A DNA stretch of 64,000 bases. Source: Acidimicrobiales bacterium. GTDB lineage: Bacteria; Actinomycetota; Acidimicrobiia; Acidimicrobiales; Bog-793. The stretch spans positions 1 to 64,000 of the forward strand of contig DATLTN010000047.1 in NCBI GenBank assembly GCA_035533595.1. The letters are read 5' to 3'. A model generated the notes under the pieces. The model did not search any database. It had not been told where the DNA came from and worked only from the letters and a program-made list of their open reading frames with translations. Of this stretch, positions 1 through 64,000 are shown piece after piece; position 1 is the first letter of the stretch; each line of letters begins with the position of its first letter. Both the position numbers and the translations under genes were made by a program.

Positions 1-811
1 TGCCGGCGACGGTGACGGTGAGGGTGTGGTTCGCGATAAAGCCACTACCGGTGACGGTGACACTCTGGCCGACGGGGCCCGAGGTCGGCGACGGCGAGTT
101 GAGCGATGCAGCGCTGCTGATCGTGAAGTTGCCGGCGCCCGCTGTGTTCGTGCCGTCCGAGACGACGACCGCCTGGGCGCCGGAGGTGGTCGTGGGGACC
201 GTGAAGGTGAGGGTGGCCGAGCCGGTCGCATCGGTCGGGCTGCCGCCGGTGACCGTCGCGCTCACACCGTTAACCGTGACGGTGAGGGCGTGGCTCGCGA
301 TGAAGCCCTGCGCGGTGACCGTTGCCGAGGTGCCGATCGCTCCGGAGGTCGGGCTGAGCCCCGATGCGGCGGCGTTGACGGTGAAGCTCGTCGTGTCGTT
401 GTTCGTGCCGTCCGAAACGACGACCGTCTGGGTCCCATTGGGGACTGGCGGGATGGTGAAGTTAACGCTGGCGGCGCCGGTGCCGTCGGTCGTGCCACCG
501 CTGTTGACAGTCGCGGTGACACTGTCCACCGTCACCGTGAGGGAATGCGTCGCGACGTAGCCGGACACCGCGACCGTCGTCGTGCTGCCGACGATGCCGC
601 TCGCAGGCGACGGGGTGCCGACCGCCTGCGCGCTTGCGACACCTTCGAGGGCGATCAGCGACGAGAGCGGAAGGAGCAGGAGGGTGCAGGCGGCGACCAC
701 CGCGCGCCATACCGGACGCCGCGTGCGTGCCGATTGGTCGGAGTCGGACCGCCGCGGCCTCGTAAGCGCTGCGCGGATCGTGCTCCACACCTGGCGGGGG
801 GACCGGCTCAT
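1..811 (-). CDS. Secreted Ig-like (IPT/TIG-type) repeat protein, N-terminal part
   Basis: The reading frame runs off the left edge, leaving 270 codons with no stop. ATG at 811 follows a GGAGAGAG ribosome site about 9 nt upstream. After about 40 residues with many arginines comes a hydrophobic stretch (VVAACTLLLLPLSSLIAL) and an AxA-like site (VASAQA), read as a signal peptide. The mature part consists of beta-rich repeats of about 90 residues: each contains a 'GxxVTVTGSGF'-like strand, 'LTVTVNG', and the phrase 'VVVSDGTN', which occurs in at least two copies. This resembles IPT/TIG or bacterial Ig-like domains of surface proteins. It is probably exported and binds or spaces something outside the cell, but the partner is unknown. 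The plus-strand open frames over the same bases are shadows: only the minus frame carries a signal peptide and periodic repeats. Confidence 0.8.
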   Translation of the reverse strand, partial: MSRSPRQVWSTIRAALTRPRRSDSDQSARTRRPVWRAVVAACTLLLLPLSSLIALEGVASAQAVGTPSPASGIVGSTTTVAVSGYVATHSLTVTVDSVTATVNSGGTTDGTGAASVNFTIPPVPNGTQTVVVSDGTNNDTTSFTVNAAASGLSPTSGAIGTSATVTAQGFIASHALTVTVNGVSATVTGGSPTDATGSATLTFTVPTTTSGAQAVVVSDGTNTAGAGNFTISSAASLNSPSPTSGPVGQSVTVTGSGFIANHTLTVTVAG

Positions 812-1327
812 TGGGCTGACTCTCTCCGTGCATCGGCGGAATTCGGGTTTGTGTTTCGACCCCGACGGGAATGCTCAATATCGGATCCATTTGTGCCGTT
901 AGCAGTGTCGGGTACTTTCGTGCGTTCTGGTGGCACGACGGATGGTTATTAGCAGCGGTGCCTGCCGCGGGGCAATAGACAACCAGCTGGCCTGCCCGAA
1001 TAGGCCATGCTTAGTACACCAAAGGGCAACCGTCGGTCGGCGCGCGGTGATCGCCCTCCACGGGACGGCCTTCGGGCCGCTTTTCGAATGGCGGTTGGTC
1101 GCCCGGGCCCTCGCCGCGCGCCCGGTAACCAGCGGCCCCGCCGCTGTTCCCCCCGTTGCGCCCTCCCAGGCCGTCGTGCTCAGGGCGCTTCCTGCAACCG
1201 TTCGTCGGAGAATTGGATACGTGCGACGCTGCGCACGGTGGAGACAGATTCGGCCGAGGGACCCACGGAAACTGCCACCCGTTCTCGGGTGTGCCGGGCC
1301 ACGCGGGACCGTCCCGGTCATCACCCA
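812..1327. other. Gene-poor interval upstream of the secreted protein
   Basis: These 516 bases lie between the start of the secreted protein and the end of the exonuclease III gene. The open frames here are arginine-rich with no recognisable domain, and I do not consider them genes. The half nearest 811 is less GC-rich than its surroundings and probably holds the promoter and leader of the secreted protein. The only clear structure is a small hairpin at 1066-1079. Confidence 0.5.
1066..1084 (+). terminator. UUCG-loop hairpin followed by CTTTT
   Basis: CGGCC-TTCG-GGCCG (1066-1079) is followed by CTTTT. It is shaped like a short intrinsic terminator read on the plus strand, but neither neighbour is transcribed in that direction. 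It could therefore end antisense or unannotated transcription, or be chance in GC-rich DNA. Confidence 0.3.
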
Positions 1328-2107
1328 TCAGTCGGTGAGTGTCAGCACCATCGGCGCATGATCCGAGGGGAGCTTCCCCTTCCGGGCGTCACGGTCGACG
1401 GTGGCATCGACGACACGGGCGAGCACCGGCGGGCTCACGAGCGCGAGATCGATGCGCATCCCCCAGCCCTTGTGGAAGGCGCCAGCCCGGTAGTCCCACC
1501 ACGAGAACGGCCCGACCTCGTCGGGACGGTACGCGCGCAACGCGTCCTCGAGGCCGAAGTCGAGCACGTGCCGGAGCGCGGCGCGCTCCTCGGGGGTGAC
1601 ATGGGTCGCCCCGGCGAACTGGGTGATGTCCCAGACGTCACGGTCCTCGGGGGCGACGTTGAAGTCGCCGCAGACGGCGATCGGCTGGGTCGGAGTCAGT
1701 CGCGCGTCGAGCTCGGCGCGGAGGTGCTCCAGCCAGCGGAGCTTCGCGACGTAGTGCTCGGAGCCGACGACCCTGCCGTTCGGGACGTAGGCGCTGAAGA
1801 CGTGGATCCCGCCGCAGCGCGCCGAGATGAGTCGGCACTCCTCGGGGGAGCCGGCCTGCTCGTCGGAGAAGCCGAGCCGCGGCTCCTCGAGGCCGACGCG
1901 AGAGAGGATCGCGACCCCGTTCCACTGGTTCGCGCCGTGGTGCGCGGACTCGTAGCCGAGAGCGGTGAAGGCCATCGCCGGGAAGTTCGCGGCGGTGCAC
2001 TTCGTCTCCTGCATCAGCACGACGTCCGGCTCGTTGGCGGCGATCCACTCCTCGACGCGCGAGAGACGGGCGCGCAGCGAGTTCACGTTCCAGGTGACGA
2101 GCTTCAC
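1328..2107 (-). CDS. xthA: Exodeoxyribonuclease III
   Basis: A 259-residue AP endonuclease / 3'-5' exonuclease of the endonuclease-exonuclease-phosphatase fold, acting in base-excision repair. It has full family length. Family residues are visible: N7 in 'TWNVNSLRAR', E34 in 'QETK', Y107 in 'AYVPNG', D148 and N150 in 'GDFNVAPEDRDVWD', and the final D249-H250 in 'SDHAP'. The start is GTG (KLVTWNVNS follows). It lies 78 nt downstream of the FabZ-like gene on the same strand, so the NYN nuclease, the dehydratase and xthA may share a transcript. A second AP endonuclease (endonuclease IV) is encoded at 19.3 kb. Confidence 0.96.
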   Translation of the reverse strand: MKLVTWNVNSLRARLSRVEEWIAANEPDVVLMQETKCTAANFPAMAFTALGYESAHHGANQWNGVAILSRVGLEEPRLGFSDEQAGSPEECRLISARCGGIHVFSAYVPNGRVVGSEHYVAKLRWLEHLRAELDARLTPTQPIAVCGDFNVAPEDRDVWDITQFAGATHVTPEERAALRHVLDFGLEDALRAYRPDEVGPFSWWDYRAGAFHKGWGMRIDLALVSPPVLARVVDATVDRDARKGKLPSDHAPMVLTLTD

Positions 2108-2185
2108 CTGAGCGTTCCGCCCGCGCTGCCGGCGCTCACCACCGGATGGGGCCCCGTCGGTATGGTTGGGCTGCTGCGCTGCGCG

Positions 2186-2611
2186 TCACGGCGCGACGAG
2201 GACGAAGAAGAGATCCGTCTCGCAGGCCAGCTGGCCTTCGACGGTCGCCCTGCCGTGGCCGGTTCCGGCACGTGCCGAGAGCCGCGAGATCTCGACCTCG
2301 AGATCGAGGACGTCGCCGGGGAGCACCTGGCGGCGGAAGCGGGCCTTTCCCACGCCGCCGAAGAGGGGCATCTTCCCGGCGTAGCGGTCGTCGGCGAGCA
2401 CCGCGCAGGCGCCCAGCTGCGCGAGCGCCTCGATCATCAGCACCCCCGGGACGGTCGGCCGGCCCGGGAAGTGGCCGGCGAAGAACGCCTCGCCGCCCGT
2501 GAGGTACCAGCTCCCCCGCGCCGAGGTCGCCGGGACGAGCTCGGCGATCTCGTCGACGAGAAGGAAGGGGGGGCGGTGCGGGATGAGCTCCTCGGCGCGC
2601 CAGTCCGCCAC
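2186..2611 (-). CDS. FabZ-like 3-hydroxyacyl-ACP dehydratase
   Basis: A 141-residue hot-dog-fold protein. The motif 'HFPGRPTVPGVLMIEALAQ' carries the FabZ catalytic pair (H47 and E61), and the N-terminus 'LIPHRPPFLLVDEI' is the classic FabZ opening. The likely reaction is dehydration of 3-hydroxyacyl-ACP in fatty-acid elongation. The start is GTG at 2611, 2 nt after the stop of the upstream NYN gene, with GGGGAGGGG just upstream, so the two genes are probably translationally coupled. The open frame extends further upstream, but that part overlaps the basic tail of the NYN protein in another frame and is a shadow. Actinobacteria often have several dehydratase relatives, so the exact acyl substrate is uncertain. 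Confidence 0.87.
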   Translation of the reverse strand: MADWRAEELIPHRPPFLLVDEIAELVPATSARGSWYLTGGEAFFAGHFPGRPTVPGVLMIEALAQLGACAVLADDRYAGKMPLFGGVGKARFRRQVLPGDVLDLEVEISRLSARAGTGHGRATVEGQLACETDLFFVLVAP

Positions 2612-2613
2612 AG

Positions 2614-4047
2614 TCAGCCCCTCCCCTCGGCTGGCCTCCCGGCCGCCTTGGTGCGGCGGCGCGGCTCGCCCTTCGCCGCCGCCGGCGTCTGCTCCGACGC
2701 CGGCTGCTTCTTCGCCGGCTGCTTCTTCGCCGCGGCCTTCGCCGGCGCGCGCTTGGCGGCGACTGCCTCGGGCGCGACCTTGGCCGCGGCCCGCTTCTGC
2801 GCGATCGGCTTCTTCGCCGCGGCCTGCTTCGCCGGCTGCTTCTTCGCCGCGGCCTTTTGCGGGGCCATCTTGCGCGCCGGCGCCTTCTTCGGGCCCGTCG
2901 CAGCGCCCTCGGCCGGCGCGGCGGGTGCGACCGCCGCGGCGCGTTGCCGGCGGGGCCGCGCGCCTGCAGGCGGCGACGGCGCCGGCCCGTCGGCCGGGGG
3001 TCCGGCGCTCTCGGTGGCCGGCGCGGGGTCGCTCCGACGCCACGGCGACAGCTTCTCCGGTGCTTCGCCGACGGCGGGCACCTCGGCGGGAGCCGCGGCG
3101 TCCGCGAGGGGAACGGCCTCGGGCTGGGCGCGCTGGCGACCGCGCCGCGAGAGGCGCACCTCGGCCTCCACCGTCTCCTCGCTCGGCCGCCCCGAGATGT
3201 GCGCCACCGCGGGCAGCGCGAGCTCGATGCCGCGCCGGTAGGGGTCGAGGGCGGTGATCACGAAGCGCTCAGTCGCGCCGCGGTGCAGCACCTCGCGGGC
3301 GCTGCGCGGCGGCGGCTCGGCGAGGTTGGCGAGCGGCGCGTAGCAGCGCACCTCGCCGTAGGTGATGACCGCGCCGTGCGAGGTGAAGCTCTCGACGAGC
3401 GCGTCCACCTCATCGCCGAGCTTGTGCTCGGCGATGAAGCTGATGAAGGTGATCGGGTCGTTCACCGCCTGTGGCTTCTCCGCCGGCGCGCGGGTGCGCC
3501 GCGAGCGGTGCTCGCTCTGCTCGGGGGTGCTCTCGGGGTGCTCGACCTCGAGGGTCGCCACGGCGATCGCCTTGGTGACCTTGGCCTTCTCGCGAGTGGC
3601 GTCGCGGGTCGCGACGCGGCTCTTCGGGCCGCGCACGGGGGTGCGGGGGACGAAGATCCAGCCGACACCGGGCACCGGAGTGGCGCCGATCAGCCGGCCG
3701 CGCTCGAACAACCACGGGTGTTCGCCGTGGAACTCCTGGAAGGAGTCGTTCGAAAGGACCGTACCGTCGACCTTCTCCGCGATGCGGAGCAGGAAGGCGT
3801 CGCCGCGCCCGATCGCCCCGGCGGGCGGCGAGACGAACTCGCCGCGCAGCTGCGCCGCCTCGAAGCGGGCGAGCTCGGAGGAGTCGATGCGGTGCGCGAA
3901 GGTGGCGTCGACGACGACGGTCACCTCGGCCTCGGGGAAGTCCTTGCGCAGCTCCTCGAGCGCGCTCTCGAGCTGGGCGAGGCTCGGAAGCTGGCGGGTC
4001 TCGGTCGCGATGTTGGAACCGTCGACGACGACGTGCTGGGCGGGCAT
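2614..4047 (-). CDS. NYN/PIN-type nuclease with central RNA-binding-like region and histone-H1-like tail
   Basis: A protein of 477 residues in three parts. Residues 1-130 look like a NYN/PIN ribonuclease domain: 'VVVDGSNIAT' (D9), 'VVVDATF' (D47), 'GRGDAFLLRIA' (D83) and 'LSNDSFQEF' (D101) give the usual cluster of acidic metal ligands. Residues about 185-285, from 'DPITFISFIAEHKLGDEV' to 'RGIELALPAVA', are compact and resemble an S1-like nucleic-acid-binding segment, but this is less certain. From about residue 290 the chain is low complexity, and the last 100 residues are Lys/Ala/Pro-rich (AAKKQPAK-like units), like the tail of histone H1 or actinobacterial Hup. The likely role is a nucleoid- or RNA-associated nuclease; the substrate is unknown. 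It is first in a run with the dehydratase and xthA. Confidence 0.75.
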   Translation of the reverse strand: MPAQHVVVDGSNIATETRQLPSLAQLESALEELRKDFPEAEVTVVVDATFAHRIDSSELARFEAAQLRGEFVSPPAGAIGRGDAFLLRIAEKVDGTVLSNDSFQEFHGEHPWLFERGRLIGATPVPGVGWIFVPRTPVRGPKSRVATRDATREKAKVTKAIAVATLEVEHPESTPEQSEHRSRRTRAPAEKPQAVNDPITFISFIAEHKLGDEVDALVESFTSHGAVITYGEVRCYAPLANLAEPPPRSAREVLHRGATERFVITALDPYRRGIELALPAVAHISGRPSEETVEAEVRLSRRGRQRAQPEAVPLADAAAPAEVPAVGEAPEKLSPWRRSDPAPATESAGPPADGPAPSPPAGARPRRQRAAAVAPAAPAEGAATGPKKAPARKMAPQKAAAKKQPAKQAAAKKPIAQKRAAAKVAPEAVAAKRAPAKAAAKKQPAKKQPASEQTPAAAKGEPRRRTKAAGRPAEGRG

Positions 4048-4124
4048 CTGGAGTTAGTCAACCACCGAAGTCGCACGCGGCCGCGGACCGCTCCGGCTGT
4101 CGCGGCCAGCGGAGCGGGCGGCGA

Positions 4125-7100
4125 TCAGGATGCCTTCGCCGGGGCCGTGCCCACGGTGTGGTCGAGGAGGTAGTCCCGCTCGAGTTCGTGCAGCAGGTGC
4201 GAGCCGGTCGCCGGGCTCCCCGCGGCGGGGCGCGTCACCCGCCGGAGCGGCAGCCCGGCGGTGTTCAGCTGCTCGAGGGGCTCGCGCACGTAGCTCCAGG
4301 CGCCCATGTTCTCCGGCTCGTCCTGCACCCAGACGAGCTCGCTGGCCGCCGGGTAGCGGTCGAGCACGGCGCGCAGCGCCGTTGCCGGGAAGGGATAGAG
4401 CTGTTCGAGGCGGACGACCGCGGAGCGGCCGCGCGCCGGCTCGGCGGCGAGGATCGCGTCCCGTCGCTCGAAGGTCTCGACGCCGATCTTGCCGGTGCAG
4501 AGCACGACCCGCTCGACGGCGGCGCGGTCGAGGGTCTCCCCCGCCGCGGGGTCGTCGAGGACCTCGTGGAAGGAGCCGTCGACGAGGTCCTCGACCGGCG
4601 AGCGGGTGGTGCGCGCCCGCAGCAGGCTCTTCGGGGTGAAGACGATGAGCGGGCAGTGGATCGCCCGGTGCGACTGGGCGCGCAGCAGGTGGAAGATCTG
4701 CGCGGCGGTGGTCGGTTGCACGATCGCGAGGTTGTTCTTCGCCGCGAGCTGCAGGTAGCGCTCGATGCGCGCCGAGGAGTGCTCGGCACCCTGGCCCTCG
4801 TAGCCGTGGGGAAGGAGCAGTACGAGGCCGGGCGACTGCCCCCACTTCTCCCCGCCGGCGACGATGAAGTTGTCGATCATGATCTGCGCGCCGTTGGCGA
4901 AGTCGCCGAACTGCGCCTCCCAGATCACGAGCGCGCTCGGGTCCTCGACGGCGTAGCCGTACTCGAAGCCGAGCGCCGCGTACTCCGAGAGCACCGAGTC
5001 GTGGACCTCGAAGCGCCCGGCGCCCTCGCCGGTGATCGCGCCCTGGGCCCCCTGGGGGGCGGCGAGCGCGGCGAGCGGGGTGAACTCCGCGCCGCTCTCG
5101 ACGTCGGTGAGGACGGCGTGGCGGTGCGAGAAGGTGCCACGGCGCGCGTCCTGTCCGGTGAGGCGGATGTCGGTCCCCTCGTAGAGGAGCGAGCCGTAGG
5201 CGAGGCCCTCGGCGAGCGCCCAGTCGACCTCGCCGCTCGCGTAGAGCTCCTCGCGCAGCTCGAGCTGGCGGAGGAGCTTGGGGTGCACGTGGAAGTCCTC
5301 CGGCGCGTGGTGCAGGCGCCAGGCGAGGGCGTCGAGGACGGCCCGGTCGACGCCGCTCTGCAGCGAGAGCGGCGGCAGCGGCGGCGCGTGCACCGGCGGC
5401 ATCTCCGCGAGGTCGGGGTGCGGGATGGCGCGGGTCTCGACGAGGGCCGCGGCGAGCTCCTGGTTGAGCCGCTGTAGCTCGGCCTCTGCCTCCTCGGCGG
5501 TGAGCACCCCCCCGGCGACGAGGCGCTCTTGGTAGCTGGTGCGCACCGAGGGGTGGGCCTCGATCGCCCGGTACATGAGCGGCTGGGTGTAGCTCGGGTC
5601 GTCGCCCTCGTTGTGGCCGTGCAGGCGGTAGCAGACGAGGTCGACGACGACGTCCTTGTGGAAGCGGGTGCGGTAGCGCGCCGCCAGCCGGGCGACGCGG
5701 GCGACCGCCTCGGGGTCGTCCCCGTTCACGTGCAGGATCGGCGCCTCGACCATCTTCGCCACGTCGGTCGCGTAGCGCGTCGAGCGCCCCGAGGCGGGCG
5801 AGGTGGTGAAGCCGAGCTGGTTGTTGATCACGAGGTGGACCGTCCCGCCGACCGCGTAGCCGTCGACGAGGGAGAGGTTGAAGGTCTCGGCGACCACGCC
5901 CTGGCCGGCGAAGGAGGCGTCGCCGTGCACGAGGATCGGCAGCACGGGGTAGCTCTCCCCCGGCCGGTGGTCGATCTTGGCGCGCACGATCCCCTCGACG
6001 ACGGGGTTCACCGCCTCGAGATGGGAGGGGTTGGAGGCGAGCTCGACGAGCATCGACTCGCCCCCGCGGCCGACCCACTTCCCGTGCCCCCCCTTGTGGT
6101 ACTTCACGTCGCCCGCCCCCTCGACGGTGAGGGGGTCGAGGTTGTGCTCGAAGTCGGAGAAGATCGCCGAGTAGGGCTTGTCGACGATGTTCGCGAGCGC
6201 GTTCAGCCGGCCGCGGTGCGCCATGGCGAGCACCGCCTCGGTGGTGCCGGCGGCGACCGACTCCTCGAGCAGGGCGTCGAGGAAGACGATCGCGCTGTCC
6301 CCCCCCTCCAGGCTGAAGCGCCGCTCGGCGGGGTAGCGCACCTGCAGGAAGCGCTCGAAGGACTCGGCGGCGGCGAGGCGGCCGAAGAGGTAGCGCTGCT
6401 CGTCGGCGGAGAACAGCTCGGGGGGGGCCTCGACCGCCTCCTGGACGAACCGCCGCTCGACGTCGTCGGAGATGTGCGCCGCCTCGACCCCGACCGTGCC
6501 GCAGTAGGCGCGGCGCAGCGCCGCCAGCAGCTGCTCGAGGGTGGCTCGCTCGGCGCCGCCGACGCCCTCTGTGGCGACGGTGCGGTCGAGGTCCCAGAGC
6601 GTGAGGCCGTAGTGCTCGGGGAGGAGCACGTCGGGGAAGGCCGGCGGCCGCGGGGCGAGCGGGTCGAGGCTGGCGGCGAGGTGGCCGTGCAGGCGATAGG
6701 CGGCGACGAGGTCGCGCACCGCGCCGGCGTTCTCCGGCGCGGCCCCGGTCGGTCGGCGATCGCGTTGCCAGTGGGCGGGGGGCTCGGAGACCCCGAGGCC
6801 CTCGAAGAGCTCGTCGTAGAAGCCCCCGTCGCCGACGAGGAGCTCGTGGACGTGCTTCAGGAAGAGCCCCGACTCCGCTCCCTGGACGACGCGGTGGTCA
6901 TAGGTCGAGCTGAGCGAGAGCACCTTGCCGACCCCGAGGTCCGCGAGGGTCGCGGGGTCGGTCCCGGCGTACTCGACGGGGAAGTCGAGCGAGCCGACCC
7001 CGATGATCGCCCCCTGCCCGGCCATGAGGCGCGGCACCGACTGCGAGGTGCCGAGGCCGCCGGGGTTGGTGAGGGTGATCGTCACCCCGGAGAAGTCCTC

Positions 7101-7955
7101 GACGGTCAGCTTGTTCACGCGGGCGCGCGCCACGAGGTCCTCGTAGGCGGCGACGAAGGCGGCGAAGTCGAGCGTGTCGGCCCGCTTCACCGCGGGGACG
7201 ACGAGGGAGCGGCCGCCCCCCGGGCGCTCGAGGTCGATGGCGATGCCGAGGCCGACGTGCTCGTGGCGGATGACGCCCGGGGTCCCCTTGCCGTCGGCGT
7301 CGGGGACGAAGGTGACGTTGAGCGCCGGGACCTTGTCGAGGGCGCGCACGGCCGCGTAGGCGATGAGGTGCGTGAAGCTGATCTTCTGGCCCGTCGTGCG
7401 GGCGAGGTGCTCGTTCAGGATCCGGCGGTTGACCTCGAGGACCTTCGCGGGGAGGGGGTGGAAGCTCGTCGCCGTGGGCACCCCGAGGCTCGTGACCATG
7501 TTGTCGACGATGCGCGCCTGCGCACCGCGGATCGGGGTCACCTCCTCGCCGTCGGATCCGGTCGCCGACGGCGCGGGGAGCGGCGGGGCGGGCGGGGCGG
7601 CAGGAGCCGCCGCTGCCGCGGCGGGCTGCGCGGCCGGAGCCGCCGCTGCTGCGGCGGGCTGCGCGGCCGCGGCGGGCGCCGCCTCGGCCGGCGCGACGGG
7701 GACGGCCACGGCTGGCGCCGGAGCCGCGGCGAGGGGGATCGCCGGCGGGGGCGTGGCGCCGTTGGCCGTCGGGGCCGCGGGGGCGGCGGAAGCGTGGTGA
7801 CCGTTGCCGTTGCCGAAGTACTCGCGCCAGTCGTCGTCGACTCGGGAGGGGTTGGCCAGGTACTCCTGGTGCTTGTCCTCCACGAACCACGCGTTCAGCC
7901 CGAGCTCGTCAAGGTCGGTCTCCGACGCCGTTGTCGGAGTGACGTGCTCATTCAT
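4125..7955 (-). CDS. kgd: Multifunctional 2-oxoglutarate dehydrogenase E1 / decarboxylase with fused E2 domain
   Basis: A TCA-cycle enzyme of the actinobacterial Kgd/OdhA type with 1276 residues. Residues 1-45 ('LNAWFVEDKHQEYLANPS') match the E1 N-terminal peptide. About 85 residues of Ala/Pro linker follow. Residues 140-375 are an acyltransferase (E2) catalytic domain with the 'TYDHRVVQGAESG' motif (H354). From about 400 onward lies the thiamine-dependent E1, including 'YRLHGHNEGDDPSYTQP'. There is no lipoyl domain, as in the family. ATG at 7955 (MNEHVTP) is preferred to the upstream in-frame start at 8006, because a TAAAGT box sits 8 nt before it and the longer form would overlap the divergent epimerase start. 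Confidence 0.95.
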   Translation of the reverse strand: MNEHVTPTTASETDLDELGLNAWFVEDKHQEYLANPSRVDDDWREYFGNGNGHHASAAPAAPTANGATPPPAIPLAAAPAPAVAVPVAPAEAAPAAAAQPAAAAAAPAAQPAAAAAAPAAPPAPPLPAPSATGSDGEEVTPIRGAQARIVDNMVTSLGVPTATSFHPLPAKVLEVNRRILNEHLARTTGQKISFTHLIAYAAVRALDKVPALNVTFVPDADGKGTPGVIRHEHVGLGIAIDLERPGGGRSLVVPAVKRADTLDFAAFVAAYEDLVARARVNKLTVEDFSGVTITLTNPGGLGTSQSVPRLMAGQGAIIGVGSLDFPVEYAGTDPATLADLGVGKVLSLSSTYDHRVVQGAESGLFLKHVHELLVGDGGFYDELFEGLGVSEPPAHWQRDRRPTGAAPENAGAVRDLVAAYRLHGHLAASLDPLAPRPPAFPDVLLPEHYGLTLWDLDRTVATEGVGGAERATLEQLLAALRRAYCGTVGVEAAHISDDVERRFVQEAVEAPPELFSADEQRYLFGRLAAAESFERFLQVRYPAERRFSLEGGDSAIVFLDALLEESVAAGTTEAVLAMAHRGRLNALANIVDKPYSAIFSDFEHNLDPLTVEGAGDVKYHKGGHGKWVGRGGESMLVELASNPSHLEAVNPVVEGIVRAKIDHRPGESYPVLPILVHGDASFAGQGVVAETFNLSLVDGYAVGGTVHLVINNQLGFTTSPASGRSTRYATDVAKMVEAPILHVNGDDPEAVARVARLAARYRTRFHKDVVVDLVCYRLHGHNEGDDPSYTQPLMYRAIEAHPSVRTSYQERLVAGGVLTAEEAEAELQRLNQELAAALVETRAIPHPDLAEMPPVHAPPLPPLSLQSGVDRAVLDALAWRLHHAPEDFHVHPKLLRQLELREELYASGEVDWALAEGLAYGSLLYEGTDIRLTGQDARRGTFSHRHAVLTDVESGAEFTPLAALAAPQGAQGAITGEGAGRFEVHDSVLSEYAALGFEYGYAVEDPSALVIWEAQFGDFANGAQIMIDNFIVAGGEKWGQSPGLVLLLPHGYEGQGAEHSSARIERYLQLAAKNNLAIVQPTTAAQIFHLLRAQSHRAIHCPLIVFTPKSLLRARTTRSPVEDLVDGSFHEVLDDPAAGETLDRAAVERVVLCTGKIGVETFERRDAILAAEPARGRSAVVRLEQLYPFPATALRAVLDRYPAASELVWVQDEPENMGAWSYVREPLEQLNTAGLPLRRVTRPAAGSPATGSHLLHELERDYLLDHTVGTAPAKAS
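7603..7668 (-). repeat. Tandem 33-bp repeat in the Kgd linker
   Basis: Two adjacent 33-base copies (7603-7635 and 7636-7668), differing at one base, encode 11-residue Ala/Gln/Pro units in the flexible linker between the E1 N-terminal peptide and the E2 domain. This is a likely site of length variation between strains. Confidence 0.85.
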
Positions 7956-7963
7956 CGGGAGCA

Positions 7964-7969
7964 ACTTTA
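7964..7969 (-). promoter_or_regulatory. -10 box for kgd (leaderless type)
   Basis: TAAAGT on the minus strand, 8 nt before the kgd ATG. This spacing would place transcription start at or next to the start codon. No Shine-Dalgarno sequence fits in the remaining space. Confidence 0.6.
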
Positions 7970-7982
7970 CCTGGGGCGACGA

Positions 7983-7988
7983 TAGGGT
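7983..7988 (+). promoter_or_regulatory. -10 box for the epimerase gene (leaderless type)
   Basis: TAGGGT on the plus strand, 8 nt before the epimerase ATG. It is only 13 bp from the opposing kgd -10 box, so the two promoters must share their upstream contacts. Confidence 0.6.
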
Positions 7989-7996
7989 CGCGGGCG

Positions 7997-8917
7997 ATGC
8001 GGGCACTGATCACGGGCTCGACCGGCTTCGTCGGCGCCGCGCTCGCCCGGAGCCTCGTCGAACGGGGTGTGACGGTGCACCCGCTCGTCCGCCGCACCGC
8101 GGCCGAGGGGGAGGTCGGGATCGACCTCGCGGCGCGCCACCTCGACCTCGGCGGTCTGCCCGGCGGGGACCTGCGCGAGGTGGACGTCGTCTTCAACCTC
8201 GCGGGCGAGCCGCTCACCCCCCGCCGCTGGGGACCGGCGAAAACCGAGCGCATCCGCTCCAGCCGCATCCTCACCACCGACCTCGTCGCGAGGGCGATCG
8301 CGACCACCGAGAGCGACCGCCTCCCGGCGCTCGTCTCGATGTCCGCCGTCGGCTACTACGGCGACCGCGGCGACGAGCTGCTCGACGAGGACGCGGCCGC
8401 GGGGACCGGCTTCCTCGCCGAGGTCTGCCGCTCCTGGGAGGCGGCCACGGCGACGGCGCGCGACGCAGGCGCCCGCGTCGTCTGCTGCCGCAGCGGCGTC
8501 GTCCTCGGCCCCGGCGGCGTGCTCGCCCGCCAGCGCCCGCTCTTCCGGGCCGGCCTCGGGGGGCGACTCGGCTCGGGGCGGCAGTGGATGAGCTGGGTGG
8601 GCCTCGACGACGTGCTCGCCGCGCTCTGGCACTGCGCGACCGGCTCGGTCTCGGGGGCGGTCAACCTCTGCGCCCCGAACCCCGTGCGCAACAGCGAGTT
8701 CACCACGGTGCTCGCCGGGCTCGTGCACCGTCCGTCCTTCGTCGCGGTCCCCCGCCCGCTGCTGCGCCTCACGCTCGGGCGGCGGGTGACCGACGAGCTC
8801 GTCCTCGCCAGCCAGCGCTGTGTGCCGGAACGCCTCGAGGCGAGCGGCTTCTCCTTCGCCGAGCCGGACCTCGCGGCCTGCCTCTCCTCGCTCGAGGCGC
8901 GCCGCTCCCGCCGGTGA
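7997..8917 (+). CDS. TIGR01777-family NAD-dependent epimerase/dehydratase
   Basis: A 306-residue extended short-chain-dehydrogenase-fold protein. The N-terminal 'ALITGSTGFVGAALA' is the NAD(P) binding loop, 'SAVGYYGDRGDELLDE' is the family's variant of the catalytic Tyr region, and the C-terminal 'RRVTDELVLASQRCVPERL' matches the DUF1731 tail of YfcH/TIGR01777 proteins. The reaction is not established for the family. The start is ATG at 7997 with TAGGGT 8 nt upstream. Its stop overlaps the GTG of the next gene (GTGA), so the two are translationally coupled. Confidence 0.9.
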   Translation: MRALITGSTGFVGAALARSLVERGVTVHPLVRRTAAEGEVGIDLAARHLDLGGLPGGDLREVDVVFNLAGEPLTPRRWGPAKTERIRSSRILTTDLVARAIATTESDRLPALVSMSAVGYYGDRGDELLDEDAAAGTGFLAEVCRSWEAATATARDAGARVVCCRSGVVLGPGGVLARQRPLFRAGLGGRLGSGRQWMSWVGLDDVLAALWHCATGSVSGAVNLCAPNPVRNSEFTTVLAGLVHRPSFVAVPRPLLRLTLGRRVTDELVLASQRCVPERLEASGFSFAEPDLAACLSSLEARRSRR

Positions 8918-10137
8918 GGGCCGAGCGGGGTCTCGTCGTCGTCGGGGGCGGCCCCGCCGGCTGCGCGGCGGCGATCACCGCCGCCGAGGGGGGTGTCGCG
9001 GTGACGCTCGTCGACAAGGCGCGCTTCCCCCGCGACAAGTGCTGCGGCGACGGCCTCACCACCGCGGCGCTGCGCGACCTCGAGGCGCTCGGGGTCGACC
9101 CCCGCCGCCTGCCCTCGTTCACACCCACCCCCGAGCTCGTGCTGCAGGGCGCCTCGGGGCGCCGCGCGCTGCTCGCGCTCGGAGACGAGGAGGGGATCGC
9201 GGCGGCGGTCTGCCGGCGTCTCGAGCTCGACGCCGCGCTCGTCGCGCGCGCCCGTGAGGAGGGCGTCACCGTCCTCGAGGGCGAGGCCTTCAGCGGCCTC
9301 TCGCTGGACGAGGGGGGCGTCGAGCTCGCCCTCTCCGGCGGCGCGAGGCTGCGCGCCGGCGCGGTGGTGGCCGCCGACGGCGCCTGGTCGGCGGTGCGCA
9401 AGGCCCTCCCCGAGGCGGCCGGTGCGCGCGCCGCGCCGCTGCACTGGCACGCCTACCGCGCCTATTACTCCTCGCTCTCCGAAGAGGCCGAGCGGCGCCT
9501 GCTCGTCGCCTTCGAGGACGCCCTCCTCCCCGGCTACGCGTGGTCCTTCCCCCTCGGCGACGGGACGGCGAACGTCGGCGTCTGCCTCCCCCGCACCACC
9601 CGCCGGCCGGGGGCGACGCTCGCCGAGCTCTGCGAGGCGACGCTGTCGGGGCCGGCACTCGGCGCCTTCCTCGGCGCCTCGGCGCGCCGCGAGGGGCCGC
9701 TCAGGTCGTGGCCGATCCCCGCCCCAGTCGGCTCGCTGCCGCTCGTCGCGGGCGGCGGCCGGGTGCTGTTCGTCGGCGACGCGGCGCGCGCCGCGGACCC
9801 CTTCAGCGGCGAGGGGATCGGTCAGGCCCTGCTCACCGGGCGCGCCGCCGGGCGGGCGCTCGCGACGGCCACGGGGCAGGCCGCTGCCGCCGCCTACCGC
9901 GCCGAGCTCGCCGGCGGCCTGCTCCCCGACCAGCGCCTCGCCTCGTGGTGCAACGCGGCGATGCGTCACCGGCCGACGAGCCGCGCCGCGATCGCCCTCG
10001 CCGGCGCGCACCCGCGCGTGGGGCGCGCCTTCGGCCGCTGGCTCTACGAGGAGTACCCGCGCCCTGACCTCTTCCGCCCCTGGCGGTGGCGGCGCTCGCT
10101 CCCCCGGCGCGCGCTGCCCTTCTCCGCCGCCGCCTGA
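8914..10137 (+). CDS. Geranylgeranyl reductase family FAD-dependent oxidoreductase
   Basis: A 407-residue flavoprotein of the GGR / FixC-like family. Residues 7-20 'LVVVGGGPAGCAAA' form the dinucleotide fold, 'DKARFPRDKCCGDGLT' is the typical GGR motif with paired cysteines, and 'FVGDAARAADPFSGEGIG' is the second FAD motif. Members reduce isoprenoid double bonds (menaquinone side chain, polyprenyl lipids) or other unsaturated lipids; the substrate here is unknown. The start is the GTG at 8914, overlapping the epimerase stop. The open frame extends further upstream only as a shadow of the epimerase. It converges on the nucleotidyltransferase gene with a 23-bp gap. Confidence 0.9.
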   Translation: MRAERGLVVVGGGPAGCAAAITAAEGGVAVTLVDKARFPRDKCCGDGLTTAALRDLEALGVDPRRLPSFTPTPELVLQGASGRRALLALGDEEGIAAAVCRRLELDAALVARAREEGVTVLEGEAFSGLSLDEGGVELALSGGARLRAGAVVAADGAWSAVRKALPEAAGARAAPLHWHAYRAYYSSLSEEAERRLLVAFEDALLPGYAWSFPLGDGTANVGVCLPRTTRRPGATLAELCEATLSGPALGAFLGASARREGPLRSWPIPAPVGSLPLVAGGGRVLFVGDAARAADPFSGEGIGQALLTGRAAGRALATATGQAAAAAYRAELAGGLLPDQRLASWCNAAMRHRPTSRAAIALAGAHPRVGRAFGRWLYEEYPRPDLFRPWRWRRSLPRRALPFSAAA

Positions 10138-10160
10138 ATCGCCGCGGCGCGGCGCGCAGC

Positions 10161-10904
10161 TCAGTCGAGGTTCGCGCCCTCCCGGCGGACCTGGTCGTTC
10201 ACCGCGTAGTAGGCGTCGATCGACTCCCCGGCGTCGCCCCAGAAGCCCTCGAGGACGTCGAACTCCATCACGCCTGCCTCGACGTAGTGGTTGTTCACGT
10301 CGGTGATCTCGAGCTCGCCGCGCCCGGAGGGGACGAGCGTCTTGATCACCGAGAAGACCGACGGGTCGTAGCAGTAGACGCCGGTGACGCAGTAGGTGGA
10401 GGGCGGCACCTCTGGCTTCTCGACGATGCGCGCCACCTTGCCCTCGGCGGTGAGCTCGGGGACGCCGAGGTGGCGGAGGTGCTCGGGCTCGGTGATCTCC
10501 GCGAGCACGATGCGCGCCCCCGAGCCCTGGGAGACGAAGCGGTCGACGGTCGGGCGGATGGTGCGCCCGAAGATGTTGTCGGCGAGCATCACGAGCACGA
10601 GGTCGTCTCCGGCGAAGCGCTCGGCGAGGCCGAGGGCCTCGGCGATCCCGCCCGGGCGCTCCTGGTAGGAGTAGAGGAGGCTGTCGACGCCGAACTTCTC
10701 GCCGTTCGAGAGGAGGCGGAAGAACTCGCCGGCGTGCGTCCCTCCGGTGACCATCATGATCTCGGTGATCCCGGCGCGCACGAGCGCCTCGATCCCGTAG
10801 GAGATCATCGGCCGGTCGTAGATCGGCAGCAGGTGTTTGTTGGTGATCTGGGTGAGCGGGTGCAGCCGGCTCCCGGTGCCGCCCGCGAGGATCACGCCCT
10901 TCAC
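10161..10904 (-). CDS. Glucose-1-phosphate thymidylyltransferase-like sugar nucleotidyltransferase
   Basis: A 247-residue nucleotidyltransferase. It begins 'VKGVILAGGTGSRLHPLT', the nucleotide-binding signature, followed by 'NKHLLPIYDRPMISYGIE', 'LADNIFG' (metal-binding Asp) and 'VEKPEVPPS', all close to RmlA/RfbA. It is at the short end for RmlA, as in other short actinobacterial forms. The likely product is dTDP-glucose (or another NDP-sugar) for cell-surface polysaccharide. GTG at 10904 is chosen because homology starts there and it overlaps the stop of an 18-codon leader ORF. An in-frame ATG at 10943 would add 13 non-conserved residues. Confidence 0.88.
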   Translation of the reverse strand: MKGVILAGGTGSRLHPLTQITNKHLLPIYDRPMISYGIEALVRAGITEIMMVTGGTHAGEFFRLLSNGEKFGVDSLLYSYQERPGGIAEALGLAERFAGDDLVLVMLADNIFGRTIRPTVDRFVSQGSGARIVLAEITEPEHLRHLGVPELTAEGKVARIVEKPEVPPSTYCVTGVYCYDPSVFSVIKTLVPSGRGELEITDVNNHYVEAGVMEFDVLEGFWGDAGESIDAYYAVNDQVRREGANLD

Positions 10905-10957
10905 CGCCGGGCCGCCTGCCCGGGGCGCGCCGCGCAGGCCCACGTCGTCGTCGTCAT
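10901..10957 (-). CDS. 18-residue leader ORF coupled to the nucleotidyltransferase gene
   Basis: ATG at 10957 opens a frame encoding MTTTTWACAARPGQAARR, and its TGA overlaps the nucleotidyltransferase GTG (GTGA). TAGTGT lies 7 nt before this ATG, so a leaderless mRNA would start at this ORF and deliver ribosomes to the GTG by termination-reinitiation. Four consecutive ACG codons followed by TGG are notable. Expression is inferred from spacing only. Confidence 0.5.
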   Translation of the reverse strand: MTTTTWACAARPGQAARR

Positions 10958-10964
10958 GCCGGGG

Positions 10965-10970
10965 ACACTA
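10965..10970 (-). promoter_or_regulatory. -10 box 7 nt before the leader ORF
   Basis: TAGTGT on the minus strand with 7 nt to the ATG at 10957, the same spacing seen before several other starts in the window. Confidence 0.5.
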
Positions 10971-11027
10971 ATGGGAGCCCGCGGCGCCGACGGAGGCGCC
11001 GGCGGGCGCGGCCGCACGCCGTGTGCG

Positions 11028-11780
11028 TCAGCGGCCCGGCGGGGCGAGCACAGGGTCGGCGAGCACCGCGTCGAGGAGCGCCGGCCAACCGCCCACCGCC
11101 CACTCACCGAAGGGTCGGTCGGTGAGCAGCACGACCGAGAGGGCGGCGACGGGGTCGACGAGGAGGAAGGTCCCGCTCTGGCCGAAGTGGCCGAAGCTCG
11201 ACGGCGCGTTCGCGCCGCCCGTCCAATGCGGGGACTTGTGGTCCCGCAGCTCGGGGCCGAGCCCCCAGTCGCAGTGCTCCTGGCGGCCGAAGCCGGGGAG
11301 CACCCCCGACAGTCCGGGGAAGGCGACGCTCGTCGCGAGCGCGAGCGTCTCGGTGGCGAGGAGGCGGGGCGAGAGGAGCTCACCGGCGAAGGCGACGAGG
11401 TCGCCGAGCGGGGCCTCGGCGCCGTACGCCGGCGAGCCGACGAGGCGGGTCGCGCCCATCGCGAGCGGGGAGAGGACCGCCTCGGCGAGGTAGTCGGCAA
11501 AGGCGATGCCGCTGCGGGCGGCGAGGTGGGCGGCGAGGGTCTCGAAGCCGGCGTTGGAGTAGATGCGCCGGGTGCCCGGTGCGGCGAGCAGCTCGCCTGT
11601 GGGGCCGAGGCCCGAGGCGTGCGCGAGGAGGTGGGCGACGGTCGCGCCGGGTGGGCCGGCCGCCTCGTCGAGCGCGAGCGTCTGCTCCTCGGTCGCGACG
11701 AGCGCGGCGTAGGCGGTGAGCAGCTTGCTCACCGAGGCGAGGGCGAAGGGGCGCTCGGCGTCGCCGACGAGCGCGCGCAC
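11028..11780 (-). CDS. Serine hydrolase, beta-lactamase/penicillin-binding-protein-like
   Basis: A serine hydrolase of the beta-lactamase / DD-peptidase fold. From the GTG at 11780 the chain is 250 residues: SxxK at S16-K19 ('LASVSKLL'), YxN at Y74-N76 ('IYSNAGF'), and a C-terminal 'HFGQSGTFLLVD' in place of the KTG box. The family includes esterases and peptidases, and no signal peptide is seen. The start is odd. Sensible coding ('RWLVDALAAFSADHAALAVVG') continues upstream to about 11857 in the same frame, but no ATG, GTG or TTG occurs there before a stop near 11935. Either the protein begins at 11780 without its usual first strand, or it uses a non-standard start. It follows ftsX closely. 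Confidence 0.78.
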   Translation of the reverse strand: MRALVGDAERPFALASVSKLLTAYAALVATEEQTLALDEAAGPPGATVAHLLAHASGLGPTGELLAAPGTRRIYSNAGFETLAAHLAARSGIAFADYLAEAVLSPLAMGATRLVGSPAYGAEAPLGDLVAFAGELLSPRLLATETLALATSVAFPGLSGVLPGFGRQEHCDWGLGPELRDHKSPHWTGGANAPSSFGHFGQSGTFLLVDPVAALSVVLLTDRPFGEWAVGGWPALLDAVLADPVLAPPGR

Positions 11781-11886
11781 CCCGTCGCGGCCGACGACGG
11801 CGAGCGCCGCGTGATCGGCGGAGAAGGCGGCGAGCGCGTCGACGAGCCATCGGGGCGCGGGCGCCCGCGGGCCGCGGCGCGCGGCG

Positions 11887-12801
11887 TCAGACGTCGAGAA
11901 AACGGCGGATGGCGAAGAAGGAGCCCACCACGCCGATCAGTGCGCCGAGGATGATGAGCAGCGACTCGATCGTGAACAGCTCGTGCACGGGGAGGACCGA
12001 GGCCGAGAGCAGCGCCACCCCGTAGTGGCTCACCAGCCAGCGCACGCCGATGTTCGACCCCCAGACGACGAAGAGGGCGACGAAGGCGCCGAGGAAGCCC
12101 TGGATCAGCCCCTCCAGCATGAACGGCACGCGGATGAACCAGTTCGTCGCGCCGACGAGCTTCATCACGCTCACCTCGCGGCGGCGGGCGAAGATCGCCA
12201 TCCGGATGGCGTTCAGGATGAGCACCACCGAGGAGCCGAGGAGGACGAGGGCGACCGCGATCAGCACGACCTGCACGATGCCCGTGACCCGCTCCATGAC
12301 CTTGATCGTCTGCGTGGGGGCGGTCGCCCGGTAGACGCCGACGACCTTCGGGGTGTTGGAGGAGGAGTCGTAGAAGATCTGGCTCACCGAGGCCGCTTCC
12401 TTCGGGTCGGTGAGCTGGCAGCGGAAGACCGTGGGGACGGTCTGCGGGCTGAGCGCCTCGTAGGCCGCGGGCTCGGAGGCGAGGACCTTCTTCGCCTCGT
12501 TGTAGGAGGCGACCGGGCCGAGGTAGTCGCAGCGCTGGTGGAGGATCTGCGGCGTCTGGGAGATCAGCGCCTTCACGAAGTTCAGCTGGCCGCCGGTCGC
12601 GTTCGGCTTCATGAAGATCTGCAGCGAGACGTTGCTCGACACCTCGGCGATCTGGCGGTTCACCGCCTGGCGCAGCAGCAGCGCCGTGCCGACGAGGGAG
12701 AGCGAGACCGCGACCGTGAGGATCGCGGCGAGCGCCATCATCCGGTTGCGCCAGAGGTTGGAGGCCGTCTCCTTGGCGGCGTACTCGACGAAGACGCTCA
12801 T
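11887..12801 (-). CDS. ftsX: Cell division protein FtsX
   Basis: The membrane subunit of the FtsEX complex, which couples ATP hydrolysis to peptidoglycan hydrolase activation at the septum. It has 304 residues: a cytoplasmic N-terminus, a membrane segment at about 21-43, an extracytoplasmic domain at about 45-170 with Cys91 and Cys128, then segments near 173-198, 228-248 and 280-298. The cytoplasmic motif 'RRREVSVMKLVGATNWFIR' before the third segment is the FtsX hallmark. It lies 6 nt downstream of ftsE. Confidence 0.94.
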   Translation of the reverse strand: MSVFVEYAAKETASNLWRNRMMALAAILTVAVSLSLVGTALLLRQAVNRQIAEVSSNVSLQIFMKPNATGGQLNFVKALISQTPQILHQRCDYLGPVASYNEAKKVLASEPAAYEALSPQTVPTVFRCQLTDPKEAASVSQIFYDSSSNTPKVVGVYRATAPTQTIKVMERVTGIVQVVLIAVALVLLGSSVVLILNAIRMAIFARRREVSVMKLVGATNWFIRVPFMLEGLIQGFLGAFVALFVVWGSNIGVRWLVSHYGVALLSASVLPVHELFTIESLLIILGALIGVVGSFFAIRRFLDV

Positions 12802-12807
12802 CGGGGC

Positions 12808-13605
<798 letters not shown>

Positions 13606-13797
13606 CGTGTCGTCCTTCGGGCCCGCTGGCGGCGCTGCATCCAGTCAGCTCGTCGGGGCGTCGTCTGCGCCCATCGAGCGGCACGCCCAATTGTCCGGAC
13701 TCCCCGGCGCGACGCCGGGCCGGGATCGGTTCGCCGAAACCCTAACAGCGGAGCCTGGCCGATGTCCGGCTTTTCGGACGGAATACCAGCTCAAGGG

Positions 13798-14970
13798 CTA
13801 TGCACTTCCGTCGTTCGCCCGCCGCCAGCGAAGGTAGGCGGCGATGAAGCGGTCGAGGTCGCCGTCGAGGACGGCCTCGACGTTGCCGGTCTCCTCGTCG
13901 GTGCGGAGGTCCTTCACCAGCTGATAGGGGGCCATCACGTAGGAGCGGATCTGGCTCCCCCACTCGACCTTGATCTGCGGGCCGGTGAGCGCCGAGAGCT
14001 CGGCGCGGCGCTCGTCGCGCTGCACCTGGGCGAGCTTGGCGGCGAGGATCTGCATCGCCTTGGCGCGGTTCTGGTGCTGGCTGCGCTCGTTCTGGCAGGA
14101 GACCACGATGCCGGTCGGGAGGTGGGTGATGCGCACCGCCGAGTCGGTGACGTTCACGTGCTGGCCCCCCGCGCCCGACGAGCGGTAGGTGTCGACGCGC
14201 AGGTCCTTCTCGTCGATGTCGACCACGTCGCTCAGGTCCTCGAAGAAGGGGGTGACCTCGAAGGAGGCGAAGCTCGTCTGCCGGCGGTGCTGGGAGTCGA
14301 AGGGCGACATCCGCACCAGCCGGTGGACGCCGCGCTCGGAGGTGAGCAGGCCGTAGGCGCGCCGCCCGCGGATGATGAAGGTCGCCGAGAGGATGCCGGC
14401 CTCCTGGCCCTCGGTGACCTCGTCGACCTCGGTGGCAAAGCCCCGCCGCTCCGCCCAGCGGAGGTACATGCGGAGCATCATCTCCGCCCAGTCCTGGGCG
14501 TCGGTGCCGCCGGCGCCGCCGTGGATCTCGCAGACCGCGTCGAGCTCGTCGTGCTCGCCGGAGAACAGGCTCACGAGCTCGAGGTCCGAGAGGGCGGGCG
14601 CGGTGCGCTCCAGGGTGTCGAGCAGCTCGGGGGCGATCGTGGCGAGCGACTCGGCGCCCTCCTCGCTCGCGAGCTCGTAGAGGCCGCGCACCTCCTCGAG
14701 GCGCTCGCTCAGCTGGTCCAGCTCGTCGACGTCGCTCTTCACCCGCCCGTAGCGGGTGGTCACGGTGCGGGCGTGCTCCGCGTCGGACCACAGGTCGGGC
14801 ACGGCGATCTCGGCCTCGAGCTCGGAGAGCTCGGCGCGCCGCTCGTCGTAGCGCAGGTAGCCGCGCGCCGCGGCGAGGCGCTGCTCGAGCTCGGCGAGGA
14901 GCGTCGCCAGGTCGGGACGTTCGCCAGCGCCCCCGGTGGGGGCGGTGGCGTCGGGGATCACCATCGGCAC
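13798..14970 (-). CDS. prfB: Peptide chain release factor 2
   Basis: RF2 recognises UGA/UAA codons. It has '[15 protein letters not shown]' with the SPF anticodon-like tripeptide and '[10 protein letters not shown]' with the catalytic GGQ. The gene is read in a single frame with no programmed frameshift, as is usual in actinobacteria. Two starts are possible: GTG at 14970, directly after the secA stop, or ATG at 14964 two codons later. Either way the gene is translationally coupled to secA. Confidence 0.95.
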
Positions 14971-17760
<2,790 letters not shown>

Positions 17761-17767
17761 GCCCGAG

Positions 17768-17773
17768 AGTGTA
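17768..17773 (-). promoter_or_regulatory. -10 box for secA (leaderless type)
   Basis: TACACT on the minus strand with 7 nt to the secA GTG. It lies in the 46-bp gap after miaB, so secA can be transcribed apart from miaB. Confidence 0.6.
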
Positions 17774-17806
17774 CGGGCGGGGTCCGCCGCTGTTGGCGCC
17801 GGGCGT

Positions 17807-19273
17807 TCAGCGCGCGTGCAGCGGCAGCGCGATGCGCCGGCGCGCCGGCGCGGCCTCGAGCGAGACGAGCTCGCCGAGGAGGTGGTGCGGCCCCGCGCCG
17901 GTGACGCGCGCCCGCCCGTAGCGGCCGGGCACGAGCTCCTCGGGGGCGGGGGCGAGGTGGAGGAGCTTGCCGTGCGCGGTGCGCCCGGACCAGATCGTCG
18001 CGTCGCGCTTCGAGCGGCCCTCGACGACGATCTCCTCGATCTCGCCGACGCGCCGCTCGTGGGCGGCGAGGCAGGCCCGGTCGACGACGGCCTTCAGGCG
18101 GCCGAAGCGCTCGGCGATCACCTCCTCGGGGAGCATCTGCTCGGTGAGCAGGGCGGCGCGCGTGCCCGGGCGGGGCGAGTAGATGAAGGTGTAGGCGCTG
18201 TCGTAGGAGGCCTCGGCGACGACCGCGAGAGTGTCCTCGAAGTCGGCCTCGCGCTCGCCGGGGAAGCCGACGATGACGTCGGTCGAGACCGCGAGACCAG
18301 GCAGCGCGCGCCGCGCCGCGGCGAGGCGCGCGAGGTAGCGCTCGGCGGTGTAACCGCGGCGCATCGCCGCCAGCACCGTGTCGCTCCCGGACTGCAGCGG
18401 CAGGTGGAGCTGGGGGCAGACGGCCGCGGTCTCGGCCATCGCGGCGATCGTCTCGGTGCGCAGGTCCTTCGGGTGCGGGCTCGTGAAGCGGACCCGCCGG
18501 ATGCCCCCGATCGCCCCGACGGCGCGCAGCAGGTCGGCGAAGAGCGGGCGCACGCGCTGCTCCCCCGCGGCGTAGGCCTCACCGCAGCGGCGCGCCACGA
18601 GGTCGGGGTCCGCTTCGTGGCGGTGGGCGAGGGTGAGGTCACGACCGTAGGAGTTCACGTTCTGCCCGAGGAGCGTGACCTCGCTCGTGCCCGAGCGCGC
18701 GAGGGCCGCGATCTCCTCGACGAGCTCCCCGAAGGGGCGGCTCTGCTCGGGGCCGCGCACCTGCGGCACGATGCAGAAGGCGCAGGAGTTGTCGCAGCCG
18801 ACCTGGATCGTCACCCAGGCGGCGTGCGGCAGGTCGGGGCGCACCGCGAGCGCGGAGGCGAAGGCGTCCTCGTCGCTCGCTGGGGCCTCGAGGATCTCGA
18901 CCACCGGTCGGCCGCTTCGGCGCGCCTCGGCGAGCAGCGCCGGGGCGCGTGCCACGTTGTGGGTCCCGAAGACCGCGTCCACGTGCGGGGCCCGCTCGAG
19001 GATCGCCTCGCGGTCCTTCTGCGCGAGGCAACCACCGACCGCGATCTGCAGCTGCGGCTTGTCGAGGGCGAGGTGGCGGAGCCGTTCGAGGTTGCCGTAG
19101 AGCTTGTTGTCGGCGTTCTCGCGGATGCAGCAGGTGTTGAGCACGACGACGTCGGCCTCGTCGAGGACCTCGGTGCGCTCGAGGCCGTCGGCGACGAGGT
19201 CGGCGGCGATGCGCTCGGAGTCGTGCTCGTTCATCTGGCAGCCGAACGTGCGCACCAGGAATTTCCGCGCCAT
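17807..19273 (-). CDS. miaB: tRNA-2-methylthio-N6-dimethylallyladenosine synthase
   Basis: A radical-SAM methylthiotransferase that modifies A37 of tRNAs reading UNN codons. The N-terminal UPF0004 domain carries the cluster cysteines C12, C49 ('LNTCCIREN') and C82 ('VGGCLAQK'). The radical-SAM motif is 'VGCDNSCAFCIVP', followed by 'RGPEQSRP', 'LLGQNVNSYG' and the C-terminal TRAM domain. At 488 residues it is close to normal length. A TAACCT box ends 6 nt before the ATG. It is divergent from endonuclease IV with a 56-bp gap. Confidence 0.95.
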   Translation of the reverse strand: MARKFLVRTFGCQMNEHDSERIAADLVADGLERTEVLDEADVVVLNTCCIRENADNKLYGNLERLRHLALDKPQLQIAVGGCLAQKDREAILERAPHVDAVFGTHNVARAPALLAEARRSGRPVVEILEAPASDEDAFASALAVRPDLPHAAWVTIQVGCDNSCAFCIVPQVRGPEQSRPFGELVEEIAALARSGTSEVTLLGQNVNSYGRDLTLAHRHEADPDLVARRCGEAYAAGEQRVRPLFADLLRAVGAIGGIRRVRFTSPHPKDLRTETIAAMAETAAVCPQLHLPLQSGSDTVLAAMRRGYTAERYLARLAAARRALPGLAVSTDVIVGFPGEREADFEDTLAVVAEASYDSAYTFIYSPRPGTRAALLTEQMLPEEVIAERFGRLKAVVDRACLAAHERRVGEIEEIVVEGRSKRDATIWSGRTAHGKLLHLAPAPEELVPGRYGRARVTGAGPHHLLGELVSLEAAPARRRIALPLHAR

Positions 19274-19279
19274 GACGAG

Positions 19280-19285
19280 AGGTTA
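19280..19285 (-). promoter_or_regulatory. -10 box for miaB (leaderless type)
   Basis: TAACCT on the minus strand with 6 nt to the miaB ATG at 19273. Confidence 0.55.
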
Positions 19286-19316
19286 CGCCTCACCTGCCAC
19301 CGCCCCAGGGGGGCGG

Positions 19317-19322
19317 TAAGGT
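19317..19322 (+). promoter_or_regulatory. -10 box for nfo (leaderless type)
   Basis: TAAGGT on the plus strand with 7 nt to the endonuclease IV ATG at 19330. Confidence 0.6.
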
Positions 19323-19329
19323 CGCCACC

Positions 19330-20217
19330 ATGCTGGTCGGCGCAGACGTCAGCACCGCGGGCGGCCTGCCGAGCGGCATCGTCCGCGGCGAGGCGATGCG
19401 CGCCGAGGTGATCCAGATCCGTTGCCTCTCCTCGCGGGCCTGGCACGGCCCCCGCCCGAGCCCTGAGGTGATGGAGGCCTACCGGGCCGCCCAGGAGGCC
19501 TCGAAGGTCGTCTCGGCCACCTTCTGCCACGCCCCCTACCTCATCAACCTCGCGACCGGCGACGAGGAGCTCGCCGGCAAGTCCTACGAGAACCTCGTCG
19601 ACAACCTCGTGGTGGCGAGCAGCATCGGCTCGTCGGGGGTCGTGCTGCACGTCGGCAGCCACCTCGGCCGCGGCACCGATGCCGTGCTCGAGCAGCTCGG
19701 CAGGACCGTCGTCGCCGCCCTCGACGACGCCGCGAAGGCCCTCGGGGCGCCGAGCTGTGACCTCCTCCTCGAGAACACCGCCGGCGGTGGCGGGACGATC
19801 GGCCGCAGCTTCGAGGAGCTCGGCGCGGTCCTCGATTCGGCGGCCGGCGACGAGCGCCTCGGGGTCTGCCTCGACACCCAGCACCTCTTCGCGTCGGGGG
19901 TCGCCTACAACAACCCCGGCGAGGCCGAGGCGGTGATCGCCGAGATCGCCGCGACCATCGGCCTCGCCCGCCTGCGCTGCATCCACCTGAACGACTCCAA
20001 GGTCGAGTTCGCCTCCAACCGCGACCGCCACGAGAACCTCGGGGCGGGGCTCATCGGCAAGGCGGCGCTCGGCCTGCTCTGCTCGCACCCCGCGATCGCC
20101 GAGGTGCCGGTGATCCTCGAGGTCCCCGGCGACGGCAGCGGGCCGCGCAAGGAGGACGTCGCAGCGGCGAAGAAGATGATCGCCGCCGGCCGCCGGCGAC
20201 GGGCGACGGCCGCCTGA
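19330..20217 (+). CDS. nfo: Endonuclease IV (deoxyribonuclease IV)
   Basis: A zinc-dependent AP endonuclease of the xylose-isomerase-like TIM-barrel fold, for base-excision repair. The 295 residues contain the metal-site motifs in order: 'CHAPYLINLA', 'VVLHVGSHLG', 'LLLENTAGGG', 'VCLDTQHLFASG', 'IHLNDSK', 'NRDRHENLGAG' and 'VILEVPGD'. It gives the cell a second AP endonuclease besides xthA at 1.3 kb. It converges on the lpdA-like gene. Confidence 0.95.
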   Translation: MLVGADVSTAGGLPSGIVRGEAMRAEVIQIRCLSSRAWHGPRPSPEVMEAYRAAQEASKVVSATFCHAPYLINLATGDEELAGKSYENLVDNLVVASSIGSSGVVLHVGSHLGRGTDAVLEQLGRTVVAALDDAAKALGAPSCDLLLENTAGGGGTIGRSFEELGAVLDSAAGDERLGVCLDTQHLFASGVAYNNPGEAEAVIAEIAATIGLARLRCIHLNDSKVEFASNRDRHENLGAGLIGKAALGLLCSHPAIAEVPVILEVPGDGSGPRKEDVAAAKKMIAAGRRRRATAA

Positions 20218-20242
20218 GCGGGGCGCCGCGCGGCGTGTCGGC

Positions 20243-21610
20243 CTATTCGGCGGCTTCCGCGATCGCCTCGGAGAGCGCGGGGTGGACGAAGAGGCTCTCG
20301 GCGACGTCGTCGACGCCGAGGTGGGCGATCACGGCGATCGCGACCACGCTGATCAGCTCGGCGGCGTGCGCCCCGACGATCGAGCCACCGAGCACGACGC
20401 CGGTCGCGGGGTCCGAGAGGAGCTTCACAAAGCCGCGGGGGTCGCCGTCGATCATCGCCTTCGCGTTCACCGCGAAGGGGACCTTGGTGACGCGGATCTT
20501 CTGGCCGAGGGCGAACGCCTCCGCCTCGGCGAGGCCGACGTCGGCGATCTCGGGCTCGGTGAAGATCGCCGAGGCGGCCTTGTCGTAGTCGAGGTGGCGG
20601 TGGTCGCGGGTGTGCAGGCCGACGACGTGCTCGGCGATCTTGCGCCCCTGCATCGCAGCGACCGAGGCGAGCTGCAGCCGCCCCGACACGTCACCGGCGG
20701 CGTAGACGTGCGGGACGTTGGACTGGCAGTGCTGGTTGATCGGGATGTAGCCGTTCTCGCTCACCGTGACGCCGGCCGCCTCGAGGCCGATGCCCGCCGA
20801 GGCCGGGACCGAACCGATGGCGAGCAGCATGTGGCTGCCGGAGATCGTGCGGCCGTCCGCACAGGTCACCCCGACGCCGTCCTCCTTCACGATCACCCCG
20901 GTCGCCCGCGCCCCCTTCACGAGCGTCACGCCGCGCTCCAAGAAGTTCGTCTCGAGCGCCGCGGCCACCTCGGGGTCCTTCATCGGCAGCACCTGCTGGC
21001 GCGAGACGATGAGCGTGACCTCGGAGCCGAGCGAGCGGAACATGTGGACGAACTCGACGCCGGTCACCCCCGAGCCGACCACGACGAGGTGCTCGGGGAT
21101 CGTCGCCGGGGGATAGGCCTGGCGGGTCACGAGCACCCGCTCGCCGTCGACGTCGGCCCAGTCCGGGACGCGGGGGTACGAGCCCGTGGCGACGAGGATC
21201 GCCTCGGCCTCGACCTCCTCGGAAGGTGAGCCGTCCGCGGCGGTGATCTCGACGGTGTGCGCCCCGACGATGCGGGCGCTGCCGCGCGCGAGGCGGACGC
21301 CCTGGCTCTCGAGCTGGCGGGTCGTCGAGGCCGAGAGGCGCTCGGTGATCCCGCGCACGCGGCCGCGCAGCGCCTCGAGGTCCGGCGCGGCGCCGTCGAG
21401 GCGGATGCCGAGGTTCTCCGAGCGGCGCATCAGCGCGAGCGCGCCCCCGGTGGCGATCATCGCCTTGGAGGGGATGCAGTCCCAGAGGTTGGCCGCGCCC
21501 CCGATGACGTCCCGTTCGACGAGCGTCACCGCGGCACCGAGGCGAGAGGCCGTCGCCGCCGCCTCGACCCCCGCGGGGCCGCCGCCGATGATCACCAAGC
21601 GGACGGCCAC
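20243..21610 (-). CDS. lpdA: LpdA-like NAD(P)H quinone reductase (flavoprotein disulfide reductase family)
   Basis: A 455-residue two-dinucleotide-fold flavoprotein. It has the FAD loop '[13 protein letters not shown]', the NAD loop '[12 protein letters not shown]', the FAD motif 'VYAAGDVSG' and the dimer-interface '[12 protein letters not shown]'. The redox site reads '[13 protein letters not shown]', so the first cysteine of the usual CxxxxC pair is missing. This is the hallmark of mycobacterial LpdA (Rv3303c type), which reduces quinones rather than dihydrolipoamide. The start is GTG with TAGCTT 6 nt upstream. It is not next to the 2-oxoglutarate dehydrogenase gene and is unlikely to be its E3. 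Confidence 0.87.
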
Positions 21611-21616
21611 GGCGAA

Positions 21617-21622
21617 AAGCTA
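21617..21622 (-). promoter_or_regulatory. -10 box for lpdA (leaderless type)
   Basis: TAGCTT on the minus strand with 6 nt to the GTG at 21610. Confidence 0.5.
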
Positions 21623-21686
21623 CTTGCACGGCGCGGCGGGCCGCGCGGGACCGGCGGGGCCCAGCTGCTCCTGGCAGGCTGTCCCG

Positions 21687-23258
21687 GTGGAGCGCTTCGA
21701 CGTCGTGATCGTCGGCGCGGGTTCGGCGGGCTGTGTCCTTGCCAACCGGCTCTCCGCCGACGGCGACCGCCGGGTGCTGCTCCTCGAGGCCGGGGCACGC
21801 GACCTCCACCCGGCGATCCGCGTCCCGGCGGCCTTCCCCACCCTCTACGACGGCCGCCTCGACTGGGGCTTTCGCACCGAGCCGCAACCCTCGCTCGGCG
21901 AGCGGCGCGTCTTCTGGCCGCGGGGGAAGGTCCTCGGGGGCTCCTCGTCGTTGAACGCGATGATGTGGGTGCGCGGCTTCGCGAGCGACTACGCCCGCTG
22001 GGAGGAGGCGGCCGGGCCGGCCTGGGGCTACGAGGCGCTGCTCGCCTGTTTCCAGGCCGCCGAGGGCGCCGGCGAGGGGGTCGGCGGCAGCCACGGGCGG
22101 TCCGGGCCGCTCCCCGTGAGCGAGCAGCGCGACCCGCACCCCCTCACCCGCGCCTTCCTCGCCGCCGCGGCGGCCAACGGCCTCGTCGAGAACCGCGACC
22201 GCAACGGCGGGGCCGACGAGGGAGTCGCCCTCGCCCTCGTCAACCAGCAAAAAGGCGCACGCGTCAGCGCGGCGCGCGCCTACCTCGCCCCGGCGAGGGC
22301 GCGGCGGAACCTCACCGTGCGCACCGGCGCAGAGGTGGCGGCGCTCACCATCGGGCGCGGGCGGGTCACCGGCCTCAGCTACCGCCGCCGTCGCCGCCGC
22401 CACGAGGTCTCGGCCGGCGAGGTCGTGCTCGCCGCGGGGGCGATCGGCTCACCGCGCCTCCTCCTCTCTTCGGGGGTGGGGCCGCCCGCAGAGCTCGAGC
22501 GCCTCGGCCTCGAGGTGCGCGTCGGCGCGCCCGAAGTGGGGAAGAACCTCGCCGACCACCTGACGGCCGGCGTCGCCCTCGCCGCGCCGGGGGCGCGCAC
22601 CCTGGCGCGGGCGCGGCGCCCCGGGCCCCTCCTCCGCTACCTCGCGCGCCGCGAAGGCCTCCTCAGCTCCAACGTCGCCGAGGCCTACGGCTACCTGCGG
22701 AGCGACCCGCACCTCGCGGAGTGCGACCTCGAGCTGCTGTTCATCCCCGCGGCCTTCGTGAACGAGGGGCTCACGCTCCCGACGCGGGACGGCGCCACCG
22801 TCGCCGCGGTGCTCCTCCAGCCGGAGAGCCGCGGCGAGGTCCGCCTTTCCTCGGCCGACCCCTTCGCGGCGCCGGTGATCGACCCCCGCTACCTCTCGGA
22901 CCCCGCCGGCCGCGACCGCGCCACGCTCACGGCGGGGGTGCGCGCCTGCATCGAGATCGCCGGCACCGCCCCCCTCGCCGGGGCGCTCGGCGAGATGATC
23001 GTCCCCGCCGGGCCCCTCTCCCCCGCCCTCGCCGAAGCCGCCGTCACCGGCTTCTCGCAGACGCTCTACCACCCGGTCGGCACCTGCCGGATGGGCCGCG
23101 ACCGGGGCGCCGTCGTCGACCCCGCGCTCGCCGTCGTCGGCCTCGAGGGCTGTTTCGTCGCCGACGCCTCGGTGATGCCGACGATCACCCACGGCCACAC
23201 CCACGCGCCGACCGTCGCCATCGCCGAGCACGCCGCGGCGCTGCTCCTCGCGCGCTGA
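21687..23258 (+). CDS. GMC-family FAD-dependent oxidoreductase (choline dehydrogenase-like)
   Basis: A glucose-methanol-choline oxidoreductase of 523 residues. It has an N-terminal '[18 protein letters not shown]', '[18 protein letters not shown]', the second GMC signature '[16 protein letters not shown]', the catalytic region '[10 protein letters not shown]' and the terminal '[16 protein letters not shown]'. It oxidises an alcohol; the substrate is unknown. GTG at 21687 is the start, because the upstream open frame overlaps lpdA antisense and lacks homology. It is separated by 43 bp from the phosphoribosyltransferase gene downstream. Confidence 0.92.
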
Positions 23259-23301
23259 GGCGGGTTGCGGGGCGCTGGCGGGGCGGCAAGCATCACGGGC
23301 C

Positions 23302-23949
23302 ATGGTCAGCCCGATCGGAGTCCACGAGGCCAAGGTGGGCAGCCAGCACCTGTCGCTGCCGCTGATGCCGATCTCCGCGGAGCTGGCGATCGCACTGCTC
23401 ATCACCGTCGACCACGGCGTCGCCTTCGCCGAGCGGGCGGGGGCGGAGATCGCCGAGCGCCTCGCGCCCTTCGAGCCGGAGATCGTCGCCTCGGTGGCGA
23501 CGATGGGCATCCCGATCGCCATCGAGGTGAGTCGCGCGCTCGGCCTCGACGACTACCTGATCCTGCAGAAGACGCCGAAGATCCACCTCTCCGACGCGGT
23601 CTCCGAGCCGGTGCGCTCGATCACCACCGACACCAACCAGCGCCTGCTCTTCGACCGCGAGCGGCTCGGTGCGGTGGTCGGCCGGCGCGTCGCACTGGTC
23701 GACGACGTGGTCTCGACGGGGGCCTCGCTGCGCGCCGCGCTCACGCTGCTGCGCCGTGTCGGCGCGGAGCCGGTCGCGATCGGCACCCTCCTCACCGAGG
23801 CCGGGGTCTGGCGGGGCGCGCTCGGAGCCGACGCCCTCCTCGTGCACGCCCTCGGCGCCGTCCCGCTGTTCCGCCGCGACCGCGACGGTGCCCTGTGCGA
23901 GGACTGGCAGGGTGACGACAGCGATCTCGGGGCCGCCGCCTCCTCCTGA
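23302..23949 (+). CDS. Phosphoribosyltransferase family protein
   Basis: A type I phosphoribosyltransferase of 215 residues. The PRPP-binding loop is 'VALVDDVVSTGASLRAAL', preceded by 'SVATMGIPIAIEVSRALG' and 'YLILQKTPKIH', which resembles adenine/xanthine phosphoribosyltransferases. The substrate base cannot be assigned. It may belong to purine salvage; the NCS1 permease at 25 kb would fit that theme but is on the other strand. A broken phosphatase gene follows. Confidence 0.85.
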   Translation: MVSPIGVHEAKVGSQHLSLPLMPISAELAIALLITVDHGVAFAERAGAEIAERLAPFEPEIVASVATMGIPIAIEVSRALGLDDYLILQKTPKIHLSDAVSEPVRSITTDTNQRLLFDRERLGAVVGRRVALVDDVVSTGASLRAALTLLRRVGAEPVAIGTLLTEAGVWRGALGADALLVHALGAVPLFRRDRDGALCEDWQGDDSDLGAAASS

Positions 23950-24023
23950 GCGCGCGGCGCAGGATTCACCTCGCGTCCAAACCCCGGCAGTGCGGCGGTC
24001 ACGGCGGGTTCACCTGCGGTCCG

Positions 24024-24029
24024 TACCGT
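24024..24029 (+). promoter_or_regulatory. -10-like box before the broken phosphatase gene
   Basis: TACCGT on the plus strand, 8 nt before ATG 24038. The GAGAGGAG between them could instead be a ribosome site. Confidence 0.35.
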
Positions 24030-24037
24030 GAGAGGAG

Positions 24038-24873
24038 ATGAGCGCGACCGAGCCGATGAGCCCGCGCACCACCGACCTCGCCGAAATGCTCTGCGAGGAG
24101 GCCTTCCTCGCCCGCCGCCTGCCGCTCGCCGGCCCCTTCAACGTGCGCGACGTCGGCGGCTACCCCACCTCCGGCGGCGCGACCGTCGCCTGGGGGCGGC
24201 TGCTGCGCGGTGACGCCGTGCACCTCGTCGACGACAAGGGGTGCAAGGCGCTCGCCGACCTCGGCCTGCGGACCTCGCTCGACCTGCGCGAGCCCGACGA
24301 GCGGGTCGCTGCACCGGACCGCCTGCGCCCTGAGGTGCGGCGGGTGATGGTCCCCTTTTCAGCTACTGCCCGCCGGGCGCCCCCGCGGAGGCCTTCTCCC
24401 CGATCGACCGCCGCCTCGTCACCTCCCTCGAGGAGACCTACCGCCTCCTCGTGCACGAGCGCGCGCCGGTGCTCGTCGCCGCGCTCCGCGAGCTGCTCGC
24501 GCCGAGGGCGCTCCCCGCCCTCGTCCACTGCACGCTCGGCATGGACCGCACCGGCGTCCTCGTCGCCCTCGTGCTCGGGGCGCTCGGCGTCCCCGACGAG
24601 GTGATCGCCGCCGACTAGGCGGCGACCGGGCTCTTCCTCGCCGAGGAGTTCCGCCTCGGGGTGCAGCAGCGCAACGACGCCACCGGCGGGTCACCGAGCC
24701 GGTTGGCGGCGATCCTCCGCTGCGAGCCGGAGCTCATCCTCGCGGTGCTTGACGAGATCGCGAGCCGCTACGGAGGGGTCGTCGGCTACCTCGCCGGGCA
24801 CGGCTTCGGCGAGGCCGAGGTGGGGGCGCTGCGTGCCGCGCTGCTCGTCGAGAGGCCGACCCTCGCCTGTTGA
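24038..24873 (+). pseudogene. Tyrosine phosphatase (Y_phosphatase3 type) with a frameshift and a nonsense codon
   Basis: The N-terminal part ('NVRDVGGYPTSGGATVAWGR', 'LRTSLDLREPDE', 'RRVMVPF') is in one frame to about 24358. The rest ('SYCPPGAPAEAFSPIDRRL', the P-loop 'HCTLGMDRTGVLVALVLG', then 'VPDEVIAAD') is in the next frame. One missing C in the run at 24351-24358 explains the shift. After 'IAAD' a TAG at 24616-24618 stands where relatives have Tyr, and the frame then continues through 'TGLFLAEEFRLGVQQRN' to TGA at 24871. With both lesions repaired the protein would be a complete phosphatase of about 278 residues. Two independent lesions favour a real pseudogene, though assembly error is possible for the indel. 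The P-loop has Met where HCxxGKDRTG proteins usually have Lys. Confidence 0.85.
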
Positions 24874-24990
24874 GACGGCCCCCCGGCCACCGCCGCCGCG
24901 GGCGATCAGCGAGCCGCCGCGAAGGCGCGAGGCGCGCTCCCGCTGGAGCCGCGCCGCCGAGGCGGGCCGGGGCCGCACGGCCCTTCGACG

Positions 24991-26466
24991 TCACAACGTC
25001 CCGAGCGGCTCCACCTGGCGCTCGGCCTCCCGGTGGACCCCCTTGCGGGCGAGCACGTAGTAGACGAGGCCGGCGACGACGACGCTGAAGAAGATGCTGA
25101 AGTCGGGGTAGACCCCGATCTTGTCGGCGCCGATCCAGCGCGAGATCTGGCCGACGAAGAAGAGCTGGGAGACCGACTCGATGGCGACGAAGATCCCGAG
25201 CGCCTGGGCGATGATCGCCGGCCAGTGGATCCCGCCCGAGCGCCAGTACAGCGAGCCGGGGCCGGTCCGCTGCAGCTCGACGGGGTCGTGGCGGAAGCGA
25301 CGGAGCAGCCAGTCGACGAGGTAGATCGCCATCCACGGCGCGATCCAGCAGATGACGCCGGTGACGAAGTCCTTCAAGAGGTTGAAGAACGACGAGCTGA
25401 AGATGGCGTAGAAGGTGATCCCACAGGCGATCGCCGTGTCGATGACGACGGCCTGCCAACGGCGCACCCTGACCCCCACGGCCTGCAGCGTGACGCCCGA
25501 GGAGTAGAGGTCGAGGCTGTTGATCGCGAACAGCTGGAAGAGCGAGACGACGAGGAAGGGGACGACGAACCACGTCGAGACCACAGGCTTCGCGCCGATG
25601 AACGCGGCGAAGGGGTTCTGGTTCGTCGCGATCCCCGACGCGTAGGTGCCGACCGCCACGCCGAGCAGCATCACGAGGATCTCGGGGACCGCGGTGCCGA
25701 GCGTCACCCAACCGACGATCGCCTTCCTCGAGGCGTTGCGCGGCAGGTAGCGCGAGTAGTCGTTCCCGTTCTCGGTCCAACCGAGGCCGGAGAGCGCGAT
25801 CGTGAACGCCAGCCCGACCATCACGAGCTGCCAGCTACCGCCGTGGCTGTAGCTGGCGACGTGCACCTTGCTGAGCGTGAGGCCGGCGAGCAGCGCGAAC
25901 AGCACGAAGAACGGCAGGATGAGGGCGCGCAGCGTCTTCACGACGGTGGCGTGGCCGAACAGCGGCAGCAGCAGCTGGATGCCGACCGCGGCGAGGATGA
26001 AGATCACCTTCGCGGGCGTCCCGGGGAGGAATCCCGCCTTGTGGGCGAGCACCTCCGCGGCGAACACCACGAGGATCAGCCCCTCGGTCTCGAAGCCGAC
26101 CTGCGTCGCCCAGTTGAACAGCGAGATCACCCGCGAGCCGTTCTGCCCGAAGCTCGCCCGGTTGATCATCATCGTCGTCGTACCGGCGTCCGGCCCCTGC
26201 AGGCTGGTGAGACCGAGGAGGACGAACGAGAGGTTGCCGACGATCGTGATCCAGACCGCCTGGGTGAAGCTGAGGCCGAAGGTCATGAGGATGACGCCGT
26301 AGACGAAGTACTCGATCTGGAAGCTCGCGCCCGCCCACATCCCGAACAGGTCGCGTGGCTTGGCCCAGCGTTCGGCCTCCGGGATGAAGTCGATGCCGTG
26401 CTGTTCGACCTTGAAGGCTCTGTCCGAGCCCGTTGTCGCAGCCTGCCGCTCCTCAGTGACGGTCAT
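24991..26466 (-). CDS. NCS1-family nucleobase/cytosine permease
   Basis: An integral membrane transporter of 491 residues with about 12 hydrophobic segments. It belongs to the nucleobase:cation symporter-1 family: the N-terminal 'AERWAKPRDLFGMWAGASF', 'GPDAGTTTMMINRASFGQNG' and 'GWTENGNDYSRYLPRNAS' are family motifs around the substrate and sodium sites. Likely substrates are purines, cytosine, uracil, allantoin or related rings. It starts at ATG 26466 with GAGGGGG upstream. It stands alone, 97 bp downstream of the small zinc-ribbon gene on the same strand. Confidence 0.92.
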   Translation of the reverse strand: MTVTEERQAATTGSDRAFKVEQHGIDFIPEAERWAKPRDLFGMWAGASFQIEYFVYGVILMTFGLSFTQAVWITIVGNLSFVLLGLTSLQGPDAGTTTMMINRASFGQNGSRVISLFNWATQVGFETEGLILVVFAAEVLAHKAGFLPGTPAKVIFILAAVGIQLLLPLFGHATVVKTLRALILPFFVLFALLAGLTLSKVHVASYSHGGSWQLVMVGLAFTIALSGLGWTENGNDYSRYLPRNASRKAIVGWVTLGTAVPEILVMLLGVAVGTYASGIATNQNPFAAFIGAKPVVSTWFVVPFLVVSLFQLFAINSLDLYSSGVTLQAVGVRVRRWQAVVIDTAIACGITFYAIFSSSFFNLLKDFVTGVICWIAPWMAIYLVDWLLRRFRHDPVELQRTGPGSLYWRSGGIHWPAIIAQALGIFVAIESVSQLFFVGQISRWIGADKIGVYPDFSIFFSVVVAGLVYYVLARKGVHREAERQVEPLGTL

Positions 26467-26563
26467 CGCAACCCCCTCGCCCCGGTCACCGCCGGGGCAG
26501 TTTCACCACCTCGGCAGCTCCGAGCCTGGCTTCCTGTGCGCGCGCTGTCAACGATTGCGGCGA

Positions 26564-26764
26564 TCAATCCTTGGTCGCCACCTGGTTCGGGACGACGTTC
26601 ATCTTCGGGACGTAACGCTCTGGCTCGTTCGCGGCGGCCCCCGCGACGCCGGCGATGGAGCCGAGCGCGCCGCGGCACGCGACGCAGGGACCGTAGAAGC
26701 GCTCGCTCACCTCGCCGCCGCAGCGGGGGCAGGTAAAGGCGATCGGTTCGGCGAGGTCGGCCAC
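26564..26764 (-). CDS. Small zinc-ribbon protein
   Basis: A 66-residue protein. 'CPRCGGEV' and 'GPCVACRG' give a four-cysteine zinc ribbon, followed by an Ala/Gly segment and a polar C-terminus 'ERYVPKMNVVPNQVATKD'. The function is unknown. GTG at 26764 has TACGCT 6 nt upstream, which supports the start and that the gene is expressed. Confidence 0.75.
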   Translation of the reverse strand: MADLAEPIAFTCPRCGGEVSERFYGPCVACRGALGSIAGVAGAAANEPERYVPKMNVVPNQVATKD

Positions 26765-26770
26765 CCGCGG

Positions 26771-26776
26771 AGCGTA
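26771..26776 (-). promoter_or_regulatory. -10 box for the zinc-ribbon gene (leaderless type)
   Basis: TACGCT on the minus strand with 6 nt to the GTG at 26764. Confidence 0.5.
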
Positions 26777-26906
26777 CCGCCGGGCACCTCCGCGGGCGGG
26801 GATCCCGGCGCGCCGACCAGCGGGCCGTCATCGGTTCGTAACGGTTAATGGGTTGCTCACACTCGGCTCGGTGTGGCCTCACATCTCGCGGGCATGGTGA
26901 TCACAC

Positions 26907-27110
26907 GGCCTCGGAGACGAGGCCACAAGACAAGGAGGAGTACCGCAAAAGGATCCGGGGGGGACGTCCGGCCGCCACGCCACGACCCCTCCCGTAACCG
27001 CCCTCGGCTCCTCGCCAGTACCGAGGGCGGACAAGGCCTGCACACGGGGTAGGGGGAATCCCGCCGGGCAGGCCGCGTCGAGCCGCCGGAGGCTTTTGCC
27101 TCCGGCGGTT
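26907..27110 (+). ncRNA. Candidate structured RNA: four consecutive stem-loops
   Basis: Stem 1 is GGCCTCG/CGAGGCC (26907-26913 with 26918-26924), closing a GAGA tetraloop. Stem 2 is a perfect 10-bp CCGCCCTCGG/CCGAGGGCGG (26998-27007 with 27021-27030). Stem 3 is GGCCTGC/GCAGGCC (27035-27041 with 27068-27074). Stem 4 is an 11-bp perfect stem with two more end pairs and a TTTT loop (27081-27093 with 27098-27110). The strand is undecided, since the stems also form on the other strand. No U-tract follows stem 4. I could not match it to a known riboswitch or small RNA. Confidence 0.35.
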
Positions 27111-27179
27111 CCGCGTCCGGGGGCGGTGCCCGCAGTGCCCTTGCGCGCTGTGCCTTTGCGTGAGGCAGTCGATAATTAT

Positions 27180-27193
27180 GTAATCTCGTAATC
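27180..27193 (+). promoter_or_regulatory. Leaderless -10 box and GTAATC direct repeats
   Basis: GTAATC occurs twice (27180-27185 and 27188-27193) with a 2-nt spacer and ends directly at the ATG of the regulator. The TAATCT at 27181-27186 is a -10 box with 7 nt to that ATG. An operator inside its own promoter suggests autoregulation. Confidence 0.5.
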
Positions 27194-27787
27194 ATGAGAA
27201 AAGGACAGGGCGGGCCGCAGGGTGAGTGGAAGCTGAACTTCGAGCGCCGGGGGCGGCCGGCGACGACACCGGAAGACCGCGAGGGGATCCGCGGCTGGCT
27301 CATCGGCTCGCTCGTCGACGGCTGGTTCGAAGGTGACGTCGAGGTGATCGTCGACGACTACGAGATCCTCGTCGTCGGCACGCTCTCCAACGTGGAGCTG
27401 CCGGCGGGCGACGTCGGGGCACGCGCCGTCGCCGAGACGGCGCGTATCGAGCGCTTCCGCAACGACACCCGCGAGCGGCGCATCACCATCGCCGAGGGTG
27501 CCGAGTCCCGCTTCGGCCGCAAGGTGGCCTGGGGCGCGACCGTCGGCGAGACGACGCGTCTGTTCACCACGACGAGCGTGCCGGTGATGACCCGCCTGCA
27601 TCTTCGCCAGCGCCAGACGCTCGACACCCTCGTCGACTCGGGAGTGGCGCGCAGCCGCAGCGAGGCGCTCGCGTGGTGTGTGGAGCTCGTCGGGCGCAAC
27701 GAGACCGCGTGGATCAGCCGCCTGCGCGAGGCGCTCGACGCCGTCGAGCGCGCCCGCGGCGAGGGACCGGGGAGCACACCGGACTGA
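27194..27787 (+). CDS. Protein with C-terminal ribbon-helix-helix-like DNA-binding segment
   Basis: A 197-residue protein. Residues about 1-110 form an unassigned domain ('GWFEGDVEVIVDDYEILVVG' and 'AETARIERFRNDTRERRI'). Residues about 134-170, 'LHLRQRQTLDTLVDSG' followed by 'RSRSEALAWCVELVG', look like a ribbon-helix-helix fold with its first strand and two helices, so a transcriptional regulator is likely. ATG at 27194 is preceded by a -10 box and by two GTAATC repeats that may be its own operator. It converges on the PPOX gene across a perfect palindrome. Confidence 0.68.
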   Translation: MRKGQGGPQGEWKLNFERRGRPATTPEDREGIRGWLIGSLVDGWFEGDVEVIVDDYEILVVGTLSNVELPAGDVGARAVAETARIERFRNDTRERRITIAEGAESRFGRKVAWGATVGETTRLFTTTSVPVMTRLHLRQRQTLDTLVDSGVARSRSEALAWCVELVGRNETAWISRLREALDAVERARGEGPGSTPD

Positions 27788-27806
27788 GGCCGTACATCCG
27801 CCGGCG

Positions 27807-27830
27807 GCACTGAGCCGGCCGGCTCAGTGC
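27807..27830. terminator. Perfect 24-bp palindrome between convergent genes
   Basis: Arms GCACTGAGCCGG/CCGGCTCAGTGC with no spacer, folding as a 9-bp stem with a short CGGCCG loop. It lies in the 50-bp gap between convergent stops, so a bidirectional terminator is likely despite the lack of a U-tract. Confidence 0.6.
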
Positions 27831-27837
27831 GCGAGCG

Positions 27838-28281
27838 TCAGCCGCGCTTCATGAGGAAGCGGCGCTCGCCCTCGCTCCCCTGCACCGTGTCGAGGTCGAC
27901 GACGAGCGCCTTGCCGAGGCGCTCGGGGTCCTTCTCCTGCTCGCGCGCGGGGCTGTTGTCGAACACGACCCGGCGCGTCTCCTCGTCGCCCTGCACACGA
28001 GCCCGCCCGGAGAAGATGTAGGTCGTGCGGTTCGGCGAGTCCCGGTAGAGCAGCGTCACGCGCGGGTGGCGCTCGATGTTGGAGAGGATCCCGCCCGTGG
28101 GCTCGCGGATCCAGATCGCCAGCTGATCCGGTGAGAAGGCCTGCGTCGTCCCACGGAAAGAGAGGTGCGGCTGGCCCTCGTCGTCGACGTAGGCGACCAC
28201 GATCGGCTTGCCGTTCTCGAAGGCGCCGTTCACGTTGCTCACCATCTCGTCACTCAGGACGAGCTTCTCGGCCTCTGCCAT
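27838..28281 (-). CDS. Pyridoxamine 5'-phosphate oxidase family (split-barrel) protein
   Basis: A 147-residue flavin- or F420-binding split-barrel protein: 'GKPIVVAYVDDEGQPHLSFR', 'QLAIWIREPTGGILSNIERH' and 'RVTLLYRDSPNRTTYIFSGR' follow the PPOX/FDOR pattern. It probably binds FMN or F420; the substrate is unknown. ATG at 28281 has GGGAGG 5 nt upstream. The longer open frame upstream has no homology. Confidence 0.82.
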   Translation of the reverse strand: MAEAEKLVLSDEMVSNVNGAFENGKPIVVAYVDDEGQPHLSFRGTTQAFSPDQLAIWIREPTGGILSNIERHPRVTLLYRDSPNRTTYIFSGRARVQGDEETRRVVFDNSPAREQEKDPERLGKALVVDLDTVQGSEGERRFLMKRG

Positions 28282-28734
28282 GCTGCCTCCCTGCGATCGG
28301 CGCCGCAGCCAACCGTTGCGCGTGCAAAGGGTAGCCCGGGGGACGAGAACGGCGGGCCGGCTCCTCCGGCCCGCCATCCAGCTCCGGTGTTGGGGGGCCC
28401 TCGGCCCCGGTGGCTCCTTCCTTCCGAGCCGCCGACCGTGCAACCCGCATCGTCCTGGGCCGGGAGCGGGGAGGTGGCGGGGAAGGCGGAGCGGCGTCGT
28501 GGCCGCAACCCCCCCGGTCATCAGCCGGGCGGACCCGACTCCTCAGTTGAGCCAATCGTCTGCACGATGACCCTCCTTCGTAACCGGGATCGCACTCCCG
28601 TTGTTTCCATCGTCGTCCTCGGCCCCGCGGGTGTCAACGAGCCTGAGCAGGCGATGTGCCGCGGGCCCGCCCCGGGTGCCGCGCGAGCCCGAGGCCCTAC
28701 GCTCTCCCGTGGCGGGACGAGGAAGGGAACGATC
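28282..28734. other. Divergent intergenic region with GC hairpins
   Basis: Between the PPOX and LLM oxidoreductase starts. No convincing gene is present. It contains a perfect 10-bp stem GGCGGGCCGG/CCGGCCCGCC with a CTCCT loop (28351-28375) and a shorter GGGGCC/GGCCCC stem (28394-28408). The LLM ribosome site GGAAGGG is near 28721-28727. The promoters were not resolved. Confidence 0.5.
28351..28375. terminator. Perfect 10-bp GC stem-loop
   Basis: GGCGGGCCGG-CTCCT-CCGGCCCGCC in the divergent gap. It has no following U-run and ends no obvious gene, so its role is open. Confidence 0.3.
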
Positions 28735-29781
28735 GTGATCATCGGAGTCGGGCTCGACGGACGCCTCTCACTGAAGCTTCCCGAGATGCGGGAGGCGGCC
28801 CGGCAGGCTGCGTCGATGGGCTTCGAGTCGGCCTGGACCCCCGCCGGGGGCGTGCCGGACTCCTTCCACCTCTGTGACCAGTGGTCCCTCGCCACCGAGG
28901 AGGTGCTCGGCCACCCCCTGCGCACGGGCATCAGCGTCGTCCCCGCGCCGCGGAGCTGGAACCCGTTGTCGCTCGCCGCGCAGGCGGCCACCCTCGGCGT
29001 CGTCTCGGGGAACCGCTTCGTGCTCGGCATCGGCACAGGCGGCGCCGGCGCGAGCTACTGGAACAACGCCGGCCTCCCCGACCGCCCGATCGCGGTGATG
29101 CGCGACTACCTGCAGGTGCTGCGGCGCCTGCTCGCCGGCGAGACCGTCTCCTACGACGGCCCCGCGCTGCACGTCGATCAGTACGCGCTCGGCGGGGAGC
29201 GCGTGGACGTCCCCGTCTTCCTCGCCGCGCTCGGCCCGCAGATGCTGCGTCTGGCGGGCGAGGCCGCCGACGGCGCCTGCCTCAACTGGGCCTCGCCCGA
29301 GCAGATCGCGTGGAGCCGGGAGCGCCTCGGCGAGGGTGCGGCCAAAGCCGGCCGGGACGCCTCCTCGCTCGTGCTCTCGATGTACATCCGGGTGTGCGTC
29401 GACGAGAACGTGGAGGCGGCCCGGCGCGCCTTCGCGACGCAGGTGCTCGGCTACGCGCTCGTGCGCCAGGGCGGCGACACCACGCTCGCCTATCGCGGCC
29501 ACTTCGGAAGGATGGGCTTCGACGAGGCGCTGCGCGAGCTCGAGGCACGTCGCGACGCGGGGGAGTCCATCGAGCAGCTCTGCGACTCGGTCCCCGAGGA
29601 GCTGCTCACCGAGGTCGGCTACTACGGGAGCGCCTCGGGCGCGGCGGCCCGCTTCGCCGCCCTCTCCTCCGGCCTCGACGAGACGATCGTCCGGGTGGTC
29701 ACCGCCACGAAGACGCTCGACGCCACGCTCTACGCGATGGACGCCCTCACGCCCGACAAGATCCGCGCGGCCGCGGCGTAG
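28735..29781 (+). CDS. LLM-class F420-dependent oxidoreductase
   Basis: A luciferase-like TIM-barrel oxidoreductase of 348 residues. It begins 'VIIGVGLDGRLSLKLPEMRE', with 'AAQAATLGVVSGNRFVLGIG' and 'PVFLAALGPQMLRLAGEAAD', which are the LLM core motifs seen in F420-dependent enzymes. GTG at 28735 with GGAAGGG upstream is the best start; the frame upstream of it is not conserved. It is followed 13 nt later by a DUF1932 dehydrogenase on the same strand, so the pair may act on related substrates. Confidence 0.9.
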   Translation: MIIGVGLDGRLSLKLPEMREAARQAASMGFESAWTPAGGVPDSFHLCDQWSLATEEVLGHPLRTGISVVPAPRSWNPLSLAAQAATLGVVSGNRFVLGIGTGGAGASYWNNAGLPDRPIAVMRDYLQVLRRLLAGETVSYDGPALHVDQYALGGERVDVPVFLAALGPQMLRLAGEAADGACLNWASPEQIAWSRERLGEGAAKAGRDASSLVLSMYIRVCVDENVEAARRAFATQVLGYALVRQGGDTTLAYRGHFGRMGFDEALRELEARRDAGESIEQLCDSVPEELLTEVGYYGSASGAAARFAALSSGLDETIVRVVTATKTLDATLYAMDALTPDKIRAAAA

Positions 29782-29794
29782 CCGGGGTACGGCG

Positions 29795-30622
29795 ATGCGG
29801 ATCGGCATCCTCCACCCGGGCGAGATGGGGGCCGGGATCGGCGGGGCGCTCGCCGAGGCGGGCCACGACGTCTTCTGGGCCTCGGAGGGGCGTAGCGCGG
29901 CAACGAGCGGGCGCGCCGCCGACGAGGGGCTCATCGACCTCGGCTCGGTCGTCGCCGTCGTCGCCGCGGCGGAGGTGATCTTCTCGGTCTGCCCGCCGCA
30001 CGCTGCGGTCGACGTGGCCAACGAGGTCGCCGGCTTCGACGGCCTCTACCTCGACGCCAACGCGATCGCGCCCGCGACCGCAGCCGAGGTCGCGTACGTG
30101 ATCGAGTCCGCCGGCGGCAACTACCTGGACGGAGGGATCGTCGGCGCCCCGCCCAAGCCTGGGCGACCGACCAAGCTCTACCTCTCTGGCGCGGCGGCGG
30201 AGGAGCTCGCGAGCGCCCTCGAGGGCGCGAACCTCGACTGCCGGGTGCTGTCGGCGCGGCCCGGCGATGCCTCCGCGCTGAAGGCGGCCTACGCAGCGTG
30301 GACCAAGGGCACCTCCGCCCTCATCCTCTCGGTGCGGAGCCTCGCCCGCTCCTTCGGGATCGAGGAGGCGCTCGTCACCGAGTGGGCGGACTCCCAACCC
30401 GGACTCGACGCCCGCGCTTCGGCCGCCGCCCAGCAGGCCGCGACCAAGGGGTGGCGCTGGATCGGGGAGATGGAGGAGATCGCGAAGACCTTCGAGGCAG
30501 TCGGCCTGCCCGGTGGGTTCCACCACGCCGCTGCGGAGATCTATCGGCGCTGCCGACACGACGACACCGCCACCAGCCTCGACGAGGTCCTCGGCGACCT
30601 CTCCCAGCCGGAGCCTTCCTAA
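29795..30622 (+). CDS. NAD(P)-binding 6-phosphogluconate-dehydrogenase-like protein with DUF1932 domain
   Basis: A protein of 275 residues. The N-terminal Rossmann fold 'RIGILHPGEMGAGIGGALAE' is as in beta-hydroxyacid dehydrogenases, followed by 'YLDANAIAP' and 'NYLDGGIVGAPPKPG', where the first motif corresponds to the substrate loop. The helical C-terminal half from 'KAAYAAWTKGTSALIL' onward fits DUF1932. The substrate is unknown. It is probably co-transcribed with the LLM oxidoreductase. Confidence 0.86.
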   Translation: MRIGILHPGEMGAGIGGALAEAGHDVFWASEGRSAATSGRAADEGLIDLGSVVAVVAAAEVIFSVCPPHAAVDVANEVAGFDGLYLDANAIAPATAAEVAYVIESAGGNYLDGGIVGAPPKPGRPTKLYLSGAAAEELASALEGANLDCRVLSARPGDASALKAAYAAWTKGTSALILSVRSLARSFGIEEALVTEWADSQPGLDARASAAAQQAATKGWRWIGEMEEIAKTFEAVGLPGGFHHAAAEIYRRCRHDDTATSLDEVLGDLSQPEPS

Positions 30623-30667
30623 CTCGCCGGCGGCGCACGCCCCCCGGCCGAACGACGAGGGTGCCCG

Positions 30668-32953
30668 GTGACGACGCGCGCCGGGCCGGCCGTGACCTCC
30701 TCGTCGCCGCCCGACCCCGGCCCCGGCCGCGGTGGAGCGGTGTTGGCCACGCCGGGCCGTGGGGGCCGCCTCGGCCGGCTGCGGCGCGTCCACCCGGCGC
30801 TCGCGCTCGTCTGCGCGCCGGTGGTGTTCAACCTCGTCGCCCTCCGCCACGAGGCCTCGGTCGTCTCCACGCTGAACGACAGCTCGTTCCACGAGCAGAT
30901 GGTCCGCTACGCCGTGCACCAGCTGCAGCTCGGGCATCTCCCGCTCGACGGCTGGTACCCCTACCTCGGCCTCGGCTCTCCCCTCTTTCTGCACTACCAG
31001 AGCCTCGGCGCGACGCTCGCGGGTCTGCTCGGACTGGCCATCGGCGGGGACCGGGCCTTCTCGATTGCGCTCTACCTGCTCGTCGCGCTGTGGCCCGTCT
31101 GCGTGTACCTCGCGGCGCGTCTGCTCGGCCTCACCCGTTGGCAGGCGGGAGGTGCGGCGGTCGTCTCCTCGTTCGTCGCCAGCGCGACGGGCGTCGGCTA
31201 CGAGCAGCCCAGCTACCTCTTCGTCGGCTTCGGCGTGTGGTCCCAACTGATCGGGATGTGGGGCCTCCCGCTCGCCTGGGGGTTCACGGCACGCGCGATC
31301 CGCCACGGCCGGGGCTACGCGCTGAGCGCGTTCTTCATCGCCTTCACGATCGCCAGCCACTTCATCACCGGCTACCTGACGGCGTTGCCGCTCGTCCTCG
31401 TCCCCCTCGCGGCCCCCTCCGAGCTCCGGCGGCGGCTGCGGCGCAGCGCGTTCGTCGCGCTCTGCGCCTTCCTCGCCTCTGCGTGGGTCACCCTCCCCCT
31501 CGTCCTCACGGGCCGCTACACCTCGCTGAACGAGTTCCTCCAGGGGAGCGTCGACACCGACTCCTACGGCGCGCGCCAGGCGCTGCGGTGGCTCTTTGAC
31601 GGGAGCCTCTTCGACTTCGGCCGCCTCCTCCCGGTCCTCACCGTGCTCGTCCTCGTCGGCTTGGCCCGCGCGCTCTGGCGATGGCGCGAGGACGAGGTCG
31701 CCCGTCTGCTCGCCCTCTGCTTCGGGGTCGCCCTGGTCGCCTTCTTCGGCCGTCCGACGCTCGGTCCGCTGCTCCACCTGCTCCCGGGGGCGCGCGACCT
31801 GTTCCTCCGTCGCTTCGTCGTCGGGGTGCAGCTCGCCGGGATCCTGCTCGCTGGGGTCGCCCTCGAGCGTCTCGCCGCGGGCGCGCGCTCCCTCGCGGTG
31901 CGGCGGACGTCGTGGAGGCTCGCACCCCGGCCACTGCTCGCCGGGATCGGCGCCGTCGTCGCGACGACGGCCCTGCTCGCGCCGGCGTGGACGCACGCGC
32001 TGTCCACCGACAACCGCGACGCCTTCTACGTCGGCCAGCAGCGGGCGAACGACGCGAGCATCGGCCCGGCGATCGCGGAGCTCGTCGCGCAGGCCGAGGT
32101 GCTCGGCCCGGGGCGCTTCTTCGCCGGCAACCCGACCGATGGCTGGGGGAGCCTCTTCACGGTCGGGAGCTCGCCCGGGAGCGTCCCGGTCTTCAAGTAC
32201 CTGGCGAGCCTCGACGTCGACCTCGTCGGGTACACGCTGCGGACGTCCTCGCTGATGACCGACCCCGAGGGCTACTTCGACGAGGACGACCCCGCCGACT
32301 ACCCGCTCTTCGGCATCCGCTACCTGCTGCTCCCGGCGCTGAACCCGCCCGCCGCAGTGGGTCAGGTGATCGCCGCGGCGCGGGCCACGCTCGTAGAGCG
32401 CGTCGGCGGCGACGCGCTCTACGAGACGCACGGCGACGGCTACTTCCGCGTCGTGCAGACCGCGGGGGTGATCCCCGCCGACCGCACCGACATCGGCCTC
32501 GCGACGGAGGCCTTCGTGCACTCGTCGCTCGCCCTCGACGGCCCCTATCCCGTCATCGCCTACGGCGGGCAGTCGCCGCCCGCGACGACGCTCCCCGCGG
32601 GCGGGGCGCGAGCGACGACCGGCGCGGTGCTGGCCGCGGGCACCGACCTCCCCGAGGGGCTGGCGAGCGCCACCGTCTCGGCCGCAGGCAGATCGGTCGT
32701 CGTCCTCGCCGTGTCCTACGACCCGGGCTGGACGGCCACGGTCGACGGCCGCGCCGCGCCGACCCAGATGGTCGCCCCGGCGCTCGTCGGCGTCGCGGTC
32801 AGCCCCGGCCGCCACGTCGTCGCCTTCCGCTATCGGCCGCCCTCGTACTACCCCGAGCTGTTCGCGCTGGCGGTCGTCGGTCTCGCCGGCCCTGCGCTCC
32901 TCGAGCGCTCCCGTCGGCGACGCCGCGGCGGGAGCCCCGCCCCGGACAGCTGA
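30668..32953 (+). CDS. Large multi-membrane-segment protein, YfhO / GT-C glycosyltransferase-like
   Basis: A 761-residue protein. A Pro/Gly-rich cytoplasmic start is followed by about 12 hydrophobic segments from residue 45 to 450, with a first loop 'HEQMVRYAVHQLQLGHLPLD' typical of GT-C-type proteins. An extracytoplasmic region of about 270 residues carries 'AVSYDPGWTATVDGRAAPTQ' and 'VAFRYRPPSYYPELF', which resembles the end of YfhO-like proteins, and a last membrane segment closes it. It likely transfers a sugar from a lipid carrier outside the membrane, or serves polysaccharide assembly. Two similar membrane proteins are at 34.4 and 39.9 kb. Confidence 0.75.
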   Translation: MTTRAGPAVTSSSPPDPGPGRGGAVLATPGRGGRLGRLRRVHPALALVCAPVVFNLVALRHEASVVSTLNDSSFHEQMVRYAVHQLQLGHLPLDGWYPYLGLGSPLFLHYQSLGATLAGLLGLAIGGDRAFSIALYLLVALWPVCVYLAARLLGLTRWQAGGAAVVSSFVASATGVGYEQPSYLFVGFGVWSQLIGMWGLPLAWGFTARAIRHGRGYALSAFFIAFTIASHFITGYLTALPLVLVPLAAPSELRRRLRRSAFVALCAFLASAWVTLPLVLTGRYTSLNEFLQGSVDTDSYGARQALRWLFDGSLFDFGRLLPVLTVLVLVGLARALWRWREDEVARLLALCFGVALVAFFGRPTLGPLLHLLPGARDLFLRRFVVGVQLAGILLAGVALERLAAGARSLAVRRTSWRLAPRPLLAGIGAVVATTALLAPAWTHALSTDNRDAFYVGQQRANDASIGPAIAELVAQAEVLGPGRFFAGNPTDGWGSLFTVGSSPGSVPVFKYLASLDVDLVGYTLRTSSLMTDPEGYFDEDDPADYPLFGIRYLLLPALNPPAAVGQVIAAARATLVERVGGDALYETHGDGYFRVVQTAGVIPADRTDIGLATEAFVHSSLALDGPYPVIAYGGQSPPATTLPAGGARATTGAVLAAGTDLPEGLASATVSAAGRSVVVLAVSYDPGWTATVDGRAAPTQMVAPALVGVAVSPGRHVVAFRYRPPSYYPELFALAVVGLAGPALLERSRRRRRGGSPAPDS

Positions 32954-32987
32954 CGGCCCGCGACCGCTCGGCCCCGCGGCCGCCGGG

Positions 32988-33413
32988 TCAGCTCCGCCCG
33001 GGGGCGCTCGGCTCGTCGAGCCGTTCGAGGTTCACGACGATCGACTCGTCGGTGGTGCGCGCGATGACGACGACGGCAACCTCGTCGCCGGGGTTCTCCT
33101 CGCGGTGGGGGGCGAAGGGGGGCACGTACACGTAGTCGCCGGGGGCCGCCTCGACGCGCACCTCCACGCCGTGCTCGAGATAGACGAAGACCGGGCTGCC
33201 GGAGACGACGTAGATCGCCGTCTCCGCGACGCCGTGGTGGTGGTTGCCCGAGACGGCCCCCGCCGCCATGTGGGTCTCGCCCATGAACAGCGCCTCCGAA
33301 GCGGTGAGCCGACCGGAGACCGCGGCGAGGCGTCGCATGCCGCTCGACTGCGCGGTGTCGGCGCTCAGCGTTCCGGCGGCGACGCGTCGCACGGTCCGAT
33401 CGTCTGCGGCCAT
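32988..33413 (-). CDS. Single-domain cupin protein
   Basis: A 141-residue beta-barrel cupin. Motif 1 'GNHHHGVAETAIYVVSGSPV' and motif 2 'PGDYVYVPPFAPHREENPGD' supply the His and Glu metal ligands. The function is unknown; such proteins are often isomerases, small dioxygenases or sensors. ATG at 33413 is chosen. The frame runs far upstream but only as an antisense shadow of the reductase gene. It is divergent from that gene. Confidence 0.82.
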   Translation of the reverse strand: MAADDRTVRRVAAGTLSADTAQSSGMRRLAAVSGRLTASEALFMGETHMAAGAVSGNHHHGVAETAIYVVSGSPVFVYLEHGVEVRVEAAPGDYVYVPPFAPHREENPGDEVAVVVIARTTDESIVVNLERLDEPSAPGRS

Positions 33414-33449
33414 GCTCAGTAGTCTCCCCCAGGTCCGGGGCAGCGGCGA

Positions 33450-34439
33450 GTGGAGGTGGCGGTGGGGCGGTACGTGATCTACGGCGCGGGCGGCGTCGGT
33501 GGCGTGCTCGGCGGTCGCCTCTTCGAGCACGGCAACGAGGTCGCGCTGATCTGCCGGGGCGAGCACCGCGCCGCGATCGCCGCCTCGGGGCTGCGCGTCG
33601 ACTCGCCCGAGGGCTCCGTGACCCTCCCCGTGCCCGTCTTCGGCACCCCCGCCGAGGTCGGCCTCGACGCGGACGACGTCGTGGTGCTCACGATGAAGAG
33701 CCAGGACACCCTCGGCGCGCTCGAGGCGCTGGAACGCTGCGCGCCACCGTCGATCGCCCTCCTCTGCGCGCAGAACGGCATCGCCAACGAAGGGCTCGCC
33801 CTGCGCTTCTTCGAGCACGTCTACGGCCTCTGCGTCGTCTGCGCCACGACCTACCTCGCGCCGGGGGTGGTGATGGCCCACTCCGCCCCGACGAGCGGGG
33901 CCTTCGACCTCGGCCGCTACCCCGGCGGCGTCGACGACCGCGCCCGCACGATCGCCGACGACTTCACCGCCGCGACGTGGCCGACGACGCTCCGCGCGGA
34001 CGTCATGCGGTGGAAGCACACCAAGCTGCTCCGCAACCTCGGGAACGTGGTGCACGCGCTCTGCGGGCCGGAGTTGCGCGAGGGGCCGGTCTTCGAACGA
34101 CTGAGCGCCGAGGGGCGGGCGGTCTTCGCCGCGGCCGGCATCGCGACCGTCTCGCCCGAAGAATGGGCGGAGGGGGGCCGGCAGGCGCTCGTGCGCTTCC
34201 TCCCCGTCGAGGGCCACCCCCACCCCGCGGGATCGACCTGGCAGAGCCTCGTGCGCGGCGCGGGCTCGGTCGAGACCGACTACCTGAACGGGGAGATCGT
34301 GCTCCTCGGGCGCCTGCACGGCGTGCCGACGCCGGCGAACGCCGCAGTGATGCGCCTCGGCAGCGCGCTCGTCGCGAGCGGGAGCGGGCCGGGCACGATG
34401 CGCGAGGACGAACTTCTCGCAGCCTTCGACGCCGCCTGA
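33450..34439 (+). CDS. Ketopantoate reductase family (PanE/ApbA) protein
   Basis: An NAD(P)H-dependent 2-dehydropantoate 2-reductase relative of 325-329 residues. It has the Rossmann loop 'YVIYGAGGVGGVLGGRLFEH', 'VLTMKSQDTLGALEAL', 'CAQNGIANE', and the C-terminal helical part with 'RWKHTKLLRNLGN' (the KhxxN helix) and 'VETDYLNGEIV'. Many relatives act on other 2-ketoacids. Three in-frame GTG codons (33450, 33456 and 33462) are possible starts, and the GGAGGT just before the last favours 33462. Confidence 0.86.
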   Translation: MEVAVGRYVIYGAGGVGGVLGGRLFEHGNEVALICRGEHRAAIAASGLRVDSPEGSVTLPVPVFGTPAEVGLDADDVVVLTMKSQDTLGALEALERCAPPSIALLCAQNGIANEGLALRFFEHVYGLCVVCATTYLAPGVVMAHSAPTSGAFDLGRYPGGVDDRARTIADDFTAATWPTTLRADVMRWKHTKLLRNLGNVVHALCGPELREGPVFERLSAEGRAVFAAAGIATVSPEEWAEGGRQALVRFLPVEGHPHPAGSTWQSLVRGAGSVETDYLNGEIVLLGRLHGVPTPANAAVMRLGSALVASGSGPGTMREDELLAAFDAA

Positions 34440-34443
34440 GCCC

Positions 34444-36012
34444 GTGCGCTCCCGGCGGTTGCGCTCCGCCGCCCTCGGCGCCCTCGGCCTCCTCGCGCTG
34501 AGCACGCTCTACTACTTCGTCTCGGTGCACGCCTTCGCCGGCAACTCCGACGGGGCGACCGTCGTCCTCGAGGGCGCGGCGGTGCGCGACGGTCACCTCG
34601 CCCTCGCCCACTGGCGGCTCTCGCTCGACTCCTTCTGGACCGTCGACGTGCTCTTCTACGCCCTCGCGGTCCTCGTCGGCGGGGTGCGCGCGGCGGCGAT
34701 GCATCTCGTCCCGGCGGTGCTCGCGGCGGCGACGGTGCTGCTCGGCACCCTCCTCGTCGTGCGCGGCCAGCCCCGCAGAGCCGCCTTCGCCGCGCTGTTC
34801 ACGGTGGCGGCGCTGCTCGTCCTCCCCGGCCACGCCCTCGCCTTTTTCCTCCTGCAGGGGCCCTGGCACGTCGGCACCGTCCTGTACTGCCTCGGCGCGA
34901 TGGCCCTCCTCGACGGCAGGCCGCCCGGCTGGCGCTGGTGCCTCGCCGTGGCCCTCCTCGCCGGCGCACTCCTCGGCGACCTGCAGGCGCTCGCGCTCGG
35001 GGTCCTCCCCGTCGCGCTCGGGGGGCTGGCCGCGGCGGCGCGCACGAACTCGCTCCGCCGGGGCGCCGCGTCGCTCGCCGCGGCGCCCGCAGCGGTAGCG
35101 CTCGCGCTCGTGGTGCGCCTCCTCGCCGAGGCGCTCGGCACCTTCCAGCTGGCGCCGAGCCGCCGGGGGACCACCCTCGCCCAGCTGCGGGCGGATCCGG
35201 GACTGCTCGGCAACTGGCTGGCCGCCTTCGTCGGGGTGCACCGCGGTGCGATCGGCGGACCGAAGGTCTCGCCGCTCCTCGAGCTCCCCCACCTCCTCGG
35301 CCTGCTCGCGATCGCGGCAGGGGTGCTCGGAGCGGCCGTCGCCCTCGTGCGGGGGATCGGCCGGGCGGGCGCCGCGCCCGCCGCGGAGCGGGACTGGCGC
35401 CTCGACGACCAACTCCTCTTCGGCCTCCTCGGCGGGGTGGCGGTCTTCTGCGAGCTGACCGAGAGCGCCAGCCCCTCCTACGCCCGTTACCTCGACGCCG
35501 TCGTCCTCTTCGGCGCGTTCCTCGCGGCACGCCTCGTCGGGCGCCTCGTGCTCGGTGCGCCGCGTCCGCTGCTCGCCGTGGGCGTGCTGCTCGGGGCGCT
35601 GTCACTCGCCACCTCGGCGGCGGTGACAGCGGTCGACCTCTCGGCGCGCCCGCCGCGCAGCGCCAGCGCCGCGCTCGAGCGCTTCCTCCTCGCCCACCAC
35701 CTCACCGAGGGGATCGGCGACTACTGGGCGGCCTCGGTCGTCACCGTCGACACAGGAGGCGCCGTGCGCCTCCGCCCCGTGCTCGCCGACGGCGCGGGTC
35801 GCCTCGTCGCCGACGGGCGGCAGTCGAGCGCCGACTGGTACCGGGGGCAGAGCTTCTCCTTCCTCGTCTACGCGAAGCAGCCCTTCGGCGGCATCGTGCC
35901 CGCCGCGATCGCCCGCACCTTCGGCGCGCCGAGCCACACCTACCGCGTCGCCGGCTACTCGGTCGACACCTGGCCGCACGCGCTGCGCCTCGGTAACGAG
36001 ACCGCCTCGTGA
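34444..36012 (+). CDS. Integral membrane protein of unknown function (GT-C-like topology)
   Basis: A 522-residue protein with 10-11 hydrophobic segments. A first loop contains 'FAGNSDGATVVLEGAAVRDG', reminiscent of acidic GT-C loop 1. After the last membrane segment (near residue 395) come about 120 extracytoplasmic residues ending 'HTYRVAGYSVDTWPHALRLG'. I do not recognise a specific family. It starts 4 nt after the reductase stop and is probably co-transcribed with it. Confidence 0.65.
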   Translation: MRSRRLRSAALGALGLLALSTLYYFVSVHAFAGNSDGATVVLEGAAVRDGHLALAHWRLSLDSFWTVDVLFYALAVLVGGVRAAAMHLVPAVLAAATVLLGTLLVVRGQPRRAAFAALFTVAALLVLPGHALAFFLLQGPWHVGTVLYCLGAMALLDGRPPGWRWCLAVALLAGALLGDLQALALGVLPVALGGLAAAARTNSLRRGAASLAAAPAAVALALVVRLLAEALGTFQLAPSRRGTTLAQLRADPGLLGNWLAAFVGVHRGAIGGPKVSPLLELPHLLGLLAIAAGVLGAAVALVRGIGRAGAAPAAERDWRLDDQLLFGLLGGVAVFCELTESASPSYARYLDAVVLFGAFLAARLVGRLVLGAPRPLLAVGVLLGALSLATSAAVTAVDLSARPPRSASAALERFLLAHHLTEGIGDYWAASVVTVDTGGAVRLRPVLADGAGRLVADGRQSSADWYRGQSFSFLVYAKQPFGGIVPAAIARTFGAPSHTYRVAGYSVDTWPHALRLGNETAS

Positions 36013-36031
36013 GGAGGCTGCCCGGAAGGCG

Positions 36032-36403
36032 TCAGCGGCGTCGCGCGCTCGGGAAGTGGGTGCCGCGCTTCACCGCGAGCCGGCGCGCGCGCTTCGGCGG
36101 CGCCTGCTCCACGTCGGGGGCGACCTTCAGCTCCTCGTCGAAGAGGCGCTGGCCACCTTCGGCGGCCCTGCGGCGGCCGTCGACGTAGGGATCGACCTTC
36201 AGCCGGTAGGCCGACTGCCCGAGGCGCTCTGCGAGCGCGCCCTCGACGAGCTCGAAGGTGAGCGTCCAGCGCTTCCCGCACTTGCAGTCGCGGCGCGCGC
36301 CGGCCGGCGGCTTGAGGGCGCGGAAGCGCTCCCCGCAGTTCGGGCACCGCTGCTGTCCGAGCACCGCCGGCAAAGTTCGTCTCCCCGTCGTCGTTTCCGA
36401 CAT
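36032..36403 (-). CDS. Small zinc-ribbon protein
   Basis: A 123-residue protein: 'QRCPNCGERFRALKPP' and 'DCKCGKRWTLTFELVEG' supply a four-cysteine zinc ribbon, and the rest is charged, ending in an Arg-rich tail. The function is unknown. It converges on the membrane protein gene with a 19-bp gap and is followed upstream by the PIG-L deacetylase on the same strand. Confidence 0.65.
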   Translation of the reverse strand: MSETTTGRRTLPAVLGQQRCPNCGERFRALKPPAGARRDCKCGKRWTLTFELVEGALAERLGQSAYRLKVDPYVDGRRRAAEGGQRLFDEELKVAPDVEQAPPKRARRLAVKRGTHFPSARRR

Positions 36404-36436
36404 TGTGCCGCCGCGCTGCGACGGTGACGCGGAGGT

Positions 36437-37255
36437 CTACCGCAGTCCGGCGAAGAGGTCGTCCTCGGGAAGCGGCGCGCCGGTGCGGTCGTCGAGGCGG
36501 ATGAAGGTCTCGCTCGCGAAGAGGTGTTCGAGGACCTCCTCGGGAAAGGCGAGCCACGGGCTCCCGTCGAGCTGGCTCGCGTGCGCGGCGAGCGCGCGCT
36601 GCTTCACGAGGGCGTAGGCACCGGTGTCGACCCGGGTGGTCACGAGCTCGTCCGGGGTGCCGCGCCGCCCCGCTCTCCCCGACGGGCGCGGGCTCGAGAG
36701 GCCGAGGGCGTCGCGCGCCGCCGCCATCTCCTCGACGAACGCGGCGCTCCGCACCGAGAGGTAGAGCTTGTCGGGGATGCCGCTCTCGGCGCTCGCCGCG
36801 AGCGCCACCCGGTGCGCCATCACGTGGTCCGGGTGGCCCTCCCCGGCGCGCTCGTCGTAGGTGACGACGACCTGCGGGCGGTAGTGCGCGAGCAGCGCGG
36901 CGACCTTCGTCGCCGCCTCGTCGAGGGCGGCGTTGCAGAACGAGGTGGGGTCGCCGTTCCCCTCCCAGCCCCGCATCCCGGAGTCCCCGTAGCCGAGGCG
37001 CTCGAGGTGGCGCACGCCGAGCAGCGCGCAGGAGGCCTCGAGCTCGCGGGCGCGCACGGCGGCCACCGCGGCGGGCTCGTGGCCGGGCTCGCCGGGGTTC
37101 GCGAAGCCCGGAGCGAAGCCCTGCCGCCCGTCGGTGCAGGTGACGACGACCGTGGTGACCCCTTCGGCCGCGTACCTCGCGAGCACGCCGCCCGTCGGGA
37201 TCACCTCGTCGTCGGGGTGGGCGTGCACGGCCATCAGGCACAACGGAGCAGCCAT
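36437..37255 (-). CDS. PIG-L/LmbE family deacetylase (MshB-like)
   Basis: A zinc-dependent N-acetylglucosaminyl deacetylase fold of 272 residues. It has 'LMAVHAHPDDEVIPTGGVLA' with the AHPDDE zinc motif, 'VVVTCTDGRQG' and 'EGHPDHVMAHRVALAA' with the distal His. In actinobacteria relatives include MshB and Mca of mycothiol metabolism, which is a plausible but unproven role here. ATG at 37255 is the start; the upstream open frame is an antisense shadow. It is divergent from a GGDEF-EAL gene. Confidence 0.87.
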   Translation of the reverse strand: MAAPLCLMAVHAHPDDEVIPTGGVLARYAAEGVTTVVVTCTDGRQGFAPGFANPGEPGHEPAAVAAVRARELEASCALLGVRHLERLGYGDSGMRGWEGNGDPTSFCNAALDEAATKVAALLAHYRPQVVVTYDERAGEGHPDHVMAHRVALAASAESGIPDKLYLSVRSAAFVEEMAAARDALGLSSPRPSGRAGRRGTPDELVTTRVDTGAYALVKQRALAAHASQLDGSPWLAFPEEVLEHLFASETFIRLDDRTGAPLPEDDLFAGLR

Positions 37256-37303
37256 GCCGCATCTTCGCCGCTGCCAGCGTCGCGGGCGAATGCGTGAAGT
37301 ATC

Positions 37304-37435
37304 ATGAAAGCGCTCGACGGCTCCCTCGAAACCAGCAGACGACAGAGCGGAGTGAAGAGTGCGACGCACCGGAGGGACAGGACGCAGTTCCCGGCGAACC
37401 CCCCTCACGGCCGACCCCCGGGACAGCGGGCGCAG
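37304..37435 (+). promoter_or_regulatory. Probable leader of the GGDEF-EAL gene
   Basis: TATCAT at 37299-37304 looks like a -10 box and overlaps the first in-frame ATG (37304). If that box is used, the mRNA starts after this ATG, the true start is ATG 37436, and the mRNA carries a leader of about 125 nt. The residues encoded between the two ATGs are unlike any domain. I compared the leader with class I cyclic-di-GMP riboswitches and did not find the conserved core. Confidence 0.4.
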
Positions 37436-39871
37436 ATGATCACGGACTCCCTCCCCCTCGAAGCCGTGGAGCCGGTGCGCGGGCGCGCCGGCCTCCTGCG
37501 CCGCAAGGCAGACCTCGCCCCCCTCCCCGTCCTCGTCGCGCCCGTCCCCCAGCAGCGCGACACCCTGAAGCGCTTCCGTGTCGCCGCGATCGCCACTGCG
37601 CTCGTCTTCGGCCTCTTCGAGGCGTGGATGGCGCTCCGCCTCGGCGGCGTCGGCGTCACCGGGGACGTCGACAACATCGGCGAGCTCGCCGCCGCGCTGC
37701 TCGCCGCCGGTGCCTGTGCCTACGGCCTCTCCCGGCGCGCGCCCGAGCTCCGCCAGCCCTTCCGCCTCCTCGGCTGCGCGGCGCTCGTCTGGGCGGTCGG
37801 CCAGGCGATCTGGAGCTACCAGGCGGTCTTCCGCGGCAACGAGCTCCCCTTCCCGTCGGCCTCGGACGTCTTCTACCTGACCGCTTCGGCGCTCATCCTG
37901 GTGGGCGTCGCCGCCCTCGGTCGCTCCGAGCTCGGCCGCATCCTCCGACTCCGCCTCGTCCTTGACGGTGTGATCGTCGCGGCCTCGATCGTGGCGATCA
38001 CCTGGAGCGTGGTCCTCGACTCGGCGCTCGACGGCCGCCCGAACGGCTTCTCCGAGGCGATCAGCCTCGCCTACCCGCTCTTCGACGTGGTCACCGCCTC
38101 GGTGGCCGTCGCCCTCCTTGTGCAGCGGCGGCGCAAGGACCGGGTGCGCATCGCCCTCGTCGTCGCCGGCATCTTCGGCTTCGTCGTCTCGGACACGAGC
38201 TTCGTCTACGCGACCCAGATCCGCCCCTCGGCCTTCTCCGGGGTCACCGACGGCGGCTGGGTGGCCGGCTTCCTGCTCGTCGGCCTCGCCGCCCTGTGGC
38301 CGGCGCAGGCCGAGGAGGCCCCGCCGATGCGGGCGCACCCGTGGTGGCAGCTCGCCCTCCCCTACCTGCTGCTGCTCGGGGCGGTGGGGGCGGGGATCGG
38401 CCAGTCGGTCGACCTCGGCCGGGTGGACGCGATCGTCGCCGTGAGCTGCCTCGTCGCGGTGCTCTCCGTGCTCTCCCGCCAGGTGGTGATCCTCGTCGAG
38501 AACGCCCGCCTCGCGACCCGCCTGCAGCGCGCCGTCACGGCGCTGCGCGACGAGGAGGCCGAGCTCGCCCACCTCGCCAAGCACGACCCGCTGACCGGCC
38601 TCGCGAACCGGCTGCTCTTCGCCGAGTGCCTCGAGGCCACGCTGCGCGCCCCGCGCGAGGGGCGCCACGTCGCGGTGCTCTTCTGCGACCTCGACAGCTT
38701 CAAGGACGTGAACGACTCGCTCGGCCACTCCGCCGGCGACGCGGTCCTCGTCGAGGTCGCCGCCCGCCTGAGCGCCTGCGTGCGACCGGCGGACAGCGTC
38801 GCCCGCATCGGCGGCGACGAGTTCGCGGTCGTCCTCGACGACCTCGCCCTGCCCGAGGACGCGGCGAGGGCCGCGGCGCGCATCGTCGAGACGATGCGCC
38901 AGCCGATCACCGTCGACCACGAGCAGTTCAGCATCGGTGCGAGCGTCGGGGTCGCGGCGCGCTCCACCCCCGCGCTCGACCTCGAGGCGCTGCTGCGCGA
39001 GGCCGACATCTCGCTCTACGCGGCGAAGGCGAGTGGTGGCGGCGGCTTCCGCGTCTACGATCCCGAGCTCGGCCTCGGCCACCGCGAGCGCCTGCGCACC
39101 CAGGCCGAGCTCGCCCTCGCGAGCACCCGCGACGAGCTGCGCCTCGAGTTCCAGCCGATCTTCGACCTCGCGACGGGTCGCGCCCTCGGCGCCGAGGCCC
39201 TCGTCCGCTGGGCGCACCCGGCGCGCGGCCTGCTCGAGCCCCTCGACTTCCTCGAGACCGCGGAGCGCTCGGGGGCGATCGTCTCGATCGGCAGCTGGGT
39301 CCTGCAGCGCGCCCTGCAGCAGCTCGCCGCCTGGCGGCGAGACGGCGTCGTCGACGACCGCTTCTTCGTCGCGGTCAACCTCTCGGCCCGCCAGATGCAG
39401 GGGGCGGGCATCGTCGAGAACGTCGAGCGGGCCCTCAGTCAGAGCGGCGTCGACGGCTCCGCGCTGCGCCTCGAGCTCACCGAGAGCGCGCTGTTCGACG
39501 GCGCGGACGAGATGCTCGAGCTCCTCGGGCGGCTGAAGGCGCTCGGGGTGCTGCTAGAGATCGACGACTTCGGCACGGGCTACGCCTCGCTCGGCTACCT
39601 GAAGCGCCTGCCGGTCGACGGGGTGAAAGTCGACCAGAGCTTCGTCGCCGGCCTCTCCGAGGACGCCTACGACCGGGAGATCGTCGCCTCGGTCATCCAC
39701 CTCGCGCACGCGCTCGGGATGGAGGTCATCGCGGAGGGCGTCGAGACCGCCGACCAGCTGCGCCGCCTGCGCGCGCTCGGCTGTGACTGCGTCCAGGGCT
39801 TCCTCTTGAGCCGCCCCCACCCCGCCGACGGCCTCGCCCCGGCGATCGCCCGGCTGCCGCTCCTGTCCTGA
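37436..39871 (+). CDS. Membrane-bound diguanylate cyclase/phosphodiesterase (GGDEF-EAL)
   Basis: An 811-residue cyclic-di-GMP protein from the preferred start at 37436 (855 residues from 37304). The N-terminal third has about 9-10 hydrophobic segments forming an unassigned membrane sensor. '[18 protein letters not shown]' opens the GGDEF domain, whose active site is intact ('RIGGDEFAV', about residue 456). The EAL domain begins at about 560 with '[19 protein letters not shown]' and keeps 'NLSARQMQG', '[10 protein letters not shown]' and '[18 protein letters not shown]', so both synthesis and hydrolysis are possible. A second protein of this class is at 47.2 kb. Confidence 0.92.
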
Positions 39872-39937
39872 GGCGGCAACTCCGGCGGCAAACCCCCTCA
39901 GTTACGCTCCGCCGGTGCCGACCAGGAGTGAGCTCCG

Positions 39938-41911
39938 GTGAGCGAGGACTCCCCACCGCCGTGCCTTCCTCCGGCCATCCCTGCGACGGAGTCGCCACCG
40001 GGTCCCGCGGCCGAGGAGCCCGCCTCCCCGGCGCCCGAGGCGGACACCCCGGCGCCCGAGGTGGGCACCCCGGCGCGACGACCGCTCCCCGGCGCGGCGC
40101 TCGTGCACGCGCTCGTCGCCGTCGCCTACGCGGCGGTCACCGTCGTCATCTACTGGCCGGTCGGCTTCCTTGACGGAAGCCGCCTCACCTACACCGGCGA
40201 CGACGTCGCCGAGTACGTCTGGGACCTCGCCTGGCTCCCGCACGCGCTCTTCCACGGCCACGACCCCTTCGTCGCCAACAGCATCAACTACCCCTTCGGG
40301 GCGAACATGGCCTCGAACACCCTCGCCCCCCTCCTCGGCCTCGTCGCCTCGCCGCTCACCCTCAGCGCGGGGCCGCTCCCCACCTACAACCTGCTGATGC
40401 GCCTCGCCTTCGTCTGTTCGGGGCTGGCGATGTACTTCGTCCTCGGCCGCTACCTCCGCTCGCGCCTCGCCTGCTTCCTCGGCGGCCTGCTCTACGCCTT
40501 CTCGCCGTACATGATCAGCGAGGGCCACGACCATCTCGGCCTCGTCTTCGTCCCCTTCCCGCCGCTCATCTTCTTCCTCCTCGACCGGATCGTCACCGGC
40601 GAGGGGCGCGACGCGCGCCGCCTCGGGCTGTGGCTCGGCCTCATAGCCGGAGGCGAGCTCCTCGTCTCGGCCGAGGTGCTCGCCGGCGTGGCGCTGCTCT
40701 GCCTGCTCGCCCTCGTGGCGCTCGTGGCGCGTTACCCGCGCCAGGTGCGCGGCCGGCTGCGCCGCGTCGTGCGCGGCCTGTGCTGGGCCGTCCCCCCCTT
40801 CGCCCTCCTCGGCGGCTGGCAGACCTGGGCGATGCTCGCCGGCCCGCAGCGGGTGGTGCACAACCCGGCGCCCTATGAGATCGCGCAGTTCCGCGAGGAC
40901 CTGCTGAGCCTCATCATCCCGACGAGCAACCAGGCGGTCGGCCCCGCCTCGCTGATCGCGCGGGGCTCGAGCTTCGTCTCCACCGACTTCATCGAGAACG
41001 GCCTCTACCTCGGGATCCCCCTCCTCGCCGTCTTCCTCGTCCTCGCCGTCACGGCGCGCCGGCGGCGCCTCGTCGGGATGGCCGCCTTCCTCGCCTTCGC
41101 AGCCTTCGTGTTCTCGCTCGGCTCCCCGCTCAACGTGAACGGGCACGTGACCCGGATCACCCTCCCCTTCGCCCTCTTCCCGCACCTCCCGCTCTTCGAG
41201 GACGAGGCCGCCTCGCGCTACTCGCTGTTCGTCCAGCTCTTCGTCGCGCTCGTCGTCGCCGTCGGCGTGGACGAGGTGATCGGCCGCTGGCGGGCGCGTG
41301 CCGAGGGGCGGCGCGCCGACTGGCGCCTCCTCGCGCTCGGTGCGGCGCTCGTCGTCGCGCTCGTGCCGATCATCCCGAGGATCCCCTATCCGAGCTTCGC
41401 GACCGCCCCCGACGAGCTGCCCGCGTACTTCACGCAGGGCGGCGCGGTCGCCATCCCGAGCGGCTCGGTGGTGCTCACCTACCCGCTCCCGGTGTGGCCC
41501 TACAACGAGGCGCTGCTGTGGCAGGCCGAGACACGCCTGCGCTTCACGATCGTGAGCGGCCCGTGGAACGAGCCGCAGGACCCGCCGAACACCCCCGAAG
41601 GCACGCCGCCGCTGCTGCACCCCGACATCATCCAGGTGCTCTTCACCGAGGCCCTCTACGGCCAGCCGGCCTCGGTCCTCTTCGGGCCGCCGGCCGCCGG
41701 CGCGACCCTGCCCCCGAACGACGCCGCGACGCGCGCCGAGATCCGCGCCTTCCTGCGCAACTACAAGGTGGACGCGATCCTCGTCGACCCGATGGGGGTC
41801 AATCCCGCCCTCGCGACGAGCTACCTCACCGCCGCCCTCGGCCACGGCCCCTACTACCTCGGGGGGATGCAGGTCTACTACGACGTGCAGGCCTCGCTGA
41901 GTGGTCAGTAG
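39938..41911 (+). CDS. Integral membrane glycosyltransferase-like protein (GT-C topology)
   Basis: A 657-residue protein. A Pro/Glu-rich cytoplasmic head of about 50 residues precedes about 11 hydrophobic segments. Loop 1 contains 'YTGDDVAEYVWDLAWLPHAL' with paired acidic residues at the GT-C position, then 'DPFVANSINYPFGANMASNT', both frequent in membrane mannosyl/arabinosyltransferase-like proteins. A soluble C-terminal part of about 160 residues follows. The donor and acceptor are unknown. GTG at 39938 follows AGGAG. Its end overlaps the convergent alpha/beta-hydrolase gene by 7 bp. Confidence 0.78.
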   Translation: MSEDSPPPCLPPAIPATESPPGPAAEEPASPAPEADTPAPEVGTPARRPLPGAALVHALVAVAYAAVTVVIYWPVGFLDGSRLTYTGDDVAEYVWDLAWLPHALFHGHDPFVANSINYPFGANMASNTLAPLLGLVASPLTLSAGPLPTYNLLMRLAFVCSGLAMYFVLGRYLRSRLACFLGGLLYAFSPYMISEGHDHLGLVFVPFPPLIFFLLDRIVTGEGRDARRLGLWLGLIAGGELLVSAEVLAGVALLCLLALVALVARYPRQVRGRLRRVVRGLCWAVPPFALLGGWQTWAMLAGPQRVVHNPAPYEIAQFREDLLSLIIPTSNQAVGPASLIARGSSFVSTDFIENGLYLGIPLLAVFLVLAVTARRRRLVGMAAFLAFAAFVFSLGSPLNVNGHVTRITLPFALFPHLPLFEDEAASRYSLFVQLFVALVVAVGVDEVIGRWRARAEGRRADWRLLALGAALVVALVPIIPRIPYPSFATAPDELPAYFTQGGAVAIPSGSVVLTYPLPVWPYNEALLWQAETRLRFTIVSGPWNEPQDPPNTPEGTPPLLHPDIIQVLFTEALYGQPASVLFGPPAAGATLPPNDAATRAEIRAFLRNYKVDAILVDPMGVNPALATSYLTAALGHGPYYLGGMQVYYDVQASLSGQ

Positions 41912-42720
41912 CGGGTGAGGAAGTCCCTGATCGAGGCGTTGAAGGCCTCCGCCTGCTCGACGTGCAGGGCGTGCGCCGCGCCGGGGATCTCCACGTACTC
42001 GGCATAGAAGAGGCGCTTCGCGAGCTCGAGGGAGCTCTCGATCGGGTTCGGTTCGCCTGGCGGGGCGACCTCGTCCTCCTCGCCCACCACGACGAGGGCG
42101 GGCACCTCGATCTCCGCGATGTGCTCGGTCAGCTGGTGGCCGCGCGCCGCCTCGGCGTGCCAGCGCCAGGCGACCGCAGCCGCCGCGCCGTCCGTCACCG
42201 CGGCGACGAAGGGGGCGACGACCGGCGCCGCGGGGTCGAGGAAGTACTCCCGGCTGGCGAGGCGGCGGGTGAGCGCGGCCGGCCACTCCTCCTCCACGGC
42301 GGCGAGCCCGTCGGCGGGGAGGTCGCGGGCGAGGGGGCGTTCGTCGAACTGCCCCGGCCCGGAGGCGACGAAGACGGCGGCGCGCACCGCCGCGGGCTGG
42401 TCGAGGCAGAGCCACTGCACGACGGCGCCACCGCTCCCGAGGCCGACGACGCGCAGCGGCTCGAGGAGGTCGAGCTCCTCGAAAAGGACGAGGAGGTCGC
42501 GCGCGAGGAGGCGGGTCGAGTACGGGCCGTCCGCCACCGACGAGGAACCGGTCCCCCGGTGGTCGTAGGTGACCACCTCGAACTCGCCCGAGAGCGCGCC
42601 GACCTGGTGCAGTCTCCAGTGGGCGCCGCTCCAGCCGAGGGGGGAGACGAACACGACCGGGGGGCCCTCGCCGCGCCGCTCGTAGGCGAGGCGGAGGCCG
42701 CCGCGCTCGATCTCCCCCAT
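41905..42720 (-). CDS. Alpha/beta-hydrolase-fold protein with altered nucleophile elbow
   Basis: A 271-residue alpha/beta-hydrolase fold. Family landmarks are present: 'PPVVFVSPLGWSGAHWRLH' (oxyanion strand), 'VVTYDHRGTGSS', 'ALVVVGEEDEVAPP' and the late His in 'IPGAAHALHVEQAEAF'. The nucleophile elbow reads 'VVGLGSGGAVVQ'. Aligned on the usual G-x-S-x-G-G, the nucleophile position is Gly and the Ser is one residue later. It may be inactive as a hydrolase, or act as a non-hydrolytic family member. Confidence 0.83.
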   Translation of the reverse strand: MGEIERGGLRLAYERRGEGPPVVFVSPLGWSGAHWRLHQVGALSGEFEVVTYDHRGTGSSSVADGPYSTRLLARDLLVLFEELDLLEPLRVVGLGSGGAVVQWLCLDQPAAVRAAVFVASGPGQFDERPLARDLPADGLAAVEEEWPAALTRRLASREYFLDPAAPVVAPFVAAVTDGAAAAVAWRWHAEAARGHQLTEHIAEIEVPALVVVGEEDEVAPPGEPNPIESSLELAKRLFYAEYVEIPGAAHALHVEQAEAFNASIRDFLTRY

Positions 42721-42736
42721 CGCCGACCGCCGCCCG

Positions 42737-43030
42737 CTATCTGAGCCCCGTCGCCTCGTCGGCGAGGCGACGGTCGACCGGGCGGGTGCGCAACTTCAGG
42801 GCGACGAGGCCGAGGACGAGGACGATCGTCGCCGCGTTGGCGACGATGATCGCCAGCGAGGAGAGGACGAGGCCGTAGACGAGCCAGCAGGTGACGCCGC
42901 TCCCGAAGACCGCGAGATAGCCCCAGGAGATCTCCTCGGCGCGACCGAGCCGCCAGGTGCGCACGAGCTGGGGCAGCCACGCACCGGTGGTGAGGGTCCC
43001 GGCGACGAGGCCGAGCGGGGTCGCGCTCAC
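42737..43030 (-). CDS. SemiSWEET-type sugar transporter
   Basis: A 97-residue protein with three hydrophobic segments, matching a PQ-loop half-transporter. 'TTGAWLPQLVRTWRLGRAEE' contains the Pro-Gln of the PQ loop followed by the basic loop, then 'SWGYLAVFGSGVTCWLVYG'. Such proteins dimerise to pass small sugars. GTG at 43030 is the start. It shares its strand with the hydrolase gene 16 nt downstream. Confidence 0.83.
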   Translation of the reverse strand: MSATPLGLVAGTLTTGAWLPQLVRTWRLGRAEEISWGYLAVFGSGVTCWLVYGLVLSSLAIIVANAATIVLVLGLVALKLRTRPVDRRLADEATGLR

Positions 43031-43116
43031 CGGTGCAGCGAGCGAGTCGCGAGCAGCTCTGCCATCCGATCCGTCCCTCCTTGGCCGCGAGGCGCGACAA
43101 GCGGCAAGCTAGCCCG

Positions 43117-43953
43117 GTGCTCCCGCCCGTCGTCACCGCCGAGTTCGTCGCCGAGCACCCGGAGGACCTCGTCCTCGTCGACCTCCGCTGGTACCTGGAC
43201 GGCCGCTCTGGCCGGGACGCCTACCTCGCCGGCCACCTCCCCGGAGCGGTCTTCGTCGATCTCGAGCACGAGCTCGCCGCCGTCCCGGGCCCCGCGGTCG
43301 GCCGCCACCCCCTCCCTGCGGCGGAGCGGTTCGCCGCCGCGATGCGTCGCCACGGCATCTCCGACGACAGCGAGAGCGTCGTCTACGACGACCAGGGGGG
43401 CGTGATCGCCGCCCGCCTCGTCTGGATGCTGCGCGCCCTCGGCTGCTCGAGCGCGCTGCTCGACGGCGGGATCGATGCCTGGCCGGGAGCGCTCGAGGAG
43501 GGGGAGGTCGTCGCCGTCACCGGGGACTTCAGCGCCAGGCCCCTCCCCCCCGAGCGCCTCGCCGACATCGAGGAGGTCGCCGGTGGCGGCCTGCTGCTGA
43601 TCGACGCCCGCGACCCCGCCCGCTACCGCGGCGAGGGCGACCCGATCGACCCCCGCACCGGCCACATCCCCGGTGCCCGCTCCCTCCCCTGCCGCGAGAA
43701 CCTCGACGCCAACGGGCACTTCCTCACGCCCGAGCTGCTCGCCGAACGCTTCGCCGCGGCGGGTCTCGCCCCGGGCGACGAGGTCGTCTCGTACTGCGGC
43801 TCGGGGGTGACGGCCTGCCACAACCTCCTCGCCCTCGAGCTCGCCGGCTTCGCGGCGGGGCGCCTCTACCCCGGCTCGTGGTCGCAGTGGTCGGCCGACC
43901 CGGAGCGGCCGCTCGCCACCGGCCCCTCGCCCGAGGGCGGGGCGGCTACTTGA
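43117..43953 (+). CDS. Thiosulfate/3-mercaptopyruvate sulfurtransferase (tandem rhodanese)
   Basis: A 278-residue protein with two rhodanese domains. The first (about 1-120) lacks the active cysteine. The second holds 'SYCGSGVTACHNLLALELAG' with catalytic Cys227. 'VDLRWYLDGRSGRDAYLAGH' and 'DARDPARYRGEGDPIDPRTG' mark the domain openings. It transfers sulfane sulfur to cyanide or thiols. The GTG at 43117 is preferred; upstream sequence is antisense to the SemiSWEET start. It overlaps the convergent cyclase gene by 8 bp. Confidence 0.9.
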   Translation: MLPPVVTAEFVAEHPEDLVLVDLRWYLDGRSGRDAYLAGHLPGAVFVDLEHELAAVPGPAVGRHPLPAAERFAAAMRRHGISDDSESVVYDDQGGVIAARLVWMLRALGCSSALLDGGIDAWPGALEEGEVVAVTGDFSARPLPPERLADIEEVAGGGLLLIDARDPARYRGEGDPIDPRTGHIPGARSLPCRENLDANGHFLTPELLAERFAAAGLAPGDEVVSYCGSGVTACHNLLALELAGFAAGRLYPGSWSQWSADPERPLATGPSPEGGAAT

Positions 43954-44896
43954 TCGCGAGCGCGTTCGCCGGGGAGCCGATGCCGCCGGGCGCCCGCATC
44001 GGCGCAGCCGTGACGAACATCTCGTAGCGGCCGTCAGCGGCGCAGTCCTCGGCGAGGTCGGCGAGCCACCACAGCTCGCCGAGGGAGAGGCCGAACTGGC
44101 CGATGAGGACGCGGTGCAGGTAGCCGAAGGGCATCTCCGCGAGGTCGCGCGGCCAGGCCTCGACGGCGAAGGTGTCCGAGGCGATCACCGCCACGTGCTG
44201 GTCCCAGAGCCACTCGCAGACGGCCTCGCTGTGCTCGAGCCCCGGCGCCCGCAGGTCGGACGGGAGCTCGGCGCGCACCTCGGTCGGCTGGCCCGCGTAC
44301 CAGCGGGCGAAGCCGGTGTGCACGAGGAGCAGGTCACCGGGGGTGATCGCGAGCGCGGCGTCGGAGCGCGCGAGCTCGAGGTCCTCGACGCTGATCGGCG
44401 TCGAGATGCCCGGGTCATAGGCGCGGCCGCGCGAGGTGAGGGCCCGCTCGACGTCGAGGAGGACGCCGCGGCCGGCGATCCCGTGCGCCGCGGCGTGCTC
44501 GATCGTGTTGCGCCGGCCGCTCGCGACGTCGGCCTCGCTCGCCCCGTTGTAGAAGGCGTCGAGGTCGTAGCCGACGTGGCCGAGGGAGTCCCACTGGCTA
44601 CCCGCCTGCGGGTAGAAGTTGTCGTAGACGTCGTCGAAGGAGGAGGTCCCCGCGCGGTGCAGCACCTGGTGGCGGGGGACGCCGCGGCGGGAGGTGAGCG
44701 CCGGCGAGAAGAGGTCGATCGGCGCGTCGAGGGGGAAGCGGTCGCCGCGCTCGATGAGGCGGGCCGCGGCCGCCACCCGCTCGGGGGTGAGGAGGTTGAG
44801 CGTCCCGATCTGGTCCTCGGCGCCGAAGACCCCCCACGCGGAGCGGCCGCCCTTCGCTGCCGGGGGGAGCTCCGCGTAGCGCGGCAGGTCGGACAC
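43946..44896 (-). CDS. Cyclase-family hydrolase (kynurenine-formamidase-like, PF04199)
   Basis: A 316-residue member of the putative cyclase family. 'WGVFGAEDQIGTLNLLTPER' opens it, and 'GSQWDSLGHVGYDLDAFYNG' replaces the HxGTHxDxPxH metal motif, as in the longer branch of the family, followed by 'GIAGRGVLLDVERAL' and 'LLLVHTGFARWYAG'. The reaction in this branch is unknown; relatives hydrolyse amides or lactones. GTG at 44896 starts 6 nt after the stop of the DUF2510 gene, so the two are probably co-transcribed. Confidence 0.87.
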   Translation of the reverse strand: MSDLPRYAELPPAAKGGRSAWGVFGAEDQIGTLNLLTPERVAAAARLIERGDRFPLDAPIDLFSPALTSRRGVPRHQVLHRAGTSSFDDVYDNFYPQAGSQWDSLGHVGYDLDAFYNGASEADVASGRRNTIEHAAAHGIAGRGVLLDVERALTSRGRAYDPGISTPISVEDLELARSDAALAITPGDLLLVHTGFARWYAGQPTEVRAELPSDLRAPGLEHSEAVCEWLWDQHVAVIASDTFAVEAWPRDLAEMPFGYLHRVLIGQFGLSLGELWWLADLAEDCAADGRYEMFVTAAPMRAPGGIGSPANALAIK

Positions 44897-44902
44897 CGGG
44901 AG

Positions 44903-45343
44903 CTAGTCCTCGACCCAGCTGTCGCCCTGGCGGTGGCGCCGCTTGGACCAGTTCGCGCCGTCCCAGTAGCGCTCGACCCCCGGGTCGTCCGGCTCCGGGA
45001 ACCAGCCCGCCGCGGCGAGCGGTGGCGCCGGGTCAGAGGGGGCCGGGCGGATGTCGACCGGCGCGCCCTGCTGGCCGCCCCAGCCTCCGGGGAGGGGTGC
45101 CCCACCGGGGAGCGAGCCGGGGCGCCGCGCGCCGCCGATGCCGGAGCGGCGGCGCCGGGTGAAGCCGTAGGCGAGGAAGCCGAGGACCGCGACGAGGTAG
45201 ACGGTCCGGATCGCGGAGTAGGCGCTCCCCGAGCGATGGAAGAGGAGGCCGGCGGCGATCACCGCGACGACGAGGCCGATCCGGATGTTGCGCAGCGTGG
45301 GGTTCCCGTAGCCGCCCCGGCTGCCGATCCCACCACCGAACAT
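44903..45343 (-). CDS. DUF2510 membrane protein
   Basis: A 146-residue protein: a Gly-rich start, two hydrophobic segments at about 21-37 and 46-62, a Gly/Pro linker, and a C-terminal DUF2510 domain recognised by 'AAGWFPEPDDPGVERYWDGA' followed by 'NWSKRRHR'. DUF2510 is an actinobacterial module of unknown function, often attached to membrane segments. TAGGGT lies 6 nt before the ATG. Confidence 0.83.
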   Translation of the reverse strand: MFGGGIGSRGGYGNPTLRNIRIGLVVAVIAAGLLFHRSGSAYSAIRTVYLVAVLGFLAYGFTRRRRSGIGGARRPGSLPGGAPLPGGWGGQQGAPVDIRPAPSDPAPPLAAAGWFPEPDDPGVERYWDGANWSKRRHRQGDSWVED

Positions 45344-45349
45344 CGGCCC

Positions 45350-45355
45350 ACCCTA
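45350..45355 (-). promoter_or_regulatory. -10 box for the DUF2510 gene (leaderless type)
   Basis: TAGGGT on the minus strand with 6 nt to the ATG at 45343. Confidence 0.55.
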
Positions 45356-45473
45356 CCGCCGCCCCCCGGCGATGGTCGGGTCGAGGGAGTGGGCCGGCGG
45401 TGGGTCCGGTGGCCCGCCACCCACCCCGAAGGGACCCGGGGCCAACACGCTCCGCGGTCGGCCGATCACACCG

Positions 45474-45487
45474 CGTGAAAGTTCACG
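45474..45487. promoter_or_regulatory. Inverted repeat upstream of the subtilase gene
   Basis: CGTGAA-AG-TTCACG, perfect 6-bp arms, lies about 75-85 bp before the subtilase ATG in a 217-bp divergent gap. Its position fits a regulator binding site. No regulator is suggested by the neighbours. Confidence 0.35.
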
Positions 45488-45560
45488 AAAATCGCGCAAA
45501 TCCGTTGGAGTTCCCGGGGGCGCGGTGCCGTTACGCACCCGATCGCACTGGAGGAGACCG

Positions 45561-47204
45561 ATGGGACTTCACATCCGCCACCACCGCCGCCCCGGCGGCG
45601 CCGCCCGACGCACCGCCCTCGCCGGAGCGCTGCTCGTCGGCGCCCTCGCCCTGCCGGGTGCCGCGCCTGCCGGCGCCGCGCTGCTGCCCGGGCTCTCCGG
45701 CGGGGGGGCGCGTTACGTCATCGGCGACCTCGGCTCGAGCGCCGTCGCGACCGTCATCGGCCTCGTCGAGCAGGTCGGCGGGACCGCCCTCGAGGACCTC
45801 GGCGTCGGCGGCCTCGTCGCCGCGACCCTCACCCCGCTCGAGGTGACCCTCCTCGGGCTGCTCCCGGGCGTGGTGGTGACCCCCGACCTCACCGTGCAGG
45901 TGCAGTCGGACGCCGCGCCGGCGACGACGCGCCCGCCCGCCGCGGTCTACCCGCAGCAGACCGGCGCGACCGACCTCTGGTCGGCGGGCGACGAGGGGGC
46001 CGGCGTCAACGTCGCCGTCCTCGACACCGGGATCGACAACCTGCCGGACCTGGCCGGTCGGCTCGTCGGCGGCGTCGACCTCAGCGGCGGCGGCGACCCC
46101 TTCAACGACCAGTACGGCCACGGCACCTTCGTCGCCGGGCTGATCGCAAGCAACGGCGCCTCGTCGGGGGGCTCCTACCTCGGGGAAGCGCCCGCGGCCG
46201 GGCTCGTCGCCGTCAAGGTCGCAGGGGCGAGCGGGACGACCGACCTCGCCACCGTCATCGAGGGCGTGGGGTGGACCATCGCGCACGCCGCCGCGTTCCA
46301 CATCCGCGTCCTCAACCTCTCCCTCGGCTACGTCCCCGTCGAGTCGACGGCACTCGACCCGCTGGACCAGGCGGTCGAGCGCGCCTGGGCGGCCGGCATC
46401 GTCGTCGTCGCCTCCGCGGGCAACGACGGTCCGACCAACGGCACGATCCTCGCCCCGGGGGACGACCCCGACGTCGTGACGGTGGGTGCGGTCGACGACC
46501 TCGGCCAGAGCGCGCCCGCCGCCGACCAGATGGCGAGCTTCTCGAGCGCCGGGCCGACGAACCCCGACGGCTGGTTCAAGCCCGACCTCGTGACCTCCGG
46601 GCGCTCGGTCGTGAGCCTCGCCGCCCCCGGTTCGACGGTCGAGGCCAGCTACCCCGAGGCGCGCGTCGGTAGCGGCAACTTCGTCGGCTCCGGCACCTCC
46701 TTCTCCGCGGCGGTGACCTCCGGCGCGGTCGCCCTCCTCCTCGCCGCCCACCCCTCCGAGCAGCCCAACCAGGTGAAGGCGGCGCTGCTGTCGAGCACCA
46801 CCCCCGGGCCGGTGGGGAACCCCTTCGTCGACGGCCACGGTGAGCTTGACGCCTCCGCCGCCGCCTCGGTGTCGGGCCTCACCCTCACCTCGCACCCCGG
46901 GGGCCCCGCCGTCCGGCTCGGCCTCACCGTGTCCCTCGAGAACGCCTGGGCGCAGTCCAGCTGGAACCCCGGCAACTGGTCGAGCCTCGCGTGGAACGGC
47001 AACTGGTCGAGCCTCGCCTGGAACGGCAACTGGTCGAGCCTCGCCTGGAACGGCGCCACCTTCAACTCCCTCGCCTGGAACGGCGGGGCCTGGTCGAGCA
47101 GCGCCTGGAGCTCGCTCGCCTGGAACGGCGAGCAGTGGGACTCGCTCGCCTGGAACGGCGAGGCGTGGAGCTCGGTGGCGTGGAACGGCTCTTCGTGGAG
47201 CTGA
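45561..47204 (+). CDS. Secreted subtilisin-like serine protease (S8) with W-N-G repeat tail
   Basis: A 547-residue protein. The signal peptide is at about 1-40 (basic start, 'TALAGALLVGALALPGAAPA', AGA). The catalytic residues are D155 ('VAVLDTGIDN'), H187 ('YGHGTFVAGL'), N288 ('ASAGNDG') and S380 ('GTSFSAAVTSG'), all intact. From about residue 467 the C-terminus is a run of 9-10-residue units of the form G-N-W-S-S-L-A-W-N, three of them identical, then more divergent copies to the end. GGAGGAG 4 nt before ATG 45561 fixes the start; upstream frame is not coding. The tail may anchor the enzyme to the cell surface. Confidence 0.93.
   Translation: MGLHIRHHRRPGGAARRTALAGALLVGALALPGAAPAGAALLPGLSGGGARYVIGDLGSSAVATVIGLVEQVGGTALEDLGVGGLVAATLTPLEVTLLGLLPGVVVTPDLTVQVQSDAAPATTRPPAAVYPQQTGATDLWSAGDEGAGVNVAVLDTGIDNLPDLAGRLVGGVDLSGGGDPFNDQYGHGTFVAGLIASNGASSGGSYLGEAPAAGLVAVKVAGASGTTDLATVIEGVGWTIAHAAAFHIRVLNLSLGYVPVESTALDPLDQAVERAWAAGIVVVASAGNDGPTNGTILAPGDDPDVVTVGAVDDLGQSAPAADQMASFSSAGPTNPDGWFKPDLVTSGRSVVSLAAPGSTVEASYPEARVGSGNFVGSGTSFSAAVTSGAVALLLAAHPSEQPNQVKAALLSSTTPGPVGNPFVDGHGELDASAAASVSGLTLTSHPGGPAVRLGLTVSLENAWAQSSWNPGNWSSLAWNGNWSSLAWNGNWSSLAWNGATFNSLAWNGGAWSSSAWSSLAWNGEQWDSLAWNGEAWSSVAWNGSSWS
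46971..47051 (+). repeat. Three tandem 27-bp repeats in the subtilase tail
   Basis: Units 46971-46997, 46998-47024 and 47025-47051 differ by at most one base and each encodes GNWSSLAWN. Degenerate copies continue to the stop. Near-identity at DNA level points to recent duplication. Confidence 0.9.
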
Positions 47205-47241
47205 CCGGTCCGCGCGGGCGGCCGATCGTGGGGCGCAGGCG

Positions 47242-49974
47242 GTGAGCCTCCCGCCCCGCGCCCGTCTCGTCGTCGCGCTCGCCGCGCTCGGCGGAGCCGC
47301 CGCGCTCGCCGGCGCGTCGGCGCGCCTTTCGGGCGCGACGCCCTCCACGCGCGCCCTCGTGCTCGGTGGGGTCTTCGGCCTCCTCGTGCTCGGGAGCTGG
47401 CTGCGGCCGCTCCTCGTCTACGTGGGTGAGCAGTCCGAGGCGATCCACCTCGACGAGGGCTTCCTCGTCGTGCTCGTACTGCTCGTCGGCCCCGACCTCA
47501 CCGTGGTGGTCTTCGGCGCGGCGTCGGTCACCGCGCAGCTGCTGAAGCGGCGGCCGCTCGCGAAGTCGCTCTTCAACACGGGTCAGCTGGTGGCCGCGAC
47601 GGGGGTCGCCGCCGCGGTCTTCGACCTCGTGGGCGCGGCCGGCCGGCCGCTCTCGGCGACGGTGGTGGCGGCGGCGTTGCTCGCCGCGGCGATCTTCTCG
47701 GTCGCGAACTCCGCCGCGGTCGCCGCGATCCTCTGGGCGACCGGCGCGCCGTGGCGGTCCGGGATCCTCGACGGCCTCGACGTCCGCCTGCGCGTCGAGG
47801 GCGGGGGCACCGTCGTCGCCACCGTCTGCGCCCTCGTCACCTCGGCGTTCCCCTGGGCGCTGCCGCTCGCGGTGCTGCCGCTGCTCATCCTCCGCCAGGT
47901 GCTCGCCGGCCACTTCGAGGCGCGCCGCGACCGCGCCCGGATGCAGGGCCTGTTCCAGTCGACGGTCGCGGTCCACCGTTCGATCGGCGCGAAGGAGGTG
48001 ACCCGCGACATCCTCGACGCGGCGCGCGCCTTGTTGCGCTGCCAGGAGGCGGCGCTCGCTCCCGCGGGGGGAGGCTACGAGCTGAGCTCGGCGCTCCCCC
48101 TCGGCGAGGGCGACCTCGTCCTCGGCGTCGACGGCCGCAGCCGCACCGAACCCTTCGACGCCGCGGACCAGTCGCTGCTCGACGCGCTCGCCGCGGTCGG
48201 CGCAGGGGCGCTGTCGAACGCCGCCCTCTACGAGTCCAAGCGCCGCCAGCAGGAGCGCCTCTCGGCGATCACCTCGAGCCTCGGCGAGGGCGTCTGCGCG
48301 GTCGACCGGAGCGGGCGCGTCATCTTCGCCAACCGCGCCGCCTGCACCATGCTCGGCTGGGAGCTGCAGGGCGGGCGGGACGACGTCACCGTGCTCGGCG
48401 AGGAGAGCCGGGGGCCGCTCGCGCCGCCCTTTGTCGTGACCGCCGCCGAGCGCGCCTTCACGACGCCGGACGGCGTGAGCTACGACACCCGCTTCCCGCG
48501 CGCCGACGGGAGCCTGTTCGACGTCGCCTGCACCGTCTCCCCGATCGCCGAGGGGGGGACGGTCACCGGCGCCGTGCTCGTCTTTCGCGACATCAGCGAG
48601 CGCAAGCAGCTCGAGGAGCAGCTCGCCCGCCACGCCTTCCACGACGCGCTCACCTCGCTGCCCAACCGTCGCCTCTTCCTCGACCACCTCGACCACGCGC
48701 TCCGCCGGGCCGAGCGCAACCACGGCCTTCACGCCGTGCTGTTCTGCGACGTCGACCGCTTCAAGATCGTGAACGACAGCCTCGGCCACCACGTCGGCGA
48801 CTCGTTGCTGATGGCGATCGCCGAGCGGATCGCGGCGACGCTGCGCCCTGGGGACACGCTCGCCCGCTTCGGCGGGGACGAGTTCACGCTGCTGCTCGAG
48901 GACGTGCAGGAGGGCGAGGCCGCCGCCGCCGCGGAGCGCATCCTCGAGGCGCTGCGGTCGCCGATCACCCTCCCCGACGGCCACGAGGTGGTCGCGAGCG
49001 TGAGCGTCGGCATCGGCCTCAGCCGGGCGGGAGCGGGACGCGACGACGTGCTGCACGACGCCGACGTCGCGATGTACCAGGCCAAGGCGGTGGGGCGGGG
49101 CGGGACCTTCCGGCTCTTCGACGCGGGGGCGATGGGGCTGCGCTCCGCCGAGCGCATCGACCTCGAGGCGGGCCTCCGCCGCGCCCTCGAGCGCGGTCAG
49201 ATAGAGGTCTACTACCAGCCCCTCTACTCGGTCGCGAAGCGGACGCTCGTCGCCGTCGAGGCCCTCGTCCGCTGGAACCACCCCGAACGCGGTGTGCTCT
49301 CCCCCGAGCACTTCATCGGCCTCGCCGAGGACACCGGCCTCATCCTGCCGCTCGGGCGCGAGGTGCTCCTGCAGGCGTGCCGCAAGGCGCGCGCCTGGGC
49401 CGAGGACTTCGCCGCCCCGATCGCCGTCGGGATCAACCTCTCCGCCCGCCAGTTCCAGGACCCCGCGCTCATCAGCGACATCGAGCAGGTCTTCGCTCGC
49501 ACCGGCGTCGATCCCGCCCAGCTCTGTTTCGAGATCACCGAGAGCCTCGCGATGGAGGACGTCGCCCGCACCAACGAGGTGCTGGCGCGGCTGAAGGACC
49601 TCGGGGCGCGCGTCGCGATCGACGACTTCGGCACCGGCTACTCGGCCCTCGGCTACCTCGCGAGCTTCCCGATCGACGTCGTGAAGATCGACCGCACCTT
49701 CGTCGAGGGGATCGCGAGCGACCCCGTGAAGTCGGCGATCGTCTCGGCGGTGATCACGATGTCCAAGGCCATCGGCTCGACGACGGTCGTCGAGGGCGTC
49801 GAGTCCGAGGAGCAGCTGCTGCACCTGCGCGCGCTCGGCTGCACCGTCGCGCAGGGCCACTACCTCTCCCTCCCGCTGCGCGACCTCGCGCTCGAGGCGC
49901 TGCTGCCGCCAGAGCGGGCGGGAATGGCGACGATCGCCCGGCCGGCACGCCGGCGCCAGCGCGTCGTCGCCTGA
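47242..49974 (+). CDS. Membrane PAS-GGDEF-EAL cyclic-di-GMP protein
   Basis: A 910-residue protein from GTG 47242. Residues 1-220 hold about 8 hydrophobic segments. A GAF-like region (about 240-330) is followed by a PAS domain (about 335-455, 'AVDRSGRVIFANRAACTMLG'). The GGDEF domain has an intact 'RFGGDEFTL' near 544. The EAL domain has 'AVEALVRWNHPERGVLSPEH' near 671, 'INLSARQFQ', 'FEITESLAMED' and '[18 protein letters not shown]'. Both catalytic signatures are present. It begins 37 nt after the subtilase stop on the same strand, so cyclic-di-GMP signalling and protease production may be linked. Confidence 0.91.
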   Translation: MSLPPRARLVVALAALGGAAALAGASARLSGATPSTRALVLGGVFGLLVLGSWLRPLLVYVGEQSEAIHLDEGFLVVLVLLVGPDLTVVVFGAASVTAQLLKRRPLAKSLFNTGQLVAATGVAAAVFDLVGAAGRPLSATVVAAALLAAAIFSVANSAAVAAILWATGAPWRSGILDGLDVRLRVEGGGTVVATVCALVTSAFPWALPLAVLPLLILRQVLAGHFEARRDRARMQGLFQSTVAVHRSIGAKEVTRDILDAARALLRCQEAALAPAGGGYELSSALPLGEGDLVLGVDGRSRTEPFDAADQSLLDALAAVGAGALSNAALYESKRRQQERLSAITSSLGEGVCAVDRSGRVIFANRAACTMLGWELQGGRDDVTVLGEESRGPLAPPFVVTAAERAFTTPDGVSYDTRFPRADGSLFDVACTVSPIAEGGTVTGAVLVFRDISERKQLEEQLARHAFHDALTSLPNRRLFLDHLDHALRRAERNHGLHAVLFCDVDRFKIVNDSLGHHVGDSLLMAIAERIAATLRPGDTLARFGGDEFTLLLEDVQEGEAAAAAERILEALRSPITLPDGHEVVASVSVGIGLSRAGAGRDDVLHDADVAMYQAKAVGRGGTFRLFDAGAMGLRSAERIDLEAGLRRALERGQIEVYYQPLYSVAKRTLVAVEALVRWNHPERGVLSPEHFIGLAEDTGLILPLGREVLLQACRKARAWAEDFAAPIAVGINLSARQFQDPALISDIEQVFARTGVDPAQLCFEITESLAMEDVARTNEVLARLKDLGARVAIDDFGTGYSALGYLASFPIDVVKIDRTFVEGIASDPVKSAIVSAVITMSKAIGSTTVVEGVESEEQLLHLRALGCTVAQGHYLSLPLRDLALEALLPPERAGMATIARPARRRQRVVA

Positions 49975-49990
49975 TCCCGCGGGAGCGCGC

Positions 49991-51217
49991 TCAGCCCTCG
50001 CCGCGCAGCAGCGCGTCGCGCCGGCGCTCGAGGAAGGCGCGCTCGGGTGCGGTCGGCGCGAGCTCAAAGGCCCGCTGGTAGGCCTCGGCCGCCTCCGCGG
50101 TGCGGCCGAGGCGGCGGAGGAGGTCGGCGCGCGTCGCTGGAAGCAGGTAGGTGCGGGCGAGCACCTCGTCGCCAGCGAGCGCCTCGACGAGGCCGAGCGC
50201 CGCGGCGGGCCCGTCGGCCATCGAGACGGCGACGGCGCGGTTGAGGGCGACGATCGGCGTCGGCAGCACCCGCAGCAGCTCGCCGTAGAGGAGGGCGATC
50301 TGGCGCCAGTCCGTCGCCCCGCCCTCTCCGGACTCGGCGTGCAACGCGGCGATCGCCGCCTGCAGCGCGTAGGGGCCGGGGCGGCCGCCGCTCGCGACGA
50401 GGCTGTCCTCGACGAGCGCCACGCCGCGCGCGATCTGCTTGTGGTCCCATTGGCTGCGGTCCTGGTCGGGGAGGAGGACGAGGTCGCCGCGCCGGTCGAG
50501 GCGCGTCGCCCGCCGGGCGTCGTGCAGCAGCAGCAGGGCGAGCAGGCCACGCACCTCGGGCTCGTCGGGGACGAGCGCGGCGAGCACCTCGCCGAGGCGC
50601 ACCGCCTCGTTGCACAGCTCGTGGCGGACGACGCTGTCGCCGGCGCTCGCGCTGTAGCCCTCGTTGAAGATCAGGTAGATCACCGCCAGCACCGAGGCGA
50701 GGCGCTCGGGGAGCTGCTCGGCCGGCGGCACGCGGTAGGGGATGTGCGCGGCGGCGATCTTGCGCTTGGCGCGCACGATGCGCTGCGCCATCGTCGCCTC
50801 CGGGACGAGGAAGGCGCGGGCGATCTCGGGGGTCGTGAGACCCCCGAGGGTGCGCAGCGTGAGGGCGACGCGGGCGTCGGGGGCGATCGCCGGGTGGCAG
50901 CACGTGAAGATCAGCCGCAGCCGCTCGTCGGCGACCGGCCCCGGGTCCTCGAGGTAGGTCTCTTCGACAGCGGGGTCGCCCGCCGCGGCGCTGAGCTCGC
51001 TGCCGCGCACCTCGCGGCGCGCCCGGTCGATCGCCTTGCGGCGCGCCGTCGTGAGCAGCCACGCCGCGGGGCGGTCGGGGGGGCGCTCCCCCCAGTGGCG
51101 CAGCGCCTCGACCGCGGCTTCCTGGAGGGCGTCCTCGGCGAGGTCGAAGTCGCCGCAGCTCTTGATGAGCGAGGCCAGCACGAGGCCGCGCTCCTCGCGG
51201 AGCGCGGCCTCGAGCAC
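49991..51217 (-). CDS. ECF42-like RNA polymerase sigma factor with C-terminal extension
   Basis: A 408-residue sigma factor. Region 2 is at about 1-75 ('GDFDLAEDALQEAAVEALRH', 'AAWLLTTARRKAIDRARRE') and region 4 at about 105-165 ('TLGGLTTPEIARAFLVPEAT'). The long C-terminal domain ('YLIFNEGYSASAGDSVVRHE', 'LDRRGDLVLLPDQDRSQWD', then TPR-like helices) is typical of ECF42. There is no anti-sigma gene; the family is instead paired with a DGPF protein, which is indeed the next gene upstream, 11 nt away. Confidence 0.9.
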   Translation of the reverse strand: MLEAALREERGLVLASLIKSCGDFDLAEDALQEAAVEALRHWGERPPDRPAAWLLTTARRKAIDRARREVRGSELSAAAGDPAVEETYLEDPGPVADERLRLIFTCCHPAIAPDARVALTLRTLGGLTTPEIARAFLVPEATMAQRIVRAKRKIAAAHIPYRVPPAEQLPERLASVLAVIYLIFNEGYSASAGDSVVRHELCNEAVRLGEVLAALVPDEPEVRGLLALLLLHDARRATRLDRRGDLVLLPDQDRSQWDHKQIARGVALVEDSLVASGGRPGPYALQAAIAALHAESGEGGATDWRQIALLYGELLRVLPTPIVALNRAVAVSMADGPAAALGLVEALAGDEVLARTYLLPATRADLLRRLGRTAEAAEAYQRAFELAPTAPERAFLERRRDALLRGEG

Positions 51218-51228
51218 GTGCTCAGGGT

Positions 51229-51582
51229 TCAGCTCGGCATCCCCATCTCGCGGATCGGGCGCACCTCGATGCCCGCGGTGCGGGCGTCGGGGATCCTCGC
51301 CGCCAGCTCGAGGGCGCGGTCGAGGTCCTTCACGTCGACGATGTAGTAGCCGGCGAGGAACTCCTTCACCTCGGCGAAGGGGCCGTCGGTCGTGGAGGTC
51401 GTCCCCCCGCGCACCTTCACCGTCGTCGCCGTGTCGGGGCCCTCGAGCGGGTCACCGCTCACGAGCTCGCCGCTCTCGACGATCGACTGGGTGAACGCCA
51501 TGTACTCGCCCATCATCGCCTCGGCCTCCGCCGGGTCCTCCCAGTCCGAGCCGTTGGTGTGGATCAGCAGCATGTACTTCAT
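51229..51582 (-). CDS. DGPF / YCII-related protein
   Basis: A 117-residue ferredoxin-like-fold protein. It begins 'MKYMLLIHTNGSDWEDPAEA' and contains 'TDGPFAEVKEFLAGYYIVDV', the DGPF signature. Proteins of this type are encoded next to ECF42 sigma factors and are thought to be their partners or targets. ATG at 51582 follows AGGAGG. Confidence 0.9.
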   Translation of the reverse strand: MKYMLLIHTNGSDWEDPAEAEAMMGEYMAFTQSIVESGELVSGDPLEGPDTATTVKVRGGTTSTTDGPFAEVKEFLAGYYIVDVKDLDRALELAARIPDARTAGIEVRPIREMGMPS

Positions 51583-51738
51583 CGCCTACCTCCTGTAGAT
51601 GCCTACACCGAAACGACGAACGGTTCTCCGCCCGATCGACATCGTCGACGGGGAAAACACCGGCGACGGAAAATGAGCGTCGACCTGGCCGATCTCGCCC
51701 GCGCCTCGCCGTTCGCGTGATTGGGAGGAGCCCTCGGA

Positions 51739-52293
51739 TCAGTACATGCCGAGCTGCAGGCGGGCCGCCTCGGACATCCGCGAGAGGTCCCACGGCGGGT
51801 CCCAGACCAGCTCGACGTCGACCTCCTCGACGCCCGGCAGCGCGGCGACGGCGGTCTTCGCGTCGTCGGCGAGGACGTCGCCCATCCCGCAGCCGGGCGC
51901 GGTCATCGACATCTTGATCTCGACGCGCTGGCCGCCCCCGGGCGCCTCGCTGAGCTCGCAGCCGTAGATGAGGCCGAGGTCGACGACGTTGACGGGGATC
52001 TCCGGGTCAAAGACGCTCTTCAGCTCCTCGAGCACCTGCTCGAGGTCGGCGGGGGCGCCGCTGCCAGCCGCTGCCGCGGGGGCCTCCTCCGGCGCCTCGA
52101 GGCCGAGCGCGTCGGCGTCCGCGCCGGCGACGCGCGCGAGGTAGCCGCGCATCGTCGTCACCGTGAAGGTGCCGCCGAGCGACTGGGTGACGTAGACCTC
52201 CTCCCCCTCGTGCAGCAGCATCTTCGTGCCACCGGGGATGAGGGTCGCCTCGCAGATGCGAGAGACGATCACCGGGCTGCGGGCCTCGCTCAT
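51739..52293 (-). CDS. sufT: Fe-S cluster assembly protein SufT (MIP18/DUF59)
   Basis: A 184-residue protein. The N-terminal SufT-specific part has 'ATLIPGGTKMLLHEGEEVYV' and 'TQSLGGTFTV'. After an Ala/Pro linker, the DUF59 domain has 'LKSVFDPEIPVNVVDLGLIY', 'KMSMTAPGCGMGDVL' (conserved Cys) and 'VWDPPWDLSRMSEAARLQLG'. It is a maturation or carrier factor for Fe-S proteins. ATG 52293, 2 nt after the sufU stop, is the start; it is the last gene of the suf operon. Confidence 0.9.
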   Translation of the reverse strand: MSEARSPVIVSRICEATLIPGGTKMLLHEGEEVYVTQSLGGTFTVTTMRGYLARVAGADADALGLEAPEEAPAAAAGSGAPADLEQVLEELKSVFDPEIPVNVVDLGLIYGCELSEAPGGGQRVEIKMSMTAPGCGMGDVLADDAKTAVAALPGVEEVDVELVWDPPWDLSRMSEAARLQLGMY

Positions 52294-52295
52294 CG

Positions 52296-52748
52296 TCACT
52301 CCGTCGACACCGGCTGCGCGCCCTCGTCGAGGGCGCTCTTCAGCGCGTGCCAGCCGAGGCTCGCGCACTTCACCCGCGCCGGGTACTCCGAGACGCCCGA
52401 GAGCACCGCGAGCTTGCCGAGGTGCTCCGGCTCGGCGACGGCGTCCGGCCCCTCGGTGAGCAGCGTGTGCACCTCTGCGAAGAGCGCGCGCGCCGTCTCT
52501 TCGTCCTCGCCCTTCAGCGCCTGGGTCATGAGCGACGTCGAGGCCTTGGAGATCGCGCAGCCCTGGCCCTGGAAGGAGATGTCCGCGATGCGGCCGTCGG
52601 CCATCTTCAGATAGAGGGTGATCTGGTCCCCGCAGAGCGGGTTGTAGGCCTCGACGGTCGCCGTCGCGTCCGCGAGCACCGCGAAGTTCCGCGGCGACTT
52701 CGAGTGCTCGATGATCACCTCTTGGTAGAGGTCGCCGAGCTCGCTCAC
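52296..52748 (-). CDS. sufU: SufU, zinc-dependent sulfur acceptor
   Basis: A 150-residue IscU-like protein of the SufU type. It has 'EAYNPLCGDQITLYLK' (C40 and D42), 'SFQGQGCAISKASTSLMTQA' (second Cys) and 'RVKCASLGWHALK' (third Cys), the zinc ligands. It accepts sulfur from SufS. Its ATG overlaps the sufS stop by 4 nt. Confidence 0.93.
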   Translation of the reverse strand: MSELGDLYQEVIIEHSKSPRNFAVLADATATVEAYNPLCGDQITLYLKMADGRIADISFQGQGCAISKASTSLMTQALKGEDEETARALFAEVHTLLTEGPDAVAEPEHLGKLAVLSGVSEYPARVKCASLGWHALKSALDEGAQPVSTE

Positions 52749-53998
52749 CGGAAGGCCTCCTCCACCTTGTGCAGCGCGGCGACGAGCGCGTCGATCTCGG
52801 TCGTCGTCGAGTAGCAGCCGAGCGAGGCGCGCGCCGTCGCTGGGATGCCGAGGCGCTCCATCAGCGGCTGCGCGCAGTGGTGGCCGGTGCGCACCGCGAC
52901 CCCCTCGCGGTCGAGGATCGTGCCGATGTCGTGCGGGTGCACGTCGGCGAGGGTGAACGAGAGGACGCCGACCTTGGCGGGCGCCGTCCCGACGAGGGTG
53001 AGGCCGGGCACCGCTTCAAGGGCGGCCGTGCCGTAGGAGAGGACCGCGGCCTCGTGGCGCTCCAGCCCCTCGCCGCGTATGCGCTCGAGGAAGCCGACCG
53101 CGCTCGCCAGGCCGACCGCGCCCGAGAGGTCCGGGGTCCCGGCCTCGAAGCGCTGCGGCGGCGCGGCGTAGGTCGTCCCCGAGAAGCGCACGGTGCGGAT
53201 CATGTCGCCACCGCCCTGGTAGGGGGGCATCTCCTCGAGGAGCTCGCGCCGCCCCCAGAGCACCCCGATGCCGGTCGGCCCGTACATCTTGTGGCCCGAG
53301 AAGGCGTAGAAGTCACAGCCGAGCTCGGCGACGTCGACCGGCAGGTGCGGGACGGCCTGCGCGCCGTCGACGACGACGACCGCGCCGACGCCGTGCGCGC
53401 GCGCCGCGACCTCGCGCACCGGGTTCACGGCGCCGAGCACGTTCGAGACGTGGGCGAGGGCGACGATCCGCGTCCGCTCGCTGAGCAGCGAGTCGAGCGC
53501 CGAGAGCTCGAGGACGCCCGTGTCGTCGACCGGGAGGACGACGAGGTGCGCCCCCCGCTCCTCGCAGACGAGCTGCCAGGGGACGATGTTCGAGTGGTGC
53601 TCCATCTCGGTGACGAGGACCTCGTCGCCGGCGCGCAGGTGGGTGCGGCCGTAGCTGTGGGCGACGAGGTTCAGCGCCTCGGTGGTGCCGCGGGTGAAGA
53701 TCACCTCGGAGTCCGCGGCGGCCCCGAGGAAGGCGGCGAGGCGCGCCCGCGCCCCCTCGTAGTCCTCGGTCGCCCGCTCAGAGAGGTAGTGCACGCCGCG
53801 GTGGACGTTCGCGTTGTGGCCGGCGTAGAAGGCGGTGATCGCGTCCAGCACGACCTGCGGCTTGTGGCTCGTCGCCGCCGAGTCGAGGTAGACGAGGGGC
53901 TTGCCGTAGGGACGGGTGGAGAGGATCGGGAACTCGGCGCGCAGCGCCTCGATGTCGAGGCGACCGAGCAGCGCCGCCTCGGCGACGGGGGTGGTCAT
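52745..53998 (-). CDS. sufS: Cysteine desulfurase SufS
   Basis: A 417-residue PLP-dependent class V aminotransferase that releases sulfur from cysteine. It has 'YLDSAATSHKPQVVLDAITA', the PLP lysine in 'YAFSGHKMYGPTGIGVLWG', and the catalytic cysteine in 'VAVRTGHHCAQPLMERLG'. It overlaps sufD by 4 nt upstream and sufU by 4 nt downstream. Confidence 0.95.
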   Translation of the reverse strand: MTTPVAEAALLGRLDIEALRAEFPILSTRPYGKPLVYLDSAATSHKPQVVLDAITAFYAGHNANVHRGVHYLSERATEDYEGARARLAAFLGAAADSEVIFTRGTTEALNLVAHSYGRTHLRAGDEVLVTEMEHHSNIVPWQLVCEERGAHLVVLPVDDTGVLELSALDSLLSERTRIVALAHVSNVLGAVNPVREVAARAHGVGAVVVVDGAQAVPHLPVDVAELGCDFYAFSGHKMYGPTGIGVLWGRRELLEEMPPYQGGGDMIRTVRFSGTTYAAPPQRFEAGTPDLSGAVGLASAVGFLERIRGEGLERHEAAVLSYGTAALEAVPGLTLVGTAPAKVGVLSFTLADVHPHDIGTILDREGVAVRTGHHCAQPLMERLGIPATARASLGCYSTTTEIDALVAALHKVEEAFR

Positions 53999-55307
53999 CG
54001 GCCGGCCCGGCTCGCAACGGGCACCCGCTCGGCGACGAGCTCGTGCACGTGGCTGCGCAGGAGCGCCGGCTCGAAGCGCTCGAGGAGCTCGCCGACGAAC
54101 CCCGAGATGAGGAGCTGGCGGGCGGCCTCCTCGGGGATGCCCCGCGAGCGGAGGTAGAAGAGCGCCTCGTCGTCGAGCTGCCCCACAGCCGCGCCGTGGG
54201 AGACCTTCACGTCGTCGGCGAGGATCTCGAGGCGGGGGCGGGTGTCCACCTCGGCCTGGTCCGAGAGGAGGAGGTTCTTGTTCGCCTGGCTGGCGTCGGT
54301 GCCGCCGGCGTCGAGGGCGACGAGCACCCTGCCGTTGAAGACACCGTGCGCCCGGTCGTCGACCACGCCCTTGTAGAGCTCGCGGCTCACGCAGTGGCCG
54401 GCGTCGTGGGCGATCGTCGTCGGGTTGTCGTGCTGCTGCTCGCCGTGGGGCATGAAAAGGCCGTTCACCTCGGCGGAGGCGCCCTCGCCGGTGAGGTGGA
54501 CCTGCACCTCGTGACGGGCGATCGCCCCCCCGAGCGCGAGCGACTGCGAAGAGAAGTGGCTGTCGCGACCCTGGCGGACGTCGAGGGCGGCGAGGTGGAA
54601 GGCCTGCTCACCCTCGAGCTGCACCTTGTAGTGGGAGAGCGTCGCGCCCGCGCCGAGCACGATCTCGGTGACCGCGTTGTCGAGGTAGCAGCCGTCGGCG
54701 GCGCCGTAGTAGCTCTCGACGACCGTCGCCCGGCTGTGCGCGCCGGCGACGACGACGGTGCGGGGGCTCACGAGCAGCGGCCCGGCCGTGCGGCTCTGCA
54801 GGAAGACGAGGTGGAGCGGCGCCTCGATCACCGCCTCCTCGTCGATCACGAGGTAGGCGCCGTCCGCGGCGAAGGCGGTGTTGAGCGAGCCGAAGGTGTC
54901 CGAGGTGGCGAGCGCGGCGCGCAGGTGCGCCTCGAGGACGGCGCGGTCCTCGACGAGCGCCTGCGCGAGCGCCTTCACGCGAAAGCCCGCCGCGTCCCCG
55001 CCGAGGCGGGAGCGGGAGCTGTCGAGGTGTCCGTTCACGAACACGACGCGGGCGCCGCCGAGATCCGGGACGCGGGCGTCGAGGGCGGCGAGTTCCTCGG
55101 GCGCGGGCGCATCCGCGGCGACGGAGAGCTCGAGCGCGAGCAGCGGCGCGAGACGGGTGTAACGCCAGTCCTCGTGCTTTCGCGTCGGGAAGCCCTGGGC
55201 GGCGGCGCGCGCGTAGGCCTCGCGCCGCAGCGCGCCGAGCCAGCTGTCGTCGCCGCTGTCCTCGACGGGGAGGGGGCCCGCCCAGTCGAGGGTCGCCGTT
55301 AGTGCGG

Positions 55308-55311
<4 letters not shown>
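53995..55311 (-). CDS. sufD: Fe-S cluster scaffold subunit SufD
   Basis: A 438-residue SufBD-family protein. It has the conserved 'RKHEDWRYTRLAPLLAL' near the N-terminus, the beta-helix core with 'VVESYYGAADGCYLDNAVTE', and the C-terminal 'SHGAAVGQLDDEALFYLRSR' and 'GIPEEAARQLLISGF'. It forms the SufBC2D scaffold with SufB and SufC. The starts and stops overlap sufC and sufS by 4 nt each. Confidence 0.94.
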
Positions 55312-57499
<2,188 letters not shown>

Positions 57500-57604
57500 C
57501 GCACGCCGCTCCAGCCCTCTCCTGACGCACTGGCCATCTCTGAACCTCGTCTCCTTCGTGGCGCCGACCACGTCCCACGGGCGGAGCCGCCGGAGCCTGC
57601 GCAC

Positions 57605-57634
57605 AGGTTAGATTCGAAAGTTGTTACTTGCCAA
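57605..57634 (-). promoter_or_regulatory. suf operon promoter
   Basis: On the minus strand, TTGGCA (57634-57629) and TAACCT (57610-57605) are separated by 18 nt. Transcription should start near 57598, giving a leader of about 100 nt before sufB. This differs from the leaderless layout of many other genes in the window. Confidence 0.65.
57618..57629. promoter_or_regulatory. Candidate SufR operator
   Basis: The inverted repeat AAGT-TGTT-ACTT sits in the spacer of the suf promoter. A SufR dimer bound there would block RNA polymerase. The motif is short and the assignment rests on position. Confidence 0.45.
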
Positions 57635-57659
57635 ACTAGCGAGAACGAGGGGTCGAGGG

Positions 57660-57665
57660 TACATT
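57660..57665 (+). promoter_or_regulatory. -10 box for sufR (leaderless type)
   Basis: TACATT with 7 nt to ATG 57673. This supports ATG 57673 over the in-frame TTG at 57664, which would overlap the box. Confidence 0.6.
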
Positions 57666-57672
57666 GACAGGC

Positions 57673-58332
57673 ATGAGCAGCGCCCCACCGGCGCTCGCCG
57701 GCCTCTCGCCGGCGCAGCGACAGGTCCTCGTCGCGCTAAAGCGCCGCGGCGAAGCGACCGCCGAGGAGCTCGCCGAGGATCTCGGCATCACTGCGAGCGG
57801 CGTCCGCCAGCATCTCGCGACCCTCAAGTCGTCCGGGGTGATCAGCTCCCGCCAGGCGCGTGGGCGTCCGGGCCGCCCGGCGGACATCTTCCACTCGACC
57901 GAGCTCGCCGATGCCCACTTCCAGAGCGGCGCCGACGGCCTCACCCGCGAGCTGCTCGACCTGATGGCCGAGGAGGACCCGCAGCTGCTCCCCCGCATCC
58001 TCGACCGCCGCCGCGGGCACCGCGTCGACCAGGTGCGCGACCTGCTCGCCGGCGAGGAGGGCCTGGAGGCGAAGATGGATGCCCTCGTGCGCCTCCTCGA
58101 CGGCGAGGGCTACCTCGCCGACGTCGAGCGGTCGGCGGGCGAGACGTACCGCCTCACGCTCCACAACTGCGCGATCTGGGCGCTCGCCTCGCAGTACGGG
58201 GAGACCTGCGACTCCGAGCTCGACCTTCTGCGCGAGGTGCTCCCAGGCGCCTCGATCGAGCGCTTCTCGCACAAGGTTGCCGGCGCCTTCGTCTGCGGCT
58301 ACGAAATTCGCCCGCTCCTGCAGACCCACTGA
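57673..58332 (+). CDS. sufR: SufR-type Fe-S-sensing transcriptional repressor
   Basis: A 219-residue regulator. The N-terminal winged helix ('EATAEELAEDLGITASGVRQ', 'HLATLKSSGVISSRQ') is followed by the C-terminal cluster region with three cysteines spaced as in SufR: 'LHNCAIWALASQYG', 'ETCDSELDLL' and 'VAGAFVCGYEI'. It should sense cluster status and repress the suf operon. In many actinobacteria sufR is the first gene of the operon; here it is divergent. Confidence 0.9.
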   Translation: MSSAPPALAGLSPAQRQVLVALKRRGEATAEELAEDLGITASGVRQHLATLKSSGVISSRQARGRPGRPADIFHSTELADAHFQSGADGLTRELLDLMAEEDPQLLPRILDRRRGHRVDQVRDLLAGEEGLEAKMDALVRLLDGEGYLADVERSAGETYRLTLHNCAIWALASQYGETCDSELDLLREVLPGASIERFSHKVAGAFVCGYEIRPLLQTH

Positions 58333-58419
58333 GTTCTGGCCGTTGCGGCCGGCTGCCTCGCCTTTCGGCCGCCTGAGCACTCGGGGCTGGCTCTGCCGCT
58401 CGACGGTCCGGCAGCTTCC

Positions 58420-58425
58420 TAACAT
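58420..58425 (+). promoter_or_regulatory. -10 box for the 56-residue protein gene (leaderless type)
   Basis: TAACAT with 7 nt to ATG 58433, the same layout as sufR and others. Confidence 0.5.
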
Positions 58426-58432
58426 CGAGCCC

Positions 58433-58603
58433 ATGAAGCGGGCGCTCCCGCGCGGCGCCACGGCGCTGCGCTTTACACGTCATCTGTTCGCGGCCCGCCG
58501 TGACCCAATCGCTTACGCCCGGCGCCTCGCACTGCGTCGCCTCGAGCGGGAGGAGGCGAACGTGGGCCGCGCGCTCCTGCACGCGATGCGCGCGCGCCGA
58601 TGA
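58433..58603 (+). CDS. Small basic protein of 56 residues
   Basis: ATG 58433 with TAACAT 7 nt upstream. The protein is Arg/Ala-rich and probably helical ('RFTRHLFAARRDPIAYARRL' then 'ALRRLEREEANVGRALLHAM'). Its TGA overlaps the ATG of the next gene (ATGA), which supports a real coupled gene. The function is unknown. Confidence 0.55.
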   Translation: MKRALPRGATALRFTRHLFAARRDPIAYARRLALRRLEREEANVGRALLHAMRARR

Positions 58604-59061
58604 GCGGCGACCCGCGCAGCGAGGAGCGCCTCGCGCACGACGAGGCCCACTACGGCCGCTGCCCGGCCTGCGGCGAGGTCCTCGCCTACTCCTATGAGGA
58701 CGAGGCGGCGTTCTGTCCCTGCGAGGCCTCCCGCCACCCGGCGCTCGCCTCGATGCTCGCCGTGCAGGCGCTCCCGCCAGGCGAACAGCGCCGCAGATTC
58801 CTCGTCGGGGCGACGAGCATCGATGGCCGCACGACGACGATCGAGCTCGTCCTGCACGGCACGGATGACGCGGACACGGCGGACGGGAGAGCCCCGTCGG
58901 CCGCGGCGGAGCAACTCGCCCGCGGCCTGATCGCTGCCGGGGCGCGGCGCGGCACCTTCCACTTCCCGGCCGGGGCGGCCGAGGCCGGGAGCCTCGGAGC
59001 GACGCTCGCGGAGATCAAGGAGCGCGGCTTTGCCGCCTACACCTCGCTGCCGGGAGCCTGA
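58600..59061 (+). CDS. Zinc-ribbon-containing protein of unknown function
   Basis: A 153-residue protein. The N-terminal zinc ribbon 'HYGRCPACGEVLAYSYEDEA' is completed by 'FCPCEASRHP'. A mixed alpha/beta region follows, containing 'VGATSIDGRTTTIELVLHGT' and ending 'LAEIKERGFAAYTSLPG'. I do not recognise the family. It is coupled to the 56-residue gene by a 4-nt overlap. Confidence 0.65.
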   Translation: MSGDPRSEERLAHDEAHYGRCPACGEVLAYSYEDEAAFCPCEASRHPALASMLAVQALPPGEQRRRFLVGATSIDGRTTTIELVLHGTDDADTADGRAPSAAAEQLARGLIAAGARRGTFHFPAGAAEAGSLGATLAEIKERGFAAYTSLPGA

Positions 59062-59107
59062 AGGCGACCCACTCGGCCGGTTCGGTCACTTCGCCCGTCG
59101 GTGTCCC

Positions 59108-59413
59108 TCAGGGGAGGCGCAGGTCGTGCACGGCGTGCGCGGCGGTGCGCTCCGCGTCACTCAGCTCCCGCTCCCGCACCGGCGTCACGAGGCTGAGGTG
59201 GCCGCCGACCGGGCAGCGCTGCAGCCGCGCGATCACGAGGTCGAGGGACTTCACGGTGGCGCCGGGGAACCACACGGTCGTGAAGAGGTGGCCCCTCCGG
59301 CAGCGCACGACGAGGTTCGGCCCCATCTCGTAGCCGAGGCGTCGCCCGATGAGCGTCCCTCCCCCGACCACAGCGCCGCAGGACAGCGCGGTGAGGAGGG
59401 GACGCCTGGGCAC
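59108..59413 (-). CDS. Small conserved actinobacterial-type protein with Cys/His pairs
   Basis: A 101-residue protein from GTG 59413. A short hydrophobic stretch is followed by 'GPNLVVRCRRGHLFTTVWFP' and 'ARLQRCPVGGHLSLVTPVRE': two C-x(3-4)-H pairs that could bind zinc. The function is unknown. The frame could begin further upstream at a TTG (59449), but the GTG has GGAG at suitable distance. Confidence 0.65.
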   Translation of the reverse strand: MPRRPLLTALSCGAVVGGGTLIGRRLGYEMGPNLVVRCRRGHLFTTVWFPGATVKSLDLVIARLQRCPVGGHLSLVTPVRERELSDAERTAAHAVHDLRLP

Positions 59414-59540
59414 CCGCCCATTCTCCCAGAGGCGCGTCCTCGGCAGCAATCGCCGGCCCGCGCCGGTCGCGCGCGGATTCCCCGAGCGTCGCGACCCGCT
59501 CAGCGCTATTTTGCGGAGGGTCCATTTACAGGGGGGCGGT

Positions 59541-60602
59541 ATGGCAAATTTCTACGACAACTGGCTCGGCATGTGGGACAAGGCCGAGGAAGAGCGAGCC
59601 GCTTCACGACGCAATATCCATGAAGAGGAGCTCCAGTGGGTCGAGACCGCGCAGGATTTCCGCGCGGCATTGATGATCTCCCCGGAGACCGGATTCCGGA
59701 CCTGGGGGACGACGACGATGACCGCTGAGATCCCTTCCGGTGGGCACACCGGAGCCCACAAACACGGCGAAGAAGCGATCCTCATCGTCGAGGGCACGGG
59801 CTACAGCGTGATCGACAACATCCGCTACGACTGGAAGCGCCACAGCGTCGTCGCCGTCCCCTTCGGCGCGGTGCACCAGCACTTCAACACCGGGGATGAC
59901 ACGGTCCGCTACGTCTCGATCCTCTCGGTCCACCTCGAGCACTACGCCGGCCTGCACCGCACGATCCAGGTCGAGCCCTTCGGCATGACGAGCACCGAGC
60001 CCGACGTCGAGCGCTCGCCGGACGGCCTCGCCCCGGAGGGCAACCGGATCGTGCTGCACCGCGAGGACGGCACCCGCCAGGGCGGGGAGACCGACGGGGT
60101 GCCCGTCCCCGAGATACCCGCGGAGATGCCGGAGTTCGACCCCGAGCACCCCCTCATCCTCGGCGACCTCGACGGCATGGGCCGCCTTCCGGTCGGCATG
60201 CACCACGGCGGCTCGTCGGGGGTCGGCTTCATGAGCTGCCGCCGCGAGGTGAACGGCTTCCGGGTCTACGAGAACGAGATCAGCGGCATCCTCTCCGACG
60301 AGCCGCACGCGTACGGCGGGATGCACGCGCACATGGAGGCGCACCTGTACTGCCTCGCCGGCCACGGCTACACGACGGTCGGTGACGAGAAGGTGGAGTG
60401 GAGAAAGGGCAGCGCATGGTGGGTGCCGGGGCCGCAGACCCCCCACCGTCACGTCAACGAGTCCGACGAGCACTCCGAGATGGTCCGCATCGCCTTCGGC
60501 ATCCGCTACTTCTTCGAGCGTTCGGCGAAGCGCGAGTTCCCCTACCTCTACCTCTCGCCGCGTCAGGCCGTCCTCGAGCGGAGCTCGGCCGGGCGGAGCT
60601 GA
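59541..60602 (+). CDS. Bicupin protein A (gentisate-dioxygenase-like)
   Basis: A protein of 353 residues with two cupin domains. Domain 1 has 'HTGAHKHGEEAILIVEGTGY' (H73, H75) and 'VPFGAVHQHFNTGDD' (H112, H114). Domain 2 has 'GGMHAHMEAHLYCLAGHGYT' and 'PGPQTPHRHVNESDEHSE'. Such bicupins include ring-cleaving dioxygenases (gentisate, 1-hydroxy-2-naphthoate type), but the activity here is not proven. It opens 'ANFYDNWLGMWDKAEEERAA', shared with its paralogue at 62.4 kb. It converges on a Rieske oxygenase gene. Confidence 0.8.
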   Translation: MANFYDNWLGMWDKAEEERAASRRNIHEEELQWVETAQDFRAALMISPETGFRTWGTTTMTAEIPSGGHTGAHKHGEEAILIVEGTGYSVIDNIRYDWKRHSVVAVPFGAVHQHFNTGDDTVRYVSILSVHLEHYAGLHRTIQVEPFGMTSTEPDVERSPDGLAPEGNRIVLHREDGTRQGGETDGVPVPEIPAEMPEFDPEHPLILGDLDGMGRLPVGMHHGGSSGVGFMSCRREVNGFRVYENEISGILSDEPHAYGGMHAHMEAHLYCLAGHGYTTVGDEKVEWRKGSAWWVPGPQTPHRHVNESDEHSEMVRIAFGIRYFFERSAKREFPYLYLSPRQAVLERSSAGRS

Positions 60603-60617
60603 GGGCCGACCGCGAGC

Positions 60618-60652
60618 CCGCCCCGGCCCGGCGAAAGCCGGCGCCAGGGCGG
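60618..60652. terminator. Two-tier hairpin between convergent bicupin and Rieske genes
   Basis: Outer stem CCGCCC/GGGCGG (60618-60623 with 60647-60652) and inner stem CCGGC-GAAA-GCCGG (60628-60641). It lies in the 54-bp gap between converging stops and is a likely bidirectional terminator without a U-tract. Confidence 0.5.
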
Positions 60653-60656
60653 CGGC

Positions 60657-61961
60657 TCAGCCGAGCGTCGAGTAGTGCCGCGAGTCCGCCTGGCGGGACT
60701 CCGCCGTGGCCTCGACCCAGGACTCCTCCTCGGTGAGGATCGCCGTGGTGGAGCGCACCCGCTGCGCGACCGGCTCGAGGCCGGAGGGCGTTCCCCCGTC
60801 CCGGACCGCGTGCGCCTCGGCGACGAGGCGGCTGCGCGACGCGACGATCGCCGCGTCCGAGCTCCCGAGGCGCTCGCGGGAGGGGTCGAACTCCGGTCCC
60901 ATACTCTCCTGCATCGCCGAGTCCTGGGTGCCGACCCCGGAAATTCCGCTGATCGAGATCATGTGCGCCTGCAGGCGGCGGTCGATGAGATAGTCGTTGT
61001 GCTCGTTCTGGATGGGGATGTTCGTCCCCGGCAGGCAGATCGCGTGAATTCCCAGACCGTTCGTGCAGAATTCCCGCTCGCGCGCGTTGAGCGCTCGCTC
61101 GGGGTGATAGGTGATGCTCCACGCCATGCAGTGCGTATCGTCGATCGGCACCCAGGCGTGCGCACCGATCGCACCGTCCCCGTCGCGCGGAATGAAGGTG
61201 TACCAGGGCATCAGCCACTGCGTGATCCGCCAGTAATAACCGCCGTCGGGAGCGTTCCTTCGGGCGCCGATGAGGAGGCCGTATTCCGTCGGCTCGATGA
61301 AGAAGCGCGGCGCGGTGTCGGCGTTCAGCAGCCGGGACTGGGTGAGCGGGCCGCTCCCGGACCAGTAACCGATGTCGGCGTGCAGGAACGAGACGTGGCT
61401 CGAGTCGATCCCGCCCTCCATCGCCTGGGTGAAGCACGTGTTCTCGAGGCGCCGGGAGACGAAGCGCTGCTCGGAGGGGACGATCGCCCACTCGAGCTCG
61501 GGGAGCGCCGGCATCAGCTCCGCCGGCCCCATGTAGGCCCAGATGATCCCGCCGCGCTCGACGCCCGGGTAGCTCGTCAGCTGCACGTGCTCCTTGAAGC
61601 GGCTGGCCGCCGGCTCGTTCGGCATGTCGATGCAGCGGCCGTCGACGTCGTACTTCCAGCCGTGGTAGGCGCAGCGCAGCCCGACCTGGCCGTCGGGCGA
61701 GCTCTCGCCCTCGTTGCGGCCGAAGAACAGCGAAGCGCGGCGGTGCGCGCAGAGCTCCTGCAAGAAGGCGATCCGCCCCTCCATGTCCCGGAAGCAGACG
61801 AGCCGCTCGCCCATCAGCTGGACGCGCACCGGGGCGGACCATCCGAGGGGGAGCTCGTCGGCGGGCAGCGCCGGCACCCAAAAGCGCCGCAGCAGCTCGC
61901 CGAGCTCGGTGCCCGGGCCCGTCTGGTTCAACAGCTCGGTGTCGTTCACGAAAGTCGGCAT
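60657..61961 (-). CDS. Rieske non-heme iron oxygenase, phthalate-4,5-dioxygenase-like large subunit
   Basis: A 434-residue ring-hydroxylating-type oxygenase. The Rieske cluster site is 'CAHRRASLFFGRN' (C71, H73) and 'GLRCAYHGWKYDVDGRC' (C97, H100), with a spacer between the halves a few residues longer than usual. The iron site is 'EGGIDSSHVSFLHADIG'. 'FLQELCAHR' and the overall plan match the phthalate/vanillate/carnitine-type group. It needs a separate reductase, which is not in the window. ATG 61961 follows GAGGGGG. It is flanked by two bicupin genes. Confidence 0.9.
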   Translation of the reverse strand: MPTFVNDTELLNQTGPGTELGELLRRFWVPALPADELPLGWSAPVRVQLMGERLVCFRDMEGRIAFLQELCAHRRASLFFGRNEGESSPDGQVGLRCAYHGWKYDVDGRCIDMPNEPAASRFKEHVQLTSYPGVERGGIIWAYMGPAELMPALPELEWAIVPSEQRFVSRRLENTCFTQAMEGGIDSSHVSFLHADIGYWSGSGPLTQSRLLNADTAPRFFIEPTEYGLLIGARRNAPDGGYYWRITQWLMPWYTFIPRDGDGAIGAHAWVPIDDTHCMAWSITYHPERALNAREREFCTNGLGIHAICLPGTNIPIQNEHNDYLIDRRLQAHMISISGISGVGTQDSAMQESMGPEFDPSRERLGSSDAAIVASRSRLVAEAHAVRDGGTPSGLEPVAQRVRSTTAILTEEESWVEATAESRQADSRHYSTLG

Positions 61962-62352
61962 GAACCCCCTCGTCCCGCCAAGCCGCGGCGGACCCCACCC
62001 CCGGAGCGGGCCGATAGTACCGCGCGGCCACTCCGGCGCAGTCGTGTCGGACTGCGTCGCCGCGGCGCGCGTTGCGGGCTCCGTAACCGAAACGCAGTTC
62101 TTCCGCCAAGGACAAGGGACCCGCGCGGGCGCCTCGCGCCGCTCCTCAGCCATGCAAAAGTTTGCGGGGTTGACAAGTCACCGAGCGTGGTAGCGTGCCC
62201 CGCTGGGGCGGGACAAGCACCGCTAGCAGGGCGTTCTTGTGTGCAGGGCGGAAGCCGGCGCTGCAAGGGCAGCACCGGAGACATCCGTTCGAAATGTTGA
62301 CGAGGGGGAATCGGGGGCCGGGAGGAGTGCGATTCCGGCGGGAGGGGACGCG
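61962..62352. other. Divergent promoter region between Rieske and second bicupin genes
   Basis: This 391-bp region has no gene. On the plus strand TTGACA (62170-62175) and TAGCGT (62191-62196) form a promoter with a short 15-nt spacer, implying a leader of about 150 nt. On the minus strand TACTAT (62019-62014) is a possible -10 box for the Rieske gene, with no clear -35. No palindrome stands out. Confidence 0.5.
62170..62196 (+). promoter_or_regulatory. Promoter for the second bicupin gene
   Basis: A consensus TTGACA and TAGCGT separated by 15 nt (short). GGAGGGGA at 62341-62348 is the ribosome site for GTG 62353. Confidence 0.45.
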
Positions 62353-63402
62353 GTGACGAACTTTTACGACAACTGGCTCGGAATGTGGGACCGGGCCGAG
62401 GAAGAGCGACGGCTGGCCCGCAAGAACATCCACGAGGAGGAGCTCGAGTGGGTGGAGACGCGCCAGGACGCGCGCGCCGCCCTGATGGTCGCCCCCGAGA
62501 CGGGCTTCCGCACCTGGGGGACGGTCACGATGATCGCGGAGATCCCCCCGCACGCGCACTCCGGGGCGCACAAGCACGGCGAGGAGGCGGTGCTCATCGT
62601 CGAGGGCGAGGGCTACAGCGTCGTCGACAACGTGCGCTACGACTGGAAGAAGCACAGCCTCGTCGCGATCCCCTTCGGCGCGGTGCACCAGCACTTCAAC
62701 ACCGGTGAGACGACCGCCCGCTACCTGTCGGTCCTCTCCCCCCACCTCGAGCACTTCTGCGGGCTGCACCGCACCGTGCAGGTCGAGGACTGGGGGCGCA
62801 CCACCACCGAGCCGGACGTCGAGACCTCGCCGAACGGCTACGCGGCGGACGGCTCGCGGGTGCTTTTGCACCGCGAGGACGCGATCCTGAGCAAGGGCGA
62901 GGGCGACGGCGTGCCGACGATGCCGAACGAGATGCCCGAGTTCGACCCCGAGCATCCGCTCATCCTCGGCGACCTCGACGGCATGGCGAGCCTGCCACCG
63001 GGCTTCCACAAGTCCCAGATCCTCGGCTACATGCGCATCGGCAAGGACACCAACGACGTGCGCATGCACGAGGTCGAGATCAGCGGCCTGCTCACCGATC
63101 CCCCGCACGAGTACGGCGGGATGCACGCCCACATGGAGGCGCACCTCTACATCCTCCAGGGGGAGGGGTACTCGACCGTCGGCGACGAGAAGGTCCCGTG
63201 GAAGACCGGCACCGCCTTCCACGTGCCGGGCCCGCAGACGCCGCACCGCCACGTGAACGAGGGGGACGTCCCCTCAGAGATGGTGCGGATCGCCTTCGGC
63301 ATCCGCTACTTCTTCGAGCGCGCCGCGAAGCGCGAGTTCCCCTACCTCTACCTCTCGCCGCGACAAGCGGTGCTGGAGCGCAGCTCGGCAGGTGGTCGGT
63401 AA
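62353..63402 (+). CDS. Bicupin protein B, paralogue of the 59.5-kb gene
   Basis: A 349-residue two-cupin protein closely related to bicupin A, with long identical blocks: 'FYDNWLGMWD', 'AVHQHFNTG', 'MPEFDPEHPLILGDLDGM' and 'AKREFPYLYLSPRQAVLERS'. Cupin 1 has 'HSGAHKHGEEAVLIVEGEGY' and cupin 2 'GGMHAHMEAHLYILQGEGYS'. The central part (about residues 190-245) differs most and may set specificity or regulation. GTG 62353 with GGAGGGGA upstream is the start. An ABC permease gene follows 27 nt later. Confidence 0.8.
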   Translation: MTNFYDNWLGMWDRAEEERRLARKNIHEEELEWVETRQDARAALMVAPETGFRTWGTVTMIAEIPPHAHSGAHKHGEEAVLIVEGEGYSVVDNVRYDWKKHSLVAIPFGAVHQHFNTGETTARYLSVLSPHLEHFCGLHRTVQVEDWGRTTTEPDVETSPNGYAADGSRVLLHREDAILSKGEGDGVPTMPNEMPEFDPEHPLILGDLDGMASLPPGFHKSQILGYMRIGKDTNDVRMHEVEISGLLTDPPHEYGGMHAHMEAHLYILQGEGYSTVGDEKVPWKTGTAFHVPGPQTPHRHVNEGDVPSEMVRIAFGIRYFFERAAKREFPYLYLSPRQAVLERSSAGGR

Positions 63403-63429
63403 GGGCATCGCGGCAGAAAGCGGGCGGGG

Positions 63430-64000
63430 GTGAACCAAGCACTGCAGATCATCTGGCGGCGGGCGATCCATCTTGTCCCCGTCGCGCTCGCGGCGACCTT
63501 CGTCTCGTTCCTCCTCGTCAACCTCCAGCAGGGGAACACCGCGCTCGCCGTGCTCGGCACCAGCGCGACGCCGGAGTCGATCCACCAGTTCGACCTCAAG
63601 TACGGGCTCAACCACTCCCTGCTCTACCGCTACTTTTCCTGGCTCTGGCAGGCGCTGCACGGCCACCTCGGCTACTCGTACCAGACCCAGCAGTCGGTGG
63701 CCTCCGAGATCGTGCAGCGCTTCCCGGTCACCCTCGAGCTCATCTGCCTCGGGATCTTCCTTGCGGTGATCACCGCCGTCCCGGCCTCGATCCTCGCCGC
63801 CCGCCGCCCGATGAAGGCTGCCGACTGGATGGGCCGCGGCGTCGCGATGGTCGGCTTCTCGATGCCGGGCTTCGTGCTCGGGCCGCTGCTGCTCCTCGTC
63901 TTCGCCGTCAAGCTGAAGATCGTGCCCTCGGTCGGCTTCGTGCCGATCACCCAGAACCTCTGGCAGAACCTGCGGATCATGATCCTGCCGGGGGTGGCGC
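63430..64000 (+). CDS. ABC transporter permease, DppB/OppB type, truncated by window edge
   Basis: The first 190 codons are present. An N-terminal membrane segment ('HLVPVALAATFVSFLLVNLQ') is followed by 'YGLNHSLLYRYFSWLWQALH' and 'GHLGYSYQTQQSVASEIVQR', then further membrane segments and 'MVGFSMPGFVLGPLLLLVF'. The order is that of dipeptide/oligopeptide/nickel-type permease subunit 1. GTG 63430 is the start. Its closeness to bicupin B suggests one transcript and uptake of the substrate of this cluster. Confidence 0.88.
   Translation, partial: MNQALQIIWRRAIHLVPVALAATFVSFLLVNLQQGNTALAVLGTSATPESIHQFDLKYGLNHSLLYRYFSWLWQALHGHLGYSYQTQQSVASEIVQRFPVTLELICLGIFLAVITAVPASILAARRPMKAADWMGRGVAMVGFSMPGFVLGPLLLLVFAVKLKIVPSVGFVPITQNLWQNLRIMILPGVA

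Follow-up and report, generated by a model that had tools for sequence, protein, structure and literature searches.

The window, by which we mean the whole stretch of 64,000 bases analyzed here (C47:1-64000), is part of a 73,675-base contig in a draft genome of 2.79 Mb, and a further 9.7 kb was examined to its right. Near its right-hand end lie two bicupin genes, A and B, on either side of a gene for a Rieske non-heme iron oxygenase, followed by the beginning of an ABC importer permease gene (Table 1). For these four genes, the frames, strands, and coordinates given in a preliminary description of this DNA were reproduced. Bicupin A and the Rieske gene are convergent and the Rieske gene and bicupin B are divergent, an order consistent with separate transcription units for the two bicupins. 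The longest Rieske frame extends to 62153, and a start at 61961 is more likely. Bicupin B is presumed to head an operon running into the ABC importer and a TRIP13-type ATPase gene. Directly to the left of bicupin A, iron-sulfur cluster assembly genes of the SUF type and an ArsR/HTH-type regulator were identified from sequence, the latter being the one covered by a domain scan.

Table 1. Features of the right-hand part of the window and of the contig beyond it. Positions are counted from the first base of the window.
Feature	Position	Strand	Remarks
SUF iron-sulfur cluster assembly genes and ArsR/HTH-type regulator	53995-58332
ArsR/HTH-type regulator	57664-58332
Bicupin A, 353 aa	59541-60602	+	Cupin_2 twice; extra paralog, no adjoining ATPase gene
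Rieske non-heme iron oxygenase, isophthalate-dioxygenase-like	60657-61961	-	PF00355 and PF19301; 434 aa from likely start
Intergenic region between divergent Rieske gene and bicupin B	61962-62352	.	Presumed promoters, from gene order
Bicupin B, 349 aa	62353-63402	+	Cupin_2 twice; first gene of presumed operon
ABC importer permease (OppB/NikB type), 5' part	63430-64000	+	NikB/OppB-like; crosses window end
OppB, complete	63430-64395	+	Completes permease cut by window end
OppC	64379-65257	+
OppD	to 66288	+
OppF	to 67349	+
TRIP13-type AAA+ ATPase	67346-68245	+	ATG overlaps OppF stop by 4 bases
HicB-like small protein	68271-68606	+	No Pfam hit
Zinc alcohol dehydrogenase	68643-69767	+
Family-5 binding protein	69933-71510	+

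The importer had been predicted to continue to the right, and the 9.7 kb extension indeed holds OppB, OppC, OppD, OppF, and a family-5 binding protein, all genes from the first to the last of these being tightly spaced on one strand. Between bicupin B and the ATPase gene, which follows on the right, lie 3.9 kb with four importer genes. Beyond the binding protein come a PEBP-like gene on the opposite strand and then, where the contig ends, an IS110-like transposase. No ferredoxin reductase, which the preliminary description had suggested looking for on this side, and no other reductase for the Rieske enzyme is among the genes of these 9.7 kb.

Cupin_2 matches two times in each bicupin (1.3e-16 and 4.5e-21). 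The two proteins are 73% identical (255/351) and their genes 75% identical at the DNA level with no near-identical long block, so that they are paralogs and not an assembly duplicate; gene conversion was rejected on the same grounds. Along the gene, identity drops to about 60% in the middle (DNA positions 525-600 and 675-750) and peaks, at 0.84-0.87, over the second half of cupin 1 and the C-terminus, in keeping with the earlier view of paralogs that have diverged centrally. The accompanying proposal that the pair forms a heteromer or acts on successive substrates found no support: each of the two relatives examined (n = 2; see below) has one close-type bicupin, and the second copy therefore looks like a local duplication.

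Both cupin domains carry an HxH...H motif (H73, H75, and H112 in cupin 1; H258, H260, and H298, in the numbering of B, in cupin 2) that is invariant across the four type I bicupins. Cupin 1 can be aligned with each of the two cupin domains of gentisate dioxygenase 3bu7, and the histidines then match. When the metal ligands were checked against known dioxygenases, as had been suggested for this locus, the three-histidine sites thus lined up with those of gentisate dioxygenase. The bicupins are likely to be ring-cleavage enzymes resembling gentisate dioxygenase. Their scores are 17 and 20 bits with the NCBIfam equivalog model for gentisate 1,2-dioxygenase (TIGR02272, cut-off 442) and 33-36 bits with that for 5-aminosalicylate dioxygenase (cut-off 650). 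Gentisate 1,2-dioxygenase and the 5-nitro/5-aminosalicylate dioxygenases are the closest known cupin enzymes, but the bicupins lie far below the cut-offs of the two models and, unlike those enzymes, are of a type that is paired with an ATPase.

The oxygenase has a Rieske domain (PF00355, 1.8e-16) and a LigXa C-terminal domain (PF19301, 9.3e-34), which places it in the LigXa/phthalate-type class, in line with its earlier assignment to the phthalate/vanillate type. Its best solved relative is the isophthalate dioxygenase of Comamonas testosteroni KF1 (375 bits, 46.6% identical), in which R234 and H257, both essential, bind the two carboxylates (PMC12445078). Compared with that enzyme (9INA/9IOY), the window protein keeps R234, H257, I246, I294, and V178 as well as the iron ligands D..H....H, but has Asp for F249 and Val for F333, so that the ring pocket differs. 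Because the carboxylate-binding pair is conserved and the two phenylalanines are replaced, the substrate is probably a carboxylated aromatic compound, not necessarily isophthalate. About 17-20 stretches of the window's genome (2.8 Mb) are related to the Rieske oxygenase. One on contig C16, 54% identical to isophthalate dioxygenase, has both phenylalanines of the pocket. A second Rieske gene, on contig C27, is 71% identical to that of the window and is also followed by a HicB-like protein without a Pfam hit (L010:11463-11852).

The AAA+ gene downstream of OppF was not anticipated in the preliminary description. The TRIP13/Pch2 proteins known so far are hexameric and pull on a client to switch its conformation, remodeling HORMA proteins in cell division (spindle checkpoint) and in phage defense (CBASS). 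By its sequence, the contig's AAA+ gene is a member of this TRIP13/Pch2 (CBASS Cap6) family. The PADLOC TRIP13 model PDLC00915 matches its product full-length (residues 17-299, 2.9e-89), and its closest PDB relative by sequence is PCH-2 (8.5e-24). Walker A, Walker B, the sensor Asn, the Arg finger, and GRxxRK, all near-invariant columns, are present. In a structure model of the homolog from Rugosimonospora (pLDDT 72.5), the first eight PDB matches are all PCH-2, human TRIP13 or two bacterial Trip13 proteins (Z 21.4-19.1), headed by PCH-2, TRIP13, and E. coli Trip13 (Z 21.4-20.5).

Only two close bicupins were found in the named genome collection, one in an Acidimicrobiaceae draft genome and one in Rugosimonospora africana. 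Bicupin B is 75% and 69% identical to them, and both are directly followed by the ATPase gene, in the order Rieske oxygenase, SDR, bicupin, AAA+ ATPase; the Acidimicrobiaceae relative additionally has an OppF-like ATPase upstream and a zinc dehydrogenase downstream. Since the ATPase gene stands next to the bicupin in both relatives, we consider it part of the cassette. The R. africana cassette also has a second, divergent cupin upstream (L037:1-480), whose surroundings include an amidohydrolase and a tandem RidA protein. Taken as a whole, the earlier interpretation of the locus is partly supported. The catabolic module finds support in the completed importer, the alcohol dehydrogenase next to it, the gentisate-dioxygenase ligands of the bicupins, and the joint occurrence of Rieske oxygenase, SDR, and bicupin in the two relatives. 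The conserved partner of the bicupin, which that interpretation did not include, is the TRIP13-family ATPase and not the Rieske oxygenase.

Searches with the ATPase only were carried out in 395 genomes of the class, 396 of the phylum, and 397 of the order, the last with the PADLOC profile; whole-genome searches covered Actinomycetota, and plasmid searches extended across phyla. Besides the window's own genome there were 16 loci, namely 13 with a cupin directly beside the ATPase, two CBASS loci, and one locus on a contig too short (3 kb) to show its neighbors. The cupin is a bicupin in twelve of the 13 and a single-domain cupin in one (L053), and in several loci the bicupin stop overlaps the ATPase start by 4-10 bases. 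At L070 the pair is convergently oriented and would not share a transcript. The single-domain cupins of L053 (L053:6859-7362) and L054 (L054:1779-2366) are of one type; the former sits immediately upstream of its own TRIP13-type ATPase gene, and the latter is separated by about 7 kb from a pair of bicupin and ATPase. A gene following the type II ATPase looked M20-peptidase-like by motif, judged by eye, but gave no Pfam hit, and we do not claim its identity. We found no report of a TRIP13-type ATPase/cupin pairing in the open-licence literature.

When the 395 class genomes were searched with a type II bicupin, eight matched besides the window's own, the same eight as in the ATPase search; an overlap of this kind has a chance of 7e-17 if the two are independent, which is not a strict probability because the genomes share ancestry. 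The distance matrices of bicupins and ATPases correlate with r = 0.80, and with r = 0.94 when restricted to type II, values that include species history and that none of 5000 mirror-tree permutations reached. Bicupin A and one copy in another genome (G407) have no adjoining ATPase, and both genomes hold an ATPase elsewhere. The genes beside the pair vary: the hydroxylase is a Rieske or a molybdenum enzyme, the transporter Opp or TctABC, and a ThDP enzyme or amidohydrolases may be present.

These distributions bear on what the ATPase acts on. The cluster could be an ordinary aromatic catabolic one, with an AAA+ gene that is there as a passenger or that encodes a general chaperone not specifically linked to the bicupin; the Rieske oxygenase, importer, and dehydrogenases alone already make a coherent pathway, and at this locus the ATPase gene does not adjoin bicupin B. 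We regard this as quite unlikely, as the same pair recurs in 13 of the 16 ATPase-found loci amid widely different genes, and bicupin and ATPase are identically distributed in the class sample. The most plausible of the alternatives, although still unlikely, is that the client is the hydroxylase (the Rieske or the molybdenum enzyme) or another neighbor. A Rieske gene is indeed present in all three type I loci, but hydroxylases change from locus to locus and the cupin is the sole partner common to all 16 cupin loci. With the cupin constant while hydroxylase and transporter change, we take the bicupin to be the client of the motor.

TRIP13-type ATPases are also found in CBASS, and a degraded or unusual CBASS defense system near a catabolic cluster had to be considered, the strength of the PADLOC match being such that a defense annotator could flag this ATPase. 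Using HMMs built here, we compared 14 CBASS loci with 16 cupin loci: the thirteen found with the ATPase, those of the two relatives, and that of the window. A bicupin was detected in 16/16 cupin loci and 0/14 CBASS loci, HORMA in 0/16 and 14/14, and CD-NTase in 0/16 and 14/14. Most cupin loci had served to train the bicupin HMM, and most CBASS loci the HORMA and CD-NTase HMMs, so that the information lies in the zeros and in the adjacency; the HORMA result applies to these loci and to profiles derived from CBASS HORMA proteins. Bacterial plasmids yielded 12 homologs of the ATPase, each in a CBASS operon that includes HORMA and CD-NTase genes (12/12), and a plasmid search with the bicupin gave no match at E 1e-8. 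In an unrooted tree, the ATPases of CBASS loci cluster together (84/88 support; recovered in 81% of bootstrap trees), and the cupin-linked proteins form several deep lineages. A CBASS identity of the cupin loci is contradicted by the absence of HORMA and CD-NTase matches from all 16 with these profiles, and a remnant or aberrant CBASS system is extremely improbable as an explanation of the locus. Separately, a plasmid of Haloarcula halophila (L072:5950-8406) carries a TRIP13-type ATPase with a HORMA-like gene (1.2e-13) and no CD-NTase found nearby, and a genome of the window's family has a real CBASS operon (L085:8671-11942) beside an apparent mraZ/cell-division cluster.

The cupin-linked ATPases share AAA+ subfamily, length, and catalytic motifs with Cap6/Trip13 of type III CBASS, to which they are 34-44% identical, but are accompanied by a bicupin in place of HORMA, CD-NTase, and effector and differ in pore loop 1, the client-gripping loop of AAA+ motors. 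Six alignment columns split the two sets, four of them at positions 112-122, in this loop. It reads LPSxxLGxSQRN in the cupin-linked proteins, with variant positions LPS(E/Q/D)(L/M)LG, whereas CBASS proteins have L(A/T/G/M)Sxx(M/H)G(K/Q)(T/S)Q, with mostly small residues and Met or His.

We therefore favor, with a probability of roughly 0.6, a cassette for aromatic-acid degradation whose TRIP13-family motor remodels a gentisate-dioxygenase-like bicupin and not a HORMA protein. The three genes of the window are the left end of this larger aromatic-degradation gene set. The pairing itself is established by the searches above; as to substrate, catalysis, physical contact, and the direction and purpose of remodeling, we infer the following course. 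The Opp-type importer would take up the compound, and the isophthalate-dioxygenase-like Rieske enzyme would hydroxylate its carboxylated ring. Dehydrogenases (the zinc enzyme here, the SDR in the relatives) would act on the product, and the bicupin, with its two three-histidine metal sites, would cleave the ring. The dedicated TRIP13/Pch2-family ATPase would grip the bicupin, perhaps by an N-terminal helix predicted at residues 3-24; the bicupin B model is of low confidence (pLDDT 43.9), which makes the helix as a handle a guess. The pull of the motor may then assemble or reactivate the non-heme iron dioxygenase, as TRIP13 proteins remodel HORMA proteins. Rubisco activase/CbbX and the NorQ/CbbQ-type proteins work in a comparable way, as dedicated AAA+ motors encoded beside the metabolic enzyme that they help, although their AAA+ subfamilies and clients differ. 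Against the bicupin as client of a dedicated motor, bicupin B does not adjoin the ATPase gene in the window's genome, bicupin A and the G407 copy stand alone, the two genes of L070 are convergent, and the partner in L053 is a single-domain cupin. Alternatively, bicupin and ATPase could form a sensor or regulatory switch, in which remodeling of a ligand-binding cupin governs expression or transport. Cupins with a metal site can bind ligands, and TRIP13 proteins do switch HORMA proteins, but the three histidines of gentisate dioxygenases are kept at both cupin sites and the genes sit within catabolic operons; we consider such a switch improbable and rank it below a passenger ATPase.

More broadly, we hold at about even odds that the cupin-linked ATPases constitute a second, HORMA-independent bacterial branch of TRIP13-family AAA+ motors, dedicated to cupin ring-cleavage enzymes and acting as a metabolic activase. 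CBASS TRIP13 may conceivably have derived from this cupin-linked branch; the ATPase tree, being unrooted, is compatible with either order of descent. If the proposal is true, cupin oxygenases would form a class of TRIP13/Pch2 clients that is independent of HORMA, defense annotation by the TRIP13 profile only could mislabel catabolic operons, and how a motor protein assembles or reactivates a non-heme iron dioxygenase would become a testable question. The pairing also marks bicupin genes that may fail if expressed without their ATPase partner.
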